Assembly: GCA_022565795.1 (NCBI GenBank)
Contig: JAIUMA010000030.1
Location: 1 to 37,434 of the forward strand
DNA: 37,434 bases
Direction: 5' to 3'
Source of the DNA: Balneolia bacterium
GTDB lineage: Bacteria; Bacteroidota; Rhodothermia; Balneolales; Cyclonatronaceae
Position numbers and translations under genes: made by a program. Below the pieces are notes generated by a model. That model was not told the DNA's origin and did not search any database. It was given only the letters and a program-made list of their open reading frames with translations. Positions 1-37,434 of the stretch are shown here, in pieces (position 1 is the first letter of the stretch; each line of letters begins with the position of its first letter).

Positions 1-72
1 ATGCTCCTAAAATAAGGCCAATTCAGATCCGCTCCCCAACTATTTTACCTGACCCCTTTTTTTAATAATTTT

Positions 73-516
73 ATGTTATTTAATCTTGATGACATAAAAT
101 TTATTAATGATTTATTCACAGATAGGAATGATTATAAAAATAATATTCCAAACCTAATTGCAGATAATCCAAATGCACCCGAATTTACTTCTGAAGTAAT
201 GATTAATATTTTGGAAAGTTCTGCGCAACTTTGGGAAAATAAGTCATTTGCTCCTGTTTCGCAGAATAATCGTTTTCGAACTAATTTTCATAATTCGGCT
301 ATTAACAACCCCGACATGCGCAAAGGAGCTGAAGGATTCATTTGTAGAAATGGTGTTATTATTGCAGATGCCGAGGGTGGTGCTATTGGATTTATTGGTG
401 GTGGCCCTATTGGTGGATTTATCGGTGGTGCCATTGCTTCAATAATTATGAATGAGATTTTAGAGGGTGATGATCTTATTGGAAACCCAGTTTGTGATGA
501 TGATGAAGAAGATTAA
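73..516 (+). CDS. Glycine-zipper bacteriocin-like small protein
   Basis: This 147-aa protein has no family I can name with certainty. Residues 1-90 are polar and Asn/Asp-rich. Residues about 97-126 form a glycine-rich hydrophobic stretch (an ADAEGG start followed by repeated GxxxG spacing), and the tail is strongly acidic (DDDEED). Two cysteines, C91 and C141, flank the hydrophobic stretch and could form a disulfide. A glycine-zipper after an Asp-Ala-x-Gly motif is typical of membrane-inserting bacteriocin-like peptides, so I infer a toxin precursor. A 57-aa two-helix membrane protein starts 23 bp downstream and would fit as immunity protein. No Shine-Dalgarno is visible before the ATG. Base composition is clearly more AT-rich than the rest of the window, suggesting acquisition. 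It could instead be a membrane-associated structural protein. Confidence 0.6.
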   Translation: MLFNLDDIKFINDLFTDRNDYKNNIPNLIADNPNAPEFTSEVMINILESSAQLWENKSFAPVSQNNRFRTNFHNSAINNPDMRKGAEGFICRNGVIIADAEGGAIGFIGGGPIGGFIGGAIASIIMNEILEGDDLIGNPVCDDDEED

Positions 517-539
517 TAATCACTTAATTTAACAAAGGC

Positions 540-713
540 ATGAATAGTCTTACCAAATATGTATTAGCCATCGTAGCGGTTGCACTAATTTTCATTATTA
601 CAAATGAAGTCTTTCGCGCTATTGGTTCAGATTTTTCTTTAAACTGGATTTCATTCTTAACCTTTTTATTAGGTTTTGCTTTAGCAACAAAATTAACACA
701 TCCTAAATCATAG
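540..713 (+). CDS. 57-aa two-helix membrane protein, possible immunity protein
   Basis: A short reading frame of 57 codons starts at ATG 540 and ends at TAG 713. The product has two hydrophobic segments (about residues 7-22 and 35-52) separated by a short polar loop and ends in a basic tail (THPKS). It lies 23 bp after the glycine-zipper gene, on the same strand, with the same AT-rich composition, and a hairpin terminator follows immediately. That makes the two genes a likely transcription unit. Small two-helix membrane proteins directly downstream of bacteriocin genes commonly give self-immunity, which is the basis for the suggested role. There is no sequence match behind that role, only architecture and position. 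An AAAGG lies close to the start codon. Confidence 0.6.
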   Translation: MNSLTKYVLAIVAVALIFIITNEVFRAIGSDFSLNWISFLTFLLGFALATKLTHPKS

Positions 714-732
714 TATCTTATTGATGTAAGAC

Positions 733-769
733 GCAACCACATTCCAAAGATGTGGTTGCATCCTTTTTG
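733..769 (+). terminator. Rho-independent terminator after bacteriocin-like pair
   Basis: A perfect 10-bp stem (733-742 with 750-759) and a 7-nt loop are followed by ATCCTTTTT. It closes the two-gene AT-rich unit. Confidence 0.8.
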
Positions 770-840
770 AAATTCAGATAACTCTTTTAAGAGTTGTATT
801 AAGTATCATATTAATAATCTTATAGTACTTGTTTCTCGCA

Positions 841-2340
841 TTACAAGTTTCCGCTCGTGTTTTTGATGAACTCCATATGGAATTGAACCATTTCCAGGTA
901 GTTGTAAATACGGATGCGCTCGTCGATGCCGTGTAGGCGTGCGCGGTCGTCGTGGGTGGCCCGAATCGGACGAAAGCGGTACATGTTGTTGGTCAGATTA
1001 TGAAAGTGTCGTGAATCGCTGCCCGCAACAAAAAGTGACGGAACCACCACCGAGCGGCTGAAGTTTTCCTCAATAGTCGACTGTAGCGCCCTGTAAGCCG
1101 GATGGCTGGTGCTTGAAACCGGAGAAGGATTACGCATTCGCGGCATCACCCTTATTTCGATATCTTCGTTATCAATCGTGCGGCGAACGTATTCGACCAC
1201 ATCATCTACGGTATCGTTGGGGTGTATCCTGAAGTTAATAACTGCCCTTCCTTCCGTCGGCAGAACGTTCTCTTTAATCCCGGCTTCAAATATCGTTTTA
1301 CCTGCCGTTGTTCGAAGCGCGGCGTTTGTTGCAGGATTATCGCTCATTCTTCGTTCAATGAGCCCTTTAAACAGCCATGGATTATTAAACGCCAGTCGCT
1401 GCCCCCAGGACATATACGGAATTACCGGCCGGAAAGTATCCCGAATCAGCCCGCTGTATTCGCCTGGCATCGGATTTTCACTGAGCTCGGTTAGCGCACG
1501 TCCAAGCACGCTAACAACCGATAACCTTGGCGGCATGGACGAATGTCCTCCCTCATGCCTGTAATAAAGCTCGATGTTAACCGCACCTTTTTTGGCAACG
1601 CCGATCATGGCCAGAGGGAAGTCGATACCATCAATAATTTCTTCGGCTATTGGAAGGCCTTCGTCTACCAGAAACTCCAGCTCAACGCCCTGCTCCTCCA
1701 GATAGCGGGCGATGCTTCCGGCCCCGCTCAGGCCTCCGATTTCCTCATCGTGGTTTAATGCTAAATAGAACGTTCGCTCAGGCTCAAACCCCTGAGCCAA
1801 AAGCTCCTCGAAAGCCTCTACGATAGACATCAGGCCACCTTTGTCATCCAGAGCACCGCGGCCCCACACGAACCCCTCGGCTATTTCGCCTGAAAACGGA
1901 GGATATGTCCACAGCATCCGGGAGCTTTCCTCAGCAGGAACAACATCATAATGACCAATAAAAATGGCGGGCTTCAGGTCAGGGTTCGTTCCTTCCCATT
2001 TGTAAAGCATGCTGTAGCCGCCAAGAATGGTGAGCTCCAGCTGCTCATTTATGAGCGGATAGCTCTCCTTCACAAATTCAATAAACTCATCATAAATACT
2101 GAAGTCGATGAGGGTGGTGTCTTCAACAGAAACCGTTGCAAACTGAATGGCCTCACTCAGCCGGTTGATAACAGCCTCTTCATCAAAATCGTAGGTACGC
2201 TCAATTGGCGTGTCTATGTCGCGAGCCGGCGGAGGTGGCAGTGTTTCGGTCGTGCCGCAGGATGACAGCGTTATGGCAGCAATCACCAATAAAGCCGATG
2301 TGATAAATTTTAAATAAATTCCTGAAATCGCTGAAAGCAT
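841..2340 (-). CDS. M20 family metallopeptidase lipoprotein (PM20D1/CPS1-like)
   Basis: This 499-aa protein belongs to the M20 zinc peptidases, closest in layout to carboxypeptidase S/PM20D1, which hydrolyse peptides or N-acyl amino acids. The N-terminus is a lipoprotein signal with lipobox LSSC (Cys28), so it is probably anchored in the envelope. Metal-site motifs are intact: GHYDVVP (H130, D132), GRGALDDKGG (D165), the catalytic glutamate pair NHDEEIGG (E199/E200), EGGHSSMPP (H266) in the dimerisation domain, and a C-terminal SDSRHFHN segment supplying the last histidine. Length is normal for this subgroup. It is divergent from the receptor-channel gene, and the 199-bp gap between them must hold both promoters. 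The exact substrate cannot be read from the sequence. Confidence 0.93.
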   Translation of the reverse strand: MLSAISGIYLKFITSALLVIAAITLSSCGTTETLPPPPARDIDTPIERTYDFDEEAVINRLSEAIQFATVSVEDTTLIDFSIYDEFIEFVKESYPLINEQLELTILGGYSMLYKWEGTNPDLKPAIFIGHYDVVPAEESSRMLWTYPPFSGEIAEGFVWGRGALDDKGGLMSIVEAFEELLAQGFEPERTFYLALNHDEEIGGLSGAGSIARYLEEQGVELEFLVDEGLPIAEEIIDGIDFPLAMIGVAKKGAVNIELYYRHEGGHSSMPPRLSVVSVLGRALTELSENPMPGEYSGLIRDTFRPVIPYMSWGQRLAFNNPWLFKGLIERRMSDNPATNAALRTTAGKTIFEAGIKENVLPTEGRAVINFRIHPNDTVDDVVEYVRRTIDNEDIEIRVMPRMRNPSPVSSTSHPAYRALQSTIEENFSRSVVVPSLFVAGSDSRHFHNLTNNMYRFRPIRATHDDRARLHGIDERIRIYNYLEMVQFHMEFIKNTSGNL

Positions 2341-2539
2341 ATGAATGATTGTTAGTATAAGCGCAAAATTTACCGACTGTGGTCCTTATGTGCCTGTTGC
2401 GCTGCTATTAAGTAATAAAAAAGACGCCTCAAAACAAAATAAGCTTCTGTTCCTGCACTTGATTTTACTGTATTTGCTTTTTGTAAAGTCAATCCACAAT
2501 TTGTTTACTTGAAAAACTATCTCAAATCCCAATTTTTAT

Positions 2540-3646
2540 ATGATGTCTAAGTATATAATGTCTGTTACGCTGCTGCTGTTCCTTTTTTTTCAGTGCGCCG
2601 GAGCTGTAGCACTTGGTTCAGAATCCAAAGCAGCTTACATATCATCCGCTGAAGACGGCGCTGTCGTCGTTGGAACCCGGGTTGCACCGCCCTTTGTGAT
2701 TGAAGATGATGAGGGTCAACTTTCCGGAATAACGATATCCCTCTGGGAACATATTGCCGCAGAAATGGAGCTTGAATACAGATTTGAAATCAGAGATATA
2801 GCCGGCATGCTGGAGGGCGTGGAGAATGGCGAACTCTATGCCGGAGCGTCTGCGCTCACCATAACGGCCGAACGCGAGGAATCGGTTGACTTCACCCATC
2901 CGTTTTATGTGTCCGGCCTCGGAATTGCCACCAGCTATACCCCTCAGGGCATTTGGCAGGCTTTTATGGCAATTTTTGATCCGGAGTTTCTTTTCGTGGT
3001 TGGCCTGCTAATGCTTCTTCTGCTTTTCTGGGGCGCTCTGGTCTGGTATTTCGAGCGTAAAGGCAATGAGGAAGAGTTTGGCGGCAGCACGGCTGAAGGC
3101 ATCGGAGCCGGCTTCTGGTGGGCGGCCGTTACCATGACCACCGTAGGTTATGGCGATAAGTCACCCAGAACTCTGGGCGGCCGCGTGGTGGGTTTCATCT
3201 GGATGTTCGCCGCCGTAATTGTGATTTCATTCTTCACGGCATCGATTGCATCCAGCCTTACGGTTACCCAGCTCGACAGTAAAGTAAGCGGACCGGAAGA
3301 CCTGCCGTTTGTACGCGTGGGCATTCTGGAGAACTCCGCCACGGAGATTTACATGAATGAAGAAAACATCCGCTATCGCACCTATCCTACTATTGAAGAA
3401 GGCCTGCGCGCCGTTGAGCAAGACCGACTGGATGCTTTTCTACACGATGCGCCCATCATCCGATATGAAACTGATCAGAACTTCAGGAATGAAGTGAGGG
3501 TCTTAAGCCAGACCTTCAACGATCAGTATTACGGGATTGCGCTGCCGCTCGGCTCGGAGTACCGGAACCAAATGAACCGCATTTTGCTCGACTATATTGC
3601 CTCACCAGAGTGGCGCGAGGTTCAGAAACGTTTCGGTGCGGAATAA
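2540..3646 (+). CDS. GluR0-type ligand-gated potassium channel receptor
   Basis: This 368-aa protein has the architecture of prokaryotic ionotropic glutamate receptors. After a signal peptide (about residues 1-25) comes the first lobe of a periplasmic solute-binding domain (about 42-135). A pore module follows: TM1 about 149-170, a pore helix, the filter TVGYGD at 201-206, and TM2 about 214-238. The second ligand-binding lobe is about 255-368. R112, in the TAEREESVDFTHPFY region, matches the arginine that binds the ligand alpha-carboxylate in this family, and D304 sits where an acidic residue contacts the amino group. The TVGYGD filter is that of K+ channels, so potassium selectivity is expected. 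The eukaryotic third transmembrane helix is absent. An amino acid ligand is inferred, its identity is not. A strong terminator follows. Confidence 0.93.
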   Translation: MMSKYIMSVTLLLFLFFQCAGAVALGSESKAAYISSAEDGAVVVGTRVAPPFVIEDDEGQLSGITISLWEHIAAEMELEYRFEIRDIAGMLEGVENGELYAGASALTITAEREESVDFTHPFYVSGLGIATSYTPQGIWQAFMAIFDPEFLFVVGLLMLLLLFWGALVWYFERKGNEEEFGGSTAEGIGAGFWWAAVTMTTVGYGDKSPRTLGGRVVGFIWMFAAVIVISFFTASIASSLTVTQLDSKVSGPEDLPFVRVGILENSATEIYMNEENIRYRTYPTIEEGLRAVEQDRLDAFLHDAPIIRYETDQNFRNEVRVLSQTFNDQYYGIALPLGSEYRNQMNRILLDYIASPEWREVQKRFGAE

Positions 3647-3681
3647 GTCCCGGACGCCATTACCCTTTACAACGACATAAA

Positions 3682-3714
3682 AAAACCCGGCATCCTAAGA
3701 GGAGCCGGGTTTTT
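3682..3714. terminator. Bidirectional intrinsic terminator
   Basis: The stem AAAACCCGGC / GCCGGGTTTT (3682-3691 with 3704-3713) has runs of A on the left and T on the right, so it can stop the receptor gene on the plus strand and the convergent membrane-protein gene on the minus strand. Confidence 0.88.
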
Positions 3715-3745
3715 AATTTCTGTACCGGTTGTGCGGCAGAACGGA

Positions 3746-4123
3746 TTACATGCGCATCAGGTAGTTGAGGCCAATATACGCGGCAACGGAGCCAAGCAGC
3801 GGAACAACGAACATCAGGATTTTCGCGCTTCCCTGAACTTTGTACGGCAGCACAAGCGCTCCGCCAAGAAACAGCCAGATAAGTAGCTTAATCCACACAT
3901 AAAGGTTGAATTCTGATGGTTTGATGCCGAGGCTGATTAGTCCGAGCAGACCGAATACCAGAATGACGAGCAGTCCGGCGCCGTGCATGGCCGCCAGTGG
4001 TTTTGCCCAATTGTTGTTTTCCTTAGTTCCGCCGTTAAGCACGTGAACAAGCGTTCCGCCGAGCGCCATAAAAAGGACCAGCACACCGATGAGGTGAATA
4101 AATACGTAGGTTTCCAGACCCAT
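3746..4123 (-). CDS. Four-helix integral membrane protein of unknown function
   Basis: This 125-aa protein is almost entirely hydrophobic, with four predicted transmembrane helices (about residues 4-27, 42-64, 73-93 and 101-121). The short polar connection after helix 1 is Asn-rich, and a His-Gly pair (MHGAG) starts helix 2. I recognise the general look of small conserved FCB-group membrane proteins, somewhat like SirB-type proteins, but cannot assign a function. It stands alone: the CBS gene on the same strand lies 101 bp upstream, and the shared terminator lies downstream. The ATG start is the only sensible choice, since helix 1 begins just after it. Confidence 0.8.
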   Translation of the reverse strand: MGLETYVFIHLIGVLVLFMALGGTLVHVLNGGTKENNNWAKPLAAMHGAGLLVILVFGLLGLISLGIKPSEFNLYVWIKLLIWLFLGGALVLPYKVQGSAKILMFVVPLLGSVAAYIGLNYLMRM

Positions 4124-4224
4124 ACTTTTTTACCGTTAATTGAGGTTGATTAAAGTCTTTTTGAGGTCGGGTAAACTACCAAATTCCGCAATCATTTACC
4201 GCATGAAAAGGAAACAGCGGCCAG

Positions 4225-4665
4225 CTACTCAGGATAGCTTCCGTAGATGTAGCTTTTCAGCGTGGAGATTTCGACCTCCTGCTTCTGAATCACGGCCTTC
4301 ACCAGATCCCCGATAGATACCATTCCGGCTACGGTTTCATCGCCATTCATGATGGGGATATGACGAATTTTCTTGTTCGTCATGATTTTCATGCAGCTAT
4401 CCACCGTTTCGGTCGGAGCCACGCAGAACACCTCTTTGGTCATAATTTCATCTACCCGGGTGTCTTTCGAGGCCCGGCCCTTAAGGATGATTTTATCGCG
4501 ATAGTCGCGCTCAGTTATGATGCCCATCATCTTTTTATCGCGCATAACCAGCAGGGCACCAATGTTGAGCTCAGAAAGCAGTTTTACGGCATCATAAACC
4601 GTGGCGTCGGGGGCAACATGGTACACATGATCGCCCTTGGTCTGAAGGATTTCCTTTATTTGCAT
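4225..4665 (-). CDS. Tandem CBS-domain protein
   Basis: This 146-aa protein consists of two CBS motifs (about residues 8-63 and 72-130), a Bateman module that typically binds adenosine nucleotides and senses energy or redox state. CBS1 ends with GIITERDYRDKI and CBS2 with GMVSIGDLVKAV, both standard GxxSxxD/GxxTERD-type endings. The C-terminal segment (STLKSYIYGSYPE) matches the usual tail of stand-alone CBS proteins in this size class. No enzyme or transporter domain is attached, so it probably acts by binding a partner. It may be co-transcribed with the membrane protein at 3746-4123, although 101 bp separate them. Confidence 0.92.
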   Translation of the reverse strand: MQIKEILQTKGDHVYHVAPDATVYDAVKLLSELNIGALLVMRDKKMMGIITERDYRDKIILKGRASKDTRVDEIMTKEVFCVAPTETVDSCMKIMTNKKIRHIPIMNGDETVAGMVSIGDLVKAVIQKQEVEISTLKSYIYGSYPE

Positions 4666-4941
4666 AAGCTACTCCAATTATTTTATCAGTCGAGTGAACA
4701 CTTCTTTTTCAGGGCTTTATAGTGCTGTTAATCAAAGCCTTCTGTTAGCCAGTGCATCTCCCAATAGTGCACTATTTTTTTATTATATGCAAGATGGTGA
4801 TGAAGACAGAGTACTGAAACCCGATTTATGAATCAGTTATTTTTTGATTCCCATCCATTTCAATACATCTGGTCAGCATTTCTCTTTTTCCAAGCTTGGA
4901 CCAGGGCTTCCGGATTATAGCGGCACAGTCGAATCATCGTT

Positions 4942-5460
4942 TTATTCTGTATCCCGGCGTGGATCATCCTCCGGATTTATATACTCTATACCCCAGGGGC
5001 CATTTCCGTGGAGCTGTATAATTGTTTCTTCTTCCACGTAGCCAAACATGGGATCACCCGGCGGCATGATGGCAATACCGCCAACAGGAAGCTCCCTGGT
5101 TTCCTCCCGGTTGAATTCATAACCATGGGCAAAATAGAGCGTACCGCTTAGTACCGTTACCCGTTCGTACTCGGGATGAATATGAGGCAGAATTTCGTAG
5201 CCGGGCTGAAGTTTAAGCCTGAACGTAAACGGCTCATGCGCGCTTAAGTCGCCCTCAATTATGGCAATTTCGGCTCCATCACCCATTGAGGCTACAGGCC
5301 CCCATTCGAGTTCATCCGGTGCTAACATGAAATGGCCCGGCCGCTCCTGCATATCTCCGTGCTGAGCCTGAACCAAACCGACGAAGCCCAGTGAAAAGAG
5401 TAATGAAGCGGTGAGTATTAACACATAAGCAAAACGATTACACATTGCGCAGGTAACCAT
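4942..5460 (-). CDS. Secreted cupin-domain protein (ChrR-like cupin)
   Basis: The start is placed at the ATG at 5458-5460, because an excellent Shine-Dalgarno (AAAGGAGG) ends 5 nt before it; a longer in-frame start 15 codons upstream would bury that site inside the coding region. The resulting 172-aa protein starts with a hydrophobic signal peptide (cleavage likely after VQAQ) and then carries a single cupin barrel. Cupin motif 1 reads PHIHPEYERVTVLSG, with two histidines and a glutamate as metal ligands. The second motif region holds PPGDPMFGYVEEE and a late histidine (QLHGNG). Proteins of this kind bind a metal and are often annotated as DUF4437/ChrR-like cupins. The function in the periplasm is unknown. 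No operon partner is evident. Confidence 0.88.
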   Translation of the reverse strand: MVTCAMCNRFAYVLILTASLLFSLGFVGLVQAQHGDMQERPGHFMLAPDELEWGPVASMGDGAEIAIIEGDLSAHEPFTFRLKLQPGYEILPHIHPEYERVTVLSGTLYFAHGYEFNREETRELPVGGIAIMPPGDPMFGYVEEETIIQLHGNGPWGIEYINPEDDPRRDTE

Positions 5461-5464
5461 AGTA

Positions 5465-5472
5465 CCTCCTTT
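5465..5472 (-). promoter_or_regulatory. Strong Shine-Dalgarno deciding the cupin start
   Basis: On the minus strand AAAGGAGG lies 4 nt before the ATG at 5460. Such a strong site is unusual in this window, where most genes lack one, and it fixes the start of the cupin gene. Confidence 0.85.
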
Positions 5473-5607
5473 TATCTGAATAAAGTGCTGCGAAACGCCT
5501 GACAATGAAAACCATAAGCCAAAGCGTACTAATCAGTTACAGAAAAAGAAATGTAAAAGTCAAATTAGGCGTATCCTATCAGGGATAATCGCCATCAGCT
5601 TAAAGCA

Positions 5608-5640
5608 CAAAAGGCCGCCCGGAAACCGGACGGCCTTTTG
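5608..5640 (-). terminator. Intrinsic terminator of lpd
   Basis: On the minus strand a 15-bp stem with one G-T pair and a 3-nt loop (CCGG-TTT-CCGG core) ends in CCTTTTG, about 65 bp downstream of the lpd stop codon. Confidence 0.8.
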
Positions 5641-5704
5641 AAACCGATCTTACAGCATTGGAGGAATTATATATTCTTCCGGGCTGAAGTATATTGATTT
5701 GAAG

Positions 5705-7123
5705 TTACTTCTTGGGCGGGGTTCCGAGGTGGACACCTTCACCATAAGCTTCGGCTACGGCTTCCATCACCGCTTCAGACAGGGTCGGATGCGGGTGAAC
5801 GGATGCGATTACCTCATGACCGGTGGTCTCAAGATCGCGGGCCAGTACCGGAGAAGCTATCATCTCGGTCACGTTTTCGCCAATCATGTGGCAGCCCAGC
5901 CATTCGCCGTATTTCTCGTCGAAGATCACCTTCACAAAACCGTCGTTATTGCCTGCAGCTGATGCTTTACCATTAGCCTGAAACGGAAATTTGCCAACCT
6001 TGATCTTGTAACCGGCTTCTTTAGCCGCTTTTTCGGTAAGACCAACGGATGCAATTTCCGGATGGCAGTAGGTACAGCCCGGGATATTTTTGTGATTCAC
6101 AGGGATGGTATCGACACCGGCAATGCGCTCGACACACTCGATTGCCTCGTGAGACGCTTTGTGAGCCAGCCACGGACCGCCGATTACGTCACCAATAGCG
6201 TACACGCCTTTGGCATCGGTTTCATAGGTGTTCGGCTTCACAACGATAGAGCCTTTTTCTACTTTTACGCCGGCTTCTTCAAGTCCGATTCCTTCCACGT
6301 TGCCCACAACCCCAACGGCTGAAAGCACCATATCGGCTTCGAGTTTCTCTTCACCTTTTTTGGTCTTAACGGTTACTTCAACGCCGCTGCCTTTCTTAGT
6401 TACTTTCTCTACAGAGCTTTCGGTCATGATGTTCATGCCTTTCTTCTTATAGATCTTAGCCAGCTCCTTGCTCACATCTTCGTCCTCAACAGGCACGATA
6501 TGCTTCTGAAGCTCAACGATAGTTACTTCGGTACCGATAGTATGGTAGAAGTAGGCAAACTCAACGCCAATCGCACCGGCACCAACAATAACAAGCTTTT
6601 TAGGCTGTTTTTCGAGCTTCATTGCGCGCTCGGAGTTGATAATGGTTTCGTTGTCGAACTTAAGGTTTGGAAGCTCGCGCGAACGGGCACCGGTTGCCAC
6701 AATAATGTGCTTGGCTTTCAGGCGCTCGGTTTCTTTATCCTTATCATCCAGGATTTTCACCTCACCTTTTCCAGCCAGAACGCCTTTACCTCTAACCACG
6801 TCGATTTTGTTGGCCTTCATAAGGAACTGAACGCCCTTACTCATTTTGTCGGCCACGCCGCGGCTGCGCTTGATAACGTTCGGGAAGTTTACTTTAGCTT
6901 CGCCAACCTCCAGACCGAAATCTTTCGCATGGTTAATTTTTTCGAAATACTCGGCAGATTTCAATAATGCTTTTGTGGGAATACAGCCAATGTTAAGGCA
7001 AACACCCCCTAAATCTCTTTTCTCAATAACAGCTGTCTTAAGGCCAAGCTGTGATGCACGGATGGCCGCTACATATCCGCCAGGGCCGGTTCCGATCACA
7101 ACTACATCATATTCTTTTGCCAT
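5705..7123 (-). CDS. lpdA: Dihydrolipoyl dehydrogenase (E3)
   Basis: This 472-aa flavoprotein reoxidises the dihydrolipoyl groups of 2-oxoacid dehydrogenase complexes (and of glycine cleavage), passing electrons to NAD+. It has the N-terminal FAD-binding motif GTGPGG (residues 11-16) and the redox-active disulfide CLNIGC (C42/C47). The NAD-binding GAGAIGVEFA motif is in the middle, the second FAD segment YAIGDV follows, and the C-terminal interface domain carries HPHPTLSE, with H445 and E450 as the acid-base pair. Length and all key residues are normal, so the enzyme should be active. It is encoded alone, away from E1/E2 genes, which is common for a shared E3. A terminator follows it. Confidence 0.97.
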   Translation of the reverse strand: MAKEYDVVVIGTGPGGYVAAIRASQLGLKTAVIEKRDLGGVCLNIGCIPTKALLKSAEYFEKINHAKDFGLEVGEAKVNFPNVIKRSRGVADKMSKGVQFLMKANKIDVVRGKGVLAGKGEVKILDDKDKETERLKAKHIIVATGARSRELPNLKFDNETIINSERAMKLEKQPKKLVIVGAGAIGVEFAYFYHTIGTEVTIVELQKHIVPVEDEDVSKELAKIYKKKGMNIMTESSVEKVTKKGSGVEVTVKTKKGEEKLEADMVLSAVGVVGNVEGIGLEEAGVKVEKGSIVVKPNTYETDAKGVYAIGDVIGGPWLAHKASHEAIECVERIAGVDTIPVNHKNIPGCTYCHPEIASVGLTEKAAKEAGYKIKVGKFPFQANGKASAAGNNDGFVKVIFDEKYGEWLGCHMIGENVTEMIASPVLARDLETTGHEVIASVHPHPTLSEAVMEAVAEAYGEGVHLGTPPKK

Positions 7124-7205
7124 AATATCAGGTTTAATAGGAGTTAATACTATCGTTTCAATTTCAGTTTTCTAAAATAGGCATTTTAGGTGAAAATATT
7201 AAGAA

Positions 7206-7262
7206 GCGGTGAGGGAGGACGCAGAGGACCATAGATTACGCGCAGATTAAACGCAAAGTCAG
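7206..7262. repeat. CGCAGA-type intergenic repeat remnant
   Basis: The gap downstream of the GNAT gene holds GACGCAGAGGAC and ACGCGCAGATTAAACGCA, resembling the dispersed CGCAGA-rich intergenic sequences seen in many genomes. Only one copy is visible here, so repeat status is a guess. Confidence 0.25.
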
Positions 7263-7296
7263 TTATGGATTCTGTGAACTGTTTATTGCTTATCTG

Positions 7297-7770
7297 TCAA
7301 CTGTCCTCAAGCTCTTTACTCCAGAACAGCATTTCAGGCTCATCGGGTTTAAAGCCGAAGCGTTTGTAGAGTGATTGCGCCCGGTTGTCTTCGCGCACTT
7401 CCATGGTGATTTTACAGCAGCCCATTTGTTCAGCTTTCTGTTCTACCGATTCCAGAAGCACCCTGCCGATTCCACGGCCGCGGTAATGAGGCACCACACA
7501 AAGGTCATGAATATTGATCAGGCGTTTGGCCTTAAAGCTCGATACGCCCAGAAAGCAATTTGCGAGTCCGACGGGCTCATCTCCGGCATAGGCCAGAATG
7601 GAAACGGCTGTTGGCATTTCGTTGAGCTCTTCTATCAGGTTTTCACGCACAAAATCGCTCAGCGGCTCGCCCTGACCCATCGGATCCCTGCTATAGCTGT
7701 CGAGCACGTTTAAAAGGTCTTCGGCCTCTTTGGGGTTTTCGTAGTCTGCTACTTTAATCTTGATGTCCAT
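7297..7770 (-). CDS. GNAT family N-acetyltransferase
   Basis: The reading frame extends upstream to a TTG at 7854, but the ATG at 7768-7770 is preferred: the residues before it are polar and not part of the fold, and the resulting 157 aa is the normal length of a single GNAT domain. Motif A, which binds the acetyl-CoA pyrophosphate, is intact (VVPHYRGRGIGRVLLE, with RGRGIG as the P-loop equivalent). Motif B follows (EVREDNRAQSLYKRFGF), with the usual Asn and Tyr that help position the thiol. The acceptor substrate cannot be predicted; small amines, amino acids or protein N-termini are all possible. The Rof-like gene lies about 100 bp upstream on the same strand, and the two could share a transcript. 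Confidence 0.87.
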   Translation of the reverse strand: MDIKIKVADYENPKEAEDLLNVLDSYSRDPMGQGEPLSDFVRENLIEELNEMPTAVSILAYAGDEPVGLANCFLGVSSFKAKRLINIHDLCVVPHYRGRGIGRVLLESVEQKAEQMGCCKITMEVREDNRAQSLYKRFGFKPDEPEMLFWSKELEDS

Positions 7771-7870
7771 TAAAAACTTATTTTCCTGTATGAGTTGGCC
7801 GGACGCCCATTGAATGCCGTCCGATTTTTTTGTGATGATAAATGAGTTTGACAAGAACTCAAAGCAGAAA

Positions 7871-8122
7871 TCAGCAGCTTTCCTTTCTGAACTCGTGAGA
7901 ACCTGCCCTTACAAGCCGGTCGAGTCTAATTTCGGTGTCATCATCCAGCTTAATAAACTCCTGCTTTTCCCGCGTATAGATATCGGCAATGCGGGCTGTT
8001 TTAACCTGAGGAGCCTCGAGTCCGCCGGTTTCGGTTTCAAAAACCAGCTCGACTTCCCGTTTTTCTATGATGATACGCTCCAGCTCATCGTACAATCTGC
8101 AGGCTATAGGTTGGTACTTCAT
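7871..8122 (-). CDS. rof: Rof-like Rho-binding antiterminator
   Basis: The ATG at 8120-8122 is chosen over a TTG 17 codons upstream because the conserved domain starts right there and an AAAGG lies just before it. The 83-aa product begins KYQPIACRLYDELE, matching the YQPI-C--YD-LE signature of the Rof/YaeO family. It ends with an acidic KLDDDTEIRLDRL strand like that of the known proteins. Rof is an Sm-like fold that binds transcription terminator Rho near its primary RNA site and inhibits termination. This copy has a slightly longer loop around residues 30-42 (ETETGGLEAP). Function by homology is likely, but binding to this organism's Rho is untested. It sits upstream of the GNAT gene. Confidence 0.78.
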   Translation of the reverse strand: MKYQPIACRLYDELERIIIEKREVELVFETETGGLEAPQVKTARIADIYTREKQEFIKLDDDTEIRLDRLVRAGSHEFRKESC

Positions 8123-8286
8123 ACCTTTTTGTTTGGATAAAATCTTTTTTTGTGACACTTCATAAGATCGCAAAAACTGCTCTAAAAGGTAAGAAAAGTC
8201 TTGCCGGCTTAATACTTCCGGCTAATTAATCAGCCCGCTGTTTTACATTAGTGTACACGACCGGGCTGCACTGAGAAAAGGATACT

Positions 8287-8709
8287 TCACCCTCCTACGG
8301 CGATTGCATGTTCACTTACGAAATCCCCGGTGAGACGCAAAAACTCCTGAAGTTCGTTCTCATCCAGATTTGCTTGTGCCTCGTTTATGAAAAAGTACTC
8401 CACGGTGCCGTCATTTGCGAAATAAATTCGGCTAAAAATGCGGGTTTGTTCCGGCCAGAAAAAATCATTTTCATTCAAAAGATGCGCAAGCCCGCTTAAA
8501 AATACCTGATATGCTTCTATAAAATGCTCAGATTGCTGATTAAACAAGCCTTTCTCCGCTTCAGCATGGAGAGCATCGGTATAGCGAGCGTCTATTTCTT
8601 CAATGGATATACCCGATTCTGAAGCGTCTGCAAACGTCATTACAACAAGTGTTTTTTCCTGTTCGGGTCCAAAGGCAAAAAGGGCCAGAAAGATGAGATA
8701 CGAAATCAT
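8287..8709 (-). CDS. Small hypothetical protein with N-terminal hydrophobic segment
   Basis: I do not recognise this 140-aa protein. It begins with a short hydrophobic run (about residues 1-14), compatible with a signal peptide or anchor. The remainder is acidic and mixed alpha/beta, with several aromatic residues in the middle (NDFFWPEQTRIFSRIYFANDG). No cysteine, metal motif or repeat is present. The gene is isolated, with 113 bp and 243 bp gaps on either side. A region that could form a 7-bp CAGCCCG/CGGGCTG stem with a large loop lies downstream (8231-8268) but lacks a T-run. Confidence 0.65.
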   Translation of the reverse strand: MISYLIFLALFAFGPEQEKTLVVMTFADASESGISIEEIDARYTDALHAEAEKGLFNQQSEHFIEAYQVFLSGLAHLLNENDFFWPEQTRIFSRIYFANDGTVEYFFINEAQANLDENELQEFLRLTGDFVSEHAIAVGG

Positions 8710-8952
8710 GGGAAGCCTGTTAATTAATTAGTACTATAACAATAGTACACAATGCTAAAAGAGCATTAAGCTATCAAGAGTACTTCCCATGAACTCTGAT
8801 TTTATAAAAAATTTTTGTGCTGTGATACAATTACCCTTAAATGCAACACCACCAAGTCTACCCTTGAGCGCTAGCCTAGCACTTTCTGCTCCTAAGTAAC
8901 ATCATGAAAATCACATCTGACCTAAGCAACAAGTTTTTATTTCTTTAAAACT

Positions 8953-10052
8953 ATGGCATACAAAATCTTACTTATAAAAATTACTGCCGGAGCTTGCTTT
9001 TTGTCAGCCTTTTATCGCTGCTGCCTTCCTGCGCACTCAATACAAACCCGGAAGACTCGGGCGGCGAGATTGTGGGAATTCCGGGTAGTTTCTTCGTGTG
9101 ATTTCAGCATTTCTCCGGATGGCAATTGGCTACAATTCACCGGAGATATTTCGCCTTTTGCACCGGAAGATTCTCGTATTGCGCGGCACCAGCGGCAAAC
9201 AGAGCTGGTTGATCTTGCTACTGACACCCGCGTTGTTCTTGAGCCCGACCCTTTGGTGCAAGAGCGGATAGCGGAGGGAATTGCTCCGAACGGTTTAGGC
9301 TGTTTTAATCCTGAAAGTAATGCGATCTATCTTACTGCCATCGACTGGGACGGCAGGTCCAGGCAAGGTCCGTCCGGCGCTGATGAATCAATTGAAATGA
9401 GACAAGGTGATGCGCCCCAATCGGGGATAACTGCCCTCTCACGGCAGAGACTACGGTTCCATTACAGGGCAGACATTACCGAAAGTCCTGCCATTATCCG
9501 TCTGGCAGATGGCGCAAACTGTTCTGAAAGAACATCACCCCAAAGACCTGACATTCGCGTTGAAAAACCTTCTGGAAAGCGTATTGAACTCTAACTTAGG
9601 GACGGCAGCCTCATAGCACGACACAAGCCGCGAGGCTGGGGAAATACAATCTTCATTTGGGATTTAGATGAAGATCACTCGCTTTCAAGCTACGTACCCT
9701 CACCTGGTCAGCGGTATCTGGCCTATCGGATAAGCGAATATGGCTGGCTTGGCTTTTCAGCTCCTTCGCCGGCCTACCTTGCAAACATGGACAGTAATAC
9801 CGATTCCGGACCCCTATCTTTATCGGCTACCGTATATGAAATGAAATGGGCAAATGATAGCGATTTGTATGCCTGCACCAGCCACAGCAGGCATCACCGT
9901 TCAATCGCGAGATGGCGGGTCGGAGACCACAGCTTGTAGTCTTACTGGCGGATGTTAGCTTATTACAGATTCCAGATCAACTTTATTTCAACCCAACAAA
10001 AAGGTGCCGCCTGTTAGTTAGAAGGACCGCCATTAAGCGAGCAGCCTCTTAA
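8953..10052 (+). pseudogene. Broken lipoprotein with beta-propeller (WD40/TolB-like) sequence
   Basis: Three reading-frame segments line up as one dead gene of about 366 codons. (1) A lipoprotein signal in the +3 frame (LSLLPSC, then ALNTNPEDSGG...) runs into TGA at about 9102. (2) The propeller-like body begins in the frame of the 8953 ATG (FSISPDGNWLQFTGDI, typical of a TolB/WD40 blade). It is cut by an in-frame TAA at 9592-9594 but continues in the same frame (DGSLIARHKPRGWGN, FIWDLDED, QRYLAYRISEYG) to TAG 9937-9939. (3) A 38-codon continuation starts at 9936 in another frame (VVLLADVSLLQIPDQLYFNP) and ends at 10050-10052. At least two indels and one nonsense change are needed. The original role is unknown; propeller lipoproteins of this kind often bind at the cell surface. 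Confidence 0.75.
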
Positions 10053-10276
10053 AAACCAACAGGACAACACCTGATGATGCAAACAACGGCCGCCGGATTT
10101 TTTCAAGTTACCGACGGGTCTTGCAGATGATAAGGTTCGGGGCAAGCACTGCAGATGATGTCTTAATCAGCTTTTACTGACTCAGGGACGATGATAAACC
10201 TGTTTTTTATCTGAGGAACTCTTTGGATAAGGTGCTCTTATTTGCTGATTAATTTATGTATGAGAGGCGGGCCTCA
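10053..10276. other. Gene-free stretch between two pseudogenes
   Basis: I see no convincing reading frame, hairpin with T-run, or repeat here. It separates the end of the broken propeller gene from the end of the truncated ice-binding gene. Confidence 0.6.
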
Positions 10277-10750
10277 CTAATTAGCCGGTCTCACAATTGT
10301 GTTACCTTCCAGCGTTACGGCAGCGATTCTTGCCAACAGACGGCCATCGATGGAGGCACCCGTTTTAAGCGCTATTGACTGATCGGCCATAATGGTGCCT
10401 TTCATTACCGAATCAGTTCCCAGAGTTGCTGATGAGCCGACCTGCCAGAAAATGTTTTTTGCCTGTGCTCCACCCGCAAGGATGACTTTAGTTCCTGAAC
10501 TTGTATTTAATGCAGTAGCTATTTGAATAATAAAGACTGCATCGGGATTGTCTTTAGCGTCGAATGTAAGATCACCAGAAGAGATCTGAAGCGAACCGTT
10601 CGATTTATAGAGTCCCGGTGTGAGAGTCAGTCCGCCGATATTATCAGACAGCATCACTAGGTCGGCAGAAACTCTACCGGCTGCATTATTGTAGGCAATT
10701 GTTAAATCGGTCTTGGCGAGGGTCATGTTTGCGGGCGTCGGGTCTCCTTT
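10277..10750 (-). pseudogene. 5'-truncated ice-binding protein (DUF3494) fragment
   Basis: The open frame (ATG at 10726, 149 aa) is the C-terminal two thirds of a DUF3494 ice-binding/antifreeze domain. It has IGGLTLTPGLYK, the VFIIQI strand, the hallmark GGAQAKNIFWQVG, and the closing repeats KTGASIDGRLLA and VTLEGNTI. Homology extends upstream of that ATG as DPTPANMTLAKTDL, the normal family sequence before the inner helix, and then stops at TAA (10751-10753). The roughly 80 N-terminal residues, including NLGTAA-type first strands and the signal peptide, are missing. The fragment abuts a tail of another gene on the opposite strand. An intact relative lies at 14167-15537. It is probably non-functional, since a cytoplasmic N-terminally deleted beta-solenoid would not be exported. 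Confidence 0.78.
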
Positions 10751-10860
10751 TTATCATCAAAAACGAATTGCATGAATACCAGCATCTGATATACAACGGC
10801 AGCCCCGACAGGTTTTACAGCATAGAAATGGTGGTGGATTTAGCTGAATTCCGTAGATGA
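10741..10860 (+). pseudogene. Orphan 3' end of an unidentified gene
   Basis: From about 10741 to TGA at 10858-10860 the plus strand reads as a plausible protein tail of about 39 residues (LLFIIKNELHEYQHLIYNGS, then a segment ending DLAEFRR) with no start codon upstream. It begins exactly where homology of the truncated ice-binding gene on the other strand ends, so both look like products of one rearrangement. I cannot assign a family. Confidence 0.4.
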
Positions 10861-11002
10861 TGTAAGCATTTTGCTCTTTGCTGTAATAATCTCTGAAATA
10901 TTATTTAGCAGTTTTGTATCAGCAATTCAGCAAGCTAATGCTGCCCATGATTTTTGAACTGGACAGCAGCACCTTTCATCATCCATCTAATCCCATTCTT
11001 TT

Positions 11003-11659
11003 ATGCGAAACGAATCAACCGACAATTCAGCTATATTCACCGGACTTAACGAACAGCCGCAAATCAGTGGCGTGTATCCTACTCAGCTGGAGGAGCTTTT
11101 TGCGGAAGAGCTTATGGATATACTCTGGGTAGAGAAGGCGCTTCATACTTCATTACCTGTTTTGGTTGCTATGGCAAATTCTGAAGAGCTTAAAAAAACG
11201 CTCTCGGCTCATTTGAAGCAAACCAGCCACCATATAAAAAGTTTGAACATGGTTTTCGCGACTATTAACAAAAAGCCTGTAGCGCTTATAAGCGTAGCAA
11301 TGGCAGATCTGATACTCGAGACTCTGGAAATGGTAGACTTTTCTAAAAAAGGGCCAAACTGTGATATAGGCATTATATTGGCTGTTCAGAAAATGCGGTA
11401 TAATAAAATCAGTTCGTACGAGAAGCTGCGTGGTTTTTCTCATTCTCTACAGATTCCCAGCGCTGTTAAACTATTCGACCAAAACCTTAGTGATGAGAAA
11501 TCTGGCAATCAAAAACTTATTAAAGTAGTTCTCAAAATAATAACTGAAGACGGAGCTCTCAAAAGAGGCAACGGGCAGACCGCAAGCCATGAGACATCCC
11601 GCCAAAGGGTGAATTTTAATTCGAACACAACGCACTCGCTACGATCTGTTGGCAGGTAA
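11003..11659 (+). CDS. Degenerate DUF892 (YciF/YciE-type) ferritin-like protein
   Basis: Residues about 26-175 of this 218-aa protein follow the DUF892 four-helix pattern: LFAEELMDILWVEKALHTSL, then the ELKKTLSAHLKQTSHHIKSL helix, and a third and fourth helix ending in LSDEKSGNQKL. The family is linked to general stress responses and has a ferritin-like di-metal centre. Here the second helix reads HLKQTSHH where the family normally has HLEETEGH, and the third reads MRYNKISSY where EHYEIAGY is usual. Most expected Glu/His ligands are therefore gone. The C-terminal 40 residues are polar and unstructured. It opens a same-strand group with the YflT-like and DUF2383-like genes, a combination often seen in stress loci. 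The overlapping frame from 10914 is discounted. Confidence 0.75.
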   Translation: MRNESTDNSAIFTGLNEQPQISGVYPTQLEELFAEELMDILWVEKALHTSLPVLVAMANSEELKKTLSAHLKQTSHHIKSLNMVFATINKKPVALISVAMADLILETLEMVDFSKKGPNCDIGIILAVQKMRYNKISSYEKLRGFSHSLQIPSAVKLFDQNLSDEKSGNQKLIKVVLKIITEDGALKRGNGQTASHETSRQRVNFNSNTTHSLRSVGR

Positions 11660-11880
11660 TCCGGCATATCTGCACCTTACTGCCGGCAACCCGTGGTTTC
11701 AAACCCGTATTTGGCGATACCTGCCGCTGCACTTACAAACAACCAGTTTTCCCAAATAGCCTCTTTTGCCTGTGAGATCTCTAACAATGAGACTATTCTG
11801 CATAACAGTTTCATCAGGAAACGGGCGTAAGTTTCATCTTCAGCAGATATTTACAACAATCATACAGAACGGAATTTACT

Positions 11881-12342
11881 ATGAAAAATACCCCCTCTAA
11901 ACTTTTCAGTACTGCATTTACAGGTCTTTGGGTGCTGGTCCTCTTAATTGTGGGATTCAACACATCCATTACTGCAAATGACACCTATAACGCCTCTGAA
12001 CTGAGAGTAGTAAGCACCTATCCTCAGGATGGAGAAACCGGAGTAGACCATAATGTGATACTCGAAATCACAATGAGCGAGGTGATGGATTCACTGGCAA
12101 TCCATAACTTTTCTTTTTCCCTGGTACAGGGGAGTGACTTTATTTCCGGCAGCCTTACTTTCGACGGCAGGATAGCCTCCTTTCAGCCAGACTCTGCTTT
12201 AAAAGCATCCAGCGAGTTTGTTGCCGTAGTAACCTTGGGCGATAACTATATGGACGATCACATCAACGACGACGATCCCTACGAGTATTTCCCGTCAAAT
12301 GGCAAAACATGGAGTTTTACCTCTGCCGAAAGCCATGATTAA
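11881..12342 (+). CDS. Secreted Big_5 (bacterial Ig-like) domain protein
   Basis: This 153-aa protein has an N-terminal hydrophobic segment (about residues 9-31, signal peptide or anchor) and one Ig-like domain of the Big_5 type. The domain has LRVVSTYPQDGETGVDHNVI, a central SLTFDGRIASFQPDSALKAS stretch, and the usual final strand KTWSFTSAE. The same layout, including the start of the mature chain (SELRVVSTYP versus SELHVLSTLP), forms residues 1-150 of the ice-binding protein at 14167-15537. This gene thus looks like a paralogue lacking the ice-binding domain, either a truncated copy or a stand-alone surface module. The loop DDHINDDDPYE is strongly acidic. It is 221 bp from its upstream neighbour, so it probably has its own promoter. 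Confidence 0.8.
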   Translation: MKNTPSKLFSTAFTGLWVLVLLIVGFNTSITANDTYNASELRVVSTYPQDGETGVDHNVILEITMSEVMDSLAIHNFSFSLVQGSDFISGSLTFDGRIASFQPDSALKASSEFVAVVTLGDNYMDDHINDDDPYEYFPSNGKTWSFTSAESHD

Positions 12343-12570
12343 GAATCGTTAGCCAGACTGCGGATTCAGGAAATAATCTGACTTCCGGCTAATACCTGCT
12401 GCGAAATGTCTGGCAAGCTGCTACAAACCTGTCTTGATCTCAGCATAAAATTTATCACGCGCTGCGGACTACTGGCCGCATACCAGCGGCTTGTACTACC
12501 CGGCCTGCTCTGGAAGAATCCCGACCCGTTGGGAAACTAAACTAAACCTCAACACTTCATACAGAATACA

Positions 12571-13404
12571 ATGGACAACAATAGAACCGATAAACGCAAT
12601 GACGGCATTCTCCGCCGGGATGAAAACAGCCTGAAGCAGGGAAGCCGTGTTGCTGTTGACAAAACCGACCAGGAAAAACTCAGACGCGACCCTGCTGGCA
12701 GCGAGAGAAGCACAAGGGAGTTCCAAACAACCCCTCGTAAAACACATCCGGGAACAGACCAACTCAGAGCAGACCAGCAGGCAATTAAAAAAGATCAGCT
12801 GAGACCTGAGTCTGACCACCGGAGTTCGCTCTCTGATGACGCTTCTGTTTTTTCTGAAAATGAACATATGGAAGAGCGGGCTAAAGCGCCCGAAAAAAGA
12901 ATGCTAACCGGCATGTTCCGTGATCGCGAAAGTACCGAAAAAGTATATAATTCGATGCATGAAAGAGGATACAAGGAAGATGAAATTAACCTGGTTATGT
13001 CTAAAGAGACCCACAAAAAGTATTTCTCAGAGGATCGTGAAGAAACGGAACTCGGGAATAAAGCAGCAGCCGGGGCAGGTTCCGGCTCTGCCATCGGAGG
13101 CGCGATAGGCGCAGTAGCCGGCATAATTGCAGCAATTGGAACCAGCGTTGTAATCCCGGGCCTTGGACTTGTTATTGCAGGTCCTATTGCAGCCGGACTT
13201 GCTGGCGCTGGCGCCGGCGGTCTTGCAGGCGGAATAATTGGTGCACTGGTTGGCTGGGGTATTCCTAAGGAACGCGCTAAAATCTATGAGTCCGGCATTA
13301 AAGGCGGCCATATCGTGCTAGGTGTACACCCTAAAAACGATGAAGATGCAAGGCATTTCCAAAAAAACTGGAAAGAGAACAACGCAAGTGAAGTTCACAT
13401 GTAG
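12571..13404 (+). CDS. YflT-like general stress protein with glycine-zipper core
   Basis: This 277-aa protein has three parts. Residues 1-109 are highly charged and low complexity, rich in Lys/Arg/Asp/Gln. Residues 110-150 match the heat-induced stress protein YflT (PF11181) pattern (MLTGMFRDRESTEKVYNSMH, then ERGYKEDEINLVMS). Residues 165-230 are a glycine/alanine zipper of two membrane-prone hairpins. It closes with a conserved segment (IPKERAKIYESGIKGGHIVL). Proteins of this type are common in stress-regulated loci; their molecular action is unknown, and membrane association through the zipper is inferred. No signal peptide is present. A GC-rich hairpin without a clear T-run lies at 13423-13444. 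Confidence 0.85.
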   Translation: MDNNRTDKRNDGILRRDENSLKQGSRVAVDKTDQEKLRRDPAGSERSTREFQTTPRKTHPGTDQLRADQQAIKKDQLRPESDHRSSLSDDASVFSENEHMEERAKAPEKRMLTGMFRDRESTEKVYNSMHERGYKEDEINLVMSKETHKKYFSEDREETELGNKAAAGAGSGSAIGGAIGAVAGIIAAIGTSVVIPGLGLVIAGPIAAGLAGAGAGGLAGGIIGALVGWGIPKERAKIYESGIKGGHIVLGVHPKNDEDARHFQKNWKENNASEVHM

Positions 13405-13422
13405 ATTACAATAAATAACCGG

Positions 13423-13444
13423 GGGCCGGATTAACTTCCGGCTC
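13423..13444 (+). terminator. Weak hairpin after the YflT-like gene
   Basis: GGGCCGGA pairs with TCCGGCTC (one G-T pair) across a 6-nt loop, 20 bp after the stop codon, but the following TCTCGTG is not a proper T-run. It may only protect the 3' end. Confidence 0.4.
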
Positions 13445-13521
13445 TCGTGTTACTAATGCTCGCTTCAGCAGCTCTCTGCACACATGCTACAAGAAGCTAA
13501 ATACACATTACCTCCAAAACT

Positions 13522-14034
13522 ATGAGTCCGCAAACGCAAACAGACCGGATTGTTTCCAGCCTTGATATGCTAAGGTTCATGAACTTTGAACGTGCCTTAA
13601 CCTATCAACATGCAGCACTTTTCACAAATAACAGCGCATCAAAAATTATGTTCACCAGATTTGCAAGAACGAGCATACAGTGCCGTATGGATTTAATGAG
13701 CGAAATTAACCGCCTTGGCGGATGCGCTACAGAAAGTGCCTACCAGGAAGATGAAACCGGGAGCGTAAATGAAATTGAAAATGCATCAGCCGACGGTTCT
13801 CTGGAACAGCCGAACCTCTATACCTGCGGACAGATTGAGGTAAAGACTGCGAAATACTACCGAATTGTTTTCTCTGAATTAGCTTGCCAACTAAGCGCTG
13901 TTCAGCAGCAAATAATTCAGTCTCAGTTTGCGCTTCTGAAGGCCAATAAGGCACAAATCACTATTCTGTTGCTGCGGCAATCTTTTAACGCCCATGCATC
14001 TCACCCTGCGCTGCTGCTGAACAGCTCGTTCTGA
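13522..14034 (+). CDS. DUF2383/PA2169-like four-helix bundle protein
   Basis: This 170-aa helical protein follows the PA2169/DUF2383 pattern loosely. A first helix (MLRFMNFERALTYQHAALF) and a second helix (MFTRFARTSIQCRMDLMSEI) end in NRLGG, the family's typical helix end. After a polar linker (residues about 75-100) come two more helices, including QQQIIQSQFALLKANKAQI, where the family has RQ--Q--L---HD-I. The acidic metal-binding positions expected in ferritin-like relatives are poorly kept, as in the DUF892 neighbour. Its position after the YflT-like gene supports a shared stress role. A perfect short palindrome (AGCTCGT/ACGAGCT) spans the stop codon. The assignment rests on pattern and context rather than strong identity. 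Confidence 0.65.
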   Translation: MSPQTQTDRIVSSLDMLRFMNFERALTYQHAALFTNNSASKIMFTRFARTSIQCRMDLMSEINRLGGCATESAYQEDETGSVNEIENASADGSLEQPNLYTCGQIEVKTAKYYRIVFSELACQLSAVQQQIIQSQFALLKANKAQITILLLRQSFNAHASHPALLLNSSF

Positions 14035-14166
14035 ACGAGCTCATACTGTTCACACCTTCATGGCAGGATCTTCTTCATAGCTCATACTCAAAAAACTGTA
14101 TTGGCACTTCGCTATTCTGGCGCTTGATGCATCTTTACATAAACATCTACAATCAGGAAATACGAT

Positions 14167-15537
14167 ATGAAAACATTTGAGTCTCATTACTTCAGCACAG
14201 CTTTTGCAGCTGTCGGACTTGCTATCGTTATGGTAGTTGGTCTTAATACGATCGAACAAAATCCCGAAATTTCATCCCAGGCCACGTCTGAACTGCACGT
14301 TCTGAGCACCTTACCCGCCGATGGGGATACAAACATAAGCCGCAACGCGTTTATTGAGGTCACCTTTAGCGACCGGGTTGATTCCCTCTCCAAAAAGAAT
14401 ATTACCTTAAAGCTTTATGAGGGTGAGCAGTTGGTATCTGGCAATATGTCCTTTACACGCAATAAAGCATACTTCATAAGCGATAAAAATTTAAAGCCTC
14501 AAACCAGATATACAGCCATCGTATCAACAGCCGGCATATACCATCGCCAGGACACCTATGAGCATGATCTCCCTGAGGAATATGGCATGGGTGTTACTAC
14601 ATGGCACTTCACTACCGGTGGAAATAGAGACAATGTTACAACTGTGAATCTCGGTACCGCTGCAGGCTATGTGATACTTTCACAGGCTACGTTTCATAGC
14701 GATTCCCCTTCAACAATTACCGGTCTCATTGGCTTTGACAACCAGGCTGAAACCAATTCTGAAGATAAAACCATCTACTGGGTAAAAAACGAAGATGTCG
14801 ACAGAGATTCTTTGCGTACCCGAACAGCTTCAGATGAAAGAAGAAACAACGCAAACACTGGTCAGACTGCTCATGATGTACAAGCGAACGAAGACCTGGT
14901 AGACGAGGCCGTTGCAGACATGAAAAACGCCTATTCGGATGCAGAAGAACGTTCACCAGTCGATTTCACTGATTTCGGCCTCGTATCAAATAACAACCAT
15001 CATGAATCCTCAAATGATTATGGTATTCATAAAGATTATGATATGGATCAAGTGGAATCGAAAGACCAGGCCATGCAGGATCGAAACAACACAAAACCCT
15101 TGCCTGAAGAAGATCAAGGCTCAGTTGATGCCGTCAGCAGCGCTAACGCTATGAGCGTAACCCTTGAACCAGGCATTTACAAATGGGATACGTCTGTTGA
15201 AATTTCTGAAAACATCACGCTCTCCGGCAGTGGCGACGACGTATGGATTTTCCAGATCTCTGATGATTTGAGGCTTAATAGCCACATAAGGGTAATACTG
15301 GCTGATGGCGCACAGGCTCAAAACATCTTCTGGCAGGTTGGCGGCGATGTAAACCTGGAGGAATCCTCACACTTTGAGGGCGTGATTCTGTGTATGAACG
15401 ACATCAGTATGAAATCTGGTGCTACGCTTAACGGCCGCATTCTGGCACAGGAAGACATAACGCTTAATGGAAACACTATTTCGGAGCCACAGCTGGCTAC
15501 GAGCATGCAGCGAGACGCAACCGAAACTCCGGACTGA
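14167..15537 (+). CDS. Ice-binding protein: Big_5 domain plus DUF3494 beta-solenoid with acidic insertions
   Basis: This 456-aa protein starts with a hydrophobic segment (residues 11-27). A Big_5 Ig-like domain follows (about 42-150), then a DUF3494 ice-binding domain (about 158-440). DUF3494 signatures include VNLGTAAGYVILSQATF, MKNAYSDAEERS, VTLEPGIYKWDTSVEI, DDVWIFQI, the hallmark GAQAQNIFWQVGG, and the final LNGRILAQEDITLNGNTI. Proteins of this family bind ice crystals, limiting recrystallisation or tethering cells to ice. Two regions are unusual: residues about 191-240 replace the normal second solenoid segment, and residues about 273-328 insert a run rich in Asp, Glu, His and Asn just before VTLEPG. 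Both are hydrophilic and probably looped out. A clear terminator follows, so this closes the cluster. Confidence 0.9.
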   Translation: MKTFESHYFSTAFAAVGLAIVMVVGLNTIEQNPEISSQATSELHVLSTLPADGDTNISRNAFIEVTFSDRVDSLSKKNITLKLYEGEQLVSGNMSFTRNKAYFISDKNLKPQTRYTAIVSTAGIYHRQDTYEHDLPEEYGMGVTTWHFTTGGNRDNVTTVNLGTAAGYVILSQATFHSDSPSTITGLIGFDNQAETNSEDKTIYWVKNEDVDRDSLRTRTASDERRNNANTGQTAHDVQANEDLVDEAVADMKNAYSDAEERSPVDFTDFGLVSNNNHHESSNDYGIHKDYDMDQVESKDQAMQDRNNTKPLPEEDQGSVDAVSSANAMSVTLEPGIYKWDTSVEISENITLSGSGDDVWIFQISDDLRLNSHIRVILADGAQAQNIFWQVGGDVNLEESSHFEGVILCMNDISMKSGATLNGRILAQEDITLNGNTISEPQLATSMQRDATETPD

Positions 15538-15586
15538 TAATCAACTGCTTCTGAAACAAGCACTTTAAAACAGATCCGGTATCAGG

Positions 15587-15625
15587 ATAGCCTGGCTCAC
15601 AAATGTGGATCAGGCTATTTTTTTA
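15587..15625 (+). terminator. Intrinsic terminator after ice-binding gene
   Basis: ATAGCCTG (15587-15594) pairs with CAGGCTAT (15611-15618), followed directly by a run of T residues. Confidence 0.85.
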
Positions 15626-15860
15626 TTTCCTTAATTCTGAACTTCAGTTCATTTCCAGCCCTGTGGCCGTACATAAGAAAAGCTTAGCAGCTTCTGCCGA
15701 CACTTAAGCTCTATTCTGATATGCTGTATGAAATTATAGAGTTCTGATTTTTGTAGTGATAACAGAAAGCCGTTTATTATGGCTGTCAGGATTCACATCG
15801 TCTATAGCAAAGAATCCGGCATACGAACTACTAAAGGAATACAAACCGTACTGAGGGAAT

Positions 15861-16223
15861 ATGGAATATCTGATTGTAGCACTTAAGCTGATTGTTGGAT
15901 TCAGCATTTTGAACGTCTGGCTCGTGCGGGCAAATAAGCCAACGCCTTACCGGGGCGGCGACGCCAATAACATCATTGAAGAATTCCAGAATTACGGGCT
16001 TCCCTCCTGGTTTACGTACGTTATTGGTACGGCTAAAGTGCTTCTGGCCATAATGCTCATTGTTTCTGTATTCTACCCCGGAATAGGCTCTTTCGCAGCT
16101 TATGGTATAGCATTTCTGATGTTAGGTGCTGTTGGCATGCATCTTAAAATTGGAGATCCACCCGTCAAAGCATTTCCGGCCCTTACCTTTTTAGTATTCT
16201 CATTATTGATTGCTCTGCTCTGA
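15861..16223 (+). CDS. DoxX-like membrane protein
   Basis: This 120-aa protein has four predicted helices (about residues 3-22, 48-70, 74-93 and 100-118) and matches the DoxX-like family. The first helix starts with LIVALKLIVGFSILNVW, the loop contains a PTPYRGG segment, and the second helix begins FTYVIGTAKVLLAI. The conserved MHLKIGDPP stretch precedes the last helix. DoxX relatives are four-helix membrane proteins of uncertain role, some tied to redox or sulfur metabolism. The gene is convergent with another DoxX-like gene 44 bp away. A GAGGG sequence lies just before the ATG. Confidence 0.85.
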   Translation: MEYLIVALKLIVGFSILNVWLVRANKPTPYRGGDANNIIEEFQNYGLPSWFTYVIGTAKVLLAIMLIVSVFYPGIGSFAAYGIAFLMLGAVGMHLKIGDPPVKAFPALTFLVFSLLIALL

Positions 16224-16267
16224 CAAAACTCTTTATAGGTAATGAAGCAGCCACTGTGGCGGCAACA

Positions 16268-16639
16268 TCAGATTCCTATGCGTTCAGTGTCAATTAATGT
16301 ATAAAACACCGTGGCCAGCCATATATTCAGCACCATAAACAATAGTGAGGGTGCTGACTGCAGAAACCCATCCTTAATTTTGATGCGTACTATAAACGCT
16401 ACAAGCATCATTAAGCTAAGTCCGGCGGCAGTAACAAGTCCTGTCAGAGGTGAGTAAAAGCCGTATAATAATCCGGCAAAGGCTAAAATCTGAAGTAATG
16501 CTGTAAGAATTCGCTGATTGTCGCTTAGCCCAAAACGAGCAAACTCCGCCTTCATTCTGGCCGACCTTAGCGCCTGAACGCCATACACCAGAAAGAAAAG
16601 TGCGTTCACAATCAGTACGAGCTGAAACTGCGGTGTCAA
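16268..16639 (-). CDS. DoxX-like/hypothetical four-helix membrane protein
   Basis: This 123-aa membrane protein starts at a TTG codon (16637-16639). No ATG or GTG lies upstream in frame before a stop, and the first internal ATG (residue 29) would delete helix 1, so TTG is the best start. Four helices fit residues about 5-23, 43-63, 66-86 and 96-116. The segment SARMKAEFARFGLSDNQRIL and the following helix resemble DoxX_2-type proteins. It faces the DoxX-like gene at 15861-16223 tail to tail. The function is unknown. Confidence 0.75.
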   Translation of the reverse strand: MTPQFQLVLIVNALFFLVYGVQALRSARMKAEFARFGLSDNQRILTALLQILAFAGLLYGFYSPLTGLVTAAGLSLMMLVAFIVRIKIKDGFLQSAPSLLFMVLNIWLATVFYTLIDTERIGI

Positions 16640-16884
16640 TAGCTGTGTATCCCCGTCATCGAAAAATTGTCTTTAAGTGATGTTTTTAACCTGCGGCGTG
16701 ATTTACCCTTGCTACAAGCCATCACTTGCATATTTCGTTCTGCATAGAAGTGCTGAAGTAGATTGTTTTCAGAAATGCTAATTCCGTTTTCAAATGCCTG
16801 GCAGGCGGGCTGGTAGTTAGTACTTCATGCGTTTACTTTAGTAAGCGACCTGTTTTTCAAGCACGATGTTGAGCGGGCGAGTCT

Positions 16885-17685
16885 CTAAAACCTGTAGTAA
16901 ACTGAAACCGTCGCGTGTCTCAGCCAGGAGTTTATGAAGTCATCTCGGTCTATATAGGTTACCAGCGACTGCTTAACTCCCAGGCTGAAGTCGAGCGGCA
17001 GGGAAGCCGACGGTAGATTATAGCCGAGCCCGGCATTGATAAAGAGCATTGTTTTTCTGGAAAGCTCTGGATTGTTATACTCTGTCGAGAAAAGAATCCC
17101 GTTTTCGTCTGCAAGTCCCTCAAACGGATCTCCTTCCTCCGGAACCGGATCAATTCTGCTTACGATCATATCGTTGTTATGCGCTACTCTGAAGCCAATT
17201 TCAGGACCCAGAACTGCGTAGAACGATTTATTCCTCAGAGGCCGTATCACAAGATTGACCGGGATACCGGCATATATTGTAGCAGCCGTCCCTTCCATGC
17301 TTGTTACCGATCCCACGCCGATTGGCTCCCCGACTTCATTGGTGAATGGTGAGAAGTCTTCATCGCTGGTGTAACGATTCACAAACAAAGTTGCTCCCGA
17401 GTTTACAGCGAAAACTGAACTAAGTGAATACCCATATAAAGCATGAAGTCCGAATCCTGTGGAATTAGTAAAAAAATCGTTTGCTCCGCTGAACTCGCTT
17501 TCGAAAAATGGCCCGCCTTAGTTTAAGGATGCGCCAACACGCAGCCCGTTGTCGAAAACGCTGGCTTCGGTTATGGTCGCCGGCCGGGTATCTTCAAACT
17601 GTGCGAAGGCTGATTCAGCACCGAAAACCATCACCATTAAAAGTAAAGCAGCTAAAACCTGAGGCATGTCTGTTTGTCTGTACAT
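16885..17685 (-). pseudogene. PorT-like outer-membrane beta-barrel gene with in-frame TAA
   Basis: A start at ATG 17683-17685 gives a signal peptide (residues about 7-27, ending ESAFAQ) and FEDTRPATITEASVFDNGLR. After VGASLN the frame hits TAA at 17518-17520 (codon 56). The same frame then continues without interruption for 210 codons (GGPFFESEFSGANDFFTNST, then a barrel with alternating aromatic residues) to a typical last strand, HATVSVYYRF. Without the stop it would be a 266-aa eight- or ten-strand PorT/OmpA-barrel-like outer-membrane protein. A likely ancestral codon was TAT or TAC (GASLNY is common in these barrels). The internal TTG at 17388 is not a credible start because it would lack a signal. 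It is 30 bp downstream of the FadL-like gene and was probably co-transcribed. Confidence 0.85.
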
Positions 17686-17715
17686 AGGATACGTTTTAAA
17701 TGTTAAAGAACGGGA

Positions 17716-18915
17716 TTACAAATCTAGCAGCCAGCCAATCACGGTATTCCGGTGCTGGCCATCGAGTGGAATCCGAGCTGTAAATGAGAAATTTGTGGTG
17801 GTATTGAGCGTCTCAGCAAATTGATCTGTGTCATCAAACCAGATGCGGTTAACCCCAAAAGAAAGATAGTAGAGATCAAGCTCTATTCCCGCTGAAGTAC
17901 TGCTTTCTGTCCAGAATTCTGCCCCGCCGAAACGACCAAAGCGAAAGAAGAGGGTTTCGGCCAGACCCGCCTCGAGCCCGATTCCGGTGGAAATCTGGTC
18001 GCGGACCGGAATCGTCGCATAATTCACTCCGTCAAATCGCGTTACGGGCTTCCAACCTGTAAAAATTGCTTCAAACCCGCTGGGAAAAGTCACTTCATCT
18101 GTTTCCGGATCAATATCTGAACGGGCCAGGTATTTGGCAAAACTGCTATAAACCCCAAAGGAAAAAAGAGGACGCTCGAGCCAACTGGATGCTGATTTAA
18201 TATCAAAACCGTAGGCCAGACGAATCTGCCCGGGCATAGCTGCCGGCCACTCTAAAGGATCAAAATCAAAGCCCGAACTCAAATCGTTGAAAGAAAGCCC
18301 CGCCTGCGGTGAAACCCTAACACCACCAATACTAAACTGCTCCCTGTAGTGAATTCCCAGGTTCAGGCCCCAGGCATTACCCTCTCTGTCTTGCTGCTGC
18401 AGCTCCGGGCGTATCTTGAACGCGTAGCTCGCATATGTAAATCCTGCCCCGACCGAGAACCTGCCCGAAAAAGCATATCCAACATTAACCCTCGCCATGC
18501 TGCTTCTCTGCTCGATCTCTTGAAATCCTGCTGCAGTTAAATCCTGGCGCGCAAACTTTGATCTGTCTAGTGTTGCTCTGAAAGTAAAGTTTGAGATGCT
18601 GTATGCCAGAGAAGGGTTAAAAAGGCGGGTACTAAAATCCGAGACATCCTGTTCATAGGGGCTCGTAAAGAACATCGGGCTGTTAAAATAAAAGATACCC
18701 TGTTCAGGTAAAGGAGCGGCAGGGTTAAGCGAGTGACCATTCATATTCGACAATGCGCTTGTGGTCTGCCCAAGTGCGCCTGTCCGGTTATCATAATCAT
18801 TATGATGCCAGCCTATCGGTGAGGTAAAGCTTTGAGCAATCAGGTCAGCAGGCAAAAACAATAGAATAGACACTATTATGGAAGAAAGGGTGAAGCCAGT
18901 AGTATTAATTTTCAT
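17716..18915 (-). CDS. FadL/PorV-like outer-membrane barrel protein
   Basis: This 399-aa protein has a signal peptide (residues about 1-28, ending LIAQ) and then the segment TGALGQTTSALSNMNGHSLN (residues about 45-64). That segment resembles the N-terminal hatch motif of OmpP1/FadL and PorV-type proteins (GxxGxxxAxxxDxxAxxxNPA). The rest alternates hydrophobic and polar residues in about 14 strand-like stretches, as in a transmembrane barrel, and ends GWLLDL instead of a classical aromatic C-terminus. FadL-type barrels move hydrophobic compounds; PorV acts in type IX secretion. The sequence does not let me choose, and no T9SS genes are seen in the window. It forms a two-gene unit with the broken barrel gene downstream. 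Confidence 0.8.
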   Translation of the reverse strand: MKINTTGFTLSSIIVSILLFLPADLIAQSFTSPIGWHHNDYDNRTGALGQTTSALSNMNGHSLNPAAPLPEQGIFYFNSPMFFTSPYEQDVSDFSTRLFNPSLAYSISNFTFRATLDRSKFARQDLTAAGFQEIEQRSSMARVNVGYAFSGRFSVGAGFTYASYAFKIRPELQQQDREGNAWGLNLGIHYREQFSIGGVRVSPQAGLSFNDLSSGFDFDPLEWPAAMPGQIRLAYGFDIKSASSWLERPLFSFGVYSSFAKYLARSDIDPETDEVTFPSGFEAIFTGWKPVTRFDGVNYATIPVRDQISTGIGLEAGLAETLFFRFGRFGGAEFWTESSTSAGIELDLYYLSFGVNRIWFDDTDQFAETLNTTTNFSFTARIPLDGQHRNTVIGWLLDL

Positions 18916-19007
18916 AAGCCCTGCTGTTATGGATGATTTTTGTAAACTTGGGCTTTTTACTTAGCCCGGGGTTAGATTGTTCTGGTTAATGAATTCTTTG
19001 CTTTTTT

Positions 19008-19049
19008 CCGGGACTCGTGTGGCAAGAATAATTGCCATACGAGCCCCGG
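19008..19049. repeat. Long imperfect inverted repeat downstream of the YfcC-family gene
   Basis: CCGGG-A-CTCGTGTGGCAA (19008-19025) pairs with TTGCCATACGAG-C-CCCGG (19032-19049) around a 6-nt loop. There are two imperfections: one G-T/A-C pair and one mismatch. It starts 28 bp past the carrier stop codon, but the flanking run is T6 on the plus-strand left side, not a minus-strand T-run. It is therefore an atypical terminator or an mRNA-stabilising hairpin. Confidence 0.65.
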
Positions 19050-19076
19050 GAAATACATTTATAAGTTCTTACCCCA

Positions 19077-20471
19077 TTACGAAAACCCGATCGCAATTCC
19101 TATCACGATAAATACCAGCGCAATAGCGTAGAGAACGAGCAGTTTGAAGAAAAGCCATTTGGCCCACACTTCCCACGGGATTTTAGCAATACCTAATACG
19201 CCCATTAGCACGCCAGAAGTCGGGATAATCATATTCGTGATGCCGTCGCCGAGCTGGAAAATGAGAACGACATTCTGACGCGTAATCCCGATCAGGTCGC
19301 CAAGCGGTGCCATCAGCGGGATTGTGAGCGCGGCCTGACCGCTGCCGCTCGGAACTACTACGTTCAGCAGCGTCTGAACGCCAAGCATAAGCGAGGCCGA
19401 TCCGTAAGCGTTGAAATTATCGAGTGAAGCCGCCAGATGGAACAGAATGGTATCCACGATTTCAGCATCTGTAATGATAATCAGGATGGCGCGTGAAAGC
19501 GCAATAATCACGGCGGCGCCCATCACGTCGCGCATGCCCGTGAGAAACGCTTTTGCGGAGGCATCACCACTGAGGCGGCCGAAAATAGCCGATAGTACAG
19601 CGAGTGCGATAAACAATCCCGAGAGCTCCTCAATATACCAGCCCAGCTGTACCACGCCGTAAATAAGGAGGCCGAGCGTAAGGAAAAACAGCCCGATTAC
19701 AATAATGTGACGCAGCAGAATAGGCGGAATCCTGCCGTCTTCATCCTTCACTTCTCGCCTTTTGTCAATCTGGTACACCGGCGATTTCAGCGGATTTTTA
19801 TGAACCGCAGATGCGTACATGTACACCATCGCTATGCCCGCAAAGGTGATGGCAAGCCATAGCAGCATGCGGAAGCCAGCGCCCGAGAAAACAGGGATTT
19901 CGGCAAGGCCCTGCGCAATTCCGACCGTAAACGGATTATAGACCGCGCCCGCAAAACCAATGTGCGCGCCAACGTATGGAATCGCCACCCCGGTGATGGA
20001 ATCATAGCCTAATGCCAGCGAAAGCGTCACAAAAAGAGGCACGAATACAATGGTCTCCTCGCTCATGCCAAAGGTGGCGCCCATCACCGAAAAAAGAATC
20101 ATGAAGAAGGGAATGTAAACTGGCCGCCAATGTGGGTTTTCGGCAAAAAACTTGGCCGCGCGCCGAATAAAAACATCAAAAGCACCTGTTTTCTGTATGA
20201 TGGAAAACGCACCGGCCACGATAAAAATAAAGACGATAATCGCCATCCCGTAGGAGTCGTTGAATCCGCGAACGGGCGCCAGAATGAGGTCAATCAGCGA
20301 GGTCGGACTGGAATCTATGTAGTTGAATGAAGCCGGATCGACCACCTCACGGCCATCCATTTCAACGCGATCGAACTGTCCGCCGGGAATAACCCACGTG
20401 AGGCCCGCAAAAAAGACCATCACCAGTAGTACAAGAATAAGTGTATTCGGCGCTTTAATTCGAAATCTCAT
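19077..20471 (-). CDS. YfcC family carrier (C4-dicarboxylate anaerobic carrier/basic amino acid antiporter superfamily)
   Basis: The start is placed at the ATG at 20469-20471; a GTG two codons earlier is less likely. The 464-aa protein has 11-13 hydrophobic helices. It carries the family signatures FAGLTWVIPGGQFDR near the N-terminus, MGATFGMSEETIVFVPL in the middle, and two re-entrant-like motifs, VGAHIGFAGAVYNPFTVGIA and NVVVPSGSGQAALTIPLMAP. It ends with GDGITNMIIPTSGVLMGVLG, the usual YfcC ending. YfcC/DcuC-type proteins exchange dicarboxylates or amino acids such as arginine/ornithine; the substrate here is undetermined. The gene stands alone, with a 310-bp divergent intergenic region upstream. 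Confidence 0.92.
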   Translation of the reverse strand: MRFRIKAPNTLILVLLVMVFFAGLTWVIPGGQFDRVEMDGREVVDPASFNYIDSSPTSLIDLILAPVRGFNDSYGMAIIVFIFIVAGAFSIIQKTGAFDVFIRRAAKFFAENPHWRPVYIPFFMILFSVMGATFGMSEETIVFVPLFVTLSLALGYDSITGVAIPYVGAHIGFAGAVYNPFTVGIAQGLAEIPVFSGAGFRMLLWLAITFAGIAMVYMYASAVHKNPLKSPVYQIDKRREVKDEDGRIPPILLRHIIVIGLFFLTLGLLIYGVVQLGWYIEELSGLFIALAVLSAIFGRLSGDASAKAFLTGMRDVMGAAVIIALSRAILIIITDAEIVDTILFHLAASLDNFNAYGSASLMLGVQTLLNVVVPSGSGQAALTIPLMAPLGDLIGITRQNVVLIFQLGDGITNMIIPTSGVLMGVLGIAKIPWEVWAKWLFFKLLVLYAIALVFIVIGIAIGFS

Positions 20472-20781
20472 AAGCACGGACTAAGTTGATATACATATTG
20501 GGTTGAATCATGCAAATTTCCGCGTAATATAAGCAAACCACCAGCCAAGACAACGGGGAAACAGGCAACGGGTATCAGTGAACAATAACCAGGCGTACCG
20601 TCCAAATTCTATTTCGCTCAATTTAATTTGCGTTAACCTCAACCCATTCAAAATTCAAAATTTAACACTTAAAATTGGGAGCGTAGCGACCTTCTCAATT
20701 ACTATTTCCATTTATTCACCTATTTTACGCTTCTTTAATTGCCATCAACCGCTTAATCTGTAAACACGGGATTTCTCCTGC
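20472..20781. other. Divergent intergenic region with CAAAATT direct repeats
   Basis: This gap holds the promoters of the carrier gene and the metalloprotease gene. Around 20643-20689 it contains CAAAATT units in tandem (CAAAATTCAAAATTT, then AAAATTGGGAGCG) ending in GGGAGCGTAGCGAC. This resembles dispersed AT-rich intergenic repeats, but only one copy is visible. No gene is evident; a 61-codon frame from 20578 shows no coding features. Confidence 0.4.
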
Positions 20782-23697
20782 ATGCGCATCACAATACTCT
20801 TATTTGCTTTCCTTTGCGTTCTTGCCGGAGGATTGACTGATGGCTTTATAAATCCGGCTATGGCGCAGACGCAGGCGCCTGTCTACGAGAATGTGTATCG
20901 ATCGGCTCAGAAGCACTTCACCCTCACCACCCCGCGTTTTCGCATCATTTACCCTGAGGGTCAGCAGGAGGTCGCCCTGCGTACAGCCCGCGTTCTGGAA
21001 GATCAATACTCCATGATTCAGTCTCTTGTGGGGGGATCACTGCGCCATTTTCCGGTTGTGCTTAACGACCACAATGACCTTTCAAACGGCTACGTTACGC
21101 CCATTCATTTCCGAACCGAGATTGAGATTCCCGCAATCAAAGGCCGTTCACTGAATCCGCGAACTGGTGGCTGGATCGAAAACGTTGCGCCCCACGAGCT
21201 GGTTCACGCCCTTCATTTTTCCAATATTCCTTCGGGCTCTACTGTTTCACTGATCTATCCCTTTGCGCCGGACCTTACCCGTTCGCTTCACGGCATTGCA
21301 CCTTTTGGTATGATTGAAGGCATCGCCGTTTTCCATGAAACAAAAGTGGTTTATGGTCAGGGCGGTCGCGGTAACCTCTCCATCTTCCGGAATGCCACGC
21401 ACAGCAACCTCAGCAGCGACCGGCCTTGGTCGCTGGCTCAGCATCTGATGCCCGCCAGCTACAGCCTTCCGGGCAACCGACACTACGCCGGCGGCTATGA
21501 ATTCATTCGCTGGCTGCAGTATAACTACGGCATGGAGACCACGCGCAATACCATCGAAACCTTTGTGCAGCTTCCGCTTCTTGGGTATGGCCGCGCACTC
21601 AGACAGGCTACCGGAGAAAGCACCCGCACGCTCTACCGGCAGTATATGGCCGACATGCAGGAGCATCTCGCAGAGGAGCATCCTTCATCGCGCATTTCGC
21701 AAGATGAGACTGCTGGTCAGGGCGAAGCTATTCCCGCTCGTGCACCGGACGAAAACCAGAACCGGCCGCAATGGCTCGACAACGACCGCATCATTTTTGC
21801 GCAGCCCACCCAGTATAACAGCCGTCCCGGCTTCTATGTATATGACCTCAGCAGCGGACGCACCCGCCTGCTCTACGAATCCCGCATGGTTGGTGACTTC
21901 AACTATCACCTAAGTCCCGAGCGCGACCGCCTTGTTTACTCCAGATACAATCGCCACCCCTATCATGTTAACGCCTGGGTGATGGATGCTTTTGAGGTAA
22001 ACACCGAAACGCGGCGCGCACAGAGGCTGAGCCGGAATGCCAGAATCCATGCTCCGGTTTATTCCGGTTTGCAGGATGATGCGCAAGATTCGGGCATCAT
22101 CGGGCTTAAAACCGTAAACGAAACCTCCCAGCCTGCCCGTGTAAAGGATGACGGCTCGGCTGAAGTGATCTATTCGATCTATCCGGACACCTTTATTCAG
22201 CTTGAGCCATCACCGGCTGAGGCCGGAACCTATGCCGTAATTGCGAACCGGAACGGCCTGCAGGCGCTTTGGATCGTGCGCGACTCGGATTTCTCAACCG
22301 TATCCGGCTCCAATCCGGACGTGGCGTTCAGAAACGGCATCATCCATGACTTTTCCTGGTCACCTGACGGAGAAAACATACTTCTGAGCGGAACCATGGA
22401 GAACGTTGCGCAGGTGTACGAATACAATCCGCGCGCGCTGAACCTCACCCGACTTACCCAAAGCCGTTTCGGGGCTGTGCAGCCATCATACAGTCCGGAC
22501 CAGTCCCGCATTGCCTACATCGAACAGATCGACAACAGTAACCGCGTTATGGTGATGGAGGTCAAAAACGCGTTCGGCCGCGAGTATCAGCCGGTCGAGT
22601 TCCAGCCCGATGTGAGCTCTTCGCTTGAGGCATCGCGCCTGTCCGACCACCGCAATTCCGATGAATCCAGCTGGGAGTTTGCTGAATACCGTAGCGGCAT
22701 TTCGTGGCTTCGTCCAAGGGTGTTTCTACCCGCTATTTATGAAGGAAGCAGTCCCGTGCTCGACACCCGTTTCGGGCTCATCGCTCAGGGCGGCGACGTG
22801 CTGAGGCGCCACGCGTGGCTCGCTGAAGTGACCTACGCCAACGAACATCTTTGGACTGAGCTCTTCTATCGAAATTCCACTTTCTGGCCCGGTTATCAAA
22901 TTGAGGCGTTTTATTCACCGCTCCCCACCTTTCGCGGGCTGTACAAAGAACGTGGCGGAACCTTCTCGCTTCCTTTCACCTGGCAGATGAATCACCGCTC
23001 GAGATCTACCTACTGGCAATTCAGGCCGGGCATTCGCGGGAGGCAGTTCAGACCCTATAAGCTACTGCCCATACCTGAGAACGAACAGATTAACACCGAA
23101 TGGTTTACCGATATTTCGGTACGAGGTTTTCTCGGCTATTTCTTCCGGCTGCAGCAAAACATACGTGATATTCAGCCAAACACCGGAACTGTTCTTTTTA
23201 CACAGGCCGAGCAGTTTATCATCAGCGACCGGGAGGCAAGGGTAGCCGGAATTCGATTTGGTATACAACAATACCTCAGCCCGGCGCCCCGATGGAATCA
23301 CGGTCTGTTTCTGGGCGCGGAGGCCATCACCCAAACGCCTGTGAGACTATTCAATACGTCAAACCTGGTTTATCGCGGCTTCGGTGAGAATGTGCTTGCC
23401 GGGCTCCAGAATGCCGGAAGCCTGCGCGCCCGCTACGTGCTGCCGATTCGCTATGTGGATAATGGCTTCATCAGCGTCCCGTTCTTCATGGACCGCATCT
23501 ACCTCGCGCTTGAAGCCAACTATGTGGCTGATCTCAACGAGCTCAGCCAGGAAAACTTCAGCACCATCGGCCGGGCGGTTTACGGAATCGAGCTTCGAAC
23601 CAACATTCGTATCTACAACCTCCCCCTCGACCTCGGCATCGGTTTCGGCTTCGAACCGACCCGCAGGGAGCTCCATCTGTTTAGCGGGACGAGATAA
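20782..23697 (+). CDS. Secreted HExxH metalloprotease-like domain fused to TolB propeller and C-terminal barrel
   Basis: This 971-aa protein has a signal peptide (residues 1-29, ending AMAQ). The N-terminal domain is a gluzincin-type (MA clan) fold. HELVH at 138-142 gives two zinc ligands and the catalytic glutamate, and E179 in GMIEGIAVFHE is the likely third ligand. Downstream, AGGYEFIRWLQYNYG is typical of secreted MA-clan proteases. Residues about 330-600 are TolB/PD40 propeller blades, with repeats like FSWSPDGENILLSG and PSYSPDQSRIAYIE. Residues about 640-971 are rich in alternating aromatic strands and resemble an outer-membrane barrel or beta-sandwich. I infer a surface-exposed protease or a protein-binding factor anchored in the outer membrane. 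The substrate is unknown. The gene is 111 bp upstream of the giant operon. Confidence 0.85.
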   Translation: MRITILLFAFLCVLAGGLTDGFINPAMAQTQAPVYENVYRSAQKHFTLTTPRFRIIYPEGQQEVALRTARVLEDQYSMIQSLVGGSLRHFPVVLNDHNDLSNGYVTPIHFRTEIEIPAIKGRSLNPRTGGWIENVAPHELVHALHFSNIPSGSTVSLIYPFAPDLTRSLHGIAPFGMIEGIAVFHETKVVYGQGGRGNLSIFRNATHSNLSSDRPWSLAQHLMPASYSLPGNRHYAGGYEFIRWLQYNYGMETTRNTIETFVQLPLLGYGRALRQATGESTRTLYRQYMADMQEHLAEEHPSSRISQDETAGQGEAIPARAPDENQNRPQWLDNDRIIFAQPTQYNSRPGFYVYDLSSGRTRLLYESRMVGDFNYHLSPERDRLVYSRYNRHPYHVNAWVMDAFEVNTETRRAQRLSRNARIHAPVYSGLQDDAQDSGIIGLKTVNETSQPARVKDDGSAEVIYSIYPDTFIQLEPSPAEAGTYAVIANRNGLQALWIVRDSDFSTVSGSNPDVAFRNGIIHDFSWSPDGENILLSGTMENVAQVYEYNPRALNLTRLTQSRFGAVQPSYSPDQSRIAYIEQIDNSNRVMVMEVKNAFGREYQPVEFQPDVSSSLEASRLSDHRNSDESSWEFAEYRSGISWLRPRVFLPAIYEGSSPVLDTRFGLIAQGGDVLRRHAWLAEVTYANEHLWTELFYRNSTFWPGYQIEAFYSPLPTFRGLYKERGGTFSLPFTWQMNHRSRSTYWQFRPGIRGRQFRPYKLLPIPENEQINTEWFTDISVRGFLGYFFRLQQNIRDIQPNTGTVLFTQAEQFIISDREARVAGIRFGIQQYLSPAPRWNHGLFLGAEAITQTPVRLFNTSNLVYRGFGENVLAGLQNAGSLRARYVLPIRYVDNGFISVPFFMDRIYLALEANYVADLNELSQENFSTIGRAVYGIELRTNIRIYNLPLDLGIGFGFEPTRRELHLFSGTR

Positions 23698-23808
23698 CAT
23701 AACCGTTATAAATACAGTCGTCTGCAAGCTGCATTTTAATATTTGATTATTGAATAAATGTCATAAATTATAAACCAATTCCAAACATCTTTCACCAGCT
23801 TTCGCCCC

Positions 23809-26800
23809 GTGGCCCCTCTCTCGAATAAACGGTTCCGAAAATGGATTGAACGCCAAAAGTCCGGCTACGGGCGTGACGCGTATGCCAAAACATATTCCCG
23901 CCGTGACGTCTTAAAAGCAACAGCCATAGCTGCCGTATCTCTGCCGTTGGCCGCAGGTGCACTTTATGCAGTAGAAGGTCGCGTACGGATAAGGATTAAG
24001 TCAGGCGTGCTTTATGTTTCCTTAAATGGCACCGATGTATGGAAAACTGACCCTAAAGACTTTGCAGGAAATCCGTCATGCTATTTACGCGAAGCAGAGG
24101 AAAGAACGGAGTTCGGGCTTACTAAAGCGCGCTTCCCTGGAACTTCTATCCCCGCTTCTTTTTCATGCTCTTTAAACCACAGGGAACCCGGCTGTCCGGC
24201 AATAATCAGTCATGATGCAGGGATTACAGCCGATGTAAAACTGAGCCACTGGCTTCGTGGCAAATACCTGCCTGAAGCCGAACTCAAACGGTCCCTCCGC
24301 TTTCGGAAGAGTACCCATGGATTCTCAATGCAGATTCCGGCAGGCAGCCGTATGCGTTTAAAGGATCCGTGCTCTTTGGTTTTTAACCCCGTTCACAAAG
24401 GAACCTGCAGCAGCGGAACCGACCTCATACGCTTCGGCCAGGCGAAGCTAACCGTGTCGGCACCCTCAGTTGAATCGCTATTGCCGGAAAATGGCAAACG
24501 CAGTTCCATTCGGCTAAGCAGCGGACAAGTACGGCTGGGCGCTCACGAATTTTCGGACGCACCGGCCGTTTATAAAATTCCGGAACAGTACGAACTAATT
24601 GAAGCTACCGCGGAACTACGTGAACTCCGGGCTGACAAAATCAGGTCCGCTTTCGGGGTTCACCTTGCGCCCACCGGTGATCATAAGCTAGCTGTGTATG
24701 CTTCTTCGGGCAGCAGTTCTGCATTACTTACAGCCGGAATTCGGAATCTTTTTGTGGGGAGAACGCATGGCAACAGATCCGCTGAAAGCAGGATCATCGC
24801 GACTGCATCTGAGGAATCTCCAAAGCTGTATCATCGGAAAATTAGTGCTGATTTAAAGGCCGGCACTACCGAATCCATCATCGAGATGGATGTAGCCGGA
24901 AGTACCCTCAACTCTTTCCGTTTCAAGACCGGACTGGACGCCGTATTTCTCAGCGAAAACGAGTCTCAGGACAAAGCCATCCCCTTCCATGGCTCTGATG
25001 ACAGCACCTACCCGGTGTCGCTGTCGAACAAGCCCCTGTCCGAAAATCAATCTACGGGAATATTGCTGCCGGGAAAAAGAACGGGTGATGAGCCTCAGAT
25101 ACAAAATCCGGTAATTAAGCTGATACGTCCGGACGACCTTGTTGTTCTAAAGTTCGAATTCGCGGGCATCACGCTTAAGTTCGTCGAGGGTGAGCCAAAG
25201 CTGGTCAGTAATTCCAGCGGCGGGTACATGCGGGTTATACACCAGCCGCAGTCCATAGCCGAACAGGCTTTTTTTCAGGCAAATGATGAAATACCTGTGC
25301 CTGAGGATGACCCTGATAAAAACAGCGGCATTGAATACCTAACCCGGCCTCCGGTTAAGTCCTTCCTTTCCGGAAAAAGTCGTGTCGTATTCGAGTTCCC
25401 ACCCGATTCGCGCGTTGCCTACACGCTATCTGCCCTTCTCGACGCCATGACCAAGTGGAATATGGCACTAACGCCCAACGCCGCAACCGTTCCTGTGAGA
25501 CCCATGATCCGGGCCACTATTTTGCCCGGAGCATTAGGTGTTACGAGAGTCAGCTTTAATCTGCCGGACGCCTCACCAGTTGTGCCGGAAAATCAGGCTC
25601 CCCTTCTTCCGTCTACTCAGCCGGTTTCTCTGTCAAACGTCCCTGTGATGGGCGTATTAAGGCCAACCGATGAGGACCCGCCCGCACCGGCCGTTGGTGT
25701 TTCCGATGTACAGAATTTAATTCGGCTGAGGCGCAATCACACGTTACTGCAGACTTCGGTCATAACGAGACCCGACATGCTGTTGTCACCCGGCCAGCTG
25801 GCTCCTCCTCCCGCTGTAGTGCCCGGGAGGTTGTTGATTCCGCCATCACTTCCGGGTGAAAACCAAACCGCAGTGGAGAGCCCTTTCCGGATGCTGGTTT
25901 CACCACACGCGCAATCGGCCTGGATCCATCTCACCAGACCGGGCTATTCTTCGTTCACCGACCGAACAGAGTTATGGCACTCAAGGCTTGCGGTCAGACT
26001 GGCAACCGGAAAAATCGACGAGCGTATCTCCTATCTAAAGGCCATTCGCGCTATATGGTACACGGATTATCTCACCGAGGGTGACAAAGCCCTCTACAGA
26101 TCTGTTCCGGACCACAGTAATGAGCCATTCAGAACCAGCCTTAACAGCAGCGACAGACATCAGATTGTTCACCTGAGCTCAAATCCCATGATGTCGCGCC
26201 GCGATGATAATACCCGGCGAATTGAGCCAAAAGCGGTGAGAGCCAATCAGTTTATACTAAGCTCTTTAGGTTCCTTCATGAATCTTAAAGGAGAATGGGA
26301 TGAATGGACAAGGCCATCTGCACTAAATCTTGAATCCTGGGAACACGTTTCCACTATGGCAAGAGACCATTTTGTGAAGGTGGTTTACGCCGGCGTGCTT
26401 TTTCCTTTCGGGCATGCCGCCTCTATGGTAAAAATAACGGAGCGGGAATTTCAGGATGATGAAAAGTCAGAAACCCGCATTGCCTATCTGCGTCAGCGCA
26501 TGTTCATCATCATTCGTGAACCTGTGGTAATGCACGGTCTGACGGAAACTCCCGACGGCAGAGCCATGCCGTTTAAGTCCGTCGAAATTCTTAATGATGT
26601 AACGCCCCTGCTTGATAATCCCACAGCAAGTGATGTGGCAGATGCTGGTCAGGACTGCTTCTGGCCACGAGTTGGCGGACAGGACTTCAGGTTTAACCTG
26701 ATTCTGGAGGATGCAGAAGGCAATCGGCAGGAGCTCACCATGCCGCTGGCGTTTGTAAACGAATCAATAGTTGAGAACCAGAATCATGTTTTAAACCAGC

Positions 26801-28962
26801 TAATCGAGCTGTTTCAGGAAGATACATCACCTGTGTACAGACTCAGACAAAGCCAAAACCTGAAAAGGCAGCAGGTTGCGCTCACCGCTTCAAAAGGAAA
26901 CTCCAATAACCTCTTTGAACTAGGTGAAACCCGATTCAGCGTAAATCTTACAAGTCAGTTTCCGTTCTGGAATCCGATAATCACAGAATTTACCGTACAT
27001 TCACCAGCTCTGGAAAATATGGTGGGTGAAGGACGGGCCAGGGTTCGTTATTTCGAGGAATATTTACAGCATGAATATGACAGCGCCAGAAACAAGGCTG
27101 AAATCTTTCTTGCCCTGATTGGTGGCCCTGAGATACCCGAAGTAAATTTTGATGGCCTTGGCGAGCGGATTGGCGGCCTGATTCAGCCAAACTTCAACAT
27201 TAGCGGGTTTTCCCGTCTCTCCGGAGCCGTAGGCGGGGCTCTTGATGAGCTGGCCAATGGCAATTTCGATCCGGCTTCGTTCTTCAGTGAAAACATGCCG
27301 GACGGAAGCATTCTCAGGAGCTTTCCTGCTCAGCTTTTTGGAGTCCTAAATCTCTGGGATATTCTGGACACGTTTGGTATTGATGAAGAGCGACTTATTC
27401 CCCGCTTTATTCTGGAAGTCACTGACAAAATCGAGCGCTTTCTGGAAGATCTTGAGCGACTCAGGAGACTTATTGCATTTCTGGAAGAACAGGAACCGGT
27501 CAGGATCCCGCCGCTTCAGTCCGTTAACTGGAATCAGGTTAAAAGCCTGATTAGCGCACTCGTGCAGGATATTCTTGAGCTGGCTCAGGCCTATCTCGAG
27601 ACCCGTGCGCAGGACCTCGTTTCAGATCTACAGAGTGAAGCGCAGGAGCGGATTTCAGAACTTCAGACCGATGTCGAGAATCGTCTGAACGAGCTGTTTA
27701 ATATTATTTCAGATGTTCGTGAACAGATTGAAGCCGCCATTGAAACCGCAGAAAACGTAAGACGTGAGCTGCTGGAAGCTATCGAACGGGTACAAAACTA
27801 CCTGGATCGTGGCATTGATTTGGCAGAAGCAGTACAGCGATTTATGAACGACGTCCGGCGCTTTGCCGAAGCCGTACAGCTTGCCCGTGAAATGCGCGTT
27901 CGATTTGAGTGGCGACCCAAGCTCAAATCGTGGCCAACACAGAACCCGATTTTTGTAGATAGATTTAACTTTCAGGGATCTGATACGATTCCGGCCACGA
28001 TGGTAATCAGCACCGAGCTGAACGGAAGCACAACTAGCGGAGGGGTGCAGGCAGGTTTCCATGCCTATTCTGCTCTGGAACACTTCACTATTAATCTGGC
28101 CGGAAGCGTTTCATTCGTAAAGCTTTATTTCAAAAAGATAGCTTTTGATGCCAGTTCGCAATCGAAGCCCAATGTGGTTGTGGACTTTGCCGGAATCGAG
28201 TTCGCCGGCCCGCTGCGCTTCATTGAAGTCCTCAGGAGGCTGATACCTCTGCGGGGCTTCGGTGACCTTGCCAATGTGGACGTTCTTGCGGAAGAAATCC
28301 GAAGCGGCTTCTCCCTCGAGCTTCCCGACGTCGCTATGGGGATGGTCAGTCTCCAGAATATCGCGCTCAACTCAGACATCCGGGTTCCGGTAATCGGCCG
28401 GCCGGCCAGCCTAGGCTTCAACTTCTGTACCCGTGAGCGCCCCTGCTCGGTTACGGTGCTAGCTGTTGGTGGTGGTGCTTACTTTGGCATATCCGTGAAC
28501 ATGCGCGGCCTTCAGGCGGTCGAGGCAGCCATTGAGTTCGGTGGATCAATCGCTTTTAACGTGGTGGTTGCAAGCGGAAGCGTAACTATTATGGCGGGCA
28601 TCTACTTCAGGCTCGAGTTCCAGGATGATACCAACCTGGTTACGCTAACCGGATACCTGCGCTTCGCCGGTAGCGTGAAAGTAATCGGGTTGATTACCGT
28701 GTGCATAGAAATGCGAATGGACCTAAGCTATGTCTCATCCGGCAGCGGAGCCGGGAAAATGGTGGGACGAGCCAGCATATCTGTACGTGTAAAGATTGCC
28801 TTTTTCAGAAAGACGGTGAGCATCAGCGTTGAAAGGCGCTTTGCCGGAAGTAATAACGACCCCTCTTTCGAAGATCAGATGGGTGCTAAATACCTCAATC
28901 CGGTCACCAGAAATGAAACAAAAGCATGGGATGAATACTGCGATGCTTTTGCAGCCATATAA
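23809..28962 (+). CDS. Giant Tat-exported protein with central coiled coil (1,717 aa), unknown function
   Basis: The start is GTG; no ATG lies in frame between the upstream stop and the Tat motif. After a 29-residue basic leader comes a twin-arginine signal SRRDVLK (S30-K36), a hydrophobic core at 37-54, and a probable cleavage after ALYA (54). Residues about 60-700 are beta-rich with Pro-rich linkers. Residues about 720-900 hold the best-ordered region (ELWHSRLAVRLATGK, then DHFVKVVYAGVLFPFGHAAS). Residues about 1205-1360 form a long Glu/Arg-rich coiled coil. The last 350 residues alternate Gly and hydrophobic residues and look like a beta-solenoid or barrel-like sandwich. Tat export implies the protein is folded, or carries a cofactor or partner, before crossing the membrane. 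From memory only, similar very large pairs occur in other phyla; I cannot name a family. Confidence 0.85.
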   Translation: MAPLSNKRFRKWIERQKSGYGRDAYAKTYSRRDVLKATAIAAVSLPLAAGALYAVEGRVRIRIKSGVLYVSLNGTDVWKTDPKDFAGNPSCYLREAEERTEFGLTKARFPGTSIPASFSCSLNHREPGCPAIISHDAGITADVKLSHWLRGKYLPEAELKRSLRFRKSTHGFSMQIPAGSRMRLKDPCSLVFNPVHKGTCSSGTDLIRFGQAKLTVSAPSVESLLPENGKRSSIRLSSGQVRLGAHEFSDAPAVYKIPEQYELIEATAELRELRADKIRSAFGVHLAPTGDHKLAVYASSGSSSALLTAGIRNLFVGRTHGNRSAESRIIATASEESPKLYHRKISADLKAGTTESIIEMDVAGSTLNSFRFKTGLDAVFLSENESQDKAIPFHGSDDSTYPVSLSNKPLSENQSTGILLPGKRTGDEPQIQNPVIKLIRPDDLVVLKFEFAGITLKFVEGEPKLVSNSSGGYMRVIHQPQSIAEQAFFQANDEIPVPEDDPDKNSGIEYLTRPPVKSFLSGKSRVVFEFPPDSRVAYTLSALLDAMTKWNMALTPNAATVPVRPMIRATILPGALGVTRVSFNLPDASPVVPENQAPLLPSTQPVSLSNVPVMGVLRPTDEDPPAPAVGVSDVQNLIRLRRNHTLLQTSVITRPDMLLSPGQLAPPPAVVPGRLLIPPSLPGENQTAVESPFRMLVSPHAQSAWIHLTRPGYSSFTDRTELWHSRLAVRLATGKIDERISYLKAIRAIWYTDYLTEGDKALYRSVPDHSNEPFRTSLNSSDRHQIVHLSSNPMMSRRDDNTRRIEPKAVRANQFILSSLGSFMNLKGEWDEWTRPSALNLESWEHVSTMARDHFVKVVYAGVLFPFGHAASMVKITEREFQDDEKSETRIAYLRQRMFIIIREPVVMHGLTETPDGRAMPFKSVEILNDVTPLLDNPTASDVADAGQDCFWPRVGGQDFRFNLILEDAEGNRQELTMPLAFVNESIVENQNHVLNQLIELFQEDTSPVYRLRQSQNLKRQQVALTASKGNSNNLFELGETRFSVNLTSQFPFWNPIITEFTVHSPALENMVGEGRARVRYFEEYLQHEYDSARNKAEIFLALIGGPEIPEVNFDGLGERIGGLIQPNFNISGFSRLSGAVGGALDELANGNFDPASFFSENMPDGSILRSFPAQLFGVLNLWDILDTFGIDEERLIPRFILEVTDKIERFLEDLERLRRLIAFLEEQEPVRIPPLQSVNWNQVKSLISALVQDILELAQAYLETRAQDLVSDLQSEAQERISELQTDVENRLNELFNIISDVREQIEAAIETAENVRRELLEAIERVQNYLDRGIDLAEAVQRFMNDVRRFAEAVQLAREMRVRFEWRPKLKSWPTQNPIFVDRFNFQGSDTIPATMVISTELNGSTTSGGVQAGFHAYSALEHFTINLAGSVSFVKLYFKKIAFDASSQSKPNVVVDFAGIEFAGPLRFIEVLRRLIPLRGFGDLANVDVLAEEIRSGFSLELPDVAMGMVSLQNIALNSDIRVPVIGRPASLGFNFCTRERPCSVTVLAVGGGAYFGISVNMRGLQAVEAAIEFGGSIAFNVVVASGSVTIMAGIYFRLEFQDDTNLVTLTGYLRFAGSVKVIGLITVCIEMRMDLSYVSSGSGAGKMVGRASISVRVKIAFFRKTVSISVERRFAGSNNDPSFEDQMGAKYLNPVTRNETKAWDEYCDAFAAI

Positions 28963-28986
28963 ACGAATACTACAAGAAGAAACAGA

Positions 28987-31900
28987 ATGCCGGATCAGAT
29001 AATCACTCTTACTGTACTTCCCAAGCCTGAAGTCAGAACCCAGGTCGGACAATCGCTTCGCGTTTCTGTGCATTTCGGGATGAAGCTGTTCAGTCACAAC
29101 CGTCTTGGTCCGTATGATGGGTTTACCGGATCAACCAACTGGGCCCGGCGTGTGCGCGAAGCTTCAGTAACTTTTTTACTGAATGGAGCAGAAGTACAAG
29201 GCAATCTGGCTTCCGACACACAGCCTGATCCCGAGCTTTGGAACAGCATATTCAATGAGAACACGCCCGTAAACCCCTATGAGCGGGAGGACTACAGCAA
29301 TCGATTCATACGCACTTTCCCGGCCGTTGAGCTTTACGAATCGCTCCGTGAGACGTACCAGGCAGCCGCCATACACTCACCTGACCGTTTTATTGATACT
29401 TCGGGAATGGTGCCCGGACCTTCGAACGTACAGGCAACGCACTTTGTCCCCCCGGAACTACCTCCGGATCAGGAAGCTTTTTTGAGACTCTTACAGGAAG
29501 CAGGCCCCTTGGCTGATAAAGCCGTGATTGGTAAAGCCATGTCTGAACTTGATATCCGTAAGGATGGAGCATTCATTACCCCTTCTGAGATCCTTGATAT
29601 TGCTAACAGATACAATGTACCGGAAGAAACCGTAAAGTGGATGCAGCTTCTCCGCTTCTACAACCGGCCGCATGCTGCGGAGTCTATTGCCGGCCCGAAT
29701 TCTGTTGAAGTGGATTTCCACTATATGATGGGCGTGCTCGGTGACTATCCTGTTCTGATGCGTAAGCTTGGCATTGTCGCCGATTATGAAATAGAGCTAA
29801 ACGACTCCCTTCCCTCAACAGGAACTATTCAGGCGCTGAATATCGGCGGGATTCCGGGACGTACTGACAAGCCGGTTTCAACTTACCGTGTTCATTCGGA
29901 TTCGGGTATCATCACCCTTGACACGCGTAGCGAAAACACCGCAGAGCTTAGGGCAGGCTGTCTCGATATTGGCGGAGGAAAAAGTTATCAAATCCTCCAG
30001 GAAGACACCGACCGCATGCTGATGAAAGCCATGAACGTGGCTTCAAACACCACAATTAAGCTTGGTGCACTTGTAGCGCGCCGGGCCCGCAGAGGCGACT
30101 TTGAGCCTTCTGAGCCGGAATCACTGCCGGCACTGCAGACATCAGGCATCACTCTCTACAGAAAAAATCAGGACGCTTTTCTGCATCAGAGTTTTCAGAT
30201 GGCCAGAGCATTCTTCATCGGTACAGAAGCAAATGCGTTGCAGAGCGAAAAATTCTACTTTGAGGATTTGATGGATGGCTTTGCCGTTGACATTCAGGAT
30301 GTGAACAGCGGTCGCTGGTTCTCGCTCTGTAAAAGGACGGGCAGGTACAAAATTGGTGAACATGGTGAAGAATTTATTGCCGAAGATGAAGGCTCGGTGG
30401 CCGAGTCATCGGTTAGTGAAAATGATGAGGGCCTTGAAAACGACTTTTATATCCATGAGGCACTTTTCGCATGGGATGGCTGGAGCCTGGTAGCAGAAAA
30501 GCCGGGTAACACCATTGTTCCCAGGGAGGTTCATGGCGACATCGAATCGAACTCATCATTAGAGTTACAGGCTGATGATAACTACGAGCGCCTGGGACGA
30601 ATCCAGCACCGGCCACCCGAGGAGTTTCCGCTTGAGACCTGGTTTAAGCCCCAGAAAGGCTCACTACCTCCGCTCAGGTTTGGCAGAAAATACCGCCTGC
30701 GCGTTCGGGCCGTGGACATTGCCGGAAACAGACTAAGCATGGATGATGCGGATCGTGCGGGCAGTGCGGTCGTTTCTGATGAAATTCTCTACCGAAGATT
30801 TGAGCCCGTTTCTCCTCCGGTCGTTTTACCGCGTTTTCGCATGGGTGAAGGCGAATCTGTGGAGACGGTAGTCATTCGGAGCACTTATGATCTTTCCACA
30901 ACAGAGTATCTCGAGTCCGAAGCTGTTAAAAAGGCCACGGCCGGACTGCCGCATAAGTGGCATCACTGGAATGAGCGCCATATTGCGCCTCCGAAAGCTG
31001 CACAGGAAATGGCCGAAAGACACAGCCTGTTCGACACAGCCATCACCGGGAATAATGACCGCCTGAAGCAGTTTAATATTGCAGTTAAGGAAAAAGGGAC
31101 GTTTAAAGATAAGCTCATTATTGATGTTAACACCGGAGAGCCATCCATTCCGGTTGAAGGTCTCGGATTGGTAAAACCCGGAGAGAGCGGGGTGCAGCCC
31201 TTCGATGGCCTTGGCCCCGGAGAGCCGCTTGAAGAAGATCACTATCTGGTCTACGACACAAAGAAGCTTCAGCTGCCCTATCTGCCCGATCCGTTCAGCG
31301 GTGAACTGGCTCTGCTCGGCCTTCCAGGTGCTGGCGATTCAGTTACCAAAGTTTCATTCGGACTTTCTTTCCCGGACGCCAAACCCTTCAGAATTGTGAT
31401 TGTTGAAGGCAGCGGTTCACCTGAATTTCGTAACAACGATCCCGAATTTGGGCCGCGGATACTCCGGGTTCCGCTTCCCAAAGCAGCTATTGCCGAAGTT
31501 GATTTAAGCGCGGCGTTGAGTAATGCTCAGATTGATCATATGGGCGTCTGGGGCTGGATTGATGGGGCGGGACTTAACAGCAGTACAAAAAACCGACTTC
31601 GCCAACTCATTCGTGAAGGCCGGCACTGGATGATCTCGCCTTCGAGAAAGATCAAGCTGGTTCATGCGGTGCAGCAGCCGCTTGAAGAGCCACGCCTGAG
31701 ATCGGCTTCTGCGCAGAAAACAGGCATAGGCGAAACTGCGGCCATGCTTTCAGGCCGCTTTCATTTCGACTGCAGAAGCACCGGCCGGATATCGTTTTCA
31801 GCCTCCTGGGAGGAGCCTCACGACAATCCAACCCTGGAGCAGCCGGAAGATGGACGCGAAGGGCGCGAGATTATTGCCAAATCAGGACGCGTGCTCGAAA

Positions 31901-33165
31901 TGGATATTGAGCCCTTCTATAAAGACATCACCGATCTGAGGTTCCCGGTCCCCGCCGAAGAGCACCCGGACTACCCCCACAAAAAGCAGCTTGATACAAC
32001 GGAGGTCAACCATTTCTTCAGACACGACTTTGGTGATACCAAGCACCGGATTGTGCTATACAGCCTTACCGCGGTAAGCCGTTTTGAGCATTACTTTACA
32101 GATCAGCTCAGGCAAAACGAGAATGCATTTACCCGTACGGGCGCGTCTTACTCCGTTTCAATACTGTCGTCCGCCAGACCGGATGCTCCGTTGGTCAAAT
32201 ATCTGATCCCGACTTTTGGCTGGGAGCAAGAAACCTTTCCGGAAGGAAATATCAGCCGCAGAAAAGGCGGGGGCTTACGCGTTTGGCTCGATCGCCCCTG
32301 GTACAGCAGCGGTGAGGGCGAACTGCTGGGCGTGGTGATTCCCGGCAACCACGATGCGGCCATGCTTCCCGAAAACGCTCATCTGATTTCGCACTGCGGT
32401 CAGGATCCTATCCGGAAGTCAGCCCAGCCTGCATACAGACTGCGGCCCGAACATTTTCCAGACCGCGTTCGGGGCAACAATACCATCACCCTTGAAGAAA
32501 CCGGACTAACCGCAGCTGTTGCCGGTCATCAGGTTCACTTCGATGAGGAGCGTAAACTGTGGTACTCCGACATCCAGATTGATACCGGTGATGCTTACTT
32601 CCCGATGGTCCGTTTGGCGCTGGTGCGCTTTCAGCCATCTTCCATGGAAGATGCGCACGTTTCTGCGGTTGTGCTGGCTGACTTTATCCAGCCTGCAGCT
32701 GATCGTACCGCCGCTGTCAGTCTTATCGGAAATCAGATTCGTGTGATGGTATCAGGAGTGTACAGCATGAACCTGTTCGCGCTTGAGGCTGGTGGCCATG
32801 TGGTAGACAAATACGATAGCCCGGTTGACCGAAGCCATCGTTTTGTGGCCACGCTAGAGCAGAGACGAAGCGGAAGCGACGAAAACTGGCAGACTGTGCA
32901 TGATGACTTCATAGATCTACCGCTCGAAGCCGTTCAGCAGTACGGACCAGACATTCTCTGGATGAGTACCTTCGATGCCGGGCAAGAGGCCGTGGTCGAA
33001 TCAGGCTATTTCGGAAGAGAGGAGCTCGAGTTCCGTGTCTCTGTGAAGGAGTACGAAATGCATTATCGTGACCCCGATGAACAGGCCCGTATACCAACCC
33101 GCCGGATTGACCCGCTCGCTGAACGGGTAGTTTACGCCGACACCATCAACGTACCCAAAAACTGA
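28987..33165 (+). CDS. Giant partner protein without export signal (1,392 aa), unknown function
   Basis: This gene begins 24 bp after the Tat-substrate gene. The N-terminus (MPDQIITLTVLPKPEVRTQV) has no signal peptide or transmembrane segment, and none occurs later. Visible regions: helical residues about 155-225 (LADKAVIGKAMSELDIRK and following); FHYMMGVLGDYPVLMRKLGI at about 244-263; a fibronectin-III-like strand set at about 560-588 (YRLRVRAVDIAGNRL); and a mixed region ending with GLRVWLDRPWYSSGEGELLG (about 1,096-1,115). No catalytic motif or RHS, Tc-toxin or adhesin repeat is recognisable. Because it lies between a Tat-exported and an outer-membrane protein, it may leave the cell bound to the Tat substrate, or it may be a cytoplasmic assembly factor. 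I do not know its function. Confidence 0.85.
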   Translation: MPDQIITLTVLPKPEVRTQVGQSLRVSVHFGMKLFSHNRLGPYDGFTGSTNWARRVREASVTFLLNGAEVQGNLASDTQPDPELWNSIFNENTPVNPYEREDYSNRFIRTFPAVELYESLRETYQAAAIHSPDRFIDTSGMVPGPSNVQATHFVPPELPPDQEAFLRLLQEAGPLADKAVIGKAMSELDIRKDGAFITPSEILDIANRYNVPEETVKWMQLLRFYNRPHAAESIAGPNSVEVDFHYMMGVLGDYPVLMRKLGIVADYEIELNDSLPSTGTIQALNIGGIPGRTDKPVSTYRVHSDSGIITLDTRSENTAELRAGCLDIGGGKSYQILQEDTDRMLMKAMNVASNTTIKLGALVARRARRGDFEPSEPESLPALQTSGITLYRKNQDAFLHQSFQMARAFFIGTEANALQSEKFYFEDLMDGFAVDIQDVNSGRWFSLCKRTGRYKIGEHGEEFIAEDEGSVAESSVSENDEGLENDFYIHEALFAWDGWSLVAEKPGNTIVPREVHGDIESNSSLELQADDNYERLGRIQHRPPEEFPLETWFKPQKGSLPPLRFGRKYRLRVRAVDIAGNRLSMDDADRAGSAVVSDEILYRRFEPVSPPVVLPRFRMGEGESVETVVIRSTYDLSTTEYLESEAVKKATAGLPHKWHHWNERHIAPPKAAQEMAERHSLFDTAITGNNDRLKQFNIAVKEKGTFKDKLIIDVNTGEPSIPVEGLGLVKPGESGVQPFDGLGPGEPLEEDHYLVYDTKKLQLPYLPDPFSGELALLGLPGAGDSVTKVSFGLSFPDAKPFRIVIVEGSGSPEFRNNDPEFGPRILRVPLPKAAIAEVDLSAALSNAQIDHMGVWGWIDGAGLNSSTKNRLRQLIREGRHWMISPSRKIKLVHAVQQPLEEPRLRSASAQKTGIGETAAMLSGRFHFDCRSTGRISFSASWEEPHDNPTLEQPEDGREGREIIAKSGRVLEMDIEPFYKDITDLRFPVPAEEHPDYPHKKQLDTTEVNHFFRHDFGDTKHRIVLYSLTAVSRFEHYFTDQLRQNENAFTRTGASYSVSILSSARPDAPLVKYLIPTFGWEQETFPEGNISRRKGGGLRVWLDRPWYSSGEGELLGVVIPGNHDAAMLPENAHLISHCGQDPIRKSAQPAYRLRPEHFPDRVRGNNTITLEETGLTAAVAGHQVHFDEERKLWYSDIQIDTGDAYFPMVRLALVRFQPSSMEDAHVSAVVLADFIQPAADRTAAVSLIGNQIRVMVSGVYSMNLFALEAGGHVVDKYDSPVDRSHRFVATLEQRRSGSDENWQTVHDDFIDLPLEAVQQYGPDILWMSTFDAGQEAVVESGYFGREELEFRVSVKEYEMHYRDPDEQARIPTRRIDPLAERVVYADTINVPKN

Positions 33166-33173
33166 GGTCATTC

Positions 33174-35030
33174 ATGAAGCGATATGTTTTTCTTTGCGGG
33201 GTGATGGTTTTCAAAGCTTTGATGCTGCTCGCTGCAGAAAGCAGGGCTCAGATTATACAGCCGATTAGCGGCTACAGCGTAATCAGTGGAGAAACGATGA
33301 ACCGGTCGTTTCCTAACTCTAATATCGACGTGAGCTATATCGACTGGGAGTTTCAGGGAAGCGCCTCGTTTTTGGGCGTGCCTGTAACCGCGAGCGGGCT
33401 TCTCTCTTCATTCGATGGTCCGGCATATAACTACAACAGGCTCCACATTGCGGCCGGAATGAGCCGCGAGCAGGCTAACTTGCTGCTGAGACAGCGGATA
33501 ATTCATCAGATTGATGCTTTGTACAAAGAGCGCTGGTCGCCCGGCGTTTCTGCACTTCGCGCCTTTGAAATCGACCTCGAGCTAGATAAGCTCAGCCGCC
33601 TTCAGGCTACCGGTGTATACCGGTCGGAAGACTTCGCATTATATGAGGATCTCGGCCTGCTTTCTGAAAACGAAAACCGCGCTATTCGGTTTCCGCTGAT
33701 TGCTGGAATCGGCTCAAAATCGCCATCATACAGCACCCGTAATACTCTGAGCGGTGTTCTTCTTACAGGCTTTAACGCTGAGCTTGACACTCCATTTATC
33801 TTTGCAAAAGCTAATGTCGGAACTATTCGCAATCCAGCATTTGGCAATCCCTTTAGTTTTCTTGGTCAGGATTTCGGATATAACGACCGTAATCTTTTAG
33901 CTGTTCGTGGCGGATTCGGCAGACCTGAAACCAGCCACATCCATGCTGTCTATATTACCTCAGAAGCACTTAGTGAACCGTCTGCAGATGCAAACATCCA
34001 GCAGGGGTCGTTATTTCAGCCACATCTGGCGCCAAACTCCACAAACTTCGTTGTGGGAATCAGCGCCAGCGCCGGCAGCTACGACGGATTAACACTTGGG
34101 CTCTCTGCCAACGCTTCGGGCATTAGTTACTCAGGGGCGGGTCAGATTGGTGATACTCCACCTCGGGATTCCGAATCATTCGGTGATATTGCCCTCGAAG
34201 GAAATGCCAAACTGCGAGTGAACAATCGCAATACCATTGTCCATGCCTCATTCGACTATACCGGACCCGAGTTCGCATCACTTAGCGTGGGCTGGCTTCG
34301 CAGAGATTTGCTTCGCCATCGTGCCGGTTTTGAACATCGCTTTTTATCCCGACAGCTGATGATTGGAGCTGAATATTCAGCTGAACAAAATAATCTGAGC
34401 GGTAACTTATCTTCCGAATTCGAAACCTTAGTTCTAAATTTCAGAGCAGGGCTGTTTCTACACAACCTCCCATATCTGATTGTAAGCTATTCGCCTGCTG
34501 AGCAGACATTCAGGAGTTCTTCACAGGAACGTATCGATAACAGGACCAATACTGATTTTCTTACGTTCATTGCCGGACACCAATTTCGTATTGGAGAGTT
34601 AACCTCTGTTACATCCGGCCACTTTTCCTTGTACGAGACGCGCTACTCTCCCCGGGAACTAAGTTTAAATGGAAGTTCTATAGGAATTACACAGCAGTTT
34701 CAGTACAGCATTTTTGGTCTGCGCGGGCACTATGAATCGTTTAGCTCCTCTTTTAATGGCTCTGAGAACCATCAACAGCTCATCAGCGGCGGAATCTCTA
34801 TGATGGTCTATTCAGGGATAGATATTGAGGCCGGAGGAAGCAGCACGCTTAACGATAACAGCATTACTACTACCGGAATTTATCTATCTGCGATTGCTGA
34901 TTTTCAGCAGTTCGGACAGCTTGAGGTAAAATATACCTCCGACAGATTTCGGGAGGCATTTTTACAGCTGCCGGAAAACCAATATGACATAAGCCGGCTT
35001 CGGATCATATTTCGACATTCATGGAATTAA
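33174..35030 (+). CDS. Outer-membrane beta-barrel protein of the giant operon (618 aa)
   Basis: This gene starts 8 bp after the upstream stop, with a GAGG Shine-Dalgarno overlapping the junction. The signal peptide is residues 1-25 (cleavage after ESRA). Residues about 95-170 are helical (SREQANLLLRQRIIHQIDAL and a long amphipathic stretch), which could form a periplasmic plug or docking domain. Residues about 180-618 are alternating beta-strands with polar loops, typical of a large outer-membrane barrel, ending RLRIIFRHSWN. No TonB box, POTRA or SusC/FadL motif is visible. In this operon it is the natural candidate for the outer-membrane exit or anchoring component for the two giant proteins. 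Confidence 0.8.
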   Translation: MKRYVFLCGVMVFKALMLLAAESRAQIIQPISGYSVISGETMNRSFPNSNIDVSYIDWEFQGSASFLGVPVTASGLLSSFDGPAYNYNRLHIAAGMSREQANLLLRQRIIHQIDALYKERWSPGVSALRAFEIDLELDKLSRLQATGVYRSEDFALYEDLGLLSENENRAIRFPLIAGIGSKSPSYSTRNTLSGVLLTGFNAELDTPFIFAKANVGTIRNPAFGNPFSFLGQDFGYNDRNLLAVRGGFGRPETSHIHAVYITSEALSEPSADANIQQGSLFQPHLAPNSTNFVVGISASAGSYDGLTLGLSANASGISYSGAGQIGDTPPRDSESFGDIALEGNAKLRVNNRNTIVHASFDYTGPEFASLSVGWLRRDLLRHRAGFEHRFLSRQLMIGAEYSAEQNNLSGNLSSEFETLVLNFRAGLFLHNLPYLIVSYSPAEQTFRSSSQERIDNRTNTDFLTFIAGHQFRIGELTSVTSGHFSLYETRYSPRELSLNGSSIGITQQFQYSIFGLRGHYESFSSSFNGSENHQQLISGGISMMVYSGIDIEAGGSSTLNDNSITTTGIYLSAIADFQQFGQLEVKYTSDRFREAFLQLPENQYDISRLRIIFRHSWN

Positions 35031-35032
35031 AC

Positions 35033-35641
35033 ATGAAAAAATCACTTTTTATATTTTTCTGCCTGTGCTTCAGTTTCGGGATGAGTGTATCCGAAAGCAC
35101 TGCGCAAACTGAGTCGCCCGAGTCACAGCTTGGCGGTCCCATGCTTTTATTTCCTGAAGGCACCTACGGCAGCACGCTCTTGCTTCCGCCTTTTACCTGG
35201 GTCGATGCCTCACCATTTATTGAGTCAAGAGGTCCATTCGCATACAGAGTGACGGTCAAACAGCTATACCCATCTCAGTCTCCTGAAACTGCCGTCCTCT
35301 ACAATCCGGTATGGCACAGATCTGAACTGATTTTCCGGACATCCTATATCTACCCATTGCAGGCCAGACCACTCACAAATCATTCCGGAAACTTTGTCTG
35401 GTTTGTCGAAATAGTTGATATCTCGGGCCAGATCGTTTACCGGGTGAGTGAACCCGTTGTCTTCAGCTTTTCCAGACCGTTTATCCGTCCTGTAGCAGCA
35501 CTTCCGGAGGATGCTCCTGTGGATATACTCTCCTGCATGCTGAATCCTGACTGTGAGCTTCATGCTTCAAAACGCGCTGTATCTGAAGAAGAGGACAGTG
35601 TTATTCGCAGAGGTGATGAGCTACCAACCCCCAACAACTAA
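35033..35641 (+). CDS. Small secreted beta-rich protein of the giant operon
   Basis: The ATG at 35033 is preferred over one 12 bp upstream because it begins a canonical signal peptide (MKKSLFIFFCLCFSFGMS, cleavage likely after STA) and sits 2 bp after the upstream stop, as expected for translational coupling. The mature chain of about 175 residues is Ig/FnIII-like: LLPPFTWVDASPFIESRG, a YRVTVKQLYP strand, and NFVWFVEIVDISGQIVYRVS. The FTW...Y-V pattern is common in envelope proteins that pair with barrels. The C-terminus has two close cysteines (SCMLNPDCELH) and a charged tail. No lipobox is present. It is probably a periplasmic or surface accessory factor for the barrel gene just upstream. 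Confidence 0.78.
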   Translation: MKKSLFIFFCLCFSFGMSVSESTAQTESPESQLGGPMLLFPEGTYGSTLLLPPFTWVDASPFIESRGPFAYRVTVKQLYPSQSPETAVLYNPVWHRSELIFRTSYIYPLQARPLTNHSGNFVWFVEIVDISGQIVYRVSEPVVFSFSRPFIRPVAALPEDAPVDILSCMLNPDCELHASKRAVSEEEDSVIRRGDELPTPNN

Positions 35642-35728
35642 TAATCTGAAGTTCTCCTCTGTTTTTTTTGTTACTATTCGAAATAAGTCCGTGAATGTAT
35701 TTCAGGCACCCGCTGTTTACAATGGACT

Positions 35729-37327
35729 ATGCATAATTTTTCGATTACAATAGAGGGAGGATCGGTTTCTGAAGCGCTCCAGGAGCAGCTGGAAAAGCTT
35801 GGTTCGCTGGTCCGAGTTCGGACGCTCGAGGCCTCCGGGCAACCCGCATCCGACACCGTGCTGGAATTCGATTCCAATGCCTTTCGCAAAGACCTGCATT
35901 CGCTGCGGGAAGCAATAGCTCTAATCGCTTCGGAGTACGATGCGCACTTCAAAGCCGGCGAGAAAACCATATCGGCCAGCGCAATAACCGATATCTTCGA
36001 CCGCGTACTCAGGCAGGAGCAGCAAATAATTGAAGAGCGTCAGCGTAACGATCTTCGCCCCGACGGATGGGGTTATTCCGCGCTTGATGCCATCACACGC
36101 TACCTTCCCGAACACCGCGAAGACCTGTTTTATGATGCGTTTTGGTTTCAGTTCGGCACCTTTGTTTCCGATGGGGTCTGGAGCGTAGACAAGCATCAGA
36201 TTCTGGCTATTCTGAAACAGCAGGCCGAAGACAAACTGCTTCATCTCTGCCCCTCTTTCGATTTCTCCGTAACAGAAGGCATCATCTCTCGACTGCCTGA
36301 CAGCATCGATACGAACGACAACCCCAATTGGTCGGTCTGGTACGCCAAAGTTGTTGAAGGGTCGAGGGTGATGCGCAAACCGCGCGGCATTATTCACAAA
36401 CTGACGCGCATAAGCGGCCGCAGCGCCGATGGATCCGTTTCATCTTCAGCCAGTGAGGCCAATTCGTCTGCGGATGAATCAACAAACAAGCGCAAACGCA
36501 ACATCCCGAAGGTCAGCTTTGATGAGATAGGCGGAATCGACGGGGTTATAAGCCAGGTCCGTGAAGTGATTGAGCTGCCGCTGAAAAATCCGGACTTATT
36601 TCGCCATTTGGGAATAAAGCCGCACAAAGGCATGATGCTTTATGGTGAGCCTGGATGCGGCAAGACCATGGTCGCCAAGGCCATTGCGAACGAAGTTGAA
36701 GCCCACTTCATCTCTGTGAAAGGTCCGGAGCTTATTAACAAATATCAGGGAGCGAGTGAAGAAAACCTCCGCAAGCTGTTTGATGAAGCCCGCGATATGC
36801 AGCCGGCCATCATCTTTTTTGATGAAATTGATGCCGTGGGCCAGCGCCGCTCCGATGCCGAAACCCTGCGCACAGATGCACGCTTCGTCAATCAGCTGCT
36901 CTCTGTTATGGACGGCGTTGAAGATTACGGCCGGATTTGTGTGATTGGCGCCACAAATAGAATTGAGCTTATCGATCCGGCACTCTTGCGTCCGGGAAGA
37001 TTCGATTATCAGCTGGAGGTTAAAAAGCCCGATGCGGAAGGATGCCGCCGCATCTTTGAAATCGTTACAAAAGAAATGCCGCTTGATGAAGAAATCGACC
37101 GGGCTAATTTTGGCCGCGATCTTGTGGGGCGTACCGGAGCCGAGATTTCATTCATCGCCAGGGAGGCCGCTTACAACACCCTTCGCAGAACGCTTAACAC
37201 GGACAAAGAGTTTGATAAAGACAAGATAACATCATTCGATTACAGTAGTATGGAAATTTCCCTCGATGATCTCAATGCCGCTAAATCCAAGCTGACAGGA
37301 GGCCGGACAGCCAAGAAAAAAGTTTAG
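35729..37327 (+). CDS. Proteasome/Cdc48-like AAA ATPase with unique N-terminal domain
   Basis: This 532-aa protein has one classical AAA module (residues about 260-500). It contains Walker A GEPGCGKT (306-313), Walker B IIFFDEID (D365, E366), pore loop NKYQG with aromatic Y339, the sensor segment [17 protein letters not shown], and arginine-finger RPGRF. It most resembles the Rpt/PAN/Cdc48-type remodellers that thread substrates through a hexamer pore. Residues 1-230 form a helical N-domain I cannot match, followed by a Ser-rich linker (about 231-255). There is no transmembrane anchor and no protease domain, so it should unfold or remodel proteins rather than degrade them by itself. It lies 87 bp after the giant operon with no terminator between. 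Membership of that operon is plausible but unproven. Confidence 0.9.
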
Positions 37328-37336
37328 TAAAGCCTA

Positions 37337-37367
37337 TTGCCTTCGGATTAAATTGTTCTTATATTTG
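37337..37367 (+). promoter_or_regulatory. Bacteroidetes-type promoter of the tRNA gene
   Basis: TTG at 37337-37339 is followed after 20 nt by TATATTTG (37360-37367), matching the TTG / TAnnTTTG consensus of the FCB-group housekeeping sigma factor. Transcription should start a few bases before the tRNA at 37380. Confidence 0.75.
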
Positions 37368-37379
37368 GGATCTTCAAGC

Positions 37380-37434
37380 GAATCGGTAGCTCAGTTGGTA
37401 GAGCATCGGCCTTTTAAGCCGCTGGTCGGGGGTT
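37380..37434 (+). tRNA. tRNA-Lys (anticodon UUU), 3' end outside the window
   Basis: The D-arm GCTCAGTTGGTAGAGC and the anticodon arm are clear. The loop CTTTTAA (37411-37417) gives anticodon TTT at 37413-37415, and the start of the T-arm (GGGGGTT) is seen at the right edge. The acceptor stem likely begins at G37380. The first anticodon-stem pair (27-43) looks like a T-C mismatch. Confidence 0.9.

What the first reader, a model, noticed from the sequence alone, without database searches (positions are those of the whole stretch)
23809..35641. Envelope-spanning operon of two giant proteins, an outer-membrane barrel and a small secreted partner
Four same-strand genes are packed with gaps of 24, 8 and 2 bp: a 1,717-aa Tat substrate with a long coiled coil, a 1,392-aa protein lacking any export signal, a 618-aa barrel with a helical N-domain, and a 202-aa secreted Ig-like protein. 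Together they cover cytoplasm, inner membrane export, periplasm and outer membrane. None carries a motif of a named secretion, adhesion or toxin system. Known families explain the targeting signals; that the four proteins form one complex is inference.
Basis: partly seen in the sequence, partly recalled or inferred. Interest (0 to 1): 0.88.

Follow-up and report, generated by a model that had tools for sequence, protein, structure and literature searches.

The report
Giant paired proteins with export cassette
Two very large, never-named bacterial proteins are always encoded side by side across many phyla, and here they travel with two outer-membrane partners, which points to an undescribed machine that exports or displays an unusually large protein complex.

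Summary
The four genes are real and packed as described. A (1,717 aa, Tat signal) and B (1,392 aa, no signal) belong to two families with no Pfam, NCBIfam, PADLOC, PHROG or PDB match. They form a near-obligate pair: in 88 loci from more than ten phyla, Gram-positives included, B lies directly downstream of A. About 34 of 79 complete A proteins carry a Tat signal; no B has a signal. TatA genes directly flank the pair in four loci.

C (barrel) and D (small secreted protein) are a second module. Among sampled Bacteroidota-phylum loci (GTDB sense), a C relative has a D-domain gene beside or fused to it in 33 of 35, usually a giant protein. D's domain is a distant relative of TANFOR, the N-terminal domain of Bacteroidetes polymorphic toxins. 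All four genes recur together in about 16 genomes in several arrangements, and only with Tat-bearing A.

Best explanation: A and B form one complex; Tat exports it on A's signal with B hitchhiking, and C/D handle the outer membrane. Linkage is shown. Complex formation, co-export and C/D's role are inferred; the biochemical activity is unknown. At 347 kDa, A+B would far exceed the ~150 kDa quoted for Tat cargo.

The parts
23809..28962 (+). Protein A, 1,717 aa, 190 kDa; Tat-type signal (RR at residues 30-31), Tat-variant N-domain, core from about residue 434, coiled coil about 1240-1400, C-terminal long-strand beta domain
23895..23970 (+). Tat signal region of A (RRDVLK + hydrophobic stretch)
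   Evidence: sequence; (14.7 bits against a cut-off of 16.7); same motif in relatives
28987..33165 (+). Protein B, 1,392 aa, 156 kDa; no export signal; predicted chain of Ig/FN3-like beta domains
33174..35030 (+). Protein C, 618 aa, signal peptide, short helical segment, beta-rich outer-membrane-type barrel ending in W-N
35021..35641 (+). Protein D, 202-206 aa secreted FN3/Ig-like protein; relatives have an extra N-terminal domain distantly related to TANFOR, which the window copy lacks

Best explanation
A and B are the two subunits of one giant complex. In this lineage the complex folds in the cytoplasm and is exported by the Tat pathway on the signal of A, with signal-less B carried along (hitchhiking). 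The Sec-exported barrel C and secreted FN3-type protein D then receive, pass or anchor it at the outer membrane. Shown: gene linkage, conservation, the distribution of signals, tatA genes next to the pair, and C/D only with Tat-bearing A. Inferred: physical complex, co-export of B, and the acceptor role of C/D. Not known: what the complex does outside the cell.
For: In 88 loci A lies directly upstream of B on the same strand, with core gaps mostly of 0-50 bp. A and B distance matrices correlate at r = 0.86, against at most 0.16 in 999 permutations; this reflects co-inheritance and is not proof of binding. No B has a signal; about 34 of 79 complete A have an RR signal. TatA genes directly flank the pair in L026, L035, L049 and L054, and these were the only TatA-like ORFs found in about 110 loci. 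TatC is present in the window genome. All four genes recur in about 16 genomes in four arrangements: A-B-C-D, A-B-D-C, D-A-B-C and D-C divergent from A-B. All 13 loci with C or D and a complete A have the Tat signal; of 76 loci without C/D, about 50 lack it (Fisher p = 6e-6, not corrected for relatedness). Hitchhiking through Tat is established for other complexes (PMC4273604, abstract; Rodrigue 1999 as cited in PMC6708511).
Against: A+B is 347 kDa, above the 150 kDa quoted for Tat cargo (PMC6708511). About 45 of 79 complete A proteins have no signal at all, so the pair also works in, or leaves from, the cytoplasm. The Tat model is just below cut-off for the window protein. No A:B or C:D complex prediction could be run. 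Co-evolution of neighbouring genes can reflect linkage alone. SprA (T9SS) is present in the genome, so C may not be the outer-membrane route.
Confidence: 0.55

Rival explanations
1. C and D are a TANFOR-type delivery pair and A/B is a giant toxin or effector cargo that replaced the usual TANFOR giant protein.
For: D relatives match a TANFOR+FN3 profile (99.7%, E 4e-25); C relatives lie next to giant D-domain proteins in most Bacteroidota loci; TANFOR proteins are polymorphic toxins (PMC7073777).
Against: A and B have no toxin domain and their C-terminal parts are among the best conserved, the opposite of a polymorphic toxin; no conserved immunity-like gene follows; the pair occurs without C/D in most phyla.
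Confidence: 0.15
2. A/B is an extracellular structural or adhesive assembly (surface layer, appendage or matrix), with B as an Ig-like rod and A as base.
For: B model (pLDDT 88) is a multi-domain beta protein whose best PDB hits are mastigonemes, alpha-2-macroglobulin and Ig/FN3 arrays; size; lack of conserved neighbours.
Against: TM-scores normalised to the query are about 0.1, so no real fold match; pairs without any signal exist; no anchor motifs seen.
Confidence: 0.15
3. A/B is a cytoplasmic or periplasmic binding machine for hydrophobic ligands; the long-strand C-terminal beta domain of A is the ligand-binding part.
For: Six consecutive antiparallel strands of 14-17 residues in the A model; weak fold hits to LptD, microsomal triglyceride transfer protein, ApoB and P47.
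Against: All PDB hits listed have TM at or below 0.26 and rmsd above 17 A; outer-membrane barrels hit equally well, so this is generic beta meander.
Confidence: 0.1
4. A/B works in the cytoplasm; the RR motif is incidental and C/D are merely neighbours.
For: More than half of the complete A proteins lack a signal; A-B stands alone in most phyla.
Against: TatA genes beside the pair in four loci; C/D only with RR-bearing A, in four different arrangements.
Confidence: 0.05

Closest known systems
Tat hitchhiker complexes (E. coli hydrogenase-2, PaoABC)
   Same: One subunit with an RR signal, partner(s) without, encoded together
   Different: No cofactor or redox domain found; about 347 kDa against a quoted limit of 150 kDa (PMC6708511); many homologous pairs have no signal; tatA beside the pair in some loci
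TANFOR-domain proteins of Bacteroidetes (TIGR02542; PMC7073777)
   Same: D relatives share the end of the TANFOR domain and the following FN3-type domain; C relatives sit next to TANFOR-like giant proteins
   Different: Below the TIGR02542 cut-off; the window D lacks the N-terminal half; A/B are not TANFOR proteins and have no variable toxin tip; the paper reports no barrel partner
Type IX secretion system
   Same: SprA is present in the genome; TANFOR genes were proposed as T9SS substrates
   Different: None of the four proteins has a T9SS C-terminal sorting domain in NCBIfam
Two-partner secretion
   Same: Giant exported protein next to an outer-membrane barrel
   Different: No POTRA or TPS domain in Pfam/NCBIfam; A appears to enter through Tat, not Sec

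Membership tests
Tat substrate (protein A) | N-terminal S/T-R-R-x-[FLVM]-L motif plus hydrophobic stretch | tested here: met
   SRRDVLK + TAIAAVSLPLAAGAL; 14.7 bits against a cut-off of 16.7; motif conserved in relatives
Tat substrate (protein A) | Host has TatC | tested here: met
   TatC E 9e-58 in G000
Tat substrate (protein A) | Tat-dependent export | not testable with these tools
   needs experiment
Tat hitchhiker complex (A+B) | Signal on one subunit only, partners co-encoded | tested here: met
   B without signal in all loci examined; 88 adjacent pairs
Tat hitchhiker complex (A+B) | Partners assemble before export | not testable with these tools
   no complex prediction or assay available
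TANFOR (TIGR02542), protein D | Score above curated cut-off of 67 bits | tested here: not met
   D relatives at best 13.4 bits; no hit for the window D
TANFOR (TIGR02542), protein D | Homology of domain by profile comparison | tested here: met
   99.7%, E 4e-25 over the end of TANFOR plus FN3, for D relatives; TANFOR rows used were themselves sub-cut-off
Polymorphic toxin (A/B) | Variable C-terminal toxin domain with immunity gene | tested here: not met
   C-terminal parts among the most conserved; no toxin domain in Pfam; no conserved downstream gene
T9SS substrate | Por_Secre_tail/CTD | tested here: not met
   NCBIfam scan of all four, none
Two-partner secretion | POTRA barrel plus TPS domain | tested here: not met
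   No Pfam or NCBIfam match in A or C
Anti-phage defence system | PADLOC model match | tested here: not met
   Only coiled-coil cross-hits in A; none in B, C, D
Phage/virion protein | PHROG or phage-genome match | tested here: not met
   One weak coiled-coil hit in A, none in B; B absent from 50,697 phage records

The most novel reading that the evidence does not exclude
A widespread, undescribed two-giant-protein complex that is exported whole by Tat (about 350 kDa here, roughly 500 kDa in rhizobia and Ruegeria), in some hosts with its own TatA, and in Bacteroidota and relatives received at the outer membrane by a dedicated barrel and TANFOR-like protein. It would be the largest Tat cargo known, and C would be a so far unrecognised outer-membrane partner of TANFOR-type giant proteins.
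Probability: 0.35. Interest if true: 0.9.

Novelty: categorically new. Interest (0 to 1): 0.78.

Why it matters
A near-obligate pair of proteins of about 1,000-3,300 aa found in more than ten phyla has no name, model or structure; a conserved unit of this size with no known function is rare. If the pair is exported whole, it raises the known size of Tat cargo more than twofold and offers a natural test of whether TatA paralogs scale the translocation route to cargo size. The C-D link also suggests a dedicated barrel for TANFOR-type giant proteins, whose route across the outer membrane is unproven.

Tried and rejected
A first genome-contig scan with window B alone found nothing; a profile of 13 B proteins found 326 loci. 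PDB sequence searches with A and B profiles gave only chance hits. Fold searches of A (PDB, BFVD) and B (PDB) gave no whole-fold match; listed hits have low TM and mostly large rmsd. Pfam on distant and enlarged homologs gave nothing useful but a sub-cut-off Tat signal. A and B are not detectably related to each other. No conserved gene beyond A-B outside the loci with C/D. The upstream 971-aa gene and downstream AAA gene are not conserved with the cassette. Promoter and terminator scans were at chance level. An apparent A-B fusion in L083 is a long read-through frame, not a gene fusion.

Full report
Four same-strand genes lie at 23809-28962 (A), 28987-33165 (B), 33174-35030 (C) and 35021 or 35033-35641 (D), with gaps of 24, 8 and 2 bp if D starts at 35033. 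Frames this long do not arise by chance. Pfam, NCBIfam, PADLOC and PHROGs give no family for any of the four, apart from coiled-coil cross-hits and a Tat signal just below cut-off in A. The window is the whole contig C30 of the genome G000, a Balneolota/Rhodothermota-type bacterium judging by its nearest relatives.

The whole cassette recurs. Searching 147 relatives found B in five other genomes, none in the same genus. In each of them A, B, C and D are present in the same order with different flanking genes, A or D being cut by the contig end in some. Identity to the window is about 35% for A, 44% for B, 26% for C and 30% for D. The upstream 971-aa gene and the downstream AAA ATPase do not recur, so the unit is the four genes.

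A-B is a much wider, near-obligate pair. tblastn on plasmids found both proteins adjacent in Streptomyces, Cupriavidus metallidurans CH34, Diaphorobacter and Rhizobium, and profiles recovered them in Sinorhizobium, Agrobacterium vitis and Ruegeria. A profile scan of 84,980 species genomes found 326 stretches encoding B relatives; the best 80 come from Balneolota, Chlorobiota, Armatimonadota, Zipacnadia, Myxococcota, Proteobacteria, Aminicenantes, Chloroflexi, Actinomycetota, Paenibacillus, Neobacillus and others. In 88 loci A lies directly upstream of B on the same strand, and no other gene is conserved beside them across phyla. A and B distances correlate at r = 0.86, which shows co-inheritance, as expected for linked genes.

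Export signals. Of 79 complete A proteins about 34 carry an RR signal with a hydrophobic stretch (33 by a strict filter plus L031, which the filter missed); the rest mostly start close to the core domain. No B shows a signal. TatA-like genes touch the pair in four loci (S. meliloti L026, Ensifer L035, L049, Zipacnadia L054) and were seen nowhere else in about 110 loci of roughly 20 kb. The two rhizobial cases have tatA after B and the other two have it before A, so at least two independent associations are likely. The window genome has TatC. A is 190 kDa and A+B 347 kDa, against 150 kDa given as the upper size of Tat cargo in a review (PMC6708511). Hitchhiking of signal-less subunits is established for Tat (PMC4273604).

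C and D are a second module. A C profile matches 97 of 296 genomes of the wider phylum. In 15 strong and 20 weaker loci inspected, 33 have a D-domain gene next to C or fused to it (in a few with one gene between), usually a giant secreted protein (for L166 the C match lies beside the D gene by the coordinates). D relatives resemble TANFOR: below the curated cut-off, but 99.7% probability in profile-profile comparison with TANFOR-type N-termini over the end of TANFOR plus its FN3-like domain. Those TANFOR rows were themselves sub-cut-off hits. TANFOR proteins are polymorphic toxins of Bacteroidetes, proposed to leave by T9SS (PMC7073777); that paper does not mention a barrel. The window's D has lost the N-terminal half and keeps the FN3-like part.

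The two modules meet in about 16 genomes, in four arrangements: A-B-C-D, A-B-D-C, D-A-B-C, and D-C divergent from A-B (one genome counted by joining evidence from two contigs that share a split D gene). One Armatimonadota locus has D-A-B without a visible C. Every C/D-linked locus with a complete A has the Tat signal (13 of 13), while most loci without C/D lack it; three genomes of the same phylum sample (G232, G403, G414) have A-B without signal and without C/D. Re-linking after rearrangement is the strongest evidence that C/D serve exported A-B.

Structure. AlphaFold2 models of compact Nonomuraea homologs reached mean pLDDT 82.7 (A) and 88.4 (B). These are homologs, not the window proteins, which exceed the length limit. 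B is a long chain of beta domains. A ends in six antiparallel strands of 14-17 residues. Foldseek found no convincing match for either (TM at or below about 0.3). C was not folded. The activity of the complex is therefore unknown.

How it most likely works: A and B assemble in the cytoplasm, A's RR signal takes them through Tat, and the Sec-exported C and D receive or anchor them at the outer membrane. The first step rests on signals and tatA linkage, co-export of B on the lack of any signal in B plus near-obligate pairing, and the last step only on co-occurrence. In Gram-positives and in many Proteobacteria the pair must act elsewhere or leave by another route; this is unexplained.

Against known kinds: the cassette fails T9SS, two-partner secretion, polymorphic toxin, defence and phage tests; it meets the sequence features of a Tat hitchhiker pair. 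I rate A-B as categorically new at the protein-family level, with the caveat that only open-access papers and the listed libraries were searched and that function is unknown.

Noticed in passing
L026 22886-23059; L035 15662-15799; L049 4868-5071; L054 1-204: TatA-like genes directly beside the A-B pair in four genomes, in rhizobial plasmids after B and in two other lineages before A.
   Followed up: yes
L163-L182, L155, L157-L162: Barrel C lies next to, or fused to, giant D-domain (TANFOR-like) proteins in most Bacteroidota-phylum genomes inspected, an association not reported in the TANFOR paper.
   Followed up: partly
L157, L159, L160, L161, L174, L176, L178: A further gene of about 700-740 aa often sits between or beside the giant D-domain protein and the C barrel in Bacteroidota loci without A-B; not identified.
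   Followed up: no
L026, L027, L029, L031: Rhizobiaceae and Ruegeria plasmids carry an enlarged form of the pair (A 3,000-3,300 aa, B up to about 1,900 aa), sometimes beside conjugation or defence genes.
   Followed up: partly
window 20782-23697 (+): 971-aa secreted protein with a TolB-like propeller stretch and an HELVH (HExxH-type) motif, likely a zinc peptidase; ends 111 bp before A but is not conserved with the cassette.
   Followed up: no
window 35729-37327 (+): AAA ATPase of the CDC48/proteasome-activating nucleotidase type directly downstream of D; not conserved with the cassette in relatives.
   Followed up: partly
L155-L161: Domain D and barrel C are fused in one protein of 870-1,020 aa in several Bacteroidota genomes that have no A-B at that locus.
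   Followed up: partly
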